Assembly: GCF_038592905.1 (NCBI RefSeq)
Contig: NZ_CP151943.1
Coordinates: forward strand, 2,234,501-2,298,500
Source of the DNA: Neobacillus sp. FSL H8-0543
GTDB taxonomy: Bacteria > Bacillota > Bacilli > Bacillales > Cytobacillaceae
Length of the DNA stretch: 64,000 bases
Direction: 5' to 3'
The notes under the pieces are model-generated. The model saw only the letters and a list, made by a program, of their open reading frames with translations, was not told the origin of the DNA and did no database searches. Positions 1 through 64,000 of the stretch are shown one piece after another. Every line of letters begins with the position of its first letter. The first letter of the stretch is position 1. The position numbers and the translations under genes were made by a program.

Positions 1-664
1 GAATTACCTCTTGTTTATCATTTTCAGATGCATCTGTTTTTAAAATAAATGGTACGATTTCTTTTAAGAAAATTAGCGAACCAGCAATGTTACGTTGGTG
101 GAACTCATCACCCATTGTAATTGCTTTTGCAATCATAACATTGATGTTTAAGCCATCGCCTTTTACTTTAAGTGCTTTAGCAATGACAGGTCCTAATACA
201 TCTCTAAACCATGCAAGGCGGTTTGTTACTTCCTCAGAAAAAGCACCGAAACGAAGTACTTTACCAATACCTTCATTCATTGTGCAGTATGCTTGGTTTC
301 CGCCGTCACGGTTTTCGACAACAAGAACTGGCATATTTGCAGACGTGATTCCGCCCATTGGACCAACAGCATTAACATGGTGACATGGAATGAATTCTAC
401 TTCACCATTGCGTAGCATAGCTGATGCTGCATCTGCATCTGTAGCCCAGCCTTCAAAAAGTGCTGCACCAACAGCCGCACCTTGCATTGGACCAGTCATT
501 TGATCCCATTTAATTGGCGGACCTGCATGTAATAATACTTTGCCGTTTAGTTCAGAGATTACTGATTTCGCTGGAACAACATCTGTTAGGAAAGGAGCTC
601 CTGCTACAATTTTATCGATTACTGCTCTGTTTGCTTCGTCAATTGTTTTATATGAACCGTACAT
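1..664 (-). CDS. allG: DUF1116 protein, AllG-like oxamate carbamoyltransferase subunit (partial, 3' end off window)
   Basis: Reading on the minus strand from ATG at 664, with AGGAGG at 673-678, gives an uninterrupted 221-residue N-terminal part starting MYGSYKTIDEANRAV; the gene runs off the left edge. The glycine-rich segment with MQGAAVGAAVLFEGWA and the HHVNAVGPMGGITSANMP region is typical of DUF1116 (E. coli YlbE). In E. coli, YlbE/AllG works with FdrA/AllF and YlbF/AllH as an oxamate carbamoyltransferase that releases carbamoyl phosphate late in anaerobic allantoin use. Here it directly follows fdrA and the allD genes, which supports the same role. It is separated from fdrA by about 215 bp holding a palindromic repeat. 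Function is inferred by family and context. Confidence 0.85.
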   Translation of the reverse strand, partial: MYGSYKTIDEANRAVIDKIVAGAPFLTDVVPAKSVISELNGKVLLHAGPPIKWDQMTGPMQGAAVGAALFEGWATDADAASAMLRNGEVEFIPCHHVNAVGPMGGITSANMPVLVVENRDGGNQAYCTMNEGIGKVLRFGAFSEEVTNRLAWFRDVLGPVIAKALKVKGDGLNINVMIAKAITMGDEFHQRNIAGSLIFLKEIVPFILKTDASENDKQEVI

Positions 665-672
665 TATGAATT

Positions 673-678
673 CCTCCT
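673..678 (-). promoter_or_regulatory. Ribosome binding site of allG
   Basis: A full AGGAGG on the minus strand sits 8 nt before the ATG at 664. It fixes the start of the partial gene, which has no stop inside the window. Confidence 0.8.
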
Positions 679-717
679 GTGTTTTCGATCTTAAAAATTA
701 TCTACTGTAACTTGTCT

Positions 718-846
718 GTTGATTGGAGCTCCAGGCACTTCGCTTTCCGCGGGCTCACCGGTGAGCCTCCTCGGCGCTATCGCGCCTGTGGGGTCTCACC
801 CAGCTCGTAATCCCGCAGGAGTCTCGTGCCTTCCGCTTCAATCAAC
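718..846. repeat. ~128-bp palindromic intergenic repeat, copy 1
   Basis: This begins GTTGATTGGAGCTCC and ends GCTTCAATCAAC. Inside are paired blocks such as AGGCAC/GTGCCT and GGTGAG/CTCACC. It is clearly homologous to the copies at 11594-11723 and 13131-13258. It sits between fdrA and allG, inside what is otherwise a co-directional gene string, so its RNA form would be a large hairpin in the operon transcript. From memory, similar sequences are scattered through many Bacillaceae genomes; no coding capacity is seen. Confidence 0.85.
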
Positions 847-879
847 GATAAGTTTTCACATCAAAATTGTACCTAACTA

Positions 880-2628
880 TTAGTGCAGCACACTCAAAAC
901 TTTGCGCATTCTTTCGTTGCCGCCTGCTATTGGACGCCAGTCGTATTGGACTACAGCTCCGCCGTTTTCTGTTAGTGCTGTTGTGAATTTCTTTAGGCCT
1001 ACGTTGATTACGTTTGGCTTTTCGTTTAATAAACGTTGGATTGCAGGTGAAACTGTGAATGTTGCAGCTTCAGTTGCTGATGCTGCTGGCATTACTTCTT
1101 TATCTGCTTCGTTGATTTCGATACCGATCATTGCAAGTGCAGTGCGGATGGCTTGGTTGTTACTGTCGCGCAGGATTACTCCAGCGTTAGCCAATTTTTC
1201 ACGTTGATCTTGGTAGTTCTGCGGATCTTGTTCTGTTCCACAAACCGTTCCAACGAAGTAAATATTCTTGCCGTTTTCGTTTGCTTGTTTCTGAATCTTA
1301 ACGATTGCAGGAATTAACTCACTTGCCATATCTTCGTGTGAACCATAACCAAGAACGACATCAAAAAGAATAATTGCAGTGGTTTCATCTTGGGCTGCTT
1401 TTTCAAAATACTTGACTCTTGTTTCCGGGTCGATCATTGGATGCGGCTTGCCTTGTGTGTAGATATCATCGCCAAGGTCAGCAACTTCATAGCCGTTTGT
1501 TTTTAACAAGTAGCCTTCTTCAGTGGATTTGCTCTTTTCAAGACCAAGACCTCTGCTGAATAGGAAAGCTGCCTCATATCCAAGTGTACCACCAGAATAA
1601 AGACCTTTGATTGTTGTTTGTTCTGGTTTCAAATCAACTGCAGGTACTGCAGTGGTTAAAACATTATAGTTCGCTTGGATTGGGTTTCCTTTAGAAAGGT
1701 CTAAAGCAATCCTTGCTGTTTCTTCTAGTGTGTGTGCATAGTGCATATTTCCTTCATGGTTACGCGGTGCTTCACCAAGGAAAATCGCTACAACTGGTTT
1801 TGAAATACTTTGAAGTAATTGAACAACTTCATCACGCACTTCTTTTGCAGGTGGCTTAGAAATAACCGTAATTACTTCTGTTGCTTCATGCTGCGCTAAG
1901 CCCTTGATAGCATCCATCATTGTAATCGCACCGATTTTATCAGACAAGTCACGTCCGCCTGTACCGATTGCGTGGCTTACACCACCGCCTAGGCGATCAA
2001 TGATTGTTGTCACTTCCTGAATTCCTGTTCCTGAAGCCCCAACGATACCAATATTTCCTTCTTTAACAACGTTCATGAAGGCAATTGGTACACCTGCTAA
2101 AATTCCCGTACCACAGTCAGGACCCATAACAAGAAGACCTTTTTCATGAGCCTTTTCTTTTAGACGGCGTTCGTCTTCAATTTTCATATTGTCACTAAAG
2201 ATAAACGCATGTAAGCCATTATCCAGTGCCTTTTCCGCTTCTTCTGCTGCGTATTGACCAGCTGTAGAGATAACAGCTAAATTAGCATTTGGGGCAACCT
2301 TCATTGCTCTTGACCATGTGCGAACCGTTTCAAATTCCTGCTTGCTATTGCTGATTGATTGGTTCTTTAGGTAATTATCTATTTCTTCAAGTAATGTTTC
2401 GATGATTTCCTCAGAATCTGTATCGACAACGATAACCATATCGTTAGCCGCAGCCCCTTCAAGTTCTTCTGTGTAAAGACCTGAGCTACGGAAAATATCT
2501 TTATTGGCTGGAGTTCCCATCATAACCTGGACTTTGTTTACACCGTCCATTGTTGAGATTTTATTAGTTAAAAGCATCAGGTTTACTGAATCCTGATATG
2601 AGTTTGCTTGAATGATCGTTTTAAGCAT
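880..2628 (-). CDS. fdrA: FdrA/AllF family protein, oxamate carbamoyltransferase subunit
   Basis: 582 residues starting MLKTIIQANSYQDSVNL. A longer frame reaches 2700, but the ATG at 2628 has an AGAGGTG ribosome site and matches FdrA N-termini. The protein resembles succinyl-CoA synthetase: a Rossmann-type CoA-binding region with GIVGASGTGIQEV and GTGGRDLSDKIGA near residues 190-220, and a ligase-like C-terminal half with ALYSGGTLGYEAAF-type loops. E. coli FdrA (about 555 residues) is reported as the AllF subunit of oxamate carbamoyltransferase. Its place between allD and allG, with allH in the same cluster, supports that role. Which subunit carries the active site cannot be read from sequence. 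Confidence 0.88.
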   Translation of the reverse strand: MLKTIIQANSYQDSVNLMLLTNKISTMDGVNKVQVMMGTPANKDIFRSSGLYTEELEGAAANDMVIVVDTDSEEIIETLLEEIDNYLKNQSISNSKQEFETVRTWSRAMKVAPNANLAVISTAGQYAAEEAEKALDNGLHAFIFSDNMKIEDERRLKEKAHEKGLLVMGPDCGTGILAGVPIAFMNVVKEGNIGIVGASGTGIQEVTTIIDRLGGGVSHAIGTGGRDLSDKIGAITMMDAIKGLAQHEATEVITVISKPPAKEVRDEVVQLLQSISKPVVAIFLGEAPRNHEGNMHYAHTLEETARIALDLSKGNPIQANYNVLTTAVPAVDLKPEQTTIKGLYSGGTLGYEAAFLFSRGLGLEKSKSTEEGYLLKTNGYEVADLGDDIYTQGKPHPMIDPETRVKYFEKAAQDETTAIILFDVVLGYGSHEDMASELIPAIVKIQKQANENGKNIYFVGTVCGTEQDPQNYQDQREKLANAGVILRDSNNQAIRTALAMIGIEINEADKEVMPAASATEAATFTVSPAIQRLLNEKPNVINVGLKKFTTALTENGGAVVQYDWRPIAGGNERMRKVLSVLH

Positions 2629-2752
2629 TATCTGTACACCTCTTTTACGATTTTCCCAACATTTCAAATAGAGGGAATTGTGTAAATATTTTTTGAACAT
2701 AGTAAAAAGGTGGCTACCAAGAGCAGACCACCCTTTAAGTTTTTACTAATGA

Positions 2753-3802
2753 TTATTTAGCGAAAGGGCTTTTATTGTCATAGGCATTGTTGTGAACAAC
2801 ATCGGAAATTAAATACTCATAGATATCATCTACAATTTCAATTCCGTTTTCTTCATAACTCTGTTCTCGTTCTGCACTTCTTTGTCCAGGGTATGATACC
2901 TGTTTAAAGCCTGGAGCTGGCTTGATATTGTTAAGGTCGGTCATTGTTTGCGCAATGCCTTCTTTAAATGTTTCTAATCCAGCAAAAAACTCAGGGTTAA
3001 TTACGATATGAAGCTGACCAAGGTTGCGATATTCTGTCAGGTCATGGTACATGGATGATACTTTGGCTCCAAATGGAAGTCCTAATAAGATTCCAGAAAG
3101 CACATCGACCATCATCATCAATCCATAGCCCTTTGGACCAGCAATTGGTAGCAAGGCCTGTACCTTAAATGGATCTGTTGTTGGCTCTCCGTTGCTGTCA
3201 ACAGCCCATGTATCCGGTATTGGTTCATTTTTTGATCTGGCATGAAGGACTTTTCCCCAAGCTTGAACCGTGGTAGCCATATCAAACGTGATATGCTTCC
3301 CGTCCTTCCCAGGTGCTGCGAAAGCGATTGGGTTTGTTCCGTAATATGGCTCCGCTCCGCCAAATGGAACAACCATCGGATCGGATTGGCATACAGAAAT
3401 TCCAACCAAATTCTCATTTGCAGCTTGTTGAACAAAATAGGAAAGGGCGCCGCTATGGCCAATACGTCTCACACCGACAACAGCAATTCCATTTTCTTTA
3501 GCCATTTCGATGGCTTCATCCATTGCAAGCTTTGCAGCGACATGTCCTACACCATTATCGCCATCAAAAATCGCTGTACAAGGACCTGTTTTTTCAAATG
3601 TGAAATTGGGATTGTTGTTGAGTCCGCCCTTTGCTATTCTTTCTGCATAATATTCCACTCTCATCGCACCGTGGGAATGTACTCCTCTGGCATCTGCGTG
3701 TACGAGTACATCCGCTACGCCCTGTGCATGATCTTCTGTTAGTCCTGCCTTATGAAGCTTTGCTGCCATGAGATCTTTCAGTTTTTCCTTGGATACTCTC
3801 AT
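2753..3802 (-). CDS. allD: Ureidoglycolate dehydrogenase (AllD-like), second copy
   Basis: 349 residues of the malate/L-lactate dehydrogenase (NAD-dependent LDH2) fold, starting MRVSKEKLKDLMAAKL. A GTG at 3814 is open but lies inside the AGGAG ribosome site, so the ATG at 3802 is preferred. Family motifs include GVHSHGAMRVEYY near residue 45, GHSGALSYF and FGGAEPYYGTNPIAFAAPG. It is a close paralogue of the adjacent 3833-4882 gene, with the same length and near-identical core blocks, so this is a tandem duplication. The predicted reaction is NAD(P)-dependent oxidation of (S)-ureidoglycolate to oxalurate. A shifted specificity for one copy (another 2-hydroxy acid) is possible. Confidence 0.82.
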   Translation of the reverse strand: MRVSKEKLKDLMAAKLHKAGLTEDHAQGVADVLVHADARGVHSHGAMRVEYYAERIAKGGLNNNPNFTFEKTGPCTAIFDGDNGVGHVAAKLAMDEAIEMAKENGIAVVGVRRIGHSGALSYFVQQAANENLVGISVCQSDPMVVPFGGAEPYYGTNPIAFAAPGKDGKHITFDMATTVQAWGKVLHARSKNEPIPDTWAVDSNGEPTTDPFKVQALLPIAGPKGYGLMMMVDVLSGILLGLPFGAKVSSMYHDLTEYRNLGQLHIVINPEFFAGLETFKEGIAQTMTDLNNIKPAPGFKQVSYPGQRSAEREQSYEENGIEIVDDIYEYLISDVVHNNAYDNKSPFAK

Positions 3803-3832
3803 TTCACATCTCACTCCTGATTTTCATATCGA

Positions 3833-4882
3833 TTACTTAGCAAATGCACCCTTGTGATCATATTGATTATTGTGGATTGTATCTGATTTTAAATATTCGA
3901 CGATATCATTAACGATTTCAATGCCGTTTTTCATATATTCTTCGACAACGATGTCCATGTTTTGACCTGGAGCAAAAACCTTAGAAAAACCTGGAGCTGG
4001 TTTGATATTGTTCAATTCCTGCATCGAAGTAGAGATATCTTGCTTAAAGCCCATTAATCCTGTAAAAAATGCTGGGTTAATGACAATATGGAGCTGACCT
4101 AATTTTCTATATTCTGTTAGATCCTCATACATAGAAGAAACCTTGTTTCCAAACGGCAATCCGAGAAGCACTCCAGATAATACATCCACCATCATTCCCA
4201 AACCATAGCCCTTAGGTCCAGCTATCGGCAATAAGGCATTTACATTAAAAGGATCTGTTGTCGGTTCACCATTCTTATCCACTGCCCAAGTATCAGGAAT
4301 CGATTCGTTCTTTGATCTTGCATGGAGAATTTTGCCCCATGCCTGAACTGTCGTAGCCATGTCCAAACTAATCATTTTGCCATCTTTACCTGGTGCTGCA
4401 AAAGCAATCGGGTTTGTACCGTAATAAGGCTCCGCCCCACCGAATGGAACAACCATTGGATCCGATTGGCAAACTGAAAATCCAATCACATCTGCCTTAG
4501 CTGCTTGATTTGTAAAATAAGAAATCGCGCCGCTGTGTGAAATATCTCTTACTCCAACAATCGCTACTCCATTTTCTTTTGCCATTTGGATCGCTTCATC
4601 CATTGCTAATGTTGCTGCCACATGTCCTGAGCCGCCGTCGCCGTGGAAAATGCCTGTACATGGACCTGTTTTTTCAAACTTATATTCAGGCTTCGTATTG
4701 ATTCCGCCCTTGGCGATTCTTTCTGCATAATACTCTACGCGCATCGCTCCGTGGGAATGAATCCCTCTTTCGTCAGCAAACGTAAGCACATCTGCTGTTG
4801 TATCAGCATGTTCCTCTGACAGACCAGCAGCATGCAGTTTATTTTTTATCAAACTTTTTAATTCGTCTTTTTGCAATCTCAT
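3833..4882 (-). CDS. allD: Ureidoglycolate dehydrogenase (AllD), first copy
   Basis: 349 residues, the same length as E. coli AllD, starting MRLQKDELKSLIKNKL behind a clear AGAGGTG ribosome site. Motifs GIHSHGAMRVEYYAERIAKG, DISHSGAISYF and GGAEPYYGTNPIAFAAPGKD mark the LDH2/MDH2 oxidoreductase family, where the paired histidines lie at the active site. It would oxidise ureidoglycolate made by AllE to oxalurate in the cytoplasm. It lies 26 bp after allE and 30 bp before its own duplicate, consistent with one transcript allC-allE-allD-allD2-fdrA-allG. Of the two copies, this one sits next to allE as in other Bacilli and is the more likely original. Confidence 0.87.
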   Translation of the reverse strand: MRLQKDELKSLIKNKLHAAGLSEEHADTTADVLTFADERGIHSHGAMRVEYYAERIAKGGINTKPEYKFEKTGPCTGIFHGDGGSGHVAATLAMDEAIQMAKENGVAIVGVRDISHSGAISYFTNQAAKADVIGFSVCQSDPMVVPFGGAEPYYGTNPIAFAAPGKDGKMISLDMATTVQAWGKILHARSKNESIPDTWAVDKNGEPTTDPFNVNALLPIAGPKGYGLGMMVDVLSGVLLGLPFGNKVSSMYEDLTEYRKLGQLHIVINPAFFTGLMGFKQDISTSMQELNNIKPAPGFSKVFAPGQNMDIVVEEYMKNGIEIVNDIVEYLKSDTIHNNQYDHKGAFAK

Positions 4883-4908
4883 TTGTTACACCTCTTTGAT
4901 GTGATTAA

Positions 4909-5673
4909 TTATAAAGATGCATCCCGATTGCAATCTTTAGAGTAAACATATGTTAATGGCTCTCTTCCAACTGCATAGGCCGCTTGGTGTACATATGGTC
5001 CCATGAAGATGTAGTCACCTTTTTTAACTGGAATCCATTGATTATCAAGATTATACATGCCCTCACCAGAGAGTAAGTACGCTCCATGCTCTTGAACATG
5101 TGTCTCAATGAATGGATGGCTTGCTGCTGGATCAAACGATAGGATGTGGAAATTCATATCAAAATCGATATCCATCGGTAAAAGATCTTTAATATGAACA
5201 TTGTGCATATCATCATAATCACGGTATTCAATTTGGTTTGCATGGCCGGAAACGACCCATGGCTTACGTCCTTCAAGCGGCTTATGCTTTTGTTTATAAA
5301 GGAATAAACGAGCATCGCTAGCTTCAAGGTTTTCTAAGTACATTTTTGTTCCAGGAGGGCAATAAACATAGCCGCTTTCTTCTAAAATAAACTCCTGTTC
5401 TCCTGCCGTTACTTTCACCTTGCCGCCAAGGATATAAACGAAGCTTTCAACATCTGGCTGACCGCAGAATCCTTCGCTGTTCTTTCCGCCTTCATGCATT
5501 GTGATAATATAATCAACAAAGCTAGCGCCAAGTTTTGGCGAACCTAGAATGGACATCGAGCAATTTTCAAAACCAGGAACAACATTATTTACAAGTCCTT
5601 CTGGTGTGATTAACGCGTATAAACCATGTTTAATGATGGAACGGCTTGAAAGCAAATCTTTTGGATAACCCAT
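4909..5673 (-). CDS. allE: (S)-ureidoglycine aminohydrolase
   Basis: 254 residues of the bicupin family, starting MGYPKDLLSSRSIIKHG. It matches AllE along its length: the KLGASFVDYIITMHEGG block, the first cupin around residues 60-110, and the metal-binding second cupin with ETHVQEHGAYLLSGEG and the DYIFMGPYVHQAAYAVG tail, ending YSKDCNRDASL. E. coli AllE ends almost the same way. The enzyme uses Mn2+ to remove ammonia from (S)-ureidoglycine, giving (S)-ureidoglycolate. It lies between allC (its substrate source) and allD (its product user), which is the pathway order. Confidence 0.95.
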   Translation of the reverse strand: MGYPKDLLSSRSIIKHGLYALITPEGLVNNVVPGFENCSMSILGSPKLGASFVDYIITMHEGGKNSEGFCGQPDVESFVYILGGKVKVTAGEQEFILEESGYVYCPPGTKMYLENLEASDARLFLYKQKHKPLEGRKPWVVSGHANQIEYRDYDDMHNVHIKDLLPMDIDFDMNFHILSFDPAASHPFIETHVQEHGAYLLSGEGMYNLDNQWIPVKKGDYIFMGPYVHQAAYAVGREPLTYVYSKDCNRDASL

Positions 5674-5711
5674 CTTGACATTCTCCTCTATTTTAAAATT
5701 TCATTTGAGTA

Positions 5712-6980
5712 TTATTTATAAGCTAGTTCATAAAGAGCACCGATAAGGGCTTTGACGCCTTCTGCTAAATCTGTAGGCTCTGTGAATTCAGCTGGATTAT
5801 GGCTGATTCCTTTTAAACTTGGTACAAATAGCATCGCGGTCGGAACAACTGGTGCAAATATTTGTGAATCATGTCCAGCACCACTGTGCATTAACTTATA
5901 GTTTAGGCCAGCTGCATTACACTGCTGCTCGATAACGTCGACAATTTCCGCATCCATTGGAACAGGATCCGCATCCATCCACATGTCGATAGATGTCTCC
6001 ACATCATGCGCTTTTGAAACTTCATTAATAATGGCAGTAAGCTGTTCTGAAAAATCAACAATTGCTTGTTTATCAGTGTGACGAACATCAAGCGTGAAAA
6101 TTGCTTTTCCAGGAACAACGTTGACGATATTTGGAAGAGCTTCAATTTTACCAACCGTTGCCACAAGCGGATCGCCCGCTTCTTTCGCTTTAGAAATGAT
6201 TTCAAAAATCATCTGGCTAGCAGCAAAAACGGCATCTTTTCGATAGCCCATTGGTGTAGTGCCCGCATGATTCGCTTGACCATTTATTTCAACTGTAAAT
6301 CTTCTTTGACCAACAATACTGTGAACGACACCAACTGATTTCTTTTCTGTTTCTAGGACGCTACCTTGTTCAATATGAATTTCAACGAAGGCTTTTAAAT
6401 CCTTGCGCGGACCTTTTGTTTCATCTCTAAAATCAAAACCGGATTCCTTCATCGCTTTAACGAAAGGTATCCCTTCGAAATCCTTAATGTTTTCAACGTC
6501 CTCACGTTTTGCTAAGCCAACAATATTTTTCGAACCCCAGAAAGCATAAGGGAAACGGCTTCCCTCTTCTTCTGCCATTGATACGACTTCAACGTTGCGT
6601 AATGGCTCACCATATGTTTCTTTTAGATATTTAATAGCGAGGATTCCTGCGATAATCCCGTAAGGACCATCGTAAAGGCCGCCATTTTTTACTGAATCAA
6701 CATGAGAACCTGTTAGTATGGTTTCATTACTATTTTTACCTGTGAGTGTTCCATATAAATTACCAATTTCATCAAATTGGGCTTTAAGACCGATTTCTTC
6801 CATCCAGCCTTTTAATGCATGCTGCGCTTCGACCCATTCTTTGGTATAAAGAAGGCGCGAGACACCGCCAGCCGAGTCCTTGCCAAATTGGCCAAGCCAC
6901 TCCAATCTGCCGATTGTTTCTTCAGGCAATGTTTCCAGCTTTGTAACTTTATTTGTTGTTGCATCTGCCACTGTATTCAT
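5712..6980 (-). CDS. allC: Allantoate amidohydrolase
   Basis: 422 residues of the M20 amidase/carbamoylase family. Metal-binding blocks are visible in order: GSHVDSVKNGG, MAEEEGSRFPYAFWGS, VEIHIEQGSVLE and the C-terminal SGAGHDSQIFAP. The lid domain between about residues 215 and 330 contains GQANHAGTTPM. It hydrolyses allantoate to ureidoglycine, CO2 and ammonia. Start choice is uncertain: the ATG at 6980 abuts its GAAAGG site with no spacer, whereas the in-frame GTG at 6971, three codons in, has a 9-nt spacer and may be the true start (419 residues). It is first of the minus-strand catabolic string and divergent from an alpha/beta hydrolase gene. Confidence 0.94.
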   Translation of the reverse strand: MNTVADATTNKVTKLETLPEETIGRLEWLGQFGKDSAGGVSRLLYTKEWVEAQHALKGWMEEIGLKAQFDEIGNLYGTLTGKNSNETILTGSHVDSVKNGGLYDGPYGIIAGILAIKYLKETYGEPLRNVEVVSMAEEEGSRFPYAFWGSKNIVGLAKREDVENIKDFEGIPFVKAMKESGFDFRDETKGPRKDLKAFVEIHIEQGSVLETEKKSVGVVHSIVGQRRFTVEINGQANHAGTTPMGYRKDAVFAASQMIFEIISKAKEAGDPLVATVGKIEALPNIVNVVPGKAIFTLDVRHTDKQAIVDFSEQLTAIINEVSKAHDVETSIDMWMDADPVPMDAEIVDVIEQQCNAAGLNYKLMHSGAGHDSQIFAPVVPTAMLFVPSLKGISHNPAEFTEPTDLAEGVKALIGALYELAYK

Positions 6981-7186
6981 CCTTTCATCATTTACTATGA
7001 AGGTTAAATCAACTGCTAGTATTGTTTGTTTTATCGAATTTTACTATGCAAAAGCTAACCACGGACCTTTAGGTTGATTACCTTTTTTAATTTTGACTAT
7101 TCATACACATAATATTGTAAGCGTTTGTCGCAGGATAGTCTTTATGCACTTCGGATAAAGTTTGTTTTGTTTTTTGTATGATATGT

Positions 7187-7210
7187 ACAAAATATTGGAA
7201 TATATTTTGT
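7187..7210. promoter_or_regulatory. Inverted repeat, possible operator in the allC/hydrolase divergent region
   Basis: Perfect 9-bp arms ACAAAATAT and ATATTTTGT are separated by TGGAAT, about 50 bp before the hydrolase start and 210 bp before allC. The AT-rich arms could also be part of promoter DNA. No known consensus is claimed. Confidence 0.35.
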
Positions 7211-7257
7211 TGTACAATTCTTTTATGTACCTATTACGGAAAGAGTGGTTGAATATC

Positions 7258-8127
7258 ATGGAAAAAATTACAGTTGATTACAAAAGCGGCAATAATTTTA
7301 CATTAAAAGGCGACCTCTATCCTGCTACGGAAAAGTCGAGTCCTGTTATTGTTTATATTCACGGCGGTGGTCTTTTTTGGGGATCTAGGGAGGACTTGAA
7401 AAATGAACAGCTTTCCTTTTATCATCAGGCTGGTTATACCGTTTTCTCGATTGATTATCGTTTAGCCCCTGAATCCAAACTCGCTGATATTAGCGAAGAT
7501 ATCGCGTCTGCTCTGGATTGGGTTGAAAACGAAGGCAGCAAACTCTACGATTATGACCCTGGAAAAATTGCAGTGATTGGCGGATCAGCCGGTGCCTACC
7601 TCGCCTTGTTATCTGGAACATTTAAGAAAAAGCCGCAAGCGATTGTTTCTTTTTATGGATATGGAGATATTTCCGGTGCTTGGGCGACAAAACCTAGCCC
7701 GCACTACACACAAATGAAAAGCGTCCCTAAGGAATTGGCGCAAAGCCTTGTTGGTGACAAAATCGTTTCTGTCGGTCCAATTGGTAAACGCTATGCGCTC
7801 TATATGTATGCTAGGCAGCAGGGGTGCTGGAGTAAGGACATTAGCGGTCTCCATCCGATTTGGGACAAGCAGCAGCTTCTCTCCTTCTGCCCGCTTAAAC
7901 ATGTCGATGAAAGTTTTCCGCCGACCTTGCTGCTGCACGGGACAGAAGATGAGGATGTCCCTTATCAGCAATCTGTTCTAATGGCCGAGAAGCTGGCTAG
8001 TGCCGGTGTGCCAAGCAAGCTGATCACCATTCCAGAAGGAAAGCATGTGTTTGATGAGGACTGGGACAAGCCCGTTGTTCGAGAGGCCTTTGGAGAGGTT
8101 ATTAGGTTTTTGGGAGAGCATCTATAA
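7258..8127 (+). CDS. Alpha/beta-hydrolase fold esterase, unknown substrate
   Basis: 289 residues starting MEKITVDYKSGNNFTLKG. An upstream in-frame extension to 7162 is AT-rich, shows no ribosome site and is rejected. The oxyanion motif HGGGLFWGS lies near residue 36, the nucleophile elbow GGSAGAYL near residue 106, a candidate acid in GTEDEDVPY and the histidine in EGKHVFDEDW near the C-terminus. This is the acetyl-esterase (Aes/BD-FAE) type of alpha/beta hydrolase; no signal peptide is seen, so it is cytoplasmic. It is the only gene of the left region on the plus strand besides pucR. Being divergent from allC suggests co-regulation with purine catabolism, but its substrate is unknown. Confidence 0.75.
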   Translation: MEKITVDYKSGNNFTLKGDLYPATEKSSPVIVYIHGGGLFWGSREDLKNEQLSFYHQAGYTVFSIDYRLAPESKLADISEDIASALDWVENEGSKLYDYDPGKIAVIGGSAGAYLALLSGTFKKKPQAIVSFYGYGDISGAWATKPSPHYTQMKSVPKELAQSLVGDKIVSVGPIGKRYALYMYARQQGCWSKDISGLHPIWDKQQLLSFCPLKHVDESFPPTLLLHGTEDEDVPYQQSVLMAEKLASAGVPSKLITIPEGKHVFDEDWDKPVVREAFGEVIRFLGEHL

Positions 8128-8147
8128 ATGTGGTCAGTGAATAATTC

Positions 8148-8640
8148 GGCAGACAGAATGATGATTTTGGCAGATAGACCAACGAAAAAAGCAGATAGAG
8201 CCATCAATTCGACAGATAAGAGAAACTTCGGAAGACCTAAGTGATCAATGTTCAAAGATTGTAGCTTATTATAATGCAGTAAATTACAAATAAAGGAAAT
8301 TACGACCCCGAAGTAAGGTAACTTAGGTCCTAAACTCGGGTCAGTGATCTAATCCGCAGATAGAATGATGATTTAGGCAGATAGACCAACGAAAAAAGCA
8401 GATAGAGCCATCAATTCGGCAGATAAGAGAAACTTCGGAAGACACAAGTCCAAAGTATTTAAGGATTGTAGCTTATTATTACGTGGTAAATTACAAATAA
8501 AGGAAATTGACACCCCGAAGTAAGGTAACTTAGGTCCTGAACCGGGGTCAGTGATCAAATCCGCAGATAGACTGATGATCTTGGCAGATAGACCAGCTAA
8601 AAAGGCAGATAGAGCCATCAATTCGGCAGATAAGAGATAC
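8148..8640 (+). repeat. 21-bp-period GGCAGATA arrays in a 207-bp triplicated unit
   Basis: Core GGCAGATAG (with variants) starts at 8148, 8169, 8190 and 8211; at 8355, 8376, 8397 and 8418; and at 8562, 8583, 8604 and 8625. Spacing inside each block is exactly 21 bp and between blocks exactly 207 bp. Between blocks a conserved ~120-bp segment carries GTAGCTTATTA and CCCCGAAGTAAGG. One stray core lies at 8701. The array starts 21 bp after the hydrolase stop codon and reads in its direction. It fills the 615-bp gap between the hydrolase and allH; no coding potential is seen. Confidence 0.9.
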
Positions 8641-8742
8641 TTCGGAAGACACAAGTCCAAAGTATTAAAGGATTGTAGCTTATTATTACGTGGTAAATTC
8701 GGCAGATTAGGGATACTTAAGAGGGCTAAAGAGAACAACTCT

Positions 8743-9657
8743 TTAGCCCTTTACAGCTCTAATACCAATCAACATCCCAAGTAGCGTATCCACTCCAGAT
8801 GTATGGCCGATATTTTTCATCTCCTCCAGCGCGGTTAAAAACTCAATACCCCGCGGTTGGTCGAGGGCCGCACACATATTAAGCAGTGACAGATGGAATT
8901 TTCCTTCTGTTGCATAATGTAAGTATTCGAAGGCGACATCTGTTGTCCTTTTGCGTCCAAATTCCAGCAGATAACTCTGGAGTTTTTTTAAGTAAGAAGC
9001 CTTTGGTCCCTCTAGCATTGAAAGAATCGCGCACACTCCTGTTAAACAATCATCCCCGCTAGGCGTCAATCCAAGACCTCTTCCAATCCAATAATTAAAG
9101 ACAGATTCCGCGTCCACCGCTTCATCAGCGCGGATAAGCTGTATGAGCTTGCTTATTTCAGTTATTATCGGTACGTCGTTTTCCGCTGCTGTAGACGAAT
9201 CAATTAAATAATCGATCATTTCCTTTTGATCACCAAAGCCCGTTTTCCAGTCCTCGTGAAGCAGCTGTTCGCTTAAGTAGAGAAAGTTATCCTCCAAAGC
9301 AGGAAAATTAACTCCCCTCACAGGTAACGAATGGTTTGTCATATTCGTCGGCTTTACATCGAGTGAGATACCCATTGTAAAACGGAGTGTCTGTGACAAC
9401 GTATTCCAGTGCACCTGTTGTTCCCTTTGCACAAGCAGCGTTAGTTTTGCTGCTTCTGTTTGCTTTAAACCGATCCCGAATGGGGCTAAGCCCATTTCCA
9501 GTCCACCAACGTGGATAAGATTCCCGCCAAAAACCAGGTTGAAGCTGCTGGTAAAAACACTATGAACGGTGCCGCTAGGATGGGCTTCAAGGATTTGATA
9601 AATATCGGCACTTGCAGCAAGAGCTAACCATTCCTGCTGCGGATTGTAATGAACCAT
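8743..9657 (-). CDS. allH: DUF2877 protein, AllH-like oxamate carbamoyltransferase subunit
   Basis: 304 residues starting MVHYNPQQEWLALAASADIY. The GTG at 9666 overlaps the GGAGTGAGGG ribosome site, so the ATG at 9657 is used. The C-terminal half carries the DUF2877 signature GRGLGLTPSGDDCLTGV followed by GHTSGVDTLLGML, as in E. coli YlbF/AllH. In E. coli this protein partners FdrA and YlbE in oxamate carbamoyl transfer. Here it is split from fdrA-allG by about 6 kb and instead lies divergent from pucR, which hints at direct PucR control. Family assignment is firm; enzymatic role is by analogy. Confidence 0.85.
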   Translation of the reverse strand: MVHYNPQQEWLALAASADIYQILEAHPSGTVHSVFTSSFNLVFGGNLIHVGGLEMGLAPFGIGLKQTEAAKLTLLVQREQQVHWNTLSQTLRFTMGISLDVKPTNMTNHSLPVRGVNFPALEDNFLYLSEQLLHEDWKTGFGDQKEMIDYLIDSSTAAENDVPIITEISKLIQLIRADEAVDAESVFNYWIGRGLGLTPSGDDCLTGVCAILSMLEGPKASYLKKLQSYLLEFGRKRTTDVAFEYLHYATEGKFHLSLLNMCAALDQPRGIEFLTALEEMKNIGHTSGVDTLLGMLIGIRAVKG

Positions 9658-9790
9658 TTCCCTCACTCCAACTCCGATAGTATAACACCTGAACCGAAGG
9701 TGTAGGTTAATACTATCATTCCCTTTTTATTAAACTTTCCTATCTTCTTAAAATAAAGTCTAGTGTTATCAATCACGACAGTCATTGTTT

Positions 9791-9827
9791 AAAACGACCA
9801 AAACGAGCGTTGATTTTTGGTTGTTTT
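9791..9827. promoter_or_regulatory. Inverted repeat between allH and pucR, candidate PucR operator
   Basis: AAAACGACCAAAA (9791-9803) and TTTTGGTTGTTTT (9815-9827) form 13-bp arms with one mismatch around an 11-nt spacer. It lies about 70 bp before pucR and 135 bp before allH, where a shared operator would be expected. Binding by PucR is inference. Confidence 0.5.
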
Positions 9828-9895
9828 CAACGTATGATATCAATTAGAGATTTTGTTTTACATTCAGGACCAAACTTTTATATAAGAGGTAAAAC

Positions 9896-11560
9896 ATGAA
9901 AATAATCAAGGATTTATTCATTTTAGAAGGTATGAAGGATGCAGTCGTCCTAGCAGGGCACCGGGGTCTAACCCGGAATGTAACCGCCGTTAATATCTCA
10001 GATACACCTGACGTTATTCAATATTTAAATAAAGATCATCTGCTCTTAACCACAGGCTATGCATTTAAAGATGATGCACAGCAGCTATGTGAGTTGATAA
10101 GACAAATGCATGATTTGAATTGTGCTGGGATTGTAATCAAAATCAGTCGGTTTTTAAAGGAATTGCCAGCCGAGGTAAAATTGCTTGCCGATGATCTTGC
10201 GTTTCCGATTCTCGATCTGCCGACAACACATACGCTCGGTGAAGTTTCTCGACATATTTTAAATTATTTAAACGATGATAAAGCCCAGCAGCTTTATTAT
10301 GCTTTGCATGTGCAAAAGGAATTTTCCCAGATGATGATTAAAGGCTATAGCTTAGGTTCACTTGTTGAACAATTGGGCCACTTTTTATCGCGGCCAACGA
10401 TTTTATTAAATCATCGGGGCGAAAAAATTGCCCAAAGCCATGATTTTCATAAAGATTCATTGAAACGTATCGAAAAAGAGATTATCGATGAGATCAAGCA
10501 GGATTTGGCCTTGGCACGAGCGGGAAATACTTTTCCTATCCCCTCAAGCGATGAAAACCAGTCCGTCACGACCTTCCCTGTGCAAACCAAACGACAGTAT
10601 GACAGCATGCTGGTGATTATTGATTCGCTCACCCTTCCCTATCCATCCTCACAGATGGCCATCGAACAAGCATGCAATGTTCTATCGTTTACGATTATCA
10701 AAGAACAAGCGATTGAAGAGAATTCACGCTTATTGAAAAATAACTTTTTTGCCGACTTAATTGAACGGAGAATCAATTCCGATGAAGAAATTTTAAGTCG
10801 TGGAAATTATTATGGTTTGAAAGAGGAATTGGATACGATTTGTATTGTTTGTACCATTGATCCAAAAGGGATGAATTATTCTACACTCCAGCTCCACGAA
10901 AAAATGGTAGGTGAAATACACAATAGTATTTATGACCAGCTCGAGGATGAAATTGTAGATAATCATTTGAATGCTACCCTATTTACAAAGGAAAAATACT
11001 TTGTGATGATGCTCCAATTTCCTGATTATGGCGAGGCAGAGCAAATGATTATCAATCAATTTGTTCAAGAGACACAAGAGATCTTACAAGGTGATTTTTC
11101 GATTTCATTCGGTGTCAGTAATCCCGTTCATTTCTTAAAGGATCTCCCCACCGCATATCAAGAAGCGGTTGAGGCAATCATGAACTCCTATGACCTTCAA
11201 ATGTATGGGACGATTAATTATTACAAAGCGAGAGAACTGGAAGAATTGCTGCAGATGATCCCTGCAAAGGATTTAAAAGCCCTTTATGAAAATACCTTAA
11301 AGACCCTGGCCTTTCCGAAGACAAAGGAAGATCAAGAATTAGTAAAGACGATTCAAGTCTATCTTGATAACCAATGTGAAATTACCGAGGCCTCTCGGAA
11401 ATTGTTTATCCATCGGAATACGGTCAAATATCGGATCGAAAAAACAGAAGCGATTCTTAACTGTTCGTTCCGTGACCCAGCCGATTCCTTACGTATACGC
11501 GTGGCTCTCGCCATCGGTACGATTCTTGAAAAGCATGAAAAATCCCAAAACCTCGAATAG
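9896..11560 (+). CDS. pucR: PucR-family transcriptional regulator of purine/allantoin catabolism
   Basis: 554 residues with an AGAGGT ribosome site. An N-terminal PucR domain (about residues 1-125) is followed by a GGDEF-like CdaR middle region (about 290-420). The C-terminal PucR-type helix-turn-helix (about 490-545) includes ITEASRKLFIHRNTVKYRIE. In B. subtilis, PucR senses allantoin-related metabolites and activates the puc genes in the absence of good nitrogen. Here it sits inside the allantoin cluster, divergent from allH, with an inverted repeat in the shared promoter region. The stop codon lies in the loop of its own terminator. Confidence 0.9.
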   Translation: MKIIKDLFILEGMKDAVVLAGHRGLTRNVTAVNISDTPDVIQYLNKDHLLLTTGYAFKDDAQQLCELIRQMHDLNCAGIVIKISRFLKELPAEVKLLADDLAFPILDLPTTHTLGEVSRHILNYLNDDKAQQLYYALHVQKEFSQMMIKGYSLGSLVEQLGHFLSRPTILLNHRGEKIAQSHDFHKDSLKRIEKEIIDEIKQDLALARAGNTFPIPSSDENQSVTTFPVQTKRQYDSMLVIIDSLTLPYPSSQMAIEQACNVLSFTIIKEQAIEENSRLLKNNFFADLIERRINSDEEILSRGNYYGLKEELDTICIVCTIDPKGMNYSTLQLHEKMVGEIHNSIYDQLEDEIVDNHLNATLFTKEKYFVMMLQFPDYGEAEQMIINQFVQETQEILQGDFSISFGVSNPVHFLKDLPTAYQEAVEAIMNSYDLQMYGTINYYKARELEELLQMIPAKDLKALYENTLKTLAFPKTKEDQELVKTIQVYLDNQCEITEASRKLFIHRNTVKYRIEKTEAILNCSFRDPADSLRIRVALAIGTILEKHEKSQNLE

Positions 11561-11577
11561 TGGTTTTGGGATTTTTT
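11538..11577 (+). terminator. Rho-independent terminator of pucR
   Basis: Stem AAAATCCCAAAACC pairs with GGTTTTGGGATTTT around a 9-nt loop, then a T-run. The pucR TAG stop (11558-11560) falls in the loop. Confidence 0.9.
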
Positions 11578-11593
11578 GTTGTTAATATTGGTT

Positions 11594-11723
11594 GTTGATT
11601 TGCGCTCCAGGCACTTCGCTTTCCGCGGGCGTGCCGGGGAGCCTCCTCGGCGCTGAAGCGCCTGTGGGGTCTCCCCAGCCCCGTACTCCCGCAGTAGTCT
11701 TCGTGCCTTCCGCTCCAATCAAC
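11594..11723. repeat. ~128-bp palindromic intergenic repeat, copy 2
   Basis: Same family as the copies at 718 and 13131: GTTGATTTGCGCTCC at one end and GCTCCAATCAAC at the other, with a GGCGC-gaa-GCGCC central hairpin. It lies between the convergent pucR and allB genes. Confidence 0.85.
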
Positions 11724-11773
11724 ATGGTTCCAAATTAACAATAACCTTTATTTTATACATCTACTTCTTGTGT

Positions 11774-13096
11774 TTATTCAACAATTTCGTCGTTTTCAAA
11801 TACTACGTTTCCATTTACTATCGTTGTTTTCACTTTTCCTGTGAAGGTTTTTCCGATATATGGTGAGTGCTTGTGACGGTAAAGCAAATCTTCTTGCTTC
11901 AGTTCGAAGCTTTCGTTCAGGTTAACGATCGTCAAATCAGCATCATAGTCAGCTGCAATCGTTCCTTTGTTTGCAAGACCAAATATTTTTGCAGGATTTG
12001 TTGCTGTTAGTTCAACAATTTTTTCTAATGGGACATTACGTTTTGAATAACCCTCTGTCAATAAAACGTTGAGCGTGGATTGAGCGCCAGAAATTCCGCC
12101 CCAACCTTCAAAGTAGTTGTCTGTGATCACTTTCATTGATGCAGGTGCTGGTGAATGGTCAGAGGCAAGCATGTTAATCTCACCATTGGCCACAGCAGCC
12201 CATAGCTCATCCACTTCATCCTGGTCTCTCAATGGCGGGCAGCATTTTGCAATCGCACCCTTTTCTTCTAGATCCTTAACCGTTAACGCTAAATAATGCG
12301 CACAGGTCTCACAGGTTACATCGACGCCTCTTGCCTGCGCTTCTTTAATTACCTCAACCACTTTGCGGCTACTTACATGGACAATATGGAGTTTACAGCC
12401 AGTAGCTTCAGCATAAGAAATAATTCTTCTAACTGCTTCAATTTCAGAAATAACCGGTCTTGATTCAACAAAATCACGAGCGGTTGTTTTTCCTTGCGCG
12501 ATTTTTTCCTGTGCCAGCTGGTCGCAAATAACCGTGCTTTCCGCGTGAACCGCTAACAATGAGCCTAATGAGGCGATTTCCTTCATCCCTTTAAAAAGAG
12601 TTTCGTCATCCGCATTATCAAAGTCAGCAATACCGCTTGGCGACATAAACGCCTTAAAGCCGATCACGCCATTTTCATGTAAACCTTTTAGGTCAGCAAT
12701 GTTTTGTGGAACCAATCCACCCCAATATCTAGGATTCACAATAGATTTTTCATCGCCAAGTGCACTTTTCAACGCTAAATTTTCTTTGTTGATCGTTGGA
12801 GGTGTACTGTTCAAGGGCATATCAAAGAAAGTTGTGACTCCGCCGGCAGCTAAGCTTCTGCTTCCTGTCTGGATGCCTTCCCATTCTGTTCTGCCTGGCT
12901 CATTAAAATGAACATGTGTGTCGATTAATCCTGGTAGGATATGCTGAGCTGTTGCATCGATTACTTTTGTTGCTGTTCCTTCAAGTGAAGTTCCTACAGA
13001 GATAATTTTTCCGTCCTTGATAGCGATATCTCCTTGGATGCTTGATTCAGCGGTTACGATTGTTCCGTTTTTTATAAGTAAGTCATAATTTGTCAT
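11774..13096 (-). CDS. allB: Allantoinase, PucH-like copy
   Basis: 440 residues of the amidohydrolase superfamily, starting MTNYDLLIKNGTIVTAE. Metal centre motifs are intact: DTHVHFNEPGRTEWEG near residue 58, the carbamylated lysine in GFKAFMSPSG near 147, histidines in HAES and HIVHVSS, and ASDHSPAP near 310. It opens the hydantoin ring of allantoin to give allantoate, the AllC substrate. Block for block it resembles B. subtilis PucH more than the neighbouring copy does. It is downstream of the second allantoinase and the permease, convergent with pucR. Dihydropyrimidinase is a less likely alternative. Confidence 0.9.
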   Translation of the reverse strand: MTNYDLLIKNGTIVTAESSIQGDIAIKDGKIISVGTSLEGTATKVIDATAQHILPGLIDTHVHFNEPGRTEWEGIQTGSRSLAAGGVTTFFDMPLNSTPPTINKENLALKSALGDEKSIVNPRYWGGLVPQNIADLKGLHENGVIGFKAFMSPSGIADFDNADDETLFKGMKEIASLGSLLAVHAESTVICDQLAQEKIAQGKTTARDFVESRPVISEIEAVRRIISYAEATGCKLHIVHVSSRKVVEVIKEAQARGVDVTCETCAHYLALTVKDLEEKGAIAKCCPPLRDQDEVDELWAAVANGEINMLASDHSPAPASMKVITDNYFEGWGGISGAQSTLNVLLTEGYSKRNVPLEKIVELTATNPAKIFGLANKGTIAADYDADLTIVNLNESFELKQEDLLYRHKHSPYIGKTFTGKVKTTIVNGNVVFENDEIVE

Positions 13097-13130
13097 GATA
13101 ATTTCCCCCTGCCTTCGTAAAAAGTATCCT

Positions 13131-13258
13131 GTTGATTGGAGCTCCAGCCACTTTGCTTTCCGCGGGTTCGCCGGTGAGCCTCCTCGGAGCTACGCTCCTG
13201 TGGGGTCTCACCGTGCTCATAATCCCGCAGGAGTCTCGTGCCTTCCGCTCCAATCAAC
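13131..13258. repeat. ~128-bp palindromic intergenic repeat, copy 3
   Basis: Perfect 12-bp terminal inverted repeats GTTGATTGGAGC and GCTCCAATCAAC, with a central GGAGC-tac-GCTCC hairpin. Located between the two allantoinase genes. This copy has the best-preserved ends of the three. Confidence 0.87.
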
Positions 13259-13286
13259 AGGGGTAATAACTTTGTAGAAATGGACT

Positions 13287-13315
13287 CATCCGTGAAGATT
13301 TCTCTTTCACGGATG
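13287..13315 (-). terminator. Hairpin after allB copy 2
   Basis: CATCCGTGAA pairs with TTCACGGATG around a 9-nt loop just downstream of the allB stop at 13326. There is no strong T-run, so it may protect the mRNA 3' end rather than terminate. Confidence 0.45.
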
Positions 13316-13325
13316 TCTATATTAT

Positions 13326-14684
13326 TTACTTACTAGCAGATAATAGTTTTCCTTTTGGTGTTCCTACGATGCCTTGGTTTAGGTCGAATACGATGTTTCC
13401 GCGTAGGATGGTTTTTGTTACACGGCAGTCGATTTTTCTGCCTTCGTAGGCACTGTGTTTATTTTTATAATATAAATCTTCACGTTTTACTGTGTATGAT
13501 TGGTTCGGGTCAACTAATATAATATCGGCATCCTTGGAAACAGCAATTTCCCCTTTATTTGGAAGGTTGAAACGTGCTGCTGGGTTGGTTGCGATTAAAT
13601 CAACGAATTTATTAACGGCTAATCCGCGTTGCTTAACAGCTAAATCAAACATTAAATCCACGTTATTCTGTGCTCCGCTAATTCCGCCCCATGCTTCGAA
13701 AAGATTTCCTTGCTTCAAATCCTCTGTACATGGTGAGTGGTCGGAAGTAAGCCAATTAATATTTCCGTTCATAAGCTCGTCCCATAATTTTGCCTGGTCC
13801 TTTGCTTTGCGAAGCGGCGGCTGACATTTTGCCTTCACACCAATTTGCTCAACATCCTCAGCCGTCATGGAGAAATAATGCGGACATGATTCAACCGTAA
13901 CATCCACACCCTCTTGCTGTGCTTTTAGGATCACTTGAACGGCTTCTGAAGTACTAATATGAACAATATGCAATTTACAGCCTGTCTCTTTTGCAAAAAG
14001 AATCGCGCGTTGCACGGCATCTACTTCTGTAAAAATCGGACGTGAATCAACATAATCCATTGCCGTTGTTTTGCCCTCGCGCACAAATTCAACAGCAAGC
14101 TTAGACGTAACAGATGGATTTTCCGCATGAATACAAAGGATTTGATCCAGCTCGGCTAGTTTCTGCATGCCTTTATATAAAGTATAATCATCCACATTTG
14201 TGAAATCGCCAGGAACATCACTTGTTATATCAGACATGAAGCATTTAAAGGCAAGAACTCCTGCATCCGCTAATTCCTCCAGCTTGTCAAGGTTCTCAGG
14301 AACAAGTCCACCATAAAAACCGTAGTCGACATAGTTTTGGTTAACTGCTGCTTCTAGTTTAAGGTTTAGGTTGTCACGGTTAATGGTTGCAGGCAGTGCG
14401 TTAAGCGGCATTTCCACATAACTTGTCGTACCGCCGGCAGCAAGCGCCATCGATCCCGTTTCAAAGCCTTCCCATTCCGCACGTCCAGGCTCGCTAATAT
14501 GTACATGTGTATCAATCATTCCAGGCATAACATATTGACCGGCTGCATCGATAACTTCGGTTGCATCCTCGGTAATTTCCTCCGCGATACAAGAAATTTT
14601 TTCATTTTTAATTCCGATATCAAGTTGACGAACGCCGTCACGCAATACAACATTTCCGCCTTTAATAATTAAATCGTATTTCAT
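13326..14684 (-). CDS. allB: Allantoinase, E. coli AllB-like copy
   Basis: 452 residues starting MKYDLIIKGGNVVLRDG behind an AGGGGGAAA ribosome site. Amidohydrolase metal motifs are present: DTHVHISEPGRAEWEGFETG, AFKCFMSD with the lysine expected to be carbamylated, HAEN, HIVHIS and TSDHSPCTEDLK. The C-terminus GIVGTPKGKLL is like that of E. coli AllB, while the other copy looks like PucH, so the pair may be of different descent rather than a recent tandem copy. It lies directly after the permease, separated by a hairpin. Predicted role: allantoin to allantoate. Confidence 0.9.
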   Translation of the reverse strand: MKYDLIIKGGNVVLRDGVRQLDIGIKNEKISCIAEEITEDATEVIDAAGQYVMPGMIDTHVHISEPGRAEWEGFETGSMALAAGGTTSYVEMPLNALPATINRDNLNLKLEAAVNQNYVDYGFYGGLVPENLDKLEELADAGVLAFKCFMSDITSDVPGDFTNVDDYTLYKGMQKLAELDQILCIHAENPSVTSKLAVEFVREGKTTAMDYVDSRPIFTEVDAVQRAILFAKETGCKLHIVHISTSEAVQVILKAQQEGVDVTVESCPHYFSMTAEDVEQIGVKAKCQPPLRKAKDQAKLWDELMNGNINWLTSDHSPCTEDLKQGNLFEAWGGISGAQNNVDLMFDLAVKQRGLAVNKFVDLIATNPAARFNLPNKGEIAVSKDADIILVDPNQSYTVKREDLYYKNKHSAYEGRKIDCRVTKTILRGNIVFDLNQGIVGTPKGKLLSASK

Positions 14685-14720
14685 TTGAGTTTCCCCCTAA
14701 TAAATTTTTATAAACACGCA

Positions 14721-14756
14721 AGAAGTCGCATTCTTCAAATGAAAAATGCGACTTCT
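14721..14756 (-). terminator. Hairpin between permease and allB
   Basis: Perfect 12-bp stem AGAAGTCGCATT / AATGCGACTTCT with a 12-nt loop between the pucI stop and the allB start. The T-run is weak on the minus strand, so partial termination or attenuation that lowers downstream expression is possible. Confidence 0.5.
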
Positions 14757-14808
14757 TTAAAAAGGAACTGATTATTTTTAAGAAATTGCATTAAGTTCAG
14801 GTATACAA

Positions 14809-16206
14809 TTACTTCTCGAAAATTGTACCTTTTTTAAATGCTGAATCTTTAAATGCATACTTTGTAATTAGGAAGTAAGCGATACCTGCGACAACAAAAC
14901 CGATAATCCAAGCTAAATCAACTACTACGAATGCAGCACATGCACCGATAAGCAAGGCAAGCATTGCGGCTGGATTAAAGCCGGCAAATGAACCGTTTTC
15001 CTCATATAAAGCTGCAACATTTATTTTTTGCTTTCTTAAGATATAATATTCAACTAACAAAATTGAAACAATTGGTCCTAAGAATGCAGAGTAGATTAGA
15101 ATGAATAATCCTAGACCTTCTGATGAAGAATCCTGTACAAGCACCCATGGGAATGAGACTAAAGCTAACAATCCAACGATGGTAACAGCAGGCTTGTACT
15201 TTAACTTTGTTAGTAAAGTTACAACATAAGTTGGAGCGATAATGTTCGCAACCATGTTTACAGCAATAACACCCATTACGATAAATGCAGATACAAACAC
15301 TGTAATAAATGAGTTATCTACTACGATAGCAAAGGCTTTAACAGGGTTAGAGATACCTGTTGCAGAAGCAAGCATTGCACCGATTGTTAGAACGAAGCCA
15401 TAAGCGATTAAAATCGGGAAGAAATACAAGGCCCCGCGTTTTGCATTGCTCATACCCGGCTTTAGCTCTCTTGAATAGTCAGCAGCGCTTAAGAAGATCG
15501 CAGCATAGTTACCCATAAACACCATGATGAATCCGAAGAACGGTAAGCCCCATGAACCTTTTTGAGCAACCCAGTTATCAGCAATCACACCGCTATAGTC
15601 TTTTAACAAAATAACAAACACATAGATAAGTCCTAACAAGACAACAATTGATATAAGTGATTCTACCCATTTAATTGCATGGAAACCGTACCAAGAAAGA
15701 ACAATTTGAACTAACTGAAGTACGACGAAACAAATGGCAATATTATCAAAAGAACCGCCAGTAGCAATTTTCATAATTTCATTTAAGGCCGTACCACCAA
15801 TCCAACTTTGGAAACCGTACCAAACGATAGCCGGAATACCGCGTAAAAGTGAGGATATGATTGAGCCTTTCGCACCGAAGGACATTCTAAGCTGAACAAC
15901 ATACGGGATACCCGTTCTGTAACCCACTCGGTCGTTTAATGAAAACACAGTTGAAATAATACCAATTGCGATAATGGCAGCAGCAAAGGTTTGCCAGATG
16001 TTTAACGTTGCAAGTCCTGCAACAATTAAACTCGCTCCGAGCGTCATATTACCTAAGTTAACGCCATCACCGATCCACATAAACGCATATTCGATCGGAC
16101 CAACTGTTCTTTCACTGCTTTTTCTCGGATACAATGATTCGTCTACATTTGAACCATGTGGAATATGCGTATCCTCTGTATCATAACCTTCTATATTTAA
16201 AGCCAT
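14809..16206 (-). CDS. pucI: Allantoin permease, NCS1 family
   Basis: 465 residues starting MALNIEGYDTEDTHIPHGSN. The TTG at 16227 and ATG at 16215 are also in frame, but the AAGGGG site is spaced best for the ATG at 16206. A hydrophilic N-terminus with YPRKSSERTVGPIEYAFMW is followed by about 12 hydrophobic segments, with the NCS1 signature GFQSWIGGTALNEIM near residue 130. Length and layout fit B. subtilis PucI and E. coli AllP. It imports allantoin by a cation-coupled mechanism across the plasma membrane. It is the first gene of the string with the two allantoinases; a catabolite-repression-like site lies upstream. Confidence 0.92.
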   Translation of the reverse strand: MALNIEGYDTEDTHIPHGSNVDESLYPRKSSERTVGPIEYAFMWIGDGVNLGNMTLGASLIVAGLATLNIWQTFAAAIIAIGIISTVFSLNDRVGYRTGIPYVVQLRMSFGAKGSIISSLLRGIPAIVWYGFQSWIGGTALNEIMKIATGGSFDNIAICFVVLQLVQIVLSWYGFHAIKWVESLISIVVLLGLIYVFVILLKDYSGVIADNWVAQKGSWGLPFFGFIMVFMGNYAAIFLSAADYSRELKPGMSNAKRGALYFFPILIAYGFVLTIGAMLASATGISNPVKAFAIVVDNSFITVFVSAFIVMGVIAVNMVANIIAPTYVVTLLTKLKYKPAVTIVGLLALVSFPWVLVQDSSSEGLGLFILIYSAFLGPIVSILLVEYYILRKQKINVAALYEENGSFAGFNPAAMLALLIGACAAFVVVDLAWIIGFVVAGIAYFLITKYAFKDSAFKKGTIFEK

Positions 16207-16347
16207 TTCACCCATCCCCTTTTTCAATGTATATCTTAATGGTAAAATTTAAGTTCTTCTCTATTAACTTCTCTAATTGAAGCTCCCCTATTCAGAGAAA
16301 TAAAACCATACTATTACTTAAATTTTCCTCCTTCATGAAATTTTCAG

Positions 16348-16362
16348 TGGAAAACGTTTTCA
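16348..16362. promoter_or_regulatory. Candidate CcpA cre site upstream of pucI
   Basis: TGGAAAACGTTTTCA matches the cre pattern WTGNAANCGNWNNCW at 14 of 15 positions and is nearly a perfect palindrome. It lies about 142 bp before the permease start, in the 412-bp gap that also holds the spoIIQ terminator. CcpA binding is inference. Confidence 0.5.
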
Positions 16363-16576
16363 ATTACTAATAAAAGTATACAATTTTGTCACAATTGAGT
16401 CGTTAGGGCTAATAAACAAAATAAAAAAAGTTGCTTGTCCATCCTGAACAACCAATTTCGTCTGTTTGTTTACTATGAACAAGCGGTTGTTCATTTTACC
16501 CATGATTATTATAGTAGTAAAATGTATAATAATGACTAAAGTGGGATTTATTATGAAAAATTGATAAAATGAGAGC

Positions 16577-16603
16577 AAAAAAAAAGAGGAAGGTATCCCC
16601 TTT
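16577..16603 (-). terminator. Terminator of spoIIQ
   Basis: On the minus strand AAAGGGGA pairs with TCCTCTTT (one G-U) around a 5-nt loop, followed by nine T residues. It lies 16 nt after the spoIIQ stop. Confidence 0.85.
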
Positions 16604-16618
16604 CCCCTTTACTTGCTA

Positions 16619-17485
16619 TTATGAGTTTGTTGTGTTTGTTGATTCTGGAGATTCATCATCTGATGGGGTATCGCCTTCAGATGGCTTCTCTTTTTCAGAA
16701 GGAGTTTTTTCTTCTTCTTTCGAATCATCATCAGAAAGATCCGGATCTTCAATCATTTGTTTATCATCTGAACCATTTGTTTCATCCGCAAGTGTTTCTT
16801 CCTGCAAGACGCTTATTGATTTATTGAAATAACTTGTCGGATTAACAGCTACACCATCTTTGCGAATTTCAAAATGTACATGTATTCCAGCTTCTTCATT
16901 GAACAAGCTTTGTCCAGCCATGGCAAGTTCTTGTCCTTGTTTAACTTTATCGCCAACCTCGACCTTTACATCTTTAACGGATGAATATTGTGTTACAATA
17001 CCCTTATCATGTTCGATTTCAATGACATTCCCGAGGGTAGCATCTTCTTCGACTCTAGTAACGGTACCGCTAACCGATGCGACAACAGCAAATGTTTCGC
17101 CATCCTTTGCGGCCAGGTCAACACCCGTGTTCTGGACGTACTGATTGTTGTAATATACTAACGCGGCTTCCTGATCCTCATCACTTGCATTGAAATCATA
17201 GAATTCCATTTTAACAACGGCATCCAACGGTTTTTCCACAGGCATCTTGAAGTTTTCTAATGCTGCATTCACTTCAATTGCCGGTGTTTCGTTCTTTTTA
17301 TCCGTCACATCAGTAGCTTCGTAGTCGAACTTATCTTTTGTGCTATCGTTGCTTTGGAACCAAAGAACACCTGTCAGAATAATAGCTGCACTTGCAATAT
17401 AAATGGCTGGAAATACCCACCGCTTTTTGAAAAAGCGTTTAACGCTGGAACCTTGAGAAGATCGTTTGTTTTCTTCCTCTCTCAT
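16619..17485 (-). CDS. spoIIQ: Stage II sporulation protein Q, engulfment channel component
   Basis: 288 residues starting MREEENKRSSQ, as in B. subtilis SpoIIQ; the longer frame to 17506 is dropped because GAGGTGA sits just before 17485. One membrane segment (about residues 20-40, RWVFPAIYIASAAIILTG) precedes an outside-facing LytM/M23 domain. The domain keeps HVHFEI but has NTGVD where active M23 enzymes have H-x3-D, so zinc binding is incomplete, as known for B. subtilis SpoIIQ. SpoIIQ acts in the forespore membrane and pairs with SpoIIIAH during engulfment. The acidic Ser/Glu-rich tail (last 60 residues) is typical of longer Bacilli versions. SigF control is expected, but no convincing site was assigned. 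Confidence 0.95.
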   Translation of the reverse strand: MREEENKRSSQGSSVKRFFKKRWVFPAIYIASAAIILTGVLWFQSNDSTKDKFDYEATDVTDKKNETPAIEVNAALENFKMPVEKPLDAVVKMEFYDFNASDEDQEAALVYYNNQYVQNTGVDLAAKDGETFAVVASVSGTVTRVEEDATLGNVIEIEHDKGIVTQYSSVKDVKVEVGDKVKQGQELAMAGQSLFNEEAGIHVHFEIRKDGVAVNPTSYFNKSISVLQEETLADETNGSDDKQMIEDPDLSDDDSKEEEKTPSEKEKPSEGDTPSDDESPESTNTTNS

Positions 17486-17630
17486 TTTCATCACCTCAGC
17501 AATCATTCTGAACAGATTAGAAGAATTATATACACTAGCAAAAAAAAATTTTGTACTTATTTTTCGACAATGCGATTGTTTTTATGCATTTGAGGGAGAA
17601 ATATTTAAAAAAAGGAGAAAAGTCTTTACT

Positions 17631-18056
17631 ATGAAAGTTTTTAAATGGCTATTACGAATCCTGCCAATCGTCTATATGGCAGCGATTTGGACGATGTCAA
17701 GCCTACCATCCAACCACATCGTCGAGCTTCCGGATTCGCAAATCGACTCTTTCATCAAAGAATCATTGCATTTAATAGAGTTCGCGATCCTCTATGTCTT
17801 GCTGGTATTGGCTAGCTTAACCTTTGAACGCAGGACCTTCACACCGTTGTGGAACATCGCGTGTGCCGTGTTTGCCGGACTCTACGGCGTCAGCGACGAA
17901 ATCCACCAGTCGTTCTACCCTTACCGCTCCGCATCGCTCTTTGACCTCGTCAAAGACATCACAGGCATCCTTGTCTGCTTCTATTTTATAAGGGGCGCAC
18001 TATTTAAAGGGAAATTTGTGAGACTTCGGAGGGTGCTGGAGAGGATACAAATGTGA
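17631..18056 (+). CDS. VanZ-like family membrane protein
   Basis: 141 residues starting MKVFKWLLRILPIVYMAAIW. The ATG at 17631 with upstream AAAGGAG is chosen over the longer frame, which overlaps spoIIQ in antisense. About four hydrophobic segments are seen. The VanZ signature is clear: SLHLIEFAILYVLLV in the second helix, then DEIHQSFYPYRSASLFDLVKDITG. VanZ-like proteins confer low-level teicoplanin resistance in enterococci, but their role in Bacilli is unknown. It lies divergent from spoIIQ and converges on the NERD gene. Confidence 0.85.
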   Translation: MKVFKWLLRILPIVYMAAIWTMSSLPSNHIVELPDSQIDSFIKESLHLIEFAILYVLLVLASLTFERRTFTPLWNIACAVFAGLYGVSDEIHQSFYPYRSASLFDLVKDITGILVCFYFIRGALFKGKFVRLRRVLERIQM

Positions 18057-18079
18057 AATTTGGGTGGTGGCGAGTATTT

Positions 18080-18171
18080 TATTTGCCACTTTCCACTTTT
18101 TATTTGCCACTTCGCGATTTTATTTGCCACTTCTCGACTTTATTTGCCACTTCGCAACTTTATTTGCCACT
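18080..18171 (-). repeat. 20-bp-period AGTGGCAAATA array at the 3' end of the first NERD gene
   Basis: Five copies of TATTTGCCACT (minus-strand AGTGGCAAATA) start at 18080, 18101, 18121, 18141 and 18161, so the period is 20-21 bp. Spacers are similar but not identical (TTCGCGATTT, TTCTCGACTT, TTCGCAACTT). The last two copies lie inside the NERD reading frame and encode its final residues. Confidence 0.92.
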
Positions 18172-19174
18172 TCGCGATTTCTGAATGATCTCTTTTACAA
18201 ATTGGTGTAGTCGGCCGGTAATAGACTCGCCCCTTACGGTTACCGATATACGGTAAATTTAAAGATTTCAATATATTGTTTGCACTTTTAATGGAATCAA
18301 TTTGGAGAAAATGGCGTAATTCAGAATTTGTAATTGAGGGCTTGATTAGAAGGAAGTAATCTTCAATCGCTTTAATATGAGCCGTTTTTGACTTTTCTTT
18401 GCAATGGAGACAGGTCCATACACCGTAATGATATTTCATTGGAAGGCTATCACATTTAGGACATTGGACTCCTGGCAAGAGGTCCTTCGGAGTAAAGTTG
18501 AAATACTTGAGGATATCTGGGTCATCAGGAGTATGTTTAGTTAAGAGGAGCCGTTTTATTTTACGTACATCTTGTCTAGTTAACTTCTCTTCTTTATAAA
18601 ATTTTTCTATTAGCTCTATTTTATCGATTAGAGCCTCGCTATTGCACATATTTTTAAATTGGTCATTGCCATCTTCACAGGTAATTTTTGATTTTTCATG
18701 ACTATTTACAAAAAGATAATGGATCGGCACCTCTTCACACTGGTGCTCGTCCAACCACTGTTTCAGCTTTTTCGATTGTAGTTTGGCTTGTGCAACAGGA
18801 TTCTGGATTTTCTCCTTCGCCCCATCAAATAATAAATATGCCTGATTAAATTCATCGAAATACCAATCTCGCGACCTCTTTTTCACTTCGAGAGCTAGAG
18901 CAAATTTATGACAGAGTATGAGAAAGTCTATTTGAAAATAGTATTTTCCAGATAAAAGCCGAATTTCATGGAATACATGATAATCTTTTGATTGAATAAG
19001 GGGATCTAAATAGAATTCTAATGACTTTTCCCCCTTATATCCTTTAATCCTGTTATTATATTCGGTTAGTACCTCCATTTTCCTTGAATTTGTAGTAGGT
19101 ATCCTTGCGTCTAAAACCTTCAACTTTACTATTCTCGGTGACATCTCGCATACCTTGTCATACATTCGCAACAT
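18140..19174 (-). CDS. NERD-domain protein with zinc ribbon and C-terminal helical DNA-binding-like region
   Basis: 344 residues; the ATG at 19165 (fourth codon) is better spaced from AAAGGAAAGGA and may be the true start. The NERD domain spans about residues 45-170, with E49, FQIDFL (D83) and ALEVKKR (E96, K98), a PD-(D/E)XK-like nuclease pattern. Next come a helical region and a zinc ribbon, C238-x2-C241 and C255-x2-C258. A helix-turn-helix-like tail contains SITNSELRHFLQIDSIKSAN. NERD domains are often tied to DNA processing. It is paralogous to the gene at 60274-61281. Repeat arrays lie on both sides, and the last 13 residues are encoded by repeat units, so the original C-terminus was extended or replaced. 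Target unknown. Confidence 0.8.
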   Translation of the reverse strand: MLRMYDKVCEMSPRIVKLKVLDARIPTTNSRKMEVLTEYNNRIKGYKGEKSLEFYLDPLIQSKDYHVFHEIRLLSGKYYFQIDFLILCHKFALALEVKKRSRDWYFDEFNQAYLLFDGAKEKIQNPVAQAKLQSKKLKQWLDEHQCEEVPIHYLFVNSHEKSKITCEDGNDQFKNMCNSEALIDKIELIEKFYKEEKLTRQDVRKIKRLLLTKHTPDDPDILKYFNFTPKDLLPGVQCPKCDSLPMKYHYGVWTCLHCKEKSKTAHIKAIEDYFLLIKPSITNSELRHFLQIDSIKSANNILKSLNLPYIGNRKGRVYYRPTTPICKRDHSEIAKWQIKLRSGK

Positions 19175-19296
19175 TCCTTTCCTTTTATTAAAAATTCGTC
19201 TTCTTCAATCTTTCACCTGCAAAAAATTGTTACAGATTTATGTTCGTTCTTTGGAAAAATATCCGCCAACTACCTTTTTTAAGACTTTTTTCATTT

Positions 19297-19411
19297 TATT
19301 TGCCACTTTGTCCTAGTTATTTGCCACTTTGTCCTAGTTATTTGCCACTTTGTCCTAGTTATTTGCCACTTTGTCCTAGTTATTTGCCACTTTTGAAATT
19401 TATTTGCCAAC
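19297..19411 (-). repeat. 21-bp-period AGTGGCAAATA array upstream of the first NERD gene
   Basis: TATTTGCCACT starts at 19297, 19318, 19339, 19360 and 19381, with a degenerate sixth copy at 19401. Four successive spacers are the identical TTGTCCTAGT, so this array looks recently expanded. It lies between spoIID and the NERD gene, in the transcription direction of both. Confidence 0.93.
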
Positions 19412-19441
19412 TCTATCCGAACACACTTAAAAACGCCAGAA

Positions 19442-19462
19442 AGCCAGGCAAAATGCCTGGCT
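19442..19462. other. Hairpin between two repeat arrays
   Basis: AGCCAGGCA-aaa-TGCCTGGCT, a perfect 9-bp stem without a T-run. It separates the arrays at 19297-19411 and 19553-19646. A similar GCCAGTC hairpin lies beside the array near 50 kb. Confidence 0.6.
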
Positions 19463-19552
19463 CAGATCACTATTTGTGAATTTGCCCATTTATTTAGACG
19501 AATTCCTGGACGAGACTCACTTTTTATTACCTTTTTTTAGATTTTCTCATTT

Positions 19553-19646
19553 TATTTGCCACTTTTGAAATTTATTTGCCACTTCGCCTTATTTATTTGG
19601 CACTTTCCACCTTTTATTTGCCACTTCGACCTATTTATTTGCCAAA
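19553..19646 (-). repeat. 20-21-bp-period AGTGGCAAATA array downstream of spoIID
   Basis: Cores begin at 19553, 19573, 19594 (TATTTGGCACT variant), 19615 and 19636 (degenerate). Spacers differ, unlike the neighbouring array. It starts 16 bp after the spoIID stop and reads in the same direction. With the arrays at 18080 and 19297 it brackets the NERD gene. Confidence 0.88.
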
Positions 19647-19661
19647 TTCCGTAAACACACC

Positions 19662-20684
19662 TTATTTCTTCGCAGTAATCGTCGCAAGCATACTCTCAGC
19701 GGAGGAGATCTCTACTCCTTGATAGTAGTGCTTGACAATCTCTTTATAGTCCTTACCCTCAACGGCCATTCCATTGGCTCCGTATTGACTCATGCCAACG
19801 CCGTGTCCGTAGCCTTTGGTACTGATGACAATTTTACTCCCTTTCCGTTCCCAAGCGAAGTCAGAGGATTGTAGCTCTAGTGCCTCGCGAATCTCTTTTC
19901 CAGTCAAAACCTTCCCATTGAAATCCACTTTAGCGACGCGTTTACCTGTGGTGCGCTCGACAATTTTTCCAATGGTTGAATCCGATCCTACCTTAACACC
20001 TAATTTGGCTTCAAAATCCTTCACACTCATCACCTTTTGACTGCTAAACTTCGGAGAGTCTTTATCCCACGGACTTGAAACACTCCTTAAATAGGGTAAT
20101 TCATTTGACCAGTAGTCTTCGGAGTTTTCCGTGTAGCCATTGCTAGTCGAGAAGAAGGAGGCATCGATAGCCTCACCATTATAGGTTAGAATTTGTCCGC
20201 TGGTTGCACGAACAGCAGCGAGAACTTTTGACCTTTTCCTTTCGTAATCTTTATCCCATTTTTTCCGGAGCTCCTCGTCACTATGATAGACTTGATGCAG
20301 CTGGGTATCTGTGACCTGGGCGCCATCCGGGACACCCATCTTGTCTTTGCTTAGCATTTTTTTCACAATGTACGTTCTTGCCGTTAGCGCTTGTGCTTTC
20401 AAAGCTTCGTCTTCAAAGTCGGCATACATTTCGGCTGCAACCACCCCAACGAGATAGTCTTCAAGTTGAACATTTTCGATTTTTCCTATGGCTGAACGGT
20501 AAACCGCTACCTCGACCGCTGAATCGGTGGAGGATGGGTTCTGTTCTGGTGTCTTCGTTAACTCTTCACCTAATTCCCCGTTCGCCTTTCCATCCGTGAA
20601 GGGTAATACTAAAACAGCGGGAATAATTAGTATGACGGCAAAAAGAATCGATACTAGTACGATGAGTGGTTTGAATTTTTTCAT
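19662..20684 (-). CDS. spoIID: Stage II sporulation protein D, septal lytic transglycosylase
   Basis: 340 residues starting MKKFKPLIVLVSILFAV; GGAGG lies 7 nt before the ATG at 20684. An N-terminal membrane anchor (about residues 5-28) is followed by the SpoIID domain with VVAAEMYADFEDEALKAQA, FFSTSNGYTENSEDYW and GYGHGVGMSQYGANGMA. The enzyme cuts glycan strands with SpoIIP and SpoIIM to drive engulfment in the mother cell. As in B. subtilis it lies after murAA. A SigE-like promoter is seen upstream. The gene is intact and of normal length. Confidence 0.96.
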   Translation of the reverse strand: MKKFKPLIVLVSILFAVILIIPAVLVLPFTDGKANGELGEELTKTPEQNPSSTDSAVEVAVYRSAIGKIENVQLEDYLVGVVAAEMYADFEDEALKAQALTARTYIVKKMLSKDKMGVPDGAQVTDTQLHQVYHSDEELRKKWDKDYERKRSKVLAAVRATSGQILTYNGEAIDASFFSTSNGYTENSEDYWSNELPYLRSVSSPWDKDSPKFSSQKVMSVKDFEAKLGVKVGSDSTIGKIVERTTGKRVAKVDFNGKVLTGKEIREALELQSSDFAWERKGSKIVISTKGYGHGVGMSQYGANGMAVEGKDYKEIVKHYYQGVEISSAESMLATITAKK

Positions 20685-20725
20685 GTCGTTGCCTCCATTT
20701 ATGTAAATTTGTTGCATCTCATTCA

Positions 20726-20755
20726 ATCATATGGAGGAGGACAAGCATTTATGAT
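20726..20755 (-). promoter_or_regulatory. Candidate SigE promoter of spoIID
   Basis: On the minus strand ATCATAA (-35 like) and CATATGAT (-10 like; consensus CATACANT) have spacing suited to SigE and lie about 45 bp before the start. spoIID is SigE-controlled in B. subtilis. The match is partial. Confidence 0.45.
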
Positions 20756-20799
20756 AAAAAATGGATCTTTCTTTAAGGCTCTTTCCGTAAAGATTGTTG

Positions 20800-20823
20800 T
20801 AAAAACCCAAAGGCTGGTTTTTA
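20800..20823. other. Small hairpin in the spoIID-murAA gap
   Basis: TAAAAACC pairs with GGTTTTTA around an 8-nt loop. The flanking GGCTCTTTCC at 20777 resembles one end of the inverted-repeat element near 23737. The 353-bp gap otherwise holds the SigE candidate, the murAA terminator and a repeat remnant. Confidence 0.4.
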
Positions 20824-20956
20824 CCTTAAAATAGCTATTGGGCACTTCGAATAAAGTTTGCTCTAAAGAAATTAGCTTAATTAGGCGAAAGATAGCTTCA
20901 AGTTCGATTATTCCTATTTAATTAGCTCAAAAGTTTGAGAAAAAAGCTTAAAAAAT

Positions 20957-20996
20957 AAAACAAAGCCGAAGAATCCATTAAGATTCTTCGGCTCGT
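20957..20996 (-). terminator. Terminator of murAA
   Basis: GCCGAAGAATC pairs with GATTCTTCGGC around a 6-nt loop (arms 20965-20975 and 20982-20992), followed on the minus strand by TTTGTTTTATTTTTT. Confidence 0.9.
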
Positions 20997-21004
20997 TTGT
21001 TAAA

Positions 21005-21032
21005 TTGATTTCCGCTCGAGGCTTCAATCAAC
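21005..21032. repeat. Deletion remnant of the ~128-bp palindromic repeat
   Basis: TTGATTTCCGCTC joins almost directly to GCTTCAATCAAC: only the two ends of the family seen at 718, 11594 and 13131 remain. It lies between the murAA stop and terminator. Confidence 0.6.
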
Positions 21033-21037
21033 TATAA

Positions 21038-22348
21038 TTAAGCATTCATATCAGAAATAAACGTTTCTTCTTCTGTAAAAGTTTCTTCTTCTTCGTTGAT
21101 GCGTTCGATATCTGCGCCTAATGAGGCTAATTTGCCATGGAAGTCTACATATCCGCGGTCCAGGTGTTTTAATTCCGTTACGCGTGTATTACCTTCAGAC
21201 ACTAATCCTGTCAAAATAAGAGCAGCAGCGGCACGAAGGTCTGTTGCAGAAACTTCGGCACCCTGTAAGTTGGACATACCATTCAAAATCACAGAACGTC
21301 CTTCAATTTTTATATCGGCATTCATACGACGGAATTCCTCGACATGCATGAAGCGGTTTTCGAACACCGTTTCAGTAATCATAGAGGTACCTTCTGCACG
21401 AAGCAGGAGCGCCATCATTTGTGATTGCATGTCAGTTGGGAAACCAGGATGCGGCATCGTCTTGATGTCAACGGCTTTCAATTTTTCTGGGCCGATGACA
21501 CGAACGCCGTCTTCTTCTTCAATAATCGTTACACCCATTTCTTCCATTTTTGCAATCAAGGAAGAAATATGTTCAGGAACTGCGCCTCTTACAAGTACAT
21601 TTCCGCGCGTAAGCGCTGCAGCAACCATAAAGGTTCCCGCTTCGATACGGTCGGGGATAATATGATGTTCAGCGCCGAATAATACATCCACACCTTCAAT
21701 ACGAAGAGTGCCCGTACCAGCGCCGCGAACGTTTCCGCCCATTTTGTTCAAGAAGTTAGCCAGATCAACGATTTCAGGTTCTTTTGCTACGTTTTCAATA
21801 ATGGTTGTTCCCTGTGCAAGGGTAGCAGCCATCATGATGTTTTCTGTTGCACCAACACTTGGGAAATCCAAGTATATTTTTGCTCCCTTTAAGCGGCCTT
21901 CAACCTCCGCATCGATAAAGCCATTTCCTACCTTCACTTTTGCACCCATGGCTTCAAAGCCTTTAAGATGCTGGTCGATAGGGCGAGATCCAATAGCACA
22001 GCCGCCAGGTAAGGCAACCCGGGCACGGCCATTTCTTGCTAATAATGATCCCATGACAAGGACAGACGCGCGCATCTTACGAACATATTCGAAAGGCGCC
22101 TCATCTTTTAACACTCTAGATGCATCGACGACAACTGTATTATTGTTAAAAGCAACCTCAGCGTTCAGGTTACGTAATACTTCGTTTATTGTATATACAT
22201 CGGAGAGTGTAGGTACATCACGAATTACACTTTTTCCGTCACTTGCTAATAATGTGGCAGCGAGTACAGGCAGGACGGCATTTTTTGCGCCTTCAACTTT
22301 TACCGTTCCATATAACCTGTTTCCGCCGCGGACGATGATCTTTTCCAA
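21038..22348 (-). CDS. murAA: UDP-N-acetylglucosamine 1-carboxyvinyltransferase
   Basis: 436 residues, the usual MurA length. The start [20 protein letters not shown] uses a TTG codon at 22348 with GGAGG nine bases upstream. The EPSP-synthase fold has K22-N23 in [12 protein letters not shown] and the PEP- and fosfomycin-reactive C117 in [11 protein letters not shown]. It transfers enolpyruvate from PEP to UDP-GlcNAc, the first committed step of peptidoglycan synthesis. Order ywzB-ywmB-murAA-spoIID matches B. subtilis, identifying it as the essential murAA rather than murAB. The C-terminal tail is acidic ([12 protein letters not shown]). Confidence 0.96.
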
Positions 22349-22380
22349 GAGTATTCCCCTCCGCGTCCATTTTCTCTATA

Positions 22381-23127
22381 TTAATATTCAATCGTAATGA
22401 TGGGTGTGCCAACTACAATGGCAGTCCTTCCGCCCATTCCTTCGGAGCGTATACCAATTTGTAAATTCATGTTATCTTTTTTATTTTCAATGGAGTCTGA
22501 AAACAGCGGCGAATAGGCCGAAACAGACATGAAGTTCTCCTCTTTTAACGCTTCGATTTCTTTTGCATTTAGAACAGCTAGTAATGTTGGTAATGCCTCA
22601 TCCATCTTATCATAGGCGCTGCCCTTCACACTAGAGAAAACTGTTGGATTTCCCCGAAATATGTCAGCAAGCCTATTTTCAAATTGTACATTTGTGAAAA
22701 AGGACTTTTGCTCCTCATTCCACTCATTACCACTTACTTTATATATTATATACGCATTGACAGGTTGTTTTGTGTGGGTTGCCAAAATCTGAAGCGTTTC
22801 TTTGCGGTGTTTAGCTGTTGGAGGTACGGCAGTTACTTCCCATTTTTGGTCAGTCTCTTGATAAGACCATTCCCAGCCTGGAAGCATCGTTTGTAGCTCC
22901 TTCACATATTTCTGTACTTTCTTCTCTGTATTTAGGTCAACCAAATGTTCTCTTGCATAAAAAGTCCATTCATCGAGCAAAATATCTTCGGTTTCAAAAA
23001 TAGATGTGATTTTCAGCAAATCAAGACCGCTCTGTGCATCAGTCTGGCGATTACCAATCACAACCATCATTAAACTTACAATCGTCAATATGCTAATGGT
23101 AAAAAATATCTTTGTATTTTTCTTCAT
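22381..23127 (-). CDS. ywmB: YwmB family secreted/membrane-anchored protein
   Basis: 248 residues starting [17 protein letters not shown], with GGGGGAG just upstream; the longer frame to 23175 is dropped. One N-terminal hydrophobic segment (about residues 8-26) acts as signal or anchor, and the rest is predicted outside the membrane. The C-terminus [22 protein letters not shown] is characteristic of the family. It lies between ywzB and murAA as in B. subtilis. The family is annotated 'TATA-box-binding-like' from fold only; its role is unknown. Confidence 0.88.
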
Positions 23128-23298
23128 TTCAACTCTCCCCCTTACTACCATTGTTACCAAGGTGAGAAAGAGCATACTTGGGAATTGTCGTCACTTTTTG
23201 ACAATGAGAAAAATACAGCTTTTTAGCTGGATTGCACTTTTTTTCACACAAAGAGAATTGTACTCAATAATTCGCAAAAAGGGAACATGTACGAAGTC

Positions 23299-23553
23299 CT
23301 AAATTTTTACCATTTGTATGTATTGTAAAATCAACGGCAGTTGTCTTGACCATTGGAGATAGTCTAGGAAAAAGTTACTAACCGACGATCCAATGATAAT
23401 TGCCAATAATATATAGAGTAATCGTGCTTGAAAAACATGACTCGGTTTGATTAGCTTGTCAAGGCGAATCGCTTGGAGCGCATACCAGGCAAGGGCTATA
23501 AACACTAAATGTGAAAAAATACTTATTAATGCGTTTTGTCCAAATTCACTCAA
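23299..23553 (-). CDS. ywzB: DUF1146 family small membrane protein
   Basis: 84 residues starting MSEFGQNALISIFSHLVF from a TTG codon with AGGAGG upstream. Two membrane helices (about residues 7-27 and 45-65) flank the conserved QAIRLDKLIKP loop. It matches B. subtilis YwzB in size and place, between the atp side and ywmB. Function unknown. Confidence 0.88.
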   Translation of the reverse strand: MSEFGQNALISIFSHLVFIALAWYALQAIRLDKLIKPSHVFQARLLYILLAIIIGSSVSNFFLDYLQWSRQLPLILQYIQMVKI

Positions 23554-23736
23554 ATTTCAAAACCTCCTATTCAGAACATATCTTTACTATCTGACGAATG
23601 AAAGGCTTAAAAGTTTCACATCTTGTAATATTTGTAATATTTAAACTTCATGGTAATTGTGTCTATTCTGTGAACATCTATACTATTCCCTCCAACCAAC
23701 ACCGTAAGCAAAGATATTTCCTATCCATTCTTCCAA

Positions 23737-23808
23737 GGCTCTTTCCTAAAAAATTGCCGTTCTTAGATTATATAGTTGATACTCTTACCAACTTTTTAGA
23801 AAAGAGCC
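23737..23808. repeat. Small element with 20-bp inverted ends
   Basis: GGCTCTTTCCTAAAAAATTG (23737-23756) and its near-complement at 23789-23808 match at 18 of 20 positions, with 32 bp between. It fills much of the 295-bp gap after yflT. It could be a miniature inverted-repeat element or an extended terminator structure. Confidence 0.5.
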
Positions 23809-23824
23809 CTGCTAAGGGCTCTTT
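23797..23824 (-). terminator. Terminator of the YflT-like gene
   Basis: AAAGAGCCCT-gcta-AGGGCTCTTT, a perfect 10-bp stem with T residues on both sides, 24 bp after the stop at 23849. Possibly bidirectional. Confidence 0.8.
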
Positions 23825-23848
23825 ATTTAAAGCATATTCTCTAGGATT

Positions 23849-24187
23849 CTAGTAAATATCTGAAGTCTTTTTTGTTGCAACAACCACTAAACGTCCGCGA
23901 TCCAGCTCTTCTTCATATTGCTCCGCTTCTAAAGTATTTAATCCTAAAGCTTCCATTTTGGAGCGTAGTTCATCCCCACGAGATCGAAATACATTTGCGA
24001 TTGAATTAACGACACCCTGTTCTCCTATCCCAATTTCATTAATATCCATTGTGTCTGATAAGTGTTTGGTGCGATCTTTATCATGTGCTAGTAGGTAAAC
24101 TTCCTCTTTTTTGTACCCTTGATTAATGAACTGTTCAATTACCATTTTTGCTTGGACACCATTTTCGACGATTTTTACATTTTCCAT
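23849..24187 (-). CDS. YflT/GSP17M-domain general stress protein
   Basis: 112 residues starting MENVKIVENGVQAKMVIEQF. The general-stress-17M fold is recognisable in GYKKEEVYLLAHDKDRTKHLSDTMDI and the closing RLVVVATKK. B. subtilis YflT is a SigB-dependent stress protein of unknown biochemical role. A SigB-type promoter (GTTTGG-14-GGTTAT) lies 55-85 bp upstream, and sigB itself is in this window. The paralogue at 38052-38609 is longer. Confidence 0.85.
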   Translation of the reverse strand: MENVKIVENGVQAKMVIEQFINQGYKKEEVYLLAHDKDRTKHLSDTMDINEIGIGEQGVVNSIANVFRSRGDELRSKMEALGLNTLEAEQYEEELDRGRLVVVATKKTSDIY

Positions 24188-24244
24188 TTTTTCATTCCTC
24201 CTTGAAAGATGTTGTCAGCTGATGTGTCAGCTTGTACCAGTTAT

Positions 24245-24270
24245 ATAACCGCTCTTCAAGGAAACCAAAC
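24245..24270 (-). promoter_or_regulatory. SigB-type promoter of the YflT-like gene
   Basis: Minus-strand GTTTGG (24270-24265), 14-nt spacer, GGTTAT (24250-24245), against consensus GTTTAA / GGGTAT. Confidence 0.6.
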
Positions 24271-24292
24271 CTATTTTTAAAAAACTTTATTT

Positions 24293-24317
24293 GTTTTAAT
24301 AAAAAAGTTACGGGTAA
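24293..24317 (+). promoter_or_regulatory. SigB-type promoter of the 69-residue protein
   Basis: GTTTTA (24293-24298), 13-nt spacer, GGGTAA (24312-24317), 27 bp before the start codon. Back to back with the promoter at 24245-24270. Confidence 0.75.
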
Positions 24318-24344
24318 TAAAAAGGGAAAAGATGGAGGTGTAAG

Positions 24345-24554
24345 ATGAGGAATAAGGCAGATTTAATTAAAAAAATCAGTTTGTTAAAACAAAAGATCGA
24401 TAAATGTTTGGATGAGCGAGATCGAGAAAGCTTTAATCAATTATCTCTTGAATTGAAGGTGTGCCAGAATTACTTGGAAACTTGTTTTACCAACACTGAG
24501 GTGCACTTTAAGAAGCCTTTCGAGCAAAAACGTGGTAAATTTTTTAACCATTAA
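24345..24554 (+). CDS. Small hypothetical protein, SigB-type promoter
   Basis: 69 residues starting MRNKADLIKKISLLKQKIDK, with GGAGGTG seven bases before the ATG. It is charged and predicted as two alpha-helices (about residues 3-30 and 30-48) joined by ERDRESFN, without a membrane segment. The C-terminal KKPFEQKRGKFFNH is basic. No family is recognised. It is likely a stress-induced gene on the strength of its promoter. Confidence 0.6.
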   Translation: MRNKADLIKKISLLKQKIDKCLDERDRESFNQLSLELKVCQNYLETCFTNTEVHFKKPFEQKRGKFFNH

Positions 24555-24580
24555 GTTTAGCTGCCCGAAAATTCGGGTAC
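24555..24580 (+). promoter_or_regulatory. SigB-type promoter of the GlsB/YeaQ gene
   Basis: GTTTAG, 14-nt spacer, GGGTAC, 43 bp before the ATG. The spacer and -10 also form a CCCGAAAATTCGGG hairpin. Confidence 0.7.
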
Positions 24581-24622
24581 TTACCAACTGTAGAACATTG
24601 AAAATGAAAGGGGAGAATTTTT

Positions 24623-24874
24623 ATGGGATTTATTTGGTCATTAATTATTGGAGGAATTATCGGCTGGCTGGCTGGACTGATTCTGGGACGTGATGTTCCT
24701 GGAGGTGTTATCGGAAATATCATTGCAGGGTTCATCGGGGCCTGGATTGGTTCTCTCTTAGGTGGCTTTGGACCTGTGATTGGTGGGTTTTACATTTTGC
24801 CAGCTCTCCTCGGTGCCATTGTCTTTGTGCTCATCCTAAGCCTTGCCCTAAGAATGATCAAACGCAACGCATAA
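24623..24874 (+). CDS. GlsB/YeaQ/YmgE family stress-response membrane protein
   Basis: 83 residues starting MGFIWSLIIGGIIGWLAG. Three hydrophobic segments are rich in glycine-zipper repeats (GGIIGWLAGLILG, GNIIAGFIGAWIGSLLGG), the hallmark of the transglycosylase-associated family. A GGGGAG ribosome site and a SigB-type promoter precede it, and a strong terminator follows. Members are induced by envelope and general stress; the molecular function is not established. Confidence 0.88.
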   Translation: MGFIWSLIIGGIIGWLAGLILGRDVPGGVIGNIIAGFIGAWIGSLLGGFGPVIGGFYILPALLGAIVFVLILSLALRMIKRNA

Positions 24875-24887
24875 TCTAGAACGAAGT

Positions 24888-24919
24888 GAAGGCTGCAAAT
24901 TCCTGCAGTCTTCTTTTTT
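24888..24919 (+). terminator. Terminator of the GlsB/YeaQ gene
   Basis: GAAGGCTGCA pairs with TGCAGTCTTC (one G-U) around AATTCC, then TTTTTT, 13 bp after the stop. Confidence 0.88.
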
Positions 24920-24926
24920 GTAGTCT

Positions 24927-24958
24927 CAAAAAAGGGCATCTGCACATACACAGATACC
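24927..24958 (-). terminator. Terminator of the cardiolipin synthase gene
   Basis: Minus-strand GGTATCTG and CAGATGCC pair around 8 nt, followed by CTTTTTTG, 12 bp after the stop at 24970. Confidence 0.85.
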
Positions 24959-24969
24959 TTTGAAACGTG

Positions 24970-26472
24970 TTATAGGAGACCCGAAAACAGCCGAGCAAAG
25001 GATTCCTTCCATTTAACATCCAAACCTCTTTTGTAAAATGTAACCGGACGAATCCGAATGCATTCCTTAAGGTCTTCTTCAAAATGAGTAACAAGGTCGT
25101 CGATGCTGTCAGTGCCTGTTAAAAACAAATTCACCTCAAAGTTCAAATGAAAACTGCGCTGATCCATATTAGCCGTTCCAATTGATGCCATGTCACCGTC
25201 GACAATGATCACTTTTTTATGTAAAAAGCCTTTTTGATACGTGTAGAGCTCAATTCCCGCAAGCAGAAGTTCAGGAAAATAGGATTGAGTGGCATATTGA
25301 GTTAAAAAACCATCATTGCTCTCGGGCACCATTAACCTCACTTGAATTCCCTTTTCCGCTGCTATCCTCAGTGCTGTCATAATTGCCTGATTAGGAATAA
25401 AGTAAGGTGTCGCAATCCAGACCGACTCTGTTGCACACGAAATCATGGCATAATAATGATCACTCATGTCCCGGGTTTCTGGGCCAGTGGCCACCACGTG
25501 GACGAGACCTTCCCCCTCTGCTGGCACCTGCTTAAGATAGAAAGGATTTTCAAATAACTTTTCTCCACTGACATATTTCCAATCTAATAAAAAAATAGCA
25601 TGCAGTGTCTGGACCGCTTCCCCTTCCAGCAGAACATGCGTGTCACACCAAAAACCAAACTTGTTATCCTCACCAAGATATTCCACTCCCACATTCAGCC
25701 CACCGACAAATCCAATCTTTCCATCAATGACAATGATTTTTCGATGATTGCGGAAATTAAACTTTTGCGTAAACCATGCCGTTTTCAACGGCAGAAAAGG
25801 GTGAAGTTGAATCCCGGATTCCGCCATTTTCCTTCTATCCTGTTCAGAAAGGGAGAAACTTCCGAACGCATCATAGATCAACCTAACATCCACCCCTTCC
25901 TTTACTTTATCGGTCAGGATATCCATTAGCTCCTGCCCCAGCCGGTCAAAGCGAAATATATAATATTCTAAATGAATAAAGTCCTTTGCTTCCTTCAACC
26001 GCTGTTTCATTTCCAGAAAGGTTGCTTCGCCGTTTTTTAAAATTTCGGTTCTGGTATTTTGGTTTTGACCGGTTATTGTCACCCGTTCAAGATAGCCGGC
26101 AAAACAGCGCTGATGGTTATTGAGCAATGACAGCACTTTCAGTGGCCGCTCGCTTTTACGGAGTGCCTCGAACAGCTGACGTTCACTCGCACGCTTGCTT
26201 TTAAAAAGTGCTCCTGTAAAAAGTAATTGACCTGTATAAATATAGAAAATATAGCCTAATACCGGTACTAAAATTAACAGGCATGTCCATAAAAGTGTTC
26301 TCGGTACAGGACGATTCTGAAGCCATAACTCTGCCACCGTGAATAAAATTAAACCTACATATAAACAAATACATAGTGCCTTCAACCAAAACGGCCATCT
26401 TGTAAAAAAGACCATCCAGCCAAAAGTAAGCATCATCATGACAAAGAAAATTTCGATTCGTATTTTCATCAT
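24970..26472 (-). CDS. cls: Cardiolipin synthase
   Basis: 500 residues starting MMKIRIEIFFVMMMLTF. A longer frame to 26529 is open, but a SigB promoter lies inside it at 26502-26527; GGGAG six bases before 26472 marks the start. Two or three N-terminal membrane segments are followed by two phospholipase-D HKD motifs: HRKIIVIDGKIGFVGG and LHKKVIIVDGDMASIGTAN. It joins two phosphatidylglycerols into cardiolipin and glycerol at the membrane. Two-domain architecture and length are standard. A stress-induced Cls fits the surrounding SigB regulon. Confidence 0.93.
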   Translation of the reverse strand: MMKIRIEIFFVMMMLTFGWMVFFTRWPFWLKALCICLYVGLILFTVAELWLQNRPVPRTLLWTCLLILVPVLGYIFYIYTGQLLFTGALFKSKRASERQLFEALRKSERPLKVLSLLNNHQRCFAGYLERVTITGQNQNTRTEILKNGEATFLEMKQRLKEAKDFIHLEYYIFRFDRLGQELMDILTDKVKEGVDVRLIYDAFGSFSLSEQDRRKMAESGIQLHPFLPLKTAWFTQKFNFRNHRKIIVIDGKIGFVGGLNVGVEYLGEDNKFGFWCDTHVLLEGEAVQTLHAIFLLDWKYVSGEKLFENPFYLKQVPAEGEGLVHVVATGPETRDMSDHYYAMISCATESVWIATPYFIPNQAIMTALRIAAEKGIQVRLMVPESNDGFLTQYATQSYFPELLLAGIELYTYQKGFLHKKVIIVDGDMASIGTANMDQRSFHLNFEVNLFLTGTDSIDDLVTHFEEDLKECIRIRPVTFYKRGLDVKWKESFARLFSGLL

Positions 26473-26501
26473 CCAGTTCTCCCACATCCTTTTAAAAATA
26501 A

Positions 26502-26527
26502 ATACCCTTTCTACGATATAGTCAAAC
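26502..26527 (-). promoter_or_regulatory. SigB-type promoter of cls
   Basis: Minus-strand GTTTGA (26527-26522), 14-nt spacer, GGGTAT (26507-26502), 30 bp before the chosen ATG. It overlaps the end of the open frame and shows that the longest-frame start would be wrong. Confidence 0.8.
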
Positions 26528-26558
26528 ATAAAAAAGACGCCTGGCGCTGGCCAGACAT

Positions 26559-27422
26559 CTATTTTTTCCGATATATTTTTTCACTTGAATTAAATTCTTC
26601 GTATTTTATGCCCTTGGGTAGCCCTAGGATTGATTCTTTATTTCCCAATCCCATGAATCCGCAGTCCGCCAGGCTGTCATAAAACAGACGATGAACCTGC
26701 TGCTGAAGGGCGTTGTCAAAATAGATCATGACATTGCGGCATAAAATCACATGAAACTCATTAAAAGAGCTGTCCGTGACCAAATTATGCTGGGCAAAAG
26801 TGAGGTTCTCGTTCAAGATGGGTGAAAAATAAGCAAACTGATGGTCCGTGGTATAGTACTCGGAGAACGCCATTTTCCCACCCGCTTTTAAGTAATTTTT
26901 CGTATATTGCTGCATCTTTTTTAGCGGAAAGGCTCCCTTTTGCGCAGCCATCAGGGCCTTTTCATTCATATCGGTTGCGTAGATTTTCGTTTTTTCCATT
27001 ATCCCCTCCTCGTGCATCAGGATGGCCATGGAATAAACCTCCTCACCTGTCGCACAGCCGGCATGCCAAATCCGGATTTCAGGAAGCTCTCGAAGCAATG
27101 GCACCACTTCGTTCCGGAAAGCGACAAAGAAACTGGGATCTCGATACATTTCCGTCATTCGGATGGAAAAATCATTCAACAACAGTTCTAAAACACCTGG
27201 TTCGTGAAGCACTTTTTCCAATAAAGCGGTGATGGTCGGAAGTCTCTCCGCCTTCATCCGGTTTATAATCCTCCTGCCAATTGAACCACGGACATAGCTC
27301 CGGAAGTCATATCCATACATCTGATACATACCCTCAAGGAGCAATTTAATTTCTATTTCCTGAACCTCGTTTGGCTTGATTAGATTGATGTCTGTTACAA
27401 TCTCCTTGGATGTTTGATTCAA
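26559..27422 (-). CDS. rsbM: CheR-type methyltransferase RsbM, modifier of the RsbK sensor
   Basis: 287 residues starting MNQTSKEIVTDINLIKPNE. A CheR N-terminal helical domain (about 25-85) has RIINRMKAERL and is followed by a SAM-binding Rossmann domain with IWHAGCATGEEVYSMAI near residue 120 and HVILCRNVMIYFD near 225. In the B. cereus group, RsbM methylates RsbK and damps SigB activation. It overlaps the rsbK stop by 4 nt (translational coupling), which supports this over a chemotaxis role; no other chemotaxis gene is in the window. Confidence 0.88.
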   Translation of the reverse strand: MNQTSKEIVTDINLIKPNEVQEIEIKLLLEGMYQMYGYDFRSYVRGSIGRRIINRMKAERLPTITALLEKVLHEPGVLELLLNDFSIRMTEMYRDPSFFVAFRNEVVPLLRELPEIRIWHAGCATGEEVYSMAILMHEEGIMEKTKIYATDMNEKALMAAQKGAFPLKKMQQYTKNYLKAGGKMAFSEYYTTDHQFAYFSPILNENLTFAQHNLVTDSSFNEFHVILCRNVMIYFDNALQQQVHRLFYDSLADCGFMGLGNKESILGLPKGIKYEEFNSSEKIYRKK

Positions 27423-30199
27423 TCTTCATTCACCTGCTCGGTCAGCCACACCCGCATTAACGAGAATAACTGATTGATGTTTAATGGTTTCATAATATAA
27501 TCAGAAGCCCCTGCTTCCATACACTTATCCCGTTCACCTTTCATCGCCTTAGCAGTTAATGCGATAATCGGCAGTCTTTCCATCTCCAAATCCTCGCGAA
27601 TCACCTTCATCGCTTCATACCCACCCATTACAGGCATCATGATATCCATGAAAACCAGGTCAAAATCAGTTTGTTCCCTTAGGATTTCAATGGCCCGCTT
27701 ACCGTTCTCTGCCACATAAACCTCGACACCTTTTTGCTCAAGGGCAGTTACAAGCGCAAACACATTCCGTCGATCATCTTCTACTAATAGCACTTTCTTT
27801 CCTTTAAAAAACGGGTTATCTGAAGACCCTGCTTCAATTTCCCCGATCGACTCCGCTTCTTCAATGGCCGATTCCTGTTCCTCTTGTATCCCGCTGACAC
27901 TTACCGCTACTTCATCGAGTGCCAGTTGATCAAACGGAAGGTGATATTCAGCGATCTCGAGTCTTCTAGGGATATAGAGGGTAAATGTGCTTCCTATCTG
28001 CGGCTCACTTTGAACGGTAATCGCTCCGCCAAGTAAACGGGTAAATTCACGGCATATTGATAATCCTAAACCGGTTCCACCAAATTGCCGGTTAGTCGTA
28101 CCGTCAACCTGTTGAAAAGCCTCGAAAATAATTTGCTGTTTCTCATGAGCAATTCCAATTCCTGTATCGGTCACAGAGATTGCTAGTACGATTTCCATCT
28201 CATCCAGGCCAGGCAATAGTTCCTCGGCCTTTTCTCGTTCTGCACATTCTATTTTGACAGTTACAGAGCCCTGTTCCGTAAATTTAAAGGCATTGGATAA
28301 TAGATTCTTCCATATTTGCTGGAAACGTTGCCCGTCCGTCGTAATCACAGAAGGTACATTTGGAGCTGTCAGCACTTCAAAGCTTAGCTTCTTTTTCGCT
28401 GCAACAGGACCAAACATGCTCTTCATCATCTGCGGAATCTCGGTCACGTTCACTTCATCTGTTAAAATTTCAATCTTACCTGCTTCGATTTTTGATAAAT
28501 CGAGGATATCGTCAATCAGCCTCAACAAATCATTTCCGGCCGTGTAGACAACCCGAGAGGATTCCTTTACTTCTGACATGTCCATTTCCTCTTCATTTTC
28601 CATCAGCATTTGCGAGAGAATTAGAATACTGTTTAATGGCGTACGCAGCTCATGTGACATATTCGCTAGAAAATCAGATTTATACTGTGAGCTCGCCTGC
28701 AGTTTCCTTGAATAGTCTTCAAGTTCACCCTTTGCTTTATTCAGCTCAAACGCCCTTTGTTCGGCGTATTGCTTCTGTTCTTCTAAATATTCATTGGTAA
28801 TTCGCAGCTGTTCCTGCTGCATTTGCAATTCTTCCGATTGGGCTTGAAGTTCCTCTGATTGAGCCTGAAGTTCTTCGGTTAACACCTGTGATTCCCCGAG
28901 CAGTCTCTCTATTTCCATCCTTCCAGCGACATTGGTAATCGCTGACCCAAACTTATCCTGAAGCATATCCAATAATGTAATGTGCTGGGACCTAAACGAC
29001 TGAAACGATGCAAACTCAACAACTGCTTCTACCCTGCCGTCGACTAAAATGGGCGCAACTAAAAGATTCCGCGGAGAAGAATCACCTAGCCCTGATGTGA
29101 CTTTAAAATGTTCCTCTGGCAGCTGATCAATCAGGAAGATTCTTTTATCCAAAGCAGCCTGCCCGATTAACCCTTCCCCTAACTGGAAACTGACTCGCAC
29201 ATCTTCTTCCGAGGCAATGGCATAGCTAGCCTCTTTCACGTAACGAACTTCGCTGCCCTGATATCTACGTAAATAGATTACGCCACAGGCCGCATCAAGC
29301 AACGGGGCAAGCTTGGTGATAAAATCATGTGTCAATTCTGTCAGATCCGTTTTTCCTTGGTACATGGTCGAAATTTCTGCCATACTTTTCTGAACCCAGC
29401 TCTGTTTTTCAAGACTGCTGAGAAGTATGTTCATCGCTTCCGCAAGTTCACGGGTTTCATCGTGCGTGTTGACCTCAATTCTGGTGGCAAGGTCTACCTC
29501 TGGCTCACTTGAATTGGTAATCCCTTTAATCGTACGGATAACCTGTTTAATCGTTTTGACTATCGAATTGGACAAAAACACTGCGGTTGCAATTGTAACC
29601 ATCGTAACCACGAGGATGATGCCATACAACGTGATGGTTAAATTGGCATTGTCTTGATTCAGCTTCTCCACACGCTTATTTGTCAGTTTCGTTTGATATT
29701 CAAGGAAGGAAACAAAGTGCGCTCGAAGCTCATCTGTCTTCTTTTTTCCTTTGTTATTAATAAAATAATCGTCCAAAGCGGGCTGGTTATTTATCCTTTT
29801 TTGTTTCACCACATAGTCTGCTGAATTGGTGATGTAGTTCGTAATCAGTGGTTTCATTTCTTCTAAATTTCGCTGCTGCGTCCCGTTATTCGCCAGCAAG
29901 GAATGAAGTGTATTATAATTGTCGAGCCAGTTCCGGCTAGCTGTATTATAGGGTTCTAGGTACTCCTCATTGCCTGTTATCACGAATCCTCTCATACCCG
30001 TTTCTATATCTAGTACATTTTTTTGAATCTGATTTGCTAAATTGTGGACCTCCATGTCATGCTGCGAAATGAATGCGACCTCTTTCTGCAACGCCGACAT
30101 CCGATCCATGACAATCAGAAGGGAGACCACTAAGCAAATCAAAATGAAAAAATAGCCTGTAATAATTTTAGTATGAATGTTAAAGTGTAATCCCTTCAT
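27419..30199 (-). CDS. rsbK: Hybrid sensor histidine kinase RsbK, SigB activation
   Basis: 926 residues. Order of parts: TM1 (about 11-30), extracellular CHASE3-like helices (about 38-185, GMRGFVITGNEEYL), TM2 (191-210), HAMP (212-265), GAF (about 285-435). A coiled coil follows with EELQAQSEELQAQSEELQ (about 440-505), then HisKA with phospho-acceptor H516 in NMSHELRTPLNS, HATPase_c, and a receiver with D852 in VFMDIMMP. In B. cereus RsbK senses stress and passes phosphate to RsbY. The gene order rsbM-rsbK-dps-rsbY-sigB here matches that system. Confidence 0.9.
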   Translation of the reverse strand: MKGLHFNIHTKIITGYFFILICLVVSLLIVMDRMSALQKEVAFISQHDMEVHNLANQIQKNVLDIETGMRGFVITGNEEYLEPYNTASRNWLDNYNTLHSLLANNGTQQRNLEEMKPLITNYITNSADYVVKQKRINNQPALDDYFINNKGKKKTDELRAHFVSFLEYQTKLTNKRVEKLNQDNANLTITLYGIILVVTMVTIATAVFLSNSIVKTIKQVIRTIKGITNSSEPEVDLATRIEVNTHDETRELAEAMNILLSSLEKQSWVQKSMAEISTMYQGKTDLTELTHDFITKLAPLLDAACGVIYLRRYQGSEVRYVKEASYAIASEEDVRVSFQLGEGLIGQAALDKRIFLIDQLPEEHFKVTSGLGDSSPRNLLVAPILVDGRVEAVVEFASFQSFRSQHITLLDMLQDKFGSAITNVAGRMEIERLLGESQVLTEELQAQSEELQAQSEELQMQQEQLRITNEYLEEQKQYAEQRAFELNKAKGELEDYSRKLQASSQYKSDFLANMSHELRTPLNSILILSQMLMENEEEMDMSEVKESSRVVYTAGNDLLRLIDDILDLSKIEAGKIEILTDEVNVTEIPQMMKSMFGPVAAKKKLSFEVLTAPNVPSVITTDGQRFQQIWKNLLSNAFKFTEQGSVTVKIECAEREKAEELLPGLDEMEIVLAISVTDTGIGIAHEKQQIIFEAFQQVDGTTNRQFGGTGLGLSICREFTRLLGGAITVQSEPQIGSTFTLYIPRRLEIAEYHLPFDQLALDEVAVSVSGIQEEQESAIEEAESIGEIEAGSSDNPFFKGKKVLLVEDDRRNVFALVTALEQKGVEVYVAENGKRAIEILREQTDFDLVFMDIMMPVMGGYEAMKVIREDLEMERLPIIALTAKAMKGERDKCMEAGASDYIMKPLNINQLFSLMRVWLTEQVNED

Positions 30200-30293
30200 T
30201 GTACCCTCCCCTTTTTATAAAATGGCTGACTCTATCATATCGTTTCAGTCAATCTCACCCAATGGGAAATTGGTCCCAATCTTATTCTTAATA

Positions 30294-30319
30294 GTTTCAA
30301 ATCCAAGCCAATCGGGTAT
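30294..30319 (+). promoter_or_regulatory. SigB-type promoter of dps
   Basis: GTTTCA, 14-nt spacer, GGGTAT, 35 bp before the ATG at 30355. Confidence 0.82.
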
Positions 30320-30354
30320 AGACGAATGACACCACAATATAGGAGGTTAAAAAT

Positions 30355-30828
30355 ATGGCAACAACTACTACTACTAAATCGAAAGCAAAAAACAAATCCT
30401 TATCCGAAGCTCTTAACAAGCAGGTGGCGAACTTTAGTGTTCTTCATATGAAACTGCATCACTACCACTGGTATGTAAAGGGGGAGAATTTCTTCACCCT
30501 GCACCTTAAGTTTGAGGAGCTTTACAAAGAAGCTGCATTACATCTTGATACCATCGCTGAACGAATGCTCACGCAAAGGGGAATGCCGGTAGCAACACTC
30601 ACAGAGTCGCTAAATCTTTCTACCGTAAAAGAAGCAACAGGTGATGAAGATGCACAGCAAATGGTCCAAACACTGGCTGATGATTTTGAGATGATTTGTG
30701 GCGAACTGACAGAGGGTATAACCCTTGCGGAGGAGAATGATGATGAGCCGACTGCTGATATGCTCGTTCATATTGGTACCTCATTAGAAAAGCACAGATG
30801 GATGTTTGAAGCGTATCTTGGTGGGTAA
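30355..30828 (+). CDS. dps: Dps family DNA-binding ferritin-like protein
   Basis: 157 residues with AGGAGG nine bases upstream. Ferroxidase-type motifs HMKLHHYHWYVKGENFFTLH and the following EELYKEAALHLDTIAERML place it in the Dps/MrgA family. The lysine-rich threonine tail at the N-terminus (TTTTKSKAKNKS) could help DNA contact. It stores iron and shields DNA against peroxide. In B. cereus a ferritin-like gene also sits in the sigB cluster. A SigB-type promoter precedes it and a strong terminator follows. Confidence 0.93.
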   Translation: MATTTTTKSKAKNKSLSEALNKQVANFSVLHMKLHHYHWYVKGENFFTLHLKFEELYKEAALHLDTIAERMLTQRGMPVATLTESLNLSTVKEATGDEDAQQMVQTLADDFEMICGELTEGITLAEENDDEPTADMLVHIGTSLEKHRWMFEAYLGG

Positions 30829-30841
30829 AAAACATAATTGG

Positions 30842-30873
30842 GGGTGTCAGCGAAAGTATGCTGACACCCTTTT
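30842..30873. terminator. Terminator shared by dps and rsbY (convergent)
   Basis: GGGTGTCAGC-gaaagtat-GCTGACACCC followed by TTTT on the plus strand and an A-rich flank at 30827-30835 that reads as T on the minus strand. Confidence 0.85.
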
Positions 30874-30874
30874 A

Positions 30875-32026
30875 TCATGAAGCATGTGTTGAAATCAAGA
30901 CGAGACACATATCATCTTTTGGAGGATTTACGAGCTCCCAGCCAGGCTGCAACTGATGGAGTAGGACCGCAGGATCTGTCATGTCCTTGGACTGTAAGGT
31001 ACGGACCAGTTTATCGGTGGCATCCTCATATTTCTCCTCCAGCCATTCTGATAACCCATCCGTAAACAACATAATGCGGGCATTTTCCCGATAAGGAATT
31101 ACCCCTTTGGTGACTTCAATCTCTTCAAAGAATCCAAGTGCGCATGTACCTTCTGTTAGAAGCTTCACTTCCTGATCAACAATGGCAATCCCTGCAGGAT
31201 GACCAGCATTGACATATTCAATCGTTTGCTTGTCCGTGTCGAGGACAAAGTAAATCGCCGTGAAATAGTAGTTTAATAAACTATCTGGCGTATACAGCTG
31301 AAGCATTCGCCTGTTTAGTTCCTTCATGACCATTTCCGGATCAACGATTCCCGTAATGGTATCCTTTAACGCAGAATATATGTACATCCCTACGAGGGAA
31401 GAGGAAATACCGTGCCCCATCATATCGAGCAGGATCACCCCATATTGGCTGGGACTAATCTGATACCAGGCATAGAAATCGCCGGCAAGCTCGAATGTTG
31501 GCCTATACACAGCTGAAATTTTGATATCCTTTTCCTGAAGCGGACCACTGAGCATGCTTCTCTGCACCTGCCTGGCCAGGTCGAGTTCATATTGAATTCG
31601 CCTGTCCCGTTCCTTCCGCAAGTCCTTTTCAAGCTTTAACCTTAGAACCGAACGAATCCGGGCAAGAAGCTCCACTTTATTAATCGGTTTCATCACATAA
31701 TCAAGGGCTCCTGCATCCATCGCCTCTGCCATTTTGTTGGAATCTCCCATCGCCGTGACAAAAATAATCGGCAGGTCGGAAAACCGTTCATTTGCCAAAA
31801 CGTGCCGGCAGGCTTCAATCCCATCAATATCGGGCATCATTAGATCCATTAAGATTAAGTGGACCGGTACTTCGCCAGGATTAGGTTCATCAAGTTGCAA
31901 AAACTGATATAACTCCGCTGCAGAAGACAGCTTAACCAGATGTCGATAGCCTGCTTTCCTTAGGATTTTCTCTACAATCATTAGGTTTGTTTTATTATCA
32001 TCTACTATGGCAATATTCATTGGCAT
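30875..32026 (-). CDS. rsbY: RsbY, receiver-PP2C phosphatase activating SigB
   Basis: 383 residues starting MPMNIAIVDDNKTNLMIVEK; AAAGGAGG lies eight bases before the ATG at 32026, and the longer frame is dropped. The receiver domain (about 1-120) has DD and ILMDLMMPDIDG. A short coiled linker leads to the SpoIIE-type PP2C domain (about 175-380) with FELAGDFYAW, LLDMMGHGISSSL and LFTDGLSEW. It dephosphorylates RsbV-P, which then frees SigB from RsbW. Phosphorylation by RsbK is expected. A hairpin separates it from sigB. Confidence 0.92.
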   Translation of the reverse strand: MPMNIAIVDDNKTNLMIVEKILRKAGYRHLVKLSSAAELYQFLQLDEPNPGEVPVHLILMDLMMPDIDGIEACRHVLANERFSDLPIIFVTAMGDSNKMAEAMDAGALDYVMKPINKVELLARIRSVLRLKLEKDLRKERDRRIQYELDLARQVQRSMLSGPLQEKDIKISAVYRPTFELAGDFYAWYQISPSQYGVILLDMMGHGISSSLVGMYIYSALKDTITGIVDPEMVMKELNRRMLQLYTPDSLLNYYFTAIYFVLDTDKQTIEYVNAGHPAGIAIVDQEVKLLTEGTCALGFFEEIEVTKGVIPYRENARIMLFTDGLSEWLEEKYEDATDKLVRTLQSKDMTDPAVLLHQLQPGWELVNPPKDDMCLVLISTHAS

Positions 32027-32054
32027 TGGCTTCGCCTCCTTTGCAAAAAGATGA

Positions 32055-32089
32055 GCCTGACCCATGTATTTCCTTTTCTCGAGTCAGGC
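32055..32089 (-). terminator. Weak terminator or attenuator between sigB and rsbY
   Basis: GCCTGAC and GTCAGGC (arms 32083-32089 and 32055-32061) form a 7-bp stem with a 21-nt loop, followed on the minus strand by TCATCTTTTT. Likely partial termination after sigB. Confidence 0.5.
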
Positions 32090-32095
32090 ATTGCT

Positions 32096-32887
32096 TTAGG
32101 TTGAACTGTCTTGATAGATACTACGGTTAAGTACCTTGCGCATTTTTTCTATCGCCTTTTTTTGCATCCGTGATACATGCATTTGCGAAATTCCCAATAA
32201 CTCTCCCACTTCGCTTTGACTTTTGTTTTCGATAAACGTCGACTGAATAATTTGCTTCTCCCTTTCGTTCAACACATGGAGGGCGCTCTCAAGCAGCAGC
32301 CGCCGGTCAACTTTTTCATAGCCACTATCTTCCAATCCGATTACATCTAGGGCTGTAATGGCACTGCCGTCAGAACCGGTTTCAATCGACTTGTCCACAG
32401 AGGCTGTTTGATAACCTTTTCCTAATTCCATTGTTTCCAGTACTTCCTCTTCAAAGATTCCTAAATACTCGGCGATCTCGTGGATCTTTGGTGAGCGTTG
32501 ATTTCTGTTGGTCAGCTCGTCCACCGCTTTATTCACTTTCGGCCACATATCTTTTACCCGTCTCGGCACATGAACATCCCACGTTTTATCCCTTAAAAAA
32601 CGCTTAATTTCACCAATCACCATCGGGATTAAATAGCCTTCAAATGGAGTCCCAGTACTGGGATCGTATCGTCTGATTGTCGATAATAATCCAATCATCC
32701 CTACCTGCATGATATCTTCATGCAAATTTCTACCTTTTGAATATTTTCTCGCAATACTCCCAATAAGATTGGTGTAATGCTCGACTAAGATGGTTTGGGC
32801 TTCTTCGCTCTCATTCTCCTGGAACTCTCGGATTAATCTATATATTTCTTCCTTAGTTCGTTTCACGGTCTGAGGTGGAATTGTCAT
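32096..32887 (-). CDS. sigB: RNA polymerase sigma factor SigB
   Basis: 263 residues starting MTIPPQTVKRTKEEIYRL; the ATG at 32887 is preferred over GTG at 32896. Sigma-70 family group 3: region 2 with RKYSKGRNLHEDIMQVGMIGL, then DVHVPRRVKD and region 4 with NKSQSEVGELLGISQMHVSRMQ. It directs general stress genes. Its start overlaps the end of rsbW by 35 bp, as usual for rsbV-rsbW-sigB. Many matching promoters lie within 10 kb on either side. Confidence 0.97.
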   Translation of the reverse strand: MTIPPQTVKRTKEEIYRLIREFQENESEEAQTILVEHYTNLIGSIARKYSKGRNLHEDIMQVGMIGLLSTIRRYDPSTGTPFEGYLIPMVIGEIKRFLRDKTWDVHVPRRVKDMWPKVNKAVDELTNRNQRSPKIHEIAEYLGIFEEEVLETMELGKGYQTASVDKSIETGSDGSAITALDVIGLEDSGYEKVDRRLLLESALHVLNEREKQIIQSTFIENKSQSEVGELLGISQMHVSRMQKKAIEKMRKVLNRSIYQDSST

Positions 32888-33335
32888 GACTTTCACGCTC
32901 CCCGCCTAGATACTTCACCATGAAGACCGTTACTCCGGAACGATTCGACACACGGACTTCATCCATGAGCGTTTCGATTAGATATAGACCTAACCCTCCC
33001 TCTGTCAGTTGATCGACTGTACTTGATTCTGTATAAGGGCCAAGTTCATTTTTAGTCTGTAAAAAATTAAAACTCTTGCCGCTATCAGCTACCATCGTTT
33101 CTATCTTGTCCTCGTAAATGCCGAAGCCGACAATTACTTCCCCGCCTTCTCCGTCGGGATAGGCATGCTGTACAGCGTTTGTGCACGCTTCACTGACAGC
33201 AATTTTAATATCCTCGATTTCCTCATATGTATAACCCATTCTGCTGGCAATTCCTGAAATCGTTAACCTGATTACACCAACATATTCCGGTTTCGCTGGA
33301 ATCTTCATTTCAACATAATCCATCACGTGTTTCAT
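32853..33335 (-). CDS. rsbW: Anti-sigma-B factor and serine kinase RsbW
   Basis: 160 residues starting MKHVMDYVEMKIPAKPEYVG, closely like B. subtilis RsbW. The GHKL kinase fold shows the N-box IAVSEACTNAVQHAYPDG and the ATP-lid region LTEGGLGLYLIETLMDEV. It binds and blocks SigB, and phosphorylates RsbV to inactivate it. It overlaps rsbV by 4 nt and sigB by 35 nt, so stoichiometry is probably set by translational coupling. Confidence 0.97.
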   Translation of the reverse strand: MKHVMDYVEMKIPAKPEYVGVIRLTISGIASRMGYTYEEIEDIKIAVSEACTNAVQHAYPDGEGGEVIVGFGIYEDKIETMVADSGKSFNFLQTKNELGPYTESSTVDQLTEGGLGLYLIETLMDEVRVSNRSGVTVFMVKYLGGERESHDNSTSDRETN

Positions 33336-33655
33336 TGTCCCCCATCCTTTGTAATATTCATAATTTTACTCAATCCTGTCAGTTCAAAAAGTCGCATTAA
33401 TCGATCCGATAACTCTACTAGCCTCAGTTCTCCCTCATTTTTGTTCAGCTGCTTGAACAATCCTACAAACACTCCAAGTCCGGTACTGTCCATGTAGGAA
33501 ACTTCTTTCAAGTTAATCGTAATCACTTTATTATTGCCCTCCGCGAGAGGTAATAGCTCCTCACGTAGCTTTGGTGCTGTGTATGCATCGATTTCTCCTA
33601 CAACCGTCACATATATATCCTTATCATTCTGTTGTTTTTCGATGTTTACTTTCAT
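33332..33655 (-). CDS. rsbV: Anti-anti-sigma-B factor RsbV
   Basis: 107 residues of the STAS fold with the phosphorylatable serine in SYMDSTGLGVFVGLFKQ near residue 57. Unphosphorylated RsbV binds RsbW and releases SigB; RsbY would dephosphorylate it. First gene of the sigB operon, 34 bp after a consensus SigB promoter, giving positive autoregulation. Confidence 0.96.
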   Translation of the reverse strand: MKVNIEKQQNDKDIYVTVVGEIDAYTAPKLREELLPLAEGNNKVITINLKEVSYMDSTGLGVFVGLFKQLNKNEGELRLVELSDRLMRLFELTGLSKIMNITKDGGQ

Positions 33656-33688
33656 TCCATCATCACCTCTGAAATATTTATTGTTTAC

Positions 33689-33713
33689 ATACCCTTTATA
33701 GTAAAAACTAAAC
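33689..33713 (-). promoter_or_regulatory. SigB promoter of rsbV-rsbW-sigB
   Basis: Minus-strand GTTTAG (33713-33708), 13-nt spacer, GGGTAT (33694-33689), 34 bp before rsbV. Autoregulation of this operon is established in Bacilli. Confidence 0.9.
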
Positions 33714-33813
33714 CTATTTTTTAAAAAATATTTTTCTTGGATTATACCAAAATAAGGAAGAGTTACAAATAGTCATAAATAACTAGCTAAATAGTAGGCT
33801 TTTTCTAATAATT

Positions 33814-33838
33814 GTTTCGTTTTGTTCGATTAGGGTAT
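33814..33838 (+). promoter_or_regulatory. SigB-type promoter of the 51-residue protein
   Basis: GTTTCG, 13-nt spacer, GGGTAT, 31 bp before the ATG at 33870. Divergent from the sigB operon promoter. Confidence 0.82.
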
Positions 33839-33869
33839 ATAAAAGTATCTTATTAAGGAGTGAGATGCA

Positions 33870-34025
33870 ATGGATGATAAGCTGAAAAATAAGTTCCCCG
33901 TTTCGAACAATGGCTCAATGGCCCAGAACTTTGATGAAATGAAGAAGCTCGGCAAGGAAATGGAGGAGGCAAAAACCAATAAAGAGTTAAAAGAAGAAAA
34001 GAAGATCCCGGATCCTAAGCAGTAA
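33870..34025 (+). CDS. 51-residue hydrophilic protein, probable SigB-dependent small stress protein
   Basis: Starts MDDKLKNKFPVSNNGSMAQN with AAGGAG nine bases upstream, and ends KKIPDPKQ. It is highly charged, with a long Glu/Lys helix (DEMKKLGKEMEEAKTNKELK) and no cysteine or membrane segment. It lies between a consensus SigB-type promoter and a strong terminator, which together argue that it is a real monocistronic gene. No family recognised; it may be a small stress or spore protein. Confidence 0.72.
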   Translation: MDDKLKNKFPVSNNGSMAQNFDEMKKLGKEMEEAKTNKELKEEKKIPDPKQ

Positions 34026-34031
34026 CAGCAG

Positions 34032-34060
34032 CTGCCTCGAAAATTTCGAGGCAGTTTTTT
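34032..34060 (+). terminator. Terminator of the 51-residue gene
   Basis: CTGCCTCGAAA and TTTCGAGGCAG form a stem followed by TTTTTTT, 7 bp after the stop. Confidence 0.9.
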
Positions 34061-34161
34061 TATTTTTTGAAAGAGGCTTGCACCCCAAGACAATAGGAAG
34101 GACTAATCTTACTCGCTCCCCAAGAGTGTTGTTCTTCATCGAAAAAATTTTTAAATTTCGG

Positions 34162-34204
34162 ATAAAAATTAAGGCGTGAATTCTTGTGTGAATTCACGCC
34201 TTAA
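34162..34204 (-). terminator. Terminator of the 127-residue gene
   Basis: TTAAGGCGTGAATTC and GAATTCACGCCTTAA form a perfect 15-bp stem with a 6-nt loop, followed on the minus strand by TTTTTATC, about 50 bp after the stop. Confidence 0.85.
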
Positions 34205-34253
34205 ACAGTAAGAACTTTGATTATATTAAAGAGAGTGTATGGTAGATAAATAA

Positions 34254-34637
34254 TCAGTTGCTGTTCCGTCTCGGCCCGTTAACTTGATAAACTCTTCCAT
34301 TCTGCCGTTCGGAAGGCGACTCCACTTCCTCTTTTCGGAATTCTTTATCCACAGTCCCGGAAATCGAATCTCCATATCTTGGCAAGTCCGTATCTTGTTG
34401 GACATTTTCACCATTTAAATAGGAATGGTTCCCATCCTTTTTCCCCTGCTGACGCGATAGCTCTCTTAAATCTTCCACAATCTCGTCGCCGGGTAATTGC
34501 TGCTCCTTATCATTCCTAGAAGGATTTTCGCCATCATTATATCCAGTTCGTCCTTTTTTATCTCTTTCCGTTAATTCATTTTCACCTGTACGTCCAAATA
34601 CTTCAATATCCTTGTTATCAACATAATTTTTAGCCAT
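34254..34637 (-). CDS. 127-residue disordered hydrophilic protein, SigB-type promoter
   Basis: Starts MAKNYVDNKDIEVFGRTGEN; GGAGGAAAC before 34637 selects this start over the longer frame. Very rich in Asp, Glu, Lys, Arg, Asn and Gln, with no hydrophobic core and no cysteine, so probably unfolded alone. Such proteins can act as hydration or desiccation protectants, but no family is recognised. A GTTTGA-14-TGGTAT site 140-165 bp upstream suggests SigB control. Confidence 0.68.
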   Translation of the reverse strand: MAKNYVDNKDIEVFGRTGENELTERDKKGRTGYNDGENPSRNDKEQQLPGDEIVEDLRELSRQQGKKDGNHSYLNGENVQQDTDLPRYGDSISGTVDKEFRKEEVESPSERQNGRVYQVNGPRRNSN

Positions 34638-34775
34638 TATTGTTTCCTCCCTTTTTTTAAGATTGCTGTTTTTCATTCCTACTGGTTTTACCGAACATGC
34701 AACCACATACTTCAACCACCATCCTTCTAATTTATCTGATTATCAGGCTAGCTAGTTTCTAACCTTGATAGTGTT

Positions 34776-34801
34776 ATACCACCATTCCAAGGGGTTCAAA
34801 C
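34776..34801 (-). promoter_or_regulatory. SigB-type promoter of the 127-residue gene
   Basis: Minus-strand GTTTGA (34801-34796), 14-nt spacer, TGGTAT (34781-34776). The long leader (about 130 nt) lowers confidence. Confidence 0.6.
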
Positions 34802-34912
34802 CTTATATTTAAAGGTTCTGTTAAACCTGGCTGTTGATTTCCTCTCCAAGCTACACCGCTCCCTTTCTACCATTTGATTCCGTTAAAAAGAGTGAGATAA
34901 ACATAGAAAAAT

Positions 34913-34938
34913 GTTTAATTGAAACATAAAACGGGTAT
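34913..34938 (+). promoter_or_regulatory. SigB-type promoter of the 89-residue protein
   Basis: Perfect GTTTAA and GGGTAT with a 14-nt spacer, 31 bp before the ATG at 34970. Confidence 0.88.
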
Positions 34939-34969
34939 TTAGAGAACAAATCTTAAGGAGGTTATAACC

Positions 34970-35239
34970 ATGAATAGAGTCTTCAGTATGAGCTCGTTAG
35001 TAGCGGTAGGAATTGGAGCAACGGCAGCGGTATGGCTATCGAATAAACCAAACCGCATTAAAGCCGAAAGTGTGTTAAAGGACTGGAAACACAAGGTAAA
35101 GCCAAATGTATACGCGACATCTGAGCAGCTTCCGATCGAAAAGGGCGGCAATCCGCATCCAGAAGATTTTGCCGATAATGAGATGGTGAGTGAGGGAGCA
35201 CAATATTCTGTTCAATTTTACAATGAGAAAATCCAATAG
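34970..35239 (+). CDS. 89-residue membrane-anchored protein, SigB-type promoter
   Basis: Starts MNRVFSMSSLVAVGIGATAA behind AAGGAGG. One hydrophobic segment (about residues 7-24) is followed by a hydrophilic tail with NKPNRIKAESVLKDWKHKVK and the acidic NPHPEDFADNEMVSEG. The layout resembles short YtxH-type stress proteins but no family is certain. It is flanked by a perfect SigB-type promoter and a strong terminator. Confidence 0.72.
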   Translation: MNRVFSMSSLVAVGIGATAAVWLSNKPNRIKAESVLKDWKHKVKPNVYATSEQLPIEKGGNPHPEDFADNEMVSEGAQYSVQFYNEKIQ

Positions 35240-35247
35240 GAGCAGCG

Positions 35248-35274
35248 GTTGGGGTACTCGTACCCCAACTTTTT
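35248..35274 (+). terminator. Terminator of the 89-residue gene
   Basis: GTTGGGGTA and TACCCCAAC with a short loop, then TTTTT. Confidence 0.9.
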
Positions 35275-35375
35275 ACTGTCCAGCTCCAAGTGCTACATTG
35301 CACGAAGAAAAGCGGTCGCTTTTCTAAGGTGGTAGGAGCGAATGAATTTTTTTTAGTATATATCCTGCTAAACAC

Positions 35376-35401
35376 TAAAAAGCCAGGCTTTGGCCTGGCT
35401 T
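35376..35401 (-). terminator. Terminator of the mechanosensitive channel gene
   Basis: AAGCCAGGC-tttg-GCCTGGCTT with five T residues following on the minus strand; about 80 bp after the stop at 35480. Confidence 0.75.
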
Positions 35402-35479
35402 GATACTTTTTATCCGATCTTTTTCACTGCAGCTGCATTCTTTCTTGAAATCACCGGTGGATTTCGGATTGTTAAAGGC

Positions 35480-36982
35480 TTATTTTCCACTTTCCAACTT
35501 ATTGTCCAGCTTTCCTAGATATTTTCTAGCAAACTCTGTTCCGCCGAGACCGAACGCCAGACCAAAAGCCAACGCCAATCCGCCTAATACAAGGATGAAA
35601 GCAGCATTAACAATCGAATGTGCAACACCTAATTGATCTAATGCCATAAACACAGTGATGGTAAAGATTGTATATTTTGTTATTCTTGCAAGCATTCTAG
35701 AATAGTTGTGTTGTACGATGGTTTGGAGAATTCGTTCCATAAACTGTCCTACGTATAATCCAATACCGAGAATGATGATTGCTGTTAACAACATTGGCAG
35801 ATAGGCAATCACCCCGGTTGCCAATGTAACTAAGAAGTCTAACTGAACAATTTGTAAGGCTTCTACGGTAAACAAGAGAACAACAATAATTTTGGCCAGT
35901 ATTCCCACCATTTGTGACAGAGTATACTTCGGCGGGTCTGGTGTTAATGCACCAATCCCCATCTGATGAAAGACTTGATCGAATCGCAAGCGCCATAGCA
36001 TTTGTGTAACCAATTTCGCCACCCATTTTCCAAGCCAAATACCTGTTACTACTAGGATGATCGCAACAATCATATTTGGAATCATCGATAGAACCTCTTG
36101 AAGCATCGCAACGGCCGGTTCAGATATTCCCTTTAGTTCTAATTTCTCCAATGCCGTTATGATGACAGGAATTAAAATTAAGATAAATACGATATTGCCA
36201 ATTATTGTTGAAAGACTAGTCTCCTTTTCGTCATTTTTAAAAAATCCAAACCGAGAACCAAGCTTATCCAAACCGACGCCTTTTAGAAAGTTCGTTAAAA
36301 TATCACGGACAATTTTTGCAATCAGCCAGCCAATGAACACAATCAATGCTGCTGCAAATAACTTAGGTATAAAAGCTAATATCATCGTCAATGCATTTGA
36401 AAATGGCTCTGAGATTCCTTCTAATTCAAGCGCCTCTAGGATAGCTGGAATAAATAACAGGAGAACAAAATAGAAAATTGCCATTCCGATACCATTTACT
36501 CGATTGGCAGCTTCTAGGGCGTTATTTGCCATTTTCCATTTAACAAGCTTTTCTCCTAAACGGATTATCCCTGCCCCTTTTATAAAGAGATAACGCAGCA
36601 AGAAAGCAATTGCCCAGGCGAATAAAAGAGTCAGTGCAGCTTTTAATAGATGAGGGATTGCTGCTGTCATCGTTGAAACCATTTTTACAAGAGGTTCAGC
36701 AATCAGGCCTAAGTTCAGCATATTAAAAAAGATAATCCACACGACAACAAGTAACGTATAATAGACGATTTTTCCTATGATTGATTCAGTCGAATACTTT
36801 CTATTTTTAAAACTCGAAAAAAGTTTATCATCGAATGCGGTTCTCTCAAGTGCAGCTTCTACAGCTCTTCCAATCCCCTTTGCCGCCAGCCAGCCGATTA
36901 ATAGAACAAGTAGTGCCAACAACACGTGGGGAATTCGATCAGTGTATATGTACCAACCCGTCATCATATTTTCTACACTCAT
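35480..36982 (-). CDS. Multi-TM MscS-related conserved membrane protein
   Basis: 500 residues with AGGAGA upstream. Three repeats of a paired-helix unit (near residues 15-65, 210-260 and 300-350, each with patterns such as LLVLLIGWLAAKGIGRAVEA and FIGWLIAKIVRDIL) and a closing TM_helix segment with LGGLALAFGLAFGLGGTEFA. These are the features of the 'mechanosensitive ion channel family, TM helix repeat' proteins (DUF5665/TM_helix type), which lack the soluble MscS vestibule. A role in osmotic adaptation is likely but unproven. A SigB-type promoter lies 45-70 bp upstream. Confidence 0.75.
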   Translation of the reverse strand: MSVENMMTGWYIYTDRIPHVLLALLVLLIGWLAAKGIGRAVEAALERTAFDDKLFSSFKNRKYSTESIIGKIVYYTLLVVVWIIFFNMLNLGLIAEPLVKMVSTMTAAIPHLLKAALTLLFAWAIAFLLRYLFIKGAGIIRLGEKLVKWKMANNALEAANRVNGIGMAIFYFVLLLFIPAILEALELEGISEPFSNALTMILAFIPKLFAAALIVFIGWLIAKIVRDILTNFLKGVGLDKLGSRFGFFKNDEKETSLSTIIGNIVFILILIPVIITALEKLELKGISEPAVAMLQEVLSMIPNMIVAIILVVTGIWLGKWVAKLVTQMLWRLRFDQVFHQMGIGALTPDPPKYTLSQMVGILAKIIVVLLFTVEALQIVQLDFLVTLATGVIAYLPMLLTAIIILGIGLYVGQFMERILQTIVQHNYSRMLARITKYTIFTITVFMALDQLGVAHSIVNAAFILVLGGLALAFGLAFGLGGTEFARKYLGKLDNKLESGK

Positions 36983-37027
36983 GTATCATCTCTCCTATTC
37001 TCTATTTTATTAGACTTGCTAAATGTA

Positions 37028-37052
37028 ATACCCTGTCAACATAGTTTCAAAC
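37028..37052 (-). promoter_or_regulatory. SigB-type promoter of the mechanosensitive channel gene
   Basis: Minus-strand GTTTGA (37052-37047), 13-nt spacer, GGGTAT (37033-37028). Confidence 0.82.
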
Positions 37053-37225
37053 CTCGAAAAATTAAAAACTATTTTCACAGAAAACTGTTTCACTTTCCTA
37101 GACAATTTTTTAAAAAACAAAAAGACCAATTTTTTCGAAGTGCTCTTCTATAGAAATAACATGATTTTAATGAGTGTTTGAGAAGGTTTGGCTGGGGCTT
37201 TCCTCTAATCCAAAAGTAAAAAGAT

Positions 37226-37250
37226 GTTTCGAATTATTTTCATTGGGAAT
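37226..37250 (+). promoter_or_regulatory. SigB-type promoter of the 37-residue gene and perhaps the following cluster
   Basis: GTTTCG, 13-nt spacer, GGGAAT, 45 bp before an ATG at 37295. No other SigB site is seen before 38052, so it may drive the whole plus-strand string to 38609. Confidence 0.65.
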
Positions 37251-37294
37251 ATAAACAATGTAGGACAAAACGAGAGGAAGGGAGTTAAAGAGGC

Positions 37295-37408
37295 ATGAGT
37301 TTAATCGAAGCTTTAAAAGATTTATTAGCTAAATTATCCACAGATTCCTATATCAACTCACTTTTTTGTAAGAATCCTATATTTAAAAACAATTTAGGAT
37401 CATGTTAA
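37295..37408 (+). CDS. 37-residue small protein
   Basis: Starts MSLIEALKDLLAKLSTDSYI and ends NNLGSC. GGGAG lies 10 bases upstream. The N-terminal 15 residues form an amphipathic helix; a lone cysteine pair (SLFCK and the terminal C) is seen. Shortness makes the call uncertain; support comes from the SigB-type promoter and ribosome site. Confidence 0.45.
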   Translation: MSLIEALKDLLAKLSTDSYINSLFCKNPIFKNNLGSC

Positions 37409-37446
37409 AAACTTCTAGCGTACGAAGCTTACCGGAGGTGTAAAGA

Positions 37447-37734
37447 ATGAGGAAAAGTTTATTAGTCGGTGGATTGGCTATTTCACTAACATTTGGCGGT
37501 TTAGCGGGATGTGGGGATGGCGTAGACCAAGATAATGGTGTAAGTGACGGAAAACAAAAAGATGCGATAGATAATGATACCCAAAAGAAAGCCGAAGATG
37601 CGATAAATAATGTCGAAGACGCATTAACAGAAACAGAGAAAGATATAGAAAAAAAAGCAGAAGATGCCGGTATTGGTGATGGCATAGACCAAGATAATGG
37701 TACGAATGATGGAGAAGTGAAAGATAAACAGTAA
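37447..37734 (+). CDS. Small lipoprotein with repeated DQDNG motif
   Basis: 95 residues starting MRKSLLVGGLAISLTFGGLAGC: a type II signal peptide with lipobox LAGC, so the mature protein would be anchored outside. The acidic mature part begins GDGVDQDNGVSDG and ends GDGIDQDNGTNDG, flanking an acidic helix (KKAEDAINNVEDALTETEKD). An excellent GGAGGTG site precedes it. The D-x-D-x-G spacing resembles calcium-binding loops, which is only suggestive. No family recognised. Confidence 0.75.
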   Translation: MRKSLLVGGLAISLTFGGLAGCGDGVDQDNGVSDGKQKDAIDNDTQKKAEDAINNVEDALTETEKDIEKKAEDAGIGDGIDQDNGTNDGEVKDKQ

Positions 37735-37793
37735 TATGCCTTCGATTTTAGGGATATAAAAAGGTGAAAAAAATGACGAGGAGGACGAACAAA

Positions 37794-38009
37794 ATGAACA
37801 AAGATAAAGTAAAAGGGAAGGTAGATCAGGTCAAAGGTGAGGCAAAAGAGCAATGGGGTAAATTAACAGAGGATCGTTCAATAGAAAACGAAGGAAAAGT
37901 GGATAAAGCAAAAGGGAAATTACAGGAAAAGATTGGGCAAGTAAAAGATATATTCTCTAGGGTAGCATTTGAAAACCGAAGAGATACCTATTCGTTTAAC
38001 ATTCTTTAA
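37794..38009 (+). CDS. csbD: CsbD family general stress protein
   Basis: 71 residues starting MNKDKVKGKVDQVKGEAKEQ; GAGGAGGACG is upstream and the frame extending to 37764 is dropped. The CsbD signature GKVDQVKGEAKEQWGKLTED is followed by the second repeat KVDKAKGKLQEKIGQVKD. Family members are small, highly charged, and SigB-dependent in B. subtilis. The unusual C-terminal tail FSRVAFENRRDTYSFNIL differs from typical members and may reflect an altered 3' end. Confidence 0.88.
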   Translation: MNKDKVKGKVDQVKGEAKEQWGKLTEDRSIENEGKVDKAKGKLQEKIGQVKDIFSRVAFENRRDTYSFNIL

Positions 38010-38051
38010 AACAAAAAATATTTTTAGTAATAATAGGAGGAGGAATTAATA

Positions 38052-38609
38052 ATGGACAAGCCGGTAAAGAGGGTTGTTGGTATTTACGAATCAGAACAAG
38101 AAGCGATTGCAGCTATTGAAGGTTTATTAAGCCAAGGATACGATAAACAAGAGATCTGTGTCGTTGGTAAAGATCTCAAAAATGTAAATCATGTTTCAGA
38201 CGAAACCGGAGTAGTTGCTGAAGAAACTGCTACCGGTGCGCTAACAGGAGGAACAATTGGCGGGGTAACAGGTTTATTAGTAGGAGTGGGAGCTCTGGCT
38301 ATCCCAGGAGCTGGACCAATCATCGCTGCAGGTCCAATTGCTACAAGTTTAATAGGAGCTTTAGCGGGTGCTGGTATAGGTGGATTAGGTGGAGCCTTGA
38401 TTGGACTTGGAATACCAGAGGACGAAGCAGATTACTATGGCAACTCTGTTAAGGAAGGAAAAATCTTAGTCCTAACGAAGGAAAGCTCAAATGATAGGGA
38501 TAACTTAGAACCAGAACTCATTTCGCACGAGAGTGGCACAAATATACAAGAGATAAAGCAGAGTGATGCCTTTATCGATAGAAATTCTACCCTAACTAAT
38601 AAGTATTAA
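38052..38609 (+). CDS. General stress protein with YflT domain and glycine-zipper core
   Basis: 185 residues with AGGAGGAGG upstream. The N-terminal YflT/GSP17M domain (RVVGIYESEQEAIAAIEGLL and KQEICVVGKDLKNV) is followed by a long Gly/Ala hydrophobic stretch (about residues 60-125, including LTGGTIGGVTGLLVGVGALA) and a conserved EDEADYYGNSVKEGKILVL. It probably associates with membranes. Expression with the CsbD and lipoprotein genes is likely. Paralogue of the 23849-24187 gene. Confidence 0.85.
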   Translation: MDKPVKRVVGIYESEQEAIAAIEGLLSQGYDKQEICVVGKDLKNVNHVSDETGVVAEETATGALTGGTIGGVTGLLVGVGALAIPGAGPIIAAGPIATSLIGALAGAGIGGLGGALIGLGIPEDEADYYGNSVKEGKILVLTKESSNDRDNLEPELISHESGTNIQEIKQSDAFIDRNSTLTNKY

Positions 38610-38625
38610 GTATAAAAAAAAGGCC

Positions 38626-38657
38626 GCAGCAACGTGAACCGTTGCTGCAGCTTTTTT
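38626..38657 (+). terminator. Terminator of the stress gene string
   Basis: GCAGCAACG-tgaac-CGTTGCTGC followed by TTTTTTT. Confidence 0.9.
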
Positions 38658-38681
38658 TATGCAGATAAATGTCCAACAAGA

Positions 38682-38712
38682 GAAAAAGAAGAGGCACCCT
38701 TATGCCTCTTCT
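38682..38712 (-). terminator. Terminator of the nuo operon
   Basis: AGAAGAGGCA and TGCCTCTTCT form a 10-bp stem with a 6-nt loop; TTTTTC follows on the minus strand, about 65 bp after nuoN. Confidence 0.85.
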
Positions 38713-38775
38713 TTCGTCTTATATGCTTCCCCTTTGTTTGACCAAAATACCGGTTGCTTCCCCCAAAGCTTCCGA

Positions 38776-40293
38776 TTATTGGATGAAGTCTAAGAACTGG
38801 TTAAAATGATTGTTGACGAATTCAACCGCGATGTTTGGAGCGATTCCAAACAGGATGGATCCCGCTACAGCCACAATGATTACCACTAGGATCCCCACAG
38901 GGATTTTAGTGAATTTACTCTCATCAACGGCTGGACGGAAGAACATTTGTGTCATGATTCCAAAATAATAGAAGTAAGACACAACGGTAGTCGCAATCAT
39001 CACCGATGCCAGCACATAATACGGTTCTGGACCGATGAAGGCTCCGATAAAGATGTTTAATTTACCGATGAAGCCTGCTGTTCCCGGGAAGCCGGCCAGA
39101 GCGACTAACAGAATGGCCATCGCCACTGCGAGCAACGGTGAACGGCGATACAAGCCCGCATAATCAGCGATTCGCGTTCCCCCGGTTTTTGCCTCAACTA
39201 ACTGGATGACAGCAAGTGCGCCTAGGTTCATGAACAAGTAGGCAAGTAAATAAAACCAAATTGCGTAAAACAAGTTTGAACTCATTGTTGCAAACGCGAC
39301 AAGAATATAGCCGGCATGCGCAATACTTGAGTAGGCAAACATCCGTTTTATATTCGTTTGCTTCAAGGCAATGACGTTTCCGATAATCATCGTTACGCCT
39401 GCGATGAAGGCAATATAGTCGCGCATATTATACAAAATTGGCTCTGAGCCTGGACCATTTGAAGCCGCGAAGCCAAAGACGGATAACAGTATCCGGATGA
39501 CGATCACAAAACCAGCCGTTTTAGAGACAACACTTAGAAAGGCTGTAACCGGTGTCGGTGCGCCCTGGTAAACGTCTGGTGCCCACATATGGAACGGAGC
39601 CGCCGCCAATTTAAATGATAAGCCAACGAAAATCATTAGGAACGCTAATCCCAACAGGTAGGCCTGCTGCGGATCGGCCAAGCTTTGGAGCCTGACGGCA
39701 ATCTCTAATAAATTGGTTGAGCCTGCTAAGCCGTACACATAACTCATTCCGAACAAGGTAATTGCGGTTGCAATACTGCCGTTAATGACATATTTCATTG
39801 CCGCTTCATTTGATTGTAAATTGTGTTTGCGAATACCCGCTAAGATATAGGAAGAAATTGATAACAATTCCAAACCGATAAATAAGGTAATTAAGTCGCC
39901 GCTTGATGTCATAACCATTGCACCGAGCAGCCCAGTTAAAAATAGATAGAAAAATTCGCCGCGGTATTCTTCCATGCCCTCTTTTGCATCATAGCCAATC
40001 GCTAAAAGCAGAACCATAGCGGAGCCGCCAAGCAATAACAGCTTAAAGGCTTTGGCAAACGAATCCAGGCGGAAAGTATCCGCTAAAATCGATGTTGCTT
40101 GCATATCCACGAGGCCAGCAAGCGAAACCATGGCAGCAATAACCGCCGCGAACGCGATCCAGCCAAGGATGCGACGGTCTTTATTTTTCGGCATAAATAA
40201 ATCCAGCAGTGTAAGAAGCGCTGCAACACCAACGATGATGAACTCTGGTGTCATGATGCTCCAACTAAATGATTGCAATTCCTCAAGACTCAT
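38776..40293 (-). CDS. nuoN: NADH-quinone oxidoreductase subunit N
   Basis: 505 residues, about 14 membrane helices of the antiporter-like proton_antipo_M family. Conserved segments include GLELLSISSYILAGI, the charged KYVINGSIATA lysine helix and KLAAAPFHMWAPDVYQGAP. It is one of three proton-pumping antiporter-type subunits in the membrane arm. Last gene of the operon, 6 bp after nuoM. A GGAGG site precedes the ATG. Confidence 0.96.
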   Translation of the reverse strand: MSLEELQSFSWSIMTPEFIIVGVAALLTLLDLFMPKNKDRRILGWIAFAAVIAAMVSLAGLVDMQATSILADTFRLDSFAKAFKLLLLGGSAMVLLLAIGYDAKEGMEEYRGEFFYLFLTGLLGAMVMTSSGDLITLFIGLELLSISSYILAGIRKHNLQSNEAAMKYVINGSIATAITLFGMSYVYGLAGSTNLLEIAVRLQSLADPQQAYLLGLAFLMIFVGLSFKLAAAPFHMWAPDVYQGAPTPVTAFLSVVSKTAGFVIVIRILLSVFGFAASNGPGSEPILYNMRDYIAFIAGVTMIIGNVIALKQTNIKRMFAYSSIAHAGYILVAFATMSSNLFYAIWFYLLAYLFMNLGALAVIQLVEAKTGGTRIADYAGLYRRSPLLAVAMAILLVALAGFPGTAGFIGKLNIFIGAFIGPEPYYVLASVMIATTVVSYFYYFGIMTQMFFRPAVDESKFTKIPVGILVVIIVAVAGSILFGIAPNIAVEFVNNHFNQFLDFIQ

Positions 40294-40299
40294 CCTTCA

Positions 40300-41808
40300 T
40301 CACCCTCCTATTCCGAGCATAATCGTTTCAAGTGAGGCTTGAAGCGGTGCGCTAAGAACGCTTGGATACACTCCGATTAACACAATCAAACCCGTTAGGA
40401 CAACGACTGGTACCCATTCGATGCCCTTCACATCGGTAACTCCATCAAAGTCACGATGTGATTTTCCGTACGTAATCCCAAGAACTGCACGTAGCAAGTA
40501 CGCAGCTGTCATGATAATACCGATCGTACCGACCGCCGCAATCCACGGCATTTCTTTGAATAAACCGAAGAACGCCATAAATTCACTCACGAATCCGCTC
40601 ATTCCCGGCAAACCAAGTGACGCCAAAGCGCCAGCTAGCAAGAAGCCTGAAGCAATCGGCATCCCCTTCGCCATTCCGCCAAGGTTTTCCAGCAGCGAGG
40701 TATCGGTGCGCTCATAGAAAGCACCAACAAGGAAGAATAATAAAGCTGAAATCAACCCGTGGGAAACCACTTGGAAAATCGCTCCTTGAATCCCTGCTTC
40801 ATTCATTGCCGCTAAGCCGATTAACACGATTCCCATGTGAGAAATCGATGAGTAAGCCAAAACCATTTTAAAATCTGTTTGAATGAACGCTAGGAAGGCT
40901 CCGTAGAGGAGATTAATCACTCCTAGGATGGCCAGCACTACTGACAGTGTTTCAAACTGTTCCGGAAAAATACCGAGTCCAAAGCGAATTAAACCGTACG
41001 CACCAATCTTCAATAGAATACCAGAGTGAATCATCACGATGGATGGCGGTGCCTGTACGTGAACCTTCAGCATCCAGCTGTGTAACGGGAAAATTGGTAA
41101 CTTGACTCCAAAAGCGACGATCAGAGCAATCAGTAAACCAAGCTTTAATTCCCCAGACATTGGGAAGCTCGGATCATTTATGATCCTTTGCAGGAAGTCA
41201 ATATTGGTTGTTCCTGTTTTCGAAAATAGAATCATAATCACGATTAATAGAACCGCCGAGCCGAGACCGTTAAAAATCAAGAAGCTGTAAGCTGCCTTTT
41301 CTTTTTCAAAATAGCCCCATTTTCCGATTAAGAAGAAGGTCGGAATTAAGGTAATTTCAAAAAAGACGAAGAACAGAATTAAGTTCTCAGCTGTAAATAC
41401 ACCGAGCATTCCTATTTCTAGCAGCAGGAAAAGCATGAAGTAGCCTTTCCATTCTTTTTTAATATAAATAGAAGCTAGAGCTGCTAAGGTTGCCACGATT
41501 GCTGTAAGAACAACCAATAGCATCGAAAAACCGCTGAGTCCCAGTTCATAGTTAACCGAAAAAATGCCATCACCAGCACCGTTCATACCGCGGAATTGAA
41601 TCCACGGGACGGAAACGTCAAAGTCGTTTAGGTCCTTGCCCCATTGGTAATGAAAATAGGTGCCGAGCGCCACAAGTAACGCAGGCAGCGTCGCTAGGAC
41701 GCCAACAATTTTAAGCAATTTTTCCTTATTTGCAGGCATGAAAGCTAAGACCACAATCCCTAGCAACGGGGAGAATACTAGGACGGAAAGAACGAAAGAT
41801 AGATTCAT
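40300..41808 (-). CDS. nuoM: NADH-quinone oxidoreductase subunit M
   Basis: 502 residues of the proton-translocating antiporter-like family. Signature regions are FFVFFEITLIPTFFLIGKWG, the lysine region GVKLPIFPLHSWMLKVHVQAP and LAYSSISHMGIVLIGLA. Membrane-arm proton channel of complex I. Overlaps the nuoL end by 4 bp, consistent with coupled translation. Confidence 0.97.
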   Translation of the reverse strand: MNLSFVLSVLVFSPLLGIVVLAFMPANKEKLLKIVGVLATLPALLVALGTYFHYQWGKDLNDFDVSVPWIQFRGMNGAGDGIFSVNYELGLSGFSMLLVVLTAIVATLAALASIYIKKEWKGYFMLFLLLEIGMLGVFTAENLILFFVFFEITLIPTFFLIGKWGYFEKEKAAYSFLIFNGLGSAVLLIVIMILFSKTGTTNIDFLQRIINDPSFPMSGELKLGLLIALIVAFGVKLPIFPLHSWMLKVHVQAPPSIVMIHSGILLKIGAYGLIRFGLGIFPEQFETLSVVLAILGVINLLYGAFLAFIQTDFKMVLAYSSISHMGIVLIGLAAMNEAGIQGAIFQVVSHGLISALLFFLVGAFYERTDTSLLENLGGMAKGMPIASGFLLAGALASLGLPGMSGFVSEFMAFFGLFKEMPWIAAVGTIGIIMTAAYLLRAVLGITYGKSHRDFDGVTDVKGIEWVPVVVLTGLIVLIGVYPSVLSAPLQASLETIMLGIGG

Positions 41809-43673
41809 TGTAAGTACCCCCCTGTTAACGCAAAGATGAGAGTGAGTAATGCCAAGCCGATAAAGGCAACCGCACCGTAAGTCTGAGTCTGTCCGTTTTG
41901 GAGCTGGGAGCCCGTTGCTCCAAGTGCCTGAACAATTCCTGCCACTGCTTTAACGATTCCTCCGACAAGGAATACATCGATGAAGCGCAAGAAATAACTG
42001 ATGCCCTTCGTCACAGCAACGACTGTAAACTGGTAGAACTCATCTACATAGTATTTGTTGTAAAGAATGGTATGGAGCGTGTCGCCTGTGCCAGAAAGCC
42101 AGTTTCTTGCAAGCGAACGCTTGTAATAGATTAGGTAAGCAAGGAAGATGCCCAGTAAAGAAACCGCCGTTGCTGCAATCATAATCCAAATTGGTCCTTC
42201 AATATGACCATGTCCTAACGCTTCATTTCCATCAACGAGCCAATCGCCAAGGAAAGAACCGAACCATGGCGTGTTCACATAACCTGAGATGACCGCTAAA
42301 ACGCCAAGGACAATCATCGGGAACGTCATGTTTGTTGGTGACTCGTGAACATTTTTCATCGGTGTGCGGGATTCCCCGGTAAACACCATGAAGAACAAGC
42401 GGAACATATAAAAAGCTGTCATAAAGGCTGCAATTAATGCAAGCAAGAAAAGAAACGGATGCCCGCCTTCCCAGGCTGCAACTAAAATTTCATCCTTACT
42501 AAAAAATCCTGAGAACAACGGGACGCCACTGATAGCAAGCGTTCCGATTAAGAATAATGGACCGGTAAAGGTTAATTTTTTCCAAAGTCCGCCCATTTCT
42601 TCGATATTCTGTGTATGGACCGCATGAATAACACTACCGGCAGCTAAGAATAGCAGCGCTTTGAAGAAGGCGTGTGTCATTAAGTGGAACACACCGGCAA
42701 CATATCCTGCTGAACCTAGAGCCAGCATCATGTAGCCAAGCTGTGAGACCGTTGAGTACGCTAATACTCGTTTAATATCTGTTTGCACAAGGCCGATACT
42801 CGCTGCAAAGATGGCTGTAAACGCACCAATGATGGCTATGGTTAACAGTGCGGTATCGCTTGCTGCGAATAGCGGGAACATGGATGCAACAAGGTAGACC
42901 CCGGCGGCAACCATTGTCGCTGCGTGGATTAATGCCGACACTGGTGTCGGACCTTCCATCGCATCCGGAAGCCATGTATGTAGCGGGAACTGACCTGATT
43001 TACCCACCGCACCAATAAAGATTAAGATCGCTGTTAAGGTAATCATCCCTGGTGAGATGGCTCCAGCCTCAATGGCTTGGAAGATCTCACTGTATTCAAA
43101 GCTCTTTGTTTCCCAAAATAATAAAATCATGCCGATAAATAAGCCAACATCACCGATACGGGTCATGATGAACGCCTTTTTCGCAGCAGCCTTCGCTTCA
43201 TTTTTGTTAAAGTAGAAACCAATTAACAAGAAGGAACCGGCTCCGACAAGCTCCCAGAAAATATAGGTTTGCAGGAGGTTTGGCGAAATCACAAGGCCCA
43301 GCATCGCAAACGTAAATAATCCTAAATAGGCATAGAATACTGGTATACGCTTGTCGCCATGCATATAACCCTTCGAATAGGTATGTACAAGAAAGCTGAC
43401 AAGCGAGACAATCACTAGCATCAATGCATTCAATTGATTTACTTCAAATCCCGCTGTTAATTGAATATCTCCAATCGTAAGCCAATCTGTTGACGTCTTA
43501 AATGAAGGTTTAGAAAACCGCTCAAACAACACCAACAACGAAAAAATGAGAGAAGCCAGCGTGAGGAGAATCCCCACATAAGCACTCGCTTCCTTCAATC
43601 GCTTGCCAAACAAAAGAAGAATCAAAAACGACAACAGCGGAAATAGCGGTATGATCCATGCATTCTCCATCAT
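41805..43673 (-). CDS. nuoL: NADH-quinone oxidoreductase subunit L
   Basis: 622 residues starting MMENAWIIPLFPLLSFL; the GTG at 43679 is open, but AAAGGGG is placed for the ATG at 43673. It has the ND5-type N-terminal domain, antiporter core with FWELVGAGSFLLIGFYFN and GKSGQFPLHTWLPDAMEGP, and the C-terminal lateral-helix region (about residues 500-600). Distal proton channel of complex I. Separated from nuoK by a 160-bp gap that holds a hairpin repeat, the only long gap inside the operon. Confidence 0.96.
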   Translation of the reverse strand: MMENAWIIPLFPLLSFLILLLFGKRLKEASAYVGILLTLASLIFSLLVLFERFSKPSFKTSTDWLTIGDIQLTAGFEVNQLNALMLVIVSLVSFLVHTYSKGYMHGDKRIPVFYAYLGLFTFAMLGLVISPNLLQTYIFWELVGAGSFLLIGFYFNKNEAKAAAKKAFIMTRIGDVGLFIGMILLFWETKSFEYSEIFQAIEAGAISPGMITLTAILIFIGAVGKSGQFPLHTWLPDAMEGPTPVSALIHAATMVAAGVYLVASMFPLFAASDTALLTIAIIGAFTAIFAASIGLVQTDIKRVLAYSTVSQLGYMMLALGSAGYVAGVFHLMTHAFFKALLFLAAGSVIHAVHTQNIEEMGGLWKKLTFTGPLFLIGTLAISGVPLFSGFFSKDEILVAAWEGGHPFLFLLALIAAFMTAFYMFRLFFMVFTGESRTPMKNVHESPTNMTFPMIVLGVLAVISGYVNTPWFGSFLGDWLVDGNEALGHGHIEGPIWIMIAATAVSLLGIFLAYLIYYKRSLARNWLSGTGDTLHTILYNKYYVDEFYQFTVVAVTKGISYFLRFIDVFLVGGIVKAVAGIVQALGATGSQLQNGQTQTYGAVAFIGLALLTLIFALTGGYLQ

Positions 43674-43694
43674 TATCACTATCCCCTTTTTCTA

Positions 43695-43817
43695 GGTGCT
43701 AAAGACACCACTCGTGGACAAATCCACTATTTGTCCATCTGGGGCGGACACTCGCAATTTTTCATAAAATGTGTCCGTCCTGGGTGGACCGTGTGTTTTG
43801 TGGTGCTAAAGTCACCA
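43695..43817. repeat. Hairpin-rich element between nuoK and nuoL
   Basis: Direct copies of GGTGCTAAAGWCACCA at 43695-43710 and 43802-43817 bracket two inverted repeats: TGGACAAAtccactaTTTGTCCA and GGCGGACAC/GTGTCCGTC. The 160-bp nuoL-nuoK gap consists almost entirely of it. Its transcript would be strongly folded and could set the nuoL:nuoK ratio. Confidence 0.65.
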
Positions 43818-43833
43818 AAGGTTTTAAAAAAAA

Positions 43834-44148
43834 TTAGTTTTTCATTGTGTTCATTTCGTCGATGTTGACGGTTTTCTTTGTACGGTAAAGGGCCATTAGG
43901 ATTGCCAGGCCTACTGCGGCTTCGGCTGCAGCGACGCTGATTGTGAACAGCGCAAAGATTTGCCCGGTAATCGATGGTGCCATTCCGTATTTGCTAAAGG
44001 TAACAAGATTAATATTGACTGCGTTTAGCATTAATTCAATCGAGATTAAGACGATGACGGTGTTTCTTTTGGTCAGCGCACCATATAATCCGATGCAAAA
44101 TAAAATTAGTGCGAGTGCCAGAAAGGCTGAAGCTGGAACTGAACTCAT
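43834..44148 (-). CDS. nuoK: NADH-quinone oxidoreductase subunit K
   Basis: 104 residues, three membrane helices (ND4L type). The conserved helix [20 protein letters not shown] carries the essential buried glutamate; [20 protein letters not shown] holds the second. It is part of the proton path near the quinone chamber. Overlaps nuoJ by 4 bp. Confidence 0.96.
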
Positions 44149-44663
44149 TCCTTATCCGCCCCCTTATTGTCTTTTTTGGCAAGAACAATCGCTCCAACCA
44201 GTGATACTAGCAATAACACAGACGTCAATTCAAAAGGGATTACCCATTTAGAGAACAAGGCTTCACCGATTTTCATGGTATTGTCCACATGCAGGTCAGT
44301 CGCCACTTGTGGGATGTTGAAGTCGTAAATACCAATGTAAAGCGCCATGGCAAACCCAACGATTCCTAAGAACACGAGAATCTTTCTCCACTTACCTGTA
44401 CTAGGTTCGTCCGCGTCATCGTGCCTCGTTAACATGATTCCAAATAACATAATAATCGTAATCGAACCACCATAGATTAACACCTGCACGCCTGCTACAA
44501 ACTCGGCAGACAGCAGCACGAAAACTCCGGCGATACTAATGAATGTGAAGATTAGGGCAACCACCATATGCACGACTTTGGTGAGATTTAATAGCAGCAC
44601 GCCGCCGATAATCGCCACGAGTGCAAGGCCCATAAAAGCGAAAAATTCGCCGGTAATTGTCAT
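44145..44663 (-). CDS. nuoJ: NADH-quinone oxidoreductase subunit J
   Basis: 172 residues, five membrane helices (ND6 type) with the pi-bulge region [19 protein letters not shown]. The loop [16 protein letters not shown] is hydrophilic. Membrane-arm subunit linking the quinone site to the pumps. Overlaps nuoI and nuoK by 4 bp each. Confidence 0.95.
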
Positions 44664-45088
44664 GGCTTATTCACCTGCCGTTTATTTTCATCATTTTCAT
44701 CCAAGTACTCAAGGTTCTTAAATAACATGTCACGGCTATATTCCGCGAGCTCAAAGTTATTTGTCATGATAATCGCTTCCGTTGGGCAAACCTCCGTACA
44801 CAGGTCACAAAGGATACAAATCTCAAAATTGATGTCGTACGTATCAATAATTTTCCCCTTTTTTGCTGGATCGGGATGCTTTTTCCCGGTTAATTGAATA
44901 CAATCGGTCGGACATATTGCCGAGCATTGATTACAGACAATACACTTTTCCGGGTAAAATTTCTGAATCCCGCGGAACCGATCTGGCAACGGAAGCGGCT
45001 CATCTGGATATTTATAAGTGACTTTTTCTTTTGTTAGGTTTTTTAGGGTATATTTCAAGCCTTTTGCTAATCCAAGCACGTTTTTCAC
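44660..45088 (-). CDS. nuoI: NADH-quinone oxidoreductase subunit I, 2x[4Fe-4S]
   Basis: 142 residues with two ferredoxin motifs, CIVCNQCSAICPTDC and CILCDLCTEVCPTEA, binding clusters N6a and N6b that lead electrons to NuoB. An amphipathic N-terminal helix lies on the membrane. Distances inside the motifs are standard. Located between nuoH and nuoJ. Confidence 0.97.
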   Translation of the reverse strand: MKNVLGLAKGLKYTLKNLTKEKVTYKYPDEPLPLPDRFRGIQKFYPEKCIVCNQCSAICPTDCIQLTGKKHPDPAKKGKIIDTYDINFEICILCDLCTEVCPTEAIIMTNNFELAEYSRDMLFKNLEYLDENDENKRQVNKP

Positions 45089-45128
45089 CCCTTTTACATT
45101 ATAAAAATTCTAGCTTAAACACAACTTT

Positions 45129-46133
45129 TTAGAAAAATATCGTTTTGACGATAGCGGTTAGGAAGATGTTTGCTAGTGCTACTGGTAGCAGAACTTTCCA
45201 ACCAAATTCCATGAGTTTGTCGACGCGGAAACGCGGGAAGGTACTGCGCATCCATAGGTAGACAAAGACGACAACGCTAAATTTAAGTGCAAACCACACG
45301 GCACCCGGGATAAATCCAAGAATGTCCAGTGGCGGTAACCATCCACCTAGGAAAACGACTGTAATCAGTGCTGCCATTGCAAATAGGTATACATACTCAG
45401 CAAGCATGAAGAAGGCCCAGCGGAATCCGGTATACTCAACGTGGTAGCCAGCAACTAGTTCATTTTCTGATTCTGGAAGGTCAAACGGTGTCCGGTTTAA
45501 TTCGGCAGTCGATGCGATGAAAAAGACAACAAAGGCAATCGGCTGTAGGACGATAAACCAAACATTTTCCTGTTGCTCAACGATATCATTTAAATTTAGA
45601 CTTCCTGTTAATAGGATGACCCCTAAAACAGACAAAACCAGCGGGATTTCATATGAAATCATCTGTGCCGCGGCACGCATGCCTCCAAGAAGAGCGTACT
45701 TGTTATTTGATGCCCAGCCGCCAAGGAGCATTCCAAAGACGGTGAGACCTGAGATGGCAATATAATAGAGCAAGCCAATATTGATATCAGCAAATTGGAA
45801 CTTGTCAGTAAACGGAATCGCTGCCAGCACCATGAATGATGGTGCAAAGGCAATCATAGGCGCAAGAATGAATAATGGTCTGTCTGCTGCCTTAGGAATA
45901 ATATCCTCCTTTAATAGAAGCTTTAGAACATCGGCAACGGTTTGTAATAGACCCCATTTTCCCCCTACCTGGTTTGGACCATGGCGGAGCTGGATGTAAC
46001 CCATTACCTTCCGTTCTGCTAATATTGCATAGGTAACGAAGCCAAGTACAACTAAAAGCAAGACAGCACTTAGTAAAAAGAAAATTCCAAAGTTAGCCCA
46101 GCCTGGACTCGAGTGGAGCAGTTCCTCTACCAT
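45129..46133 (-). CDS. nuoH: NADH-quinone oxidoreductase subunit H
   Basis: 334 residues, eight membrane helices (ND1 type). Quinone-chamber motifs ERKVMGYIQLRHGPNQVGG near residue 40 and NRTPFDLPESENELVAGYH near 210 are intact. It anchors the peripheral arm. One-base overlap with nuoD (shared 46133). Confidence 0.97.
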   Translation of the reverse strand: MVEELLHSSPGWANFGIFFLLSAVLLLVVLGFVTYAILAERKVMGYIQLRHGPNQVGGKWGLLQTVADVLKLLLKEDIIPKAADRPLFILAPMIAFAPSFMVLAAIPFTDKFQFADINIGLLYYIAISGLTVFGMLLGGWASNNKYALLGGMRAAAQMISYEIPLVLSVLGVILLTGSLNLNDIVEQQENVWFIVLQPIAFVVFFIASTAELNRTPFDLPESENELVAGYHVEYTGFRWAFFMLAEYVYLFAMAALITVVFLGGWLPPLDILGFIPGAVWFALKFSVVVFVYLWMRSTFPRFRVDKLMEFGWKVLLPVALANIFLTAIVKTIFF

Positions 46134-47233
46134 TAGCCGTCCACCTCCCCAAGGACAATATCAATTGCCCCTAAAATAGCAATCATGTTTGCGATATTTT
46201 CACCTATTAATAGTTTCGGGAGAATTTGTAGGTTATAGAAGGAAGGCCTTCTAAACTTTAAGCGATACGGTTCTTTTTTGCCATCGCTCGAAATATAACA
46301 GCCAATTTCTCCACGCGGTGACTCGATTCTAACAAAAGCCTCTCCTTTTGGTGCCTTAATGATTTTCGGAACTTTAGCAAGGATTGGTCCTTCTTGTGGG
46401 AATTGTGCCACTGCTTGTTCAAGGATTTTAAGAGATTCTTCGATTTCTTCCAAACGCAGATGGTAGCGTGCCAGTGCATCGCCGGTATCTTTGGTAGGGA
46501 CATTGAATTCAAAGCGGTCGTATACAGAATAGGGCTCATCTTTACGCAGATCCCATTTGACGCCTGTACAGCGAAGGTTTGGGCCGCTGAGCGAATATTG
46601 AATCGCCTCTTCCTTAGTATACTTGCCGACACCTTTTACCCGGTTAAGGAAAATTTCATTTCCAGAGACGAGCTGGTGGTAGCCTACCATTTGTTCGCGC
46701 ATGTAAGGAACAAATTGTCCTACTTTTTCAATCCAGCCTTCTGGTGCATCCCACTTCACTCCTCCAACACGCATATAGTTGAAGGTTAAGCGCGCACCTG
46801 ATAATTCATTTAACATATTAATAATCATTTCACGATCACGGAAGGCATAGATGAACGGGCTGGTTGCACCAAGGTCTAGCACGTAAGTTCCCCAGGCTAC
46901 AAGGTGGCTGGCCACTCGTCCCAGTTCCATGGCAATCACGCGTAGGAAATCAGCACGTTCCGGCACTTCGATGCCCATCATCGTTTCGACAGCATGACAA
47001 AGGACATAGTTGTTGGTCATCGCTGACAAATAGTCCATCCGGTCTGTATAAGGAATAATCTGAGTATATTGCAGGTTTTCAGCAATTTTCTCCGTACCGC
47101 GGTGCAAGTAACCGATGACTGGCTTTGCATCGGTGATGATTTCACCATCAATTTTTACAACAAGTCGGAAAACTCCGTGCGTACTAGGATGCTGAGGTCC
47201 GACGTTTAGCATCATTTCTTCTGTTCGTATCAT
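46133..47233 (-). CDS. nuoD: NADH-quinone oxidoreductase subunit D
   Basis: 366 residues of the 49-kDa/[NiFe]-hydrogenase large-subunit family. LNVGPQHPSTHGVFRL near the N-terminus forms the quinone-binding loop; YLHRGTEKIAE and the C-terminal IGEIVANMIAI-type end with GAIDIVLGEVDG are family marks. Shorter than E. coli NuoCD because C and D are separate genes here. It binds quinone with NuoB at cluster N2. Confidence 0.97.
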   Translation of the reverse strand: MIRTEEMMLNVGPQHPSTHGVFRLVVKIDGEIITDAKPVIGYLHRGTEKIAENLQYTQIIPYTDRMDYLSAMTNNYVLCHAVETMMGIEVPERADFLRVIAMELGRVASHLVAWGTYVLDLGATSPFIYAFRDREMIINMLNELSGARLTFNYMRVGGVKWDAPEGWIEKVGQFVPYMREQMVGYHQLVSGNEIFLNRVKGVGKYTKEEAIQYSLSGPNLRCTGVKWDLRKDEPYSVYDRFEFNVPTKDTGDALARYHLRLEEIEESLKILEQAVAQFPQEGPILAKVPKIIKAPKGEAFVRIESPRGEIGCYISSDGKKEPYRLKFRRPSFYNLQILPKLLIGENIANMIAILGAIDIVLGEVDG

Positions 47234-47236
47234 GAG

Positions 47237-48424
47237 CTACACCTCCACATCATACGGCTCATAGTCTTTTCTAAGTGGATAGCCAACCCAATCTTCTCCA
47301 AGTAATATCCGGTGCAAGTTTGGATGTCCAGTAAACTTAATCCCTAGTAAGTCATATGCTTCACATTCAGGCCAGTTGGCCCCAGCCCAAAGCGGCTCCA
47401 AACTCTCAATAATTGGTTCATCGCGGTCAATCTTCACCTTTAGGGCAACCGATTGGCGATTTTTATATGAGAATAAGTGAACATAAACTTCCATATGCGT
47501 CTGAAAATCAGTCCCGTGCAGCTCTGACAAATAGTCAAATCCTAGGAGCTCATTGTATTTTAAAAATTGAGCAACCTTAAAATATGTATCACGTTTTGCC
47601 ACAATTGTCGGAACATCTTTGGATAGTTTATTAATATAAGAATCTTCTAAAACATCAGAACCCAAGTGGTCCTCGATGACTTTTCTGTACTTATCTAAGA
47701 AAGGCTGGTTCACGGATGGCGCTGATGGCGTTTCATCAACAGGTGCTGCCGTGCCACCTGCTGCTTTCGCTTTGGCTGCCGCTGCCGCTTTGGCTTTTGC
47801 CTTCGCTGCTGCAATCGCCTTCGCCTTTTCATCATCACCTACTGGCGCCTCGCTGCCGACTGCTTTTGCCTTCATTTTCGCCGCTGCCGCTGCTTTTGCT
47901 TTCGCTACGGCTGCTGCCTTTTTCTTCGCTAAATCATCAACGTCATCACCCGCTGAAGTTTCTTCGACCGGCTCATCGCCCATTGCTTTACGTTTCGCTG
48001 CTGCTGCCGCTTTCGCTTTTGCTACGGCTGCTGCCTTTTTCTTTGCTAAATCATCAACGTCATCACCCGCACCAGACTCAGTTTCTGTAACTGGCGCAAC
48101 CGGTTCAGTTTCCTGGGCTGGCTCCATGCCCATTGCTTTACGTTTTGCCGCTGCTGCTGCTTTCGCTTTTGCTACGGCTGCTGCCTTTTTCTTTGCTAAA
48201 TCATCGGCTGGTTCCTTAACTGGAGCATCAGCCTGCTTATCTTTTGCAAAAGCTGCTGCTCTTGCCTTCGCAGCCGCCTCGGCTTTCTGCTTCGCTAAAT
48301 CTCCACCATCACTAACCGGAGTTGACGCTCCCTCGGCCATGGCTTTACGCTTGGCTGCCGCCGCTGCTTTCGCCTTTGCTACCGCTTCCTTCTTTAATTG
48401 TTCGAGATCCTTTTCCCCGCTCAT
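47237..48424 (-). CDS. nuoC: NADH-quinone oxidoreductase subunit C with Ala/Lys repeat extension
   Basis: 395 residues. The true 30-kDa NuoC domain is only the C-terminal ~150 residues (LSELHGTDFQTHMEVYVHLF to the end, with WAGANWPECEAYDLLGI and RILLGEDWVGYPLRKDYEP). The first ~230 residues are six Ala/Lys-rich units such as KKKAAAVAKAKAAAAAKRKA separated by acidic Pro/Glu linkers. Units 3-5 are nearly identical in DNA, pointing to recent duplication. Such tails are highly charged helices; some other Bacilli carry a shorter one. The extension is unlikely to be catalytic. Confidence 0.94.
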   Translation of the reverse strand: MSGEKDLEQLKKEAVAKAKAAAAAKRKAMAEGASTPVSDGGDLAKQKAEAAAKARAAAFAKDKQADAPVKEPADDLAKKKAAAVAKAKAAAAAKRKAMGMEPAQETEPVAPVTETESGAGDDVDDLAKKKAAAVAKAKAAAAAKRKAMGDEPVEETSAGDDVDDLAKKKAAAVAKAKAAAAAKMKAKAVGSEAPVGDDEKAKAIAAAKAKAKAAAAAKAKAAGGTAAPVDETPSAPSVNQPFLDKYRKVIEDHLGSDVLEDSYINKLSKDVPTIVAKRDTYFKVAQFLKYNELLGFDYLSELHGTDFQTHMEVYVHLFSYKNRQSVALKVKIDRDEPIIESLEPLWAGANWPECEAYDLLGIKFTGHPNLHRILLGEDWVGYPLRKDYEPYDVEV

Positions 48425-48427
48425 CGG

Positions 48428-48940
48428 TTAGATCACCTTCTTCCCAGTCTTCGCCTCATAGCGAATCTTTTCCTTTAACTTATTAATTCCATAAATTAAA
48501 GCTGCCGGGTTCGGAGGGCATCCTGGAATGTAAACATCTACAGGTACGATTTGATCGACACCCTTTACTACAGAATATGAATTAACATATGGCCCGCCTG
48601 CTGTTGCACAAGAACCCATCGCAATAACCCATTTCGGCTCTGGCATTTGATCGTATAATCTACGTAAAATCGGCGCCATTTTCTTCGTAACTGTCCCAGA
48701 AACAATCATACAATCTGACTGTCTTGGAGACGTACGGAAAAATGAACCAAACCGGTCAAGGTCATAGTTGGCACCACCAACACCCATCATCTCAATCGCA
48801 CAACACGCCAGACCAAATGTCATCGGATAGAGCGAACTACTGCGCGCCCAAGCCTTAATTTGTTCCAGTGTTGTCATAAATACATTTCTCTGTAACTCTT
48901 CTAATTCTTGAGGTGATATATTTTCCAGTTTTAATTCCAT
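48428..48940 (-). CDS. nuoB: NADH-quinone oxidoreductase subunit B
   Basis: 170 residues starting [25 protein letters not shown] precedes the ATG at 48940. N2 cluster ligands are visible in [22 protein letters not shown] and [15 protein letters not shown]. It hands electrons to quinone. Its start overlaps the nuoA end by 10 bp. Confidence 0.97.
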
Positions 48941-49305
48941 TGTAGCACCTTCTTTTTCCAAGCATAGACTAAGCCAATTAATAGCATAAACACAAAAATC
49001 AACATCTCAATTAATGCAAACGCACCTAAGTTATCAAAGGCTACGGCCCACGGATATAAAAACACCGTCTCTACATCAAAAATAACGAACATTAGGGCAA
49101 AAATATAATAGCGGACATTGAACTGTACACGAGAATCGTGAAACGGATCAATACCGCTTTCATATGTGGTATACTTCGCGACACTTGGTTTATCTGGACG
49201 CAAAAGTTTACCTAAATATAAGGCCACAATGGGCAGTAAAACCCCGAGACATAAGAACACAAAAACTATCAGATAATTATTCTGATATAAATTCAATAGT
49301 TCCAT
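48931..49305 (-). CDS. nuoA: NADH-quinone oxidoreductase subunit A
   Basis: 124 residues starting [19 protein letters not shown] with GGAGGGG seven bases upstream; the longer frame to 49362 lacks a site and overlaps promoter DNA. Three membrane helices (ND3 type) and the conserved loop [20 protein letters not shown] plus [13 protein letters not shown]. First gene of the operon. No nuoE, F or G accompanies it, so the electron input differs from the E. coli enzyme. Confidence 0.96.
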
Positions 49306-49360
49306 GTCATCCCCTCCAATGTTGTAAATTTTCATACAAATGAAACTTGTAACCGATAAC

Positions 49361-49389
49361 ATTATAGCATTGTTACAAACCTGTGTCGA
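49361..49389 (-). promoter_or_regulatory. SigA promoter of the nuo operon
   Basis: Minus-strand TCGACA (49389-49384), 17-bp spacer, TATAAT (49366-49361), about 55 bp before nuoA. Confidence 0.82.
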
Positions 49390-49404
49390 TAAACCAAACT
49401 TTTA

Positions 49405-49553
49405 AAATTGGAAATTCTCTCGCCGCAAAACTCTGGAATTCAAGGCGTTTGAGAGCTAGCTCGCAAAAACGACTTGAATTCCAGAGTTTTGCAAGCTTTT
49501 GCGATAGCAAAAGCGCAAGTTGCGTTAGCAACTGGCGATAGAATTTCCAATTT
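49405..49553. other. Cloverleaf-forming DNA/RNA element
   Basis: An outer stem AAATTGGAAATTCT / AGAATTTCCAATTT (14 bp, then CGCC/GGCG) encloses three hairpins. The first is a perfect 20-bp stem (49425-49444 with 49473-49492) whose loop contains the palindrome GAGCTAGCTC. The second is GCTTTTGC-gata-GCAAAAGC at 49495-49514. The third is AGTTGC-gtta-GCAACT at 49518-49533. It lies 15 bp upstream of the nuo promoter. No reading frame is seen; family unknown. Confidence 0.85.
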
Positions 49554-49604
49554 CACCAAAGCATGTGATACCGACACAAGGTCCCCCTCCCCCTGAGCAT
49601 TTGC

Positions 49605-49695
49605 GTAATCTCGAAGAGATGAAGCAAAGCGAATTGTGAAAGAAGTGTTTTGTGGGCACGTGATCTGAAGCGTAGCGGAAGATGACGTGCCTAGA
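49605..49695. other. Second folded segment next to the cloverleaf
   Basis: Nested stems TTTGC-gta-ATCTC-gaa-GAGAT-gaa-GCAAA (49610-49628), then GGCACGT/ACGTGCC with ATCT/AGAT (about 49655-49691). It may belong to the same element as 49405-49553. From 49741 to 49930 nothing is recognised. Confidence 0.55.
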
Positions 49696-49932
49696 TTGAG
49701 GCTCGCAAGAACCGACGACATCAACCCCTATTTAACAACAAGTCTAGACAATCCGCTGTGAGAATTGTCATAAAAAAGACACCAAATCTCCATTTCTTGT
49801 ACAAAATCTATATACAACTTAATATTCTCATAGATACAAAAATCCCACTCCGTCCCTCAATATTACATTCATATTCCAATGACCATAATTCATTCTCCTT
49901 TTACCTCTTCTCCTATCAAACACACCTAGATT

Positions 49933-50267
49933 CCATCTTCCAAACCCACTCTTATCCCTACATCAAACACCAAAGGCCAGTCGCAAGACTGGCACAACTC
50001 ACTTTTCCCCTCTCGGTTAAGCTCCAAACGCACTTAATAATTACCACATAATCATAATTCCATTTTTATTTTCCACTTTGGTGGATTTATTTGCCACTTC
50101 TCTACTTTTATTTGCCACTCTCCCTAATCCATCTTCCAAACCCACTCTTATCCCTACATCAAACACCAAAGGCCAGTCGCAAGACTGGCAAAACTCACTT
50201 TTCCCCTCTCGATTAAGCTCCAAACGCACTTAATAATTACCACATAATCATAATTCCATTTTTATTT
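49933..50267. repeat. 139-bp direct repeat, two copies 196 bp apart
   Basis: Bases 49933-50071 and 50129-50267 are almost identical (differences include GGCACAACTC vs GGCAAAACTC and CTCGGTT vs CTCGATT). Each carries a GCCAGTC-gcaa-GACTGGC hairpin and ends in the TATTT core of the neighbouring array. Confidence 0.88.
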
Positions 50268-50356
50268 GCCACTTTAGACGATTTATTTTCCACTTCTCTA
50301 CTTTTATTTGCCACTTTCCCATTTTATTTGCCACTCTGGTCGATTTATTTGCCACT
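50067..50356 (-). repeat. 20-21-bp-period AGTGGCAAATA array after atpC
   Basis: TATTTGCCACT or TATTTTCCACT begins at 50067, 50088, 50109, 50263, 50284, 50305, 50325 and 50346; the two blocks have 20-21 bp spacing and are split by the second copy of the 139-bp repeat. It lies 97 bp beyond the atpC stop, past its terminator, and reads in the atpC direction. Same core as the arrays around 18-19.6 kb. Confidence 0.9.
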
Positions 50357-50418
50357 TGCCACTTCTCTACTTTTACTATCCACTTCGAACCAAGTCCTTT
50401 CTATCTAAAAAAAACCAA

Positions 50419-50447
50419 ACAAAAAACCCCCTACATTTAGGGGGTTT
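50419..50447 (-). terminator. Terminator of the atp operon
   Basis: AAACCCCCT-aaatgt-AGGGGGTTT on the minus strand, followed by TTTTTGTTTGG, 6 bp after atpC. Confidence 0.92.
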
Positions 50448-50452
50448 AAAAG

Positions 50453-50863
<411 letters not shown>

Positions 50864-50881
50864 TTACCCTCCTGGTCGGTT

Positions 50882-52315
<1,434 letters not shown>

Positions 52316-52438
52316 TTACGAACTCATTCCCAAGACTCTTTTTGAAAAAGGAACCTTGTGAAATACACTCTACTTTTATCCGTCTTAAATGGAGTCGGGA
52401 ACGACTGAATCATTCCCTAAGCCAAAATCATATCAAAA

Positions 52439-53302
<864 letters not shown>

Positions 53303-53346
53303 TCACCACCCTCATTCAAAGAATGTTTGGGTTCGAATAAAGGTTG

Positions 53347-53395
53347 GGTTAAGGGTAACAGGCACTGAAATGGAGCGTGCCAGTCACCCTTAACC
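53347..53395 (-). other. Intercistronic hairpin between atpA and atpG
   Basis: GGTTAAGGGT/ACCCTTAACC with an inner GGCAC/GTGCC stem. No T-run follows, so an mRNA stabilising or processing structure is more likely than a terminator. Confidence 0.6.
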
Positions 53396-53435
53396 GTTCC
53401 TTCATCCCATCCCATTTTCAATTGTCAGACCCTAC

Positions 53436-54959
<1,524 letters not shown>

Positions 54960-54968
54960 CTACGAATC

Positions 54969-56083
<1,115 letters not shown>

Positions 56084-56188
56084 TTAATTTGTCGAAAATG
56101 GAGTGTTTATGTCTAAAAAACGACATAAACGAATGGCGAAGGTTCTCACGAATGATCTTCGCCATCTATAAACGTCAAATGCGTTTGA

Positions 56189-56437
<249 letters not shown>

Positions 56438-56473
56438 TTAGATTTTTTTGTCCAATAAATGAACGGGTATATC

Positions 56474-57190
<717 letters not shown>

Positions 57191-57206
57191 TCACCTCGCT
57201 TCCCCG

Positions 57207-57581
57207 CTATTTGTCTAAGTATAGTTTGTGCATGAAAAAATCTATCATAATGACGATGTAGGATGTCATTAATCCTATAACTACACTAATGAGGTGAAAA
57301 TAATCAGGATACCTCATTGTAATGACGACGGCTAGTGCCCCGGTTGCCAATCTGGAGAATGATCCAAGAGATGGAATTTTTCCTCCCTGTTCGGCTGCTT
57401 GACCTAACTTGTCGATTTTTCGAGACATTAACCACAAATTAAAGAGGCTCAAACTTGTCCCAAGAATCAACCCTAAAAAGATTGATTGATAAGCAGTGAA
57501 CCCCCAACCAAGCACATAAAAAGACAATAAAAAAAACATCCATTTTCGCTGTCTTGTAAACATCTGTTTGAATTCTGGCAT
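57207..57581 (-). CDS. atpI: ATP synthase assembly protein I
   Basis: 124 residues, four hydrophobic segments starting MPEFKQMFTRQRKWMFFLLS. AtpI assists assembly of the c ring in Bacilli. Sequence conservation is low, but place and topology fit. Confidence 0.88.
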   Translation of the reverse strand: MPEFKQMFTRQRKWMFFLLSFYVLGWGFTAYQSIFLGLILGTSLSLFNLWLMSRKIDKLGQAAEQGGKIPSLGSFSRLATGALAVVITMRYPDYFHLISVVIGLMTSYIVIMIDFFMHKLYLDK

Positions 57582-57587
57582 GGTTGG

Positions 57588-57809
57588 TTAATCTCCTGAA
57601 AAGAAATGGCGAATTGACACAGACATCGTATAAATACCCGCAGCTAATCCAATGAACAATCCGATAATTAAAAATAGTGGTTCCGTGTCCCACTGTTTAT
57701 CCAGCCATCTTCCGCCAAATATGCCGATTAGAATCGATCCAACCAACTGGGAAAGAATAGCAGACATCAGGGCCATTGCTTGATATGGGTTGCGGTTGTC
57801 TTTACGCAT
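57588..57809 (-). CDS. atpZ: AtpZ/AtpI-like small membrane protein
   Basis: 73 residues starting MRKDNRNPYQAMALMSAILS; the TTG at 57842 is open but GTGAGG favours the ATG at 57809. Two helices with GGRWLDKQWDTEPLFLIIG between them, the AtpZ signature. Proposed partner of AtpI in Mg2+/assembly roles. First gene of the operon. Confidence 0.85.
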   Translation of the reverse strand: MRKDNRNPYQAMALMSAILSQLVGSILIGIFGGRWLDKQWDTEPLFLIIGLFIGLAAGIYTMSVSIRHFFSGD

Positions 57810-57938
57810 TTTTATCGCATCCTCACCATTAGAGAATGACAAACTTTAATCGAGGCTTATGTACAAAAAGAAGATGTGTAAAAATTCAGAGAATCCTGTC
57901 GAAACCTATGAAAACCCTATCATTCTACAACCTTTTTT

Positions 57939-57967
57939 AGCATACAATAGCAAATAGTCAATGTCAA
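57939..57967 (-). promoter_or_regulatory. SigA promoter of the atp operon
   Basis: Minus-strand TTGACA (57967-57962), 17-bp spacer, TATGCT (57944-57939), 130 bp before atpZ. Confidence 0.82.
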
Positions 57968-58044
57968 TGGATTTACGTGAATTATACCACAAACCAAAAC
58001 TCTATAATAATAATAAGTTTGCATTATTCTGTCAGAGCTTTCTT

Positions 58045-58073
58045 TTACAAAAATTGGAGGCATCAGCCCCCAA
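58045..58073 (-). terminator. Terminator of the subtilisin-like protease gene
   Basis: TTGGGGGC-tgat-GCCTCCAA (one G-U) followed by TTTTTG on the minus strand, 12 bp after the stop. Confidence 0.85.
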
Positions 58074-58084
58074 CTTTTCTTCTG

Positions 58085-60277
58085 TTATTTCTTTTTCTCT
58101 TCAATAGTAATCATCGTTTCAATGAAGTCTTCCTTCCCAGCCTTTTTTGCAAACACCTTTACAAGGTAGATTCCAGGCTCAGGGAGGTGTTCAGCTGAAA
58201 CTTCCTTTGTCAGCATACCTTTTTTTACATTCCAATTTGTATCGATAAACCCGACAAACCGATAATCATCGGGATGAAACAAGGCAATTCCAAATTCCTC
58301 TGCCCCTCCAGGTAAATAGACCTCATAACGGTAAATACCAGGCTTATCGCCATCCTTAAAATCAAAGCCCATCACCCGCGGGTAATTCGGTTCCTCTAGC
58401 ACATATATATAAGGAAGATGAATGGTATCTTTCCCAGCCACTATGTTCACATAGCCATCATGAATCTTACCCTTCAGGAGCTTTGGGTCGACCTGTAGTT
58501 CAATTGTTAAATCACGGGATTGCCCTGGTTCAAGGGAAAAGGACAGCGGCAGGCGCCAGTGAAGACCATCTGTCTGTTTTGGAATCTCAAAGGAATAACT
58601 GATTCTTTCATCACTAACATTCTCTACCTGCAGGTAGGCCTTGTGACTATCCTCTGAATCACCATATTTACCAAACTTAAGCGAACTGGGGATAGCGAGC
58701 GAACGGGCCTTCACCGCTTCGTCCACTTGAATTCTTCCTGCTCCCTGCTCAAACGTCCTGTAAAGCTCTGAATCCTTTTTCAGTAACGGCTTAGCCGTAT
58801 TCATAAGCGACGCCTTAATTTGCTCAGGCGTCCACTCCGGATGGGCTTGCTTAATTAATGCACAGGCCCCAGCCACATGTGGCGCGGCCATGCTCGTCCC
58901 CTGCAGTGACAAATAACCGCCCGGAATCGTCGAATTAATGGCTACACCCGGGGCAACAATATCAGGCTTTACCTCCCAGGTATCTGTCACCGGACCTCTT
59001 GAGCTGAAATCTGCAAGCCGGTCCTTTTCTTCTGCAACCGAAACTCTGACAGAGAGGCTCCCTTTCTTTTTTAATCGTTCTCCCTCACGCTTAGTTAGTG
59101 AACCCACCGGGATGGGCAAGGGTGAGTCAAGATTCCCGATAAAACCCCCGCTTAAATTATTATAAATAAGGACCGCTTTTGCTCCAGCCTCGAGCGCATT
59201 TTGGGCTTTTTCCGTAAAGGTCAATTCTCCCCTTTTTAAAAGTACCATCTTTCCCGCTGCATTTATTAATTCCGCCCTTGTTCCAAGGCCGCCATCCACT
59301 ATCGTCAGCGAGCGGTCAAGCGTCCACTTTTTCGAGCCCTCGAGCGGTTGAATTCGAATTTTTCCTCTGCTTTCTTCTATTAATAAATAAGGAATTTCCA
59401 TTGTCGGTGTTGAGGCCCCGACGGAAATAGCATCAGAGGCGGTGCCTGGCGATCCGACCGTCCATTGGTTCGGTCCCGAATTACCGGAAGCCGCAATTGC
59501 AACAATCCCCTTTGCAGCCGCGCTATTAAGTGCCAGGCTGATCGGCAGGTCAGGTCCATTAACATCATTGCCAAGCGAAAGGTTCATAATATCGACTTTA
59601 TCCTTGATTGCCTGTTCAATCGCCGCGATGACTTGTTCCGTTGTTCCGCCACCTCCAGGTCCGAGGGCACGATAAGCAAGAATTTTCGCCTCGGGGGCAA
59701 CGCCTTTAATTTTTCCATTGGCGGCAATAATCCCAGCCACATGTGTGCCATGAACTGTTGCCTGCCCCTGTGTGAGTGTTTCCATCGGATCATCGTCACT
59801 ATCCACCAGATCCTGGCCGCCGCCATAGTTCCTTCGGAGATCGGGATGATTATAATCGACGCCGGTATCAATGACACCTACGGTAATCCCCTCTCCCGTC
59901 AGCCGGTGATTGTCTTTATCAAAAAAACTTCGGACCAGGTCTCCGCCAATCATTTTGACGCCTTCCTCCGTTTGTACTTCATATTTCGTCACCGGTGAAA
60001 CATTGATAACTTGTTTATGCCTCTGCGCAAGCTGATTAAGGGATTCTGGATTTCCTTCAACAGAAAAACCATAAATCGCCTCTTGAAAAACCCGACGCAG
60101 CTTGATGTCCTTGTAGGGTTTAAGAAGCTGGCTGATTTCCTTTGCTGTTTTTGGAGTATCGAGCACAACAATCGCAATCCGTTCCTTTGGAATCGGTGGG
60201 GGCGTTAATGTCCGTGCTGTGGCTATGTTTTGGAAGGATAGAAGTATGGTGATTAGTAAAACAAGCAGCTTTTTCAT
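58085..60277 (-). CDS. Vpr-like secreted subtilisin (S8) protease with PA domain
   Basis: 730 residues: signal peptide (MKKLLVLLITILLSFQNIA), I9 prodomain (about 30-105), catalytic domain with D137 in VGVIDTGVDYNHP, H176 in VHGTHVAGI, N266 in AASGNSGPN and S462 in LQGTSMAAPHVAG. A PA insert (about 320-415, with AGAKAVLIYNNLSGG) and an Fn3-like C-terminal region follow. Resembles B. subtilis Vpr but is about 75 residues shorter. Its ATG overlaps the NERD gene stop as ATGA, so the two are translated from one message. Confidence 0.92.
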   Translation of the reverse strand: MKKLLVLLITILLSFQNIATARTLTPPPIPKERIAIVVLDTPKTAKEISQLLKPYKDIKLRRVFQEAIYGFSVEGNPESLNQLAQRHKQVINVSPVTKYEVQTEEGVKMIGGDLVRSFFDKDNHRLTGEGITVGVIDTGVDYNHPDLRRNYGGGQDLVDSDDDPMETLTQGQATVHGTHVAGIIAANGKIKGVAPEAKILAYRALGPGGGGTTEQVIAAIEQAIKDKVDIMNLSLGNDVNGPDLPISLALNSAAAKGIVAIAASGNSGPNQWTVGSPGTASDAISVGASTPTMEIPYLLIEESRGKIRIQPLEGSKKWTLDRSLTIVDGGLGTRAELINAAGKMVLLKRGELTFTEKAQNALEAGAKAVLIYNNLSGGFIGNLDSPLPIPVGSLTKREGERLKKKGSLSVRVSVAEEKDRLADFSSRGPVTDTWEVKPDIVAPGVAINSTIPGGYLSLQGTSMAAPHVAGACALIKQAHPEWTPEQIKASLMNTAKPLLKKDSELYRTFEQGAGRIQVDEAVKARSLAIPSSLKFGKYGDSEDSHKAYLQVENVSDERISYSFEIPKQTDGLHWRLPLSFSLEPGQSRDLTIELQVDPKLLKGKIHDGYVNIVAGKDTIHLPYIYVLEEPNYPRVMGFDFKDGDKPGIYRYEVYLPGGAEEFGIALFHPDDYRFVGFIDTNWNVKKGMLTKEVSAEHLPEPGIYLVKVFAKKAGKEDFIETMITIEEKKK

Positions 60278-61281
60278 CTGTAAAATTCCCCTTTTTTACT
60301 ATCGTTTTCATCGTGTGGGGAAAGTATGCAGAGGTTATATCTGGTTCCGCGTTTTGAACCCGTGTTAGGGAGTTTCAAGGCGAGAAGTAAATTCTTTGCT
60401 TTACTCGTGGCTTCAATTTGTAAAACTTGAGCAAATTGCTTTCTTGTTATTGTCTGATTGATGAGGAGAAAATAATCATCTACAGTCTGAAAATGAGCTG
60501 TTTTTGAAATGAAGTTACAATAGGAACAGTGCCAATTTGCCGAAAAATATTTCATCGGGAAACTTTTACAGTTGGAACATTGAACACCAGGGATCAATTC
60601 AGATTGGGAAATTTGGTATTTTTGAAGGATATCTGGAATGGTAATTTTATGCTCTTTAAGAAGAGTATCAGATAATTGGAGCAACCTTTTTTGGCTGATT
60701 CGAGGCTTTTGATATTTCATTCCTAATTCCCTTATTTTATCTAGTAGGGATTCTGCATAAATTAACTGTTGGAATATTTGATGATTGTCAGGGGTCGTTT
60801 CAACTATTGTAGTGGTTTTGCTAATCATCACCAATGACTCGACTGGCAACCCTTTCAGTTGCCTTTTATTTAACCAATTCATATATTGAATTTGCTGCCT
60901 TTTAACCTGTTGAATGGGATTAGGCATTCCTTCTTCATTATTATCAAACTCTTTAACAACCAAATTAGAGCCTTTTTTGAAAATCAGTTTACCCGAGATG
61001 TTTTTCACTTCAATAATCAAAGCAAATGAAGTTGAGATCAACAGTAAATCCATCTGGAAATAATTTGTATCCTTGAGACGCAAGCCATGAAATATTAAGT
61101 ACTTCTCTTCTGGCAAAAATGATAGATAGTAATCAGCATCTTTTTCTCCGTAGTAACCCTTTAGCCACGCTCCCAGATCTTTTTTAATAATAGGACGCTT
61201 TGGATGATTCATTGGCAACCTTCGTAATAATGCCATACACTGTAATGCCTGAATGGGTAGCCTAACCTCCAACTTTATCAT
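60274..61281 (-). CDS. Second NERD-domain protein with zinc ribbon
   Basis: 335 residues starting MIKLEVRLPIQALQCMALL with GAGGTGA upstream. NERD core: GYYGEKDAD (E46), NYFQMDLLLI (D78), LIIEVKNISG (E91, K93). Zinc ribbon C235-x2-C238 and C252-x2-C255, then TITRKQFAQVLQIEATSKAK. Paralogue of the 18140-19174 gene with the same architecture, including PGVQC and a DYFLLI stretch. A 21-bp-period array with a different core lies about 250 bp upstream. Ends in an ATGA overlap with the protease gene. Confidence 0.82.
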   Translation of the reverse strand: MIKLEVRLPIQALQCMALLRRLPMNHPKRPIIKKDLGAWLKGYYGEKDADYYLSFLPEEKYLIFHGLRLKDTNYFQMDLLLISTSFALIIEVKNISGKLIFKKGSNLVVKEFDNNEEGMPNPIQQVKRQQIQYMNWLNKRQLKGLPVESLVMISKTTTIVETTPDNHQIFQQLIYAESLLDKIRELGMKYQKPRISQKRLLQLSDTLLKEHKITIPDILQKYQISQSELIPGVQCSNCKSFPMKYFSANWHCSYCNFISKTAHFQTVDDYFLLINQTITRKQFAQVLQIEATSKAKNLLLALKLPNTGSKRGTRYNLCILSPHDENDSKKGEFYR

Positions 61282-61529
61282 TAAATCACCTCTTCATTTT
61301 GATTTCAGTGGTAAATTCGATATCGTTTAGTTATTTCCTGCAAAAATATTATGTAGATATTGTGAATTTAGCAGTGCCCATGAATATTCAATGAGTTTAG
61401 GGTGGAGGCTTGTGTTTATCGAGGGATTTCCTGCAATAACATTGGAATAATCCTGGGTTTTGTGAGTGGCTTCGAGGATTTTGTGCAATACTTTGGTGGT
61501 TTTCTGATTTGGGATAGGAACCTCCGGAG

Positions 61530-61604
61530 TTTTGTCCATTTATTAAGGTGTTTTGTCCATTTTCTTGGGTGTTTTGTCCATTTTTCACTGCGTTTTGTCC
61601 ATTT
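61530..61604 (-). repeat. 21-bp-period AAATGGACAAAA array upstream of the second NERD gene
   Basis: TTTTGTCCATTT begins at 61530, 61551, 61572 and 61593, exactly 21 bp apart, with variable 9-bp spacers (ATTAAGGTG, TCTTGGGTG, TTCACTGCG). The minus-strand core AAATGGACAAAA resembles the AAGTGGCAAATA core of the first NERD locus. It fills part of the 455-bp gap between upp and the NERD gene. Confidence 0.92.
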
Positions 61605-61691
61605 AGACATTTTTTACCAACAAAAATACCCACCACGGTATGGAACTACCCATATTTCTACCATTTCCAGACATCCAATACAGGTCTCACA

Positions 61692-61727
61692 ATAAAAAAA
61701 AGCTAAGCAGACTGAGTCCACTTAGCT
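61692..61727 (-). terminator. Terminator of upp
   Basis: AGCTAAG and CTTAGCT with an inner GACT/AGTC pair, followed by TTTTTTTT on the minus strand. Confidence 0.88.
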
Positions 61728-61736
61728 AAGCAAGAT

Positions 61737-62387
<651 letters not shown>

Positions 62388-62449
62388 TTAATTTCAAACA
62401 CTTCTTCTAATTTTACAGAAAAATAGTCCATAGAGCAACTTATCAACGA

Positions 62450-62484
62450 AAAAAAACGAGCTTACCGATATTTTCGGCAAGCTC
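62450..62484 (-). terminator. Terminator of the licB-like gene
   Basis: GAGCTTGCCGA and TCGGTAAGCTC (one G-U) around AAATA, followed by TTTTTT on the minus strand, 6 bp after the stop. Confidence 0.88.
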
Positions 62485-62489
62485 CGTAA

Positions 62490-63455
62490 TTAAGCAATTC
62501 TTGGTTCTAAGGAAGGAGTCCTTTGATCCTGATAAACAGTCAATACTGCACCCGCCATAATGAATACCGCAAAAATGATATTCCTAAACGAGAAATCGCC
62601 GCCAAGGAAAATGATATCTAAGAAAATCGCCCATGCAACATAAGAGATATTCAGTGCCATTGCACGAACAGGACCGATAAGTTTAATTGCTTGATAATAG
62701 AATACATATGAGAGCGTTCCGAATAAAGCAATAAGGCCAATTAACCAGAATGTGCCTGTTGAAGCAACCTTTACAGTTAAACCATGACCAACAAATATCG
62801 GAATTATTAATACCGCAAAGATAATCGCTGAAGTAAATTGTCTAATGAAAAGTGCTTGCATAGGCGAAACAACATCGTCCTTCATACCGTAAGCTGAGAT
62901 AACAGATTCCATACCCCATCCAAAAATACAGAAAATGATGAACAGCAAACCTATGGAAAATGTTGTTCCAGAAATTAAGTTTCCTGAATAGCTAAGTGCA
63001 ATTGTAAACCCAATACTCATTAACAAACCAGCCCAGTTCTTCAAAGAAAGTCTGTCTTTTAAAATAAAGAAAGCGAAAAATGCACCAACGGCTGGGAATA
63101 TCGATGAGATCGTCGCCGTAAAGGACGCCCCAATACTTTGAACAGATAATACATAAAAAGTCATCCCTACTGGTCCACCAAGAGTGGCTGCCAACACAAC
63201 CCACCAACCGGCTTTGGTTTTCAGCTTACTTACGGATGATTTCAATTCTCCGCGTACTGCCATTAAAATTAACATCCAAAATGCCGAGAACGCATCATGC
63301 AGGAAAGTACTTAAAAGTGGTGCTGCTAAAAGAATTTCCTCAAATTGCAAGAAAGTGGTTGATGCTAACGCATAACCTATTAATATTGTGTCGATCGCCC
63401 ATGTCAATCCAGCGCCTAGGCCAATAGCGACACCTTTTCCATTAAATTTTTCCAA
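62490..63455 (-). CDS. licB: DMT/EamA transporter, LicB-like choline transporter
   Basis: 321 residues with ten hydrophobic segments in two EamA repeats (second repeat starts near LISGTTFSIGLLFIIFCIFG). GAGLTWAIDTILIGYAL and PVGMTFYVLSVQSIGASFTA resemble LicB of choline-incorporation loci. It begins 14 bp before the end of the licA-like gene. Substrate by context (choline) is inferred; other quaternary amines are possible. Confidence 0.7.
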   Translation of the reverse strand: MEKFNGKGVAIGLGAGLTWAIDTILIGYALASTTFLQFEEILLAAPLLSTFLHDAFSAFWMLILMAVRGELKSSVSKLKTKAGWWVVLAATLGGPVGMTFYVLSVQSIGASFTATISSIFPAVGAFFAFFILKDRLSLKNWAGLLMSIGFTIALSYSGNLISGTTFSIGLLFIIFCIFGWGMESVISAYGMKDDVVSPMQALFIRQFTSAIIFAVLIIPIFVGHGLTVKVASTGTFWLIGLIALFGTLSYVFYYQAIKLIGPVRAMALNISYVAWAIFLDIIFLGGDFSFRNIIFAVFIMAGAVLTVYQDQRTPSLEPRIA

Positions 63456-64000
63456 GTTGTTCTTCCCCCTTGAATTGTTGCAAAAATCCCTTCGCCCGGT
63501 TAAAACGAGTTATTCCGTACGATCCAAAATCTTCTCCGCCTGCTTCCTTCATTAACGCCCACAGCGTCCAAAGGAAATCAACAAAAATCTTATTTATAAG
63601 CAACTGCTCTTCACTTTCCCTTGTTACAACTCCCTCAAAGTACTCAAGCAAAAACAATTTTTCCTCAGATGGTGATAATTCAGCTTCAATAATATAAGCC
63701 GCAATATCCCAGAGCGGATCGTTCATACCGGAATATTCCCAGTCAATCAAGTACATCTTGTCGTTTCCACTTTTAACGAAATTTTCGGCAAGTGGGTCAA
63801 CATGGCAAGGAACGAGCGGAATATTTAATGATTGATAATATTCCTGTAACTCCATCACCTGTTGCCGCACTTCCTCATGGCCGTCAAAAAGCTTACCCTT
63901 TAATTCAGCAATAACCGCTTCATATTCACCGGTTTTTTCAAACACACTGAAAACTGACCTAAATGACTCACCGGATGTATGCAACTTATTAAAAATAGCG
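63442..64000 (-). CDS. licA: LicA-like choline kinase (partial, 5' end off window)
   Basis: The frame is open to the right edge and gives at least 186 residues, including NKLHTSGESFRSVFSVFE. The kinase-like motifs VPCHVDPLAENFVKSGN and LIDWEYSGMNDPLWDIAAY are the Brenner-type HxD and DWE blocks of choline/aminoglycoside phosphotransferases. It would phosphorylate imported choline. Upstream gene(s), perhaps licC, lie beyond the window. Confidence 0.78.
   Translation of the reverse strand, partial: AIFNKLHTSGESFRSVFSVFEKTGEYEAVIAELKGKLFDGHEEVRQQVMELQEYYQSLNIPLVPCHVDPLAENFVKSGNDKMYLIDWEYSGMNDPLWDIAAYIIEAELSPSEEKLFLLEYFEGVVTRESEEQLLINKIFVDFLWTLWALMKEAGGEDFGSYGITRFNRAKGFLQQFKGEEQLGKI

Follow-up and report, generated by a model that had tools for sequence, protein, structure and literature searches.

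The window analyzed here is a 64,000-nucleotide stretch of Neobacillus sp. FSL H8-0543 (contig NZ_CP151943.1, positions 2,234,501 to 2,298,500). It contains a NERD gene that lies between a spoIID-like gene on one side and vanZ-like and spoIIQ-like genes on the other, together with arrays of short direct repeats (Table 1). The names given to neighbouring genes here and below (spoIID, spoIIQ, vanZ, atpC, upp, comEA, comEB, rsgA, msrA and pheT) were assigned from the translations and are presumptive. The first-pass annotation had described three arrays with a 20–21-bp period and a common core around the NERD gene; all three were located and their exact copies of the core, AGTGGCAAATA, could be counted, with a core spacing of 20 or 21 bp. 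In the whole window 25 matches to this core with at most one mismatch were found, where 100 shuffled versions gave 1.7 on average and never more than 6; the arrays are genuine, well beyond chance expectation. Four spacers of the nearer upstream array are identical, which presumably reflects a recent duplication of units. Beyond the three arrays, the window holds two further arrays of the same core in trans and a second NERD module.

Table 1. Features of the window (positions counted from its first letter)
Feature	Position	Strand	Remarks
spoIIQ-like gene	16619–17506	-	conserved neighbour, other side of the NERD site
vanZ-like ORF	17466–18056	+	on the same side as the spoIIQ-like gene
Downstream array	18080–18171	-	5 exact cores AGTGGCAAATA; overlaps the NERD ORF in its final codons
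NERD gene	18140–19174	-	predicted PD-(D/E)XK fold, residues 5–194; zinc ribbon; winged helix-turn-helix, residues 262–327
Upstream array	19297–19411	-	5 exact AGTGGCAAATA cores at 19297–19391 and a degenerate core ending at 19411
Second upstream array	19553–19646	-	directly after the spoIID-like stop codon; 3 exact and one 1-mismatch AGTGGCAAATA core in 19553–19625, degenerate core ending at 19646
spoIID-like gene	19662–20726	-	conserved upstream neighbour of the NERD site
Trans array, same core	50067–50119	-	within a 196-bp tandem duplication; first core with 1 mismatch
Trans array, same core	50263–50356	-	behind the atpC-like 3' end; one copy with 1 mismatch
Second NERD gene	60274–61281	-	adjoins a upp-like gene
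Upstream array of second NERD gene	61529–61605	-	own, different core AATGGACAAAAC

Some other features of the window were observed on the side. The tandem duplication that takes in the trans array behind atpC spans 49932–50320 (95% match). A 207-bp tandem repeat at 8132–8699 contains GCAGATAG-type cores about 21 bp apart, with no adjoining NERD gene seen, and a weak 20-bp array with a core like GGAAAATA is found at 35479–35530. The frames at 11774–13096 and 13326–14684 are presumably adjoining allantoinase-like genes, beside a permease-like gene. The protein of the second NERD gene is 32% identical to the first by alignment and 34% by genome search. In Bacillus methanolicus the NERD gene BMMGA3_16030 is placed 456 bp from upp in a part of PMC12802215.

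The NERD domain that had been assigned to the gene in the first-pass annotation was confirmed by Pfam (PF08378, residues 44–156, E 2.2e-17, 64 bits against a cut-off of 22.1). It was the sole family above cut-off in the Pfam search of this protein, with no Rep initiator and no Y1 (HUH) transposase; the PADLOC anti-phage models gave 0 families for 4 proteins, and NCBIfam matches were far below cut-off. The structure model (pLDDT 93.8) shows that the helix-turn-helix-like tail of the same annotation is a winged helix-turn-helix, with residues 295–305 as its third helix and residue 295 as the first of that helix. The zinc ribbon stands in part: the four cysteines C238, C241, C255 and C258 are conserved, but both Pfam zinc-finger matches fall below cut-off. 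Among 166 aligned long-frame proteins, D83 and K98 are present in all 166, E49 and Q129 in 165 each, and position 96 is acidic (E or D) in 163. With this set of E, D, (E/D)xK and Q residues, the protein is predicted to be a PD-(D/E)XK nuclease.

The association between NERD genes and arrays is observed directly in many genomes. The genome of the window has nine NERD paralogues by protein search and 12 by Pfam; the array check covered nine of the 12, and an array adjoins every one of the nine (three with 20–21-bp units, one with 20-bp and five with 52-bp units). The five 52-bp arrays (L021–L025) begin 20–72 bp behind the NERD gene; L025 is split in two frames and L022 is apparently short at its start. 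The NERD domain was found in all 61 genomes of the genus. For the linkage test, 60 genus loci of 20 kb were hand-picked among the best-scoring NERD matches listed, with long contigs preferred, and arrays with units of 19–22, 40–42 or 51–53 bp were scored. An array lies within 500 bp of the NERD gene in 56 of these 60 loci, compared with 23 of 598 other genes from the same stretches (Fisher p 2e-57). The other four have no array by the repeat finder, and three of them (L082, L090 and L104) have a weaker repeat chain. An upstream 20–21-bp array was seen in 45 of the 60 loci, at a median of 114 bp before the start codon, and a downstream one in 28, at a median of 9 bp behind the stop codon; in four loci 52-bp arrays lie 54–87 bp downstream. 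Outside this sample, 9 of 13 named loci (Neobacillus, Bacillus, Salirhabdus and others) have a 20–21-bp-class array within 500 bp and four do not. Across the order, the family profile has matches at E≤1e-15 in 161 of 199 genomes and in 77 of 97 genera.

A second NERD type (L021–L025, L081, L089, L091 and L114) has its 52-bp arrays just behind the gene, with each unit different, so the 52-nt satellite class is tied to NERD genes too. By eye, some of the 52-bp units seem to contain inverted repeats. In L233, L224, L236 and others the 20- and 21-bp spacings often alternate, giving a 41-bp super-unit, as though the proteins bind pairwise.

Cores differ among NERD loci, and each sampled locus has its own. 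The pattern of two GTGGCAAATA copies separated by 8–12 bases was found in two of the 61 genus genomes, G000 and G046, and an orthologue of the window NERD gene with more than 80% identity is present in exactly the same two. The pattern is absent from 34 other genomes that have a relative at E≤1e-60 (at most 57% identity), and the co-occurrence of core and cognate gene that had been proposed as a check was thereby borne out in the 61 genomes, with the pattern confined to the two that have the close orthologue. Most of the E≤1e-60 relatives whose flanks were read lie between spoIID- and vanZ/spoIIQ-like genes and have an upstream array with another core; other cores found with natural orthologues are, for example, GTGGCCGATA and GTGGACAGTA. 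Pairs of a second core, TTCGCTGATA, were found in 35 of the 61 genomes, at most 52 in any one, and the reversed control of this core gave no hit in any of the 61. Between 15 and 52 TTCGCTGATA pairs were counted in G039, G051, G060 and G052, where the sampled gene has the TTCGCTGATA core, and zero in G004, G007 and G045, three genomes in which the gene sampled, at the pheT-like site, has AGTGCTGATA as its core. When the units of the 18 dispersed G052 arrays are located by the exact 10-bp core, about three further bases flanking it prove conserved, and the remaining spacer is weakly conserved. At 24 spoIID sites from genomes with no E≤1e-60 match, three array-like repeats (2.2, 2.5 and 9.6 copies) were found within 1.5 kb, two sites have a diverged NERD gene or a piece of one, and 19 have neither. 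Among 42 family matches from the genus, 11 were flagged with a stop inside the matched stretch. Ten of these 11 keep an open frame of at least 323 aa, so the flagged stops may be terminal, and gene decay as read from these flags is little favoured, since ten flagged frames are of full length. The match in G027 is clearly short (223 aa).

If each protein reads its own core, the part of the protein that does the reading should change together with it, and the covariation observed among the loci fits this. For training, 83 cores were hand-registered from automatic consensuses, with unclear loci, 52-bp loci and duplicates left out; four loci had no long open frame and were dropped, so that 79 proteins were aligned. 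Given the rest of the protein, the partial association between core and winged helix is 0.227 in the spoIID-site set (S, n=27) and 0.386 in the TCGC set (T, n=32), both with p 0.002. The NERD domain given the winged helix adds nothing significant in either set (S, -0.010, p 0.56; T, 0.105, p 0.18). In a third set (U, n=20) the winged-helix partial of 0.198 is not significant (p 0.088), and the NERD domain retains 0.144 (p 0.036). When all 79 are pooled, by an earlier split, the NERD partial (0.243) exceeds that of the C-terminal part (0.157) in a pool that mixes subfamilies. In two of three subfamilies, then, divergence of the core tracks the C-terminal winged helix and not the nuclease domain. 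By column scan, the winged helix holds five of the top 14 columns in each of the S and T sets and the others lie elsewhere; columns 295, 299 and 315 are in the top 20 of both sets. At residue 295 the training set pairs I with A at core base 6 in 19 of 19 cases, R with C in 5 of 6, S with G in 10 of 10 and P with G in 19 of 24.

This residue-295 rule was then applied to loci from other genera. The held-out set consisted of 88 automatically registered loci, 28 from the profile search and 60 hand-listed from the best matches. An ORF was present in 87, and 86 showed an array-like chain, by a loose criterion that does not amount to counting arrays; the quality filter left 54, and 43 could be evaluated. 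The base was predicted correctly in 26 of the 43 (null 12.6, sd 2.8, p 1e-4) and, after deduplication to less than 60% likeness, in 21 of 36 (58%; null 10.4, p 0.0002). Taking the base from the nearest training protein was right in six of the same 36. Shared ancestry does not explain the rule, since this baseline falls far short of it and these deduplicated proteins are at most 50% identical to any training protein. Residue 295 against base 6 was the planned test, and 78 residue-position pairs were also scanned without correction. The weak points of the data are the hand-registered training cores, the hand-chosen loci and the loose array chains of the held-out set; the strongest evidence is this automatic held-out prediction together with the test on trans arrays.

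The trans-array test made use of the site behind atpC, which is occupied by an array in the sister genome G046 as well. Of 30 genomes, 7 have an array there according to the repeat finder. For 16 genomes the spoIID-site core was known; together these have 23 matches to their own core behind atpC, where permutation gives a mean of 3.4 (p 1e-4). These come from six of the 16 genomes (G000, G046, G052, G029, G039 and G034); of the ten with no own-core match, eight have no array, G055 has a weak repeat and G060 has an array of another core. The G060 array fits another spoIID-type gene of G060, L447, which has GGACAGTAA five times and GGAGAGTAA three times upstream; the core used for G060 in the test was that of another of its three spoIID-type genes, and the genome was scored 0. 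The array behind atpC tends to bear the genome's own core. In G039, besides the matching array, there is another whose core fits none of the examined genes.

A question that is raised by these arrays is what they are for, and their position speaks to it. We collected 49 dispersed arrays, namely one each from 26 genomes, 18 from G052 and five from G000 and G046, and excluded two with no neighbour, three inside an ORF and one (L178) beside a NERD gene. Among the remaining 43, the array is preceded by the 3' end of a gene on its own strand in 32 cases (p 0.0019); with L178 still included the count was 33 of 44, with 19 arrays in convergent, three in divergent and 22 in tandem gaps. One possible option is that the protein is a transcription regulator, with the arrays as its operators and the nuclease domain as a relic. 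The winged-helix fold of the model and the frequent array shortly before the start codon would agree with it, yet the active site is conserved and the downstream arrays begin almost at the stop codon. The context of the dispersed arrays, mostly behind 3' ends and between divergent genes in 3 of 43, further speaks against ordinary promoter operators, and we consider this option quite improbable. Another option is that the arrays are useful to the host, with protein lined up behind operons as a roadblock or insulator that would stop read-through, or as a nucleoid anchor that would organize the chromosome. This would explain why dispersed arrays favour 3' ends and convergent gaps, and why several genomes retain the site behind atpC with a core that varies along with the protein. 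Stabilization of the nucleoid by an unnamed protein was also proposed earlier by Subirana and Messeguer (PMC8161180). Against it, arrays behind atpC are patchy in their presence, and every paralogue has a separate core. Such a role is possible, but we regard it as rather doubtful.

It can also be suggested that the array–gene–array unit is a mobile, homing-like element and that the dispersed arrays mark sites that stand empty or were once occupied by it. One site change fits this: the NERD genes between rsgA and msrA in G023 (L083) and between comEA and comEB in G060 (L086) are 92% identical by the blast measure and have the same core. The comEA-comEB gap is array-free in 29 of 29 other genomes scored (58 have the gene), so the gene and its arrays seem to have arrived jointly. 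The rsgA site of G060 holds a five-unit solo array that, by eye, closely resembles the upstream array continued by the sequence that follows the downstream one, as recombination between flanking arrays would leave. From these comparisons one unit appears to have changed site, the sole relocation seen. On the other side, the closest relative is found at the same site for 48 of 59 NERD genes, which are mostly vertically inherited, and a transposase gene was not seen. Since the new site was array-free, the gene did not home into an existing array there, although this covers a single placed insertion. At both sites the relocated unit is bordered by a common intergenic repeat (GTCTAGCTCCAG; GTCTAGCTCCAGCGCC...GCGCTTTTCT; L083, L086 and L336), and this repeat may have mediated the move. 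The dispersed arrays do not look like solo remnants or simple copies of one cassette, since the flanks of 20 G052 arrays (18 of them dispersed) share just four short pairs of 17–24 bp; decay of the genes, as discussed above, adds little. Mobility as the main explanation is therefore unlikely. A role of the arrays as small RNAs is very improbable: 52-nt repeats of B. coagulans are reported as transcribed in a section of PMC8161180, but the 20–21-bp arrays of the window fold, as RNA or DNA, no better than shuffles (z -1.23 to 1.07), the Rfam scan of positions 17400–20400 gave zero matches, and the cores covary with a helix predicted to read DNA. Hardly credible at all is simple hitch-hiking, in which arrays and genes would both be tolerated in the same few conserved intergenic sites that they share; it is opposed by the gene-level control of the linkage test, by a residue-to-base prediction that works in other genera and by the own core in trans behind atpC.

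A more probable mechanism that fits our data is a PD-(D/E)XK nuclease directed to a tandem array of its own. One winged helix would read one core of about 9–13 bp, and the 20–21-bp spacing, two turns of the helix, would place successive copies on one face of the DNA, so that several molecules could line up. Because the protein and its cores diverge jointly, each paralogue would have a private address. The nuclease would act on the bound array, with breaks or nicks leading to unit duplication, recombination between arrays and, rarely, relocation, and the module would most likely be inherited vertically and maintain itself in the manner of REP/RAYT. That the NERD protein recognizes its own array is highly probable and strongly supported by the covariation, from which we infer physical binding. 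Nuclease action at the arrays is held more tentatively, at somewhat less than even confidence, and the whole explanation, with a nuclease that reads its private array by the winged helix and a module that maintains itself, we consider probable. The first-pass annotation had proposed that the protein recognizes or spreads the arrays; recognition is upheld by co-occurrence, covariation and prediction, but spreading is not, as the flanks of the dispersed G052 arrays are barely shared. More generally, it seems fairly probable that the Bacillales have a large family of self-addressed nucleases with private, fast-changing satellites in cis and in trans, and with a partly decipherable residue-to-base code.

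The repeats themselves are known. Of 4029 tandem repeats in 176 Bacillus genomes, 66.2% belong to the 20–21-nt and 51–53-nt classes according to PMC8161180, in which Subirana and Messeguer (2021) describe no obvious function for these satellites. The sections of that paper on the 20–21- and 52-nt satellites describe, as in our arrays, a constant unit length with variable sequence, several families per genome and a short conserved stretch in each repeat. For the 52-nt repeats its authors see no evidence for a Cas-like protein, and they suggest that some protein may polymerize on satellite DNA (PMC8161180, in part). The words 'nuclease' and 'NERD' have 0 occurrences in the main text, and no gene is tied to the repeats in its Discussion and early Results. 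A literature search among open-licence PMC papers found no paper that links the satellites to NERD or names a protein for them. What is new, compared with the satellite catalogue, is the pairing with a NERD gene family, the covariation code and the matching trans arrays; periods of 20–21 and 52 bp adjoin different NERD paralogues of one genome. If the mechanism is correct, NERD nucleases would be the missing partner of both satellite classes, and action of the nuclease at the arrays would help to explain the origin of satellites, their uniformity and their change alongside the reader. A cognate nuclease also turns the satellite puzzle into a bench question, with the clear prediction that a protein will bind the core of its own array but leave its neighbour's unbound, and the natural protein–core pairs are a resource for the study of winged-helix specificity.

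Several known systems resemble this one in part. Plasmid iterons are 20–22-bp direct repeats, two helical turns in length, that are read by a winged-helix Rep protein encoded next to them. The likeness lies in direct repeats of about two turns beside the gene for a winged-helix protein, whose reading is here predicted; unlike iterons, the NERD system is chromosomal (a single 5.3-Mb contig), with many paralogues, a nuclease domain and no Rep initiator domain. Homing endonuclease genes are flanked by their own recognition sequence, as the NERD nuclease gene is by its presumed one, but in the one relocation event seen the new NERD site, comEA-comEB, is array-free in the other genomes scored. Can2 and Cdn1 are CRISPR ancillary PD-(D/E)XK nucleases with a sensor domain; the NERD protein has instead a C-terminal zinc ribbon and winged helix and no sensor domain, and the shared fold shows no function. 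Our arrays also differ from CRISPR arrays of repeats and unique spacers, as their units are 20–21 bp in all and their spacers of about 8–10 bp are partly identical. Together with the iterons, the nearest system in its mode of working is REP/RAYT (TnpA-REP), where a vertically inherited, nuclease-like gene is flanked by repeats with extra copies near 3' ends, as here further copies lie outside genes near 3' ends. RAYT is a relative of Y1/HUH transposases and REPs are palindromes, whereas our system pairs a predicted PD-(D/E)XK enzyme and winged helix with direct-repeat arrays that, in the 20–21-bp arrays of the window, do not fold. If our reading is right, the NERD proteins and their arrays would be a bacterial counterpart of coevolving satellite–protein pairs such as REP-RAYT and PRDM9 with its hotspots.
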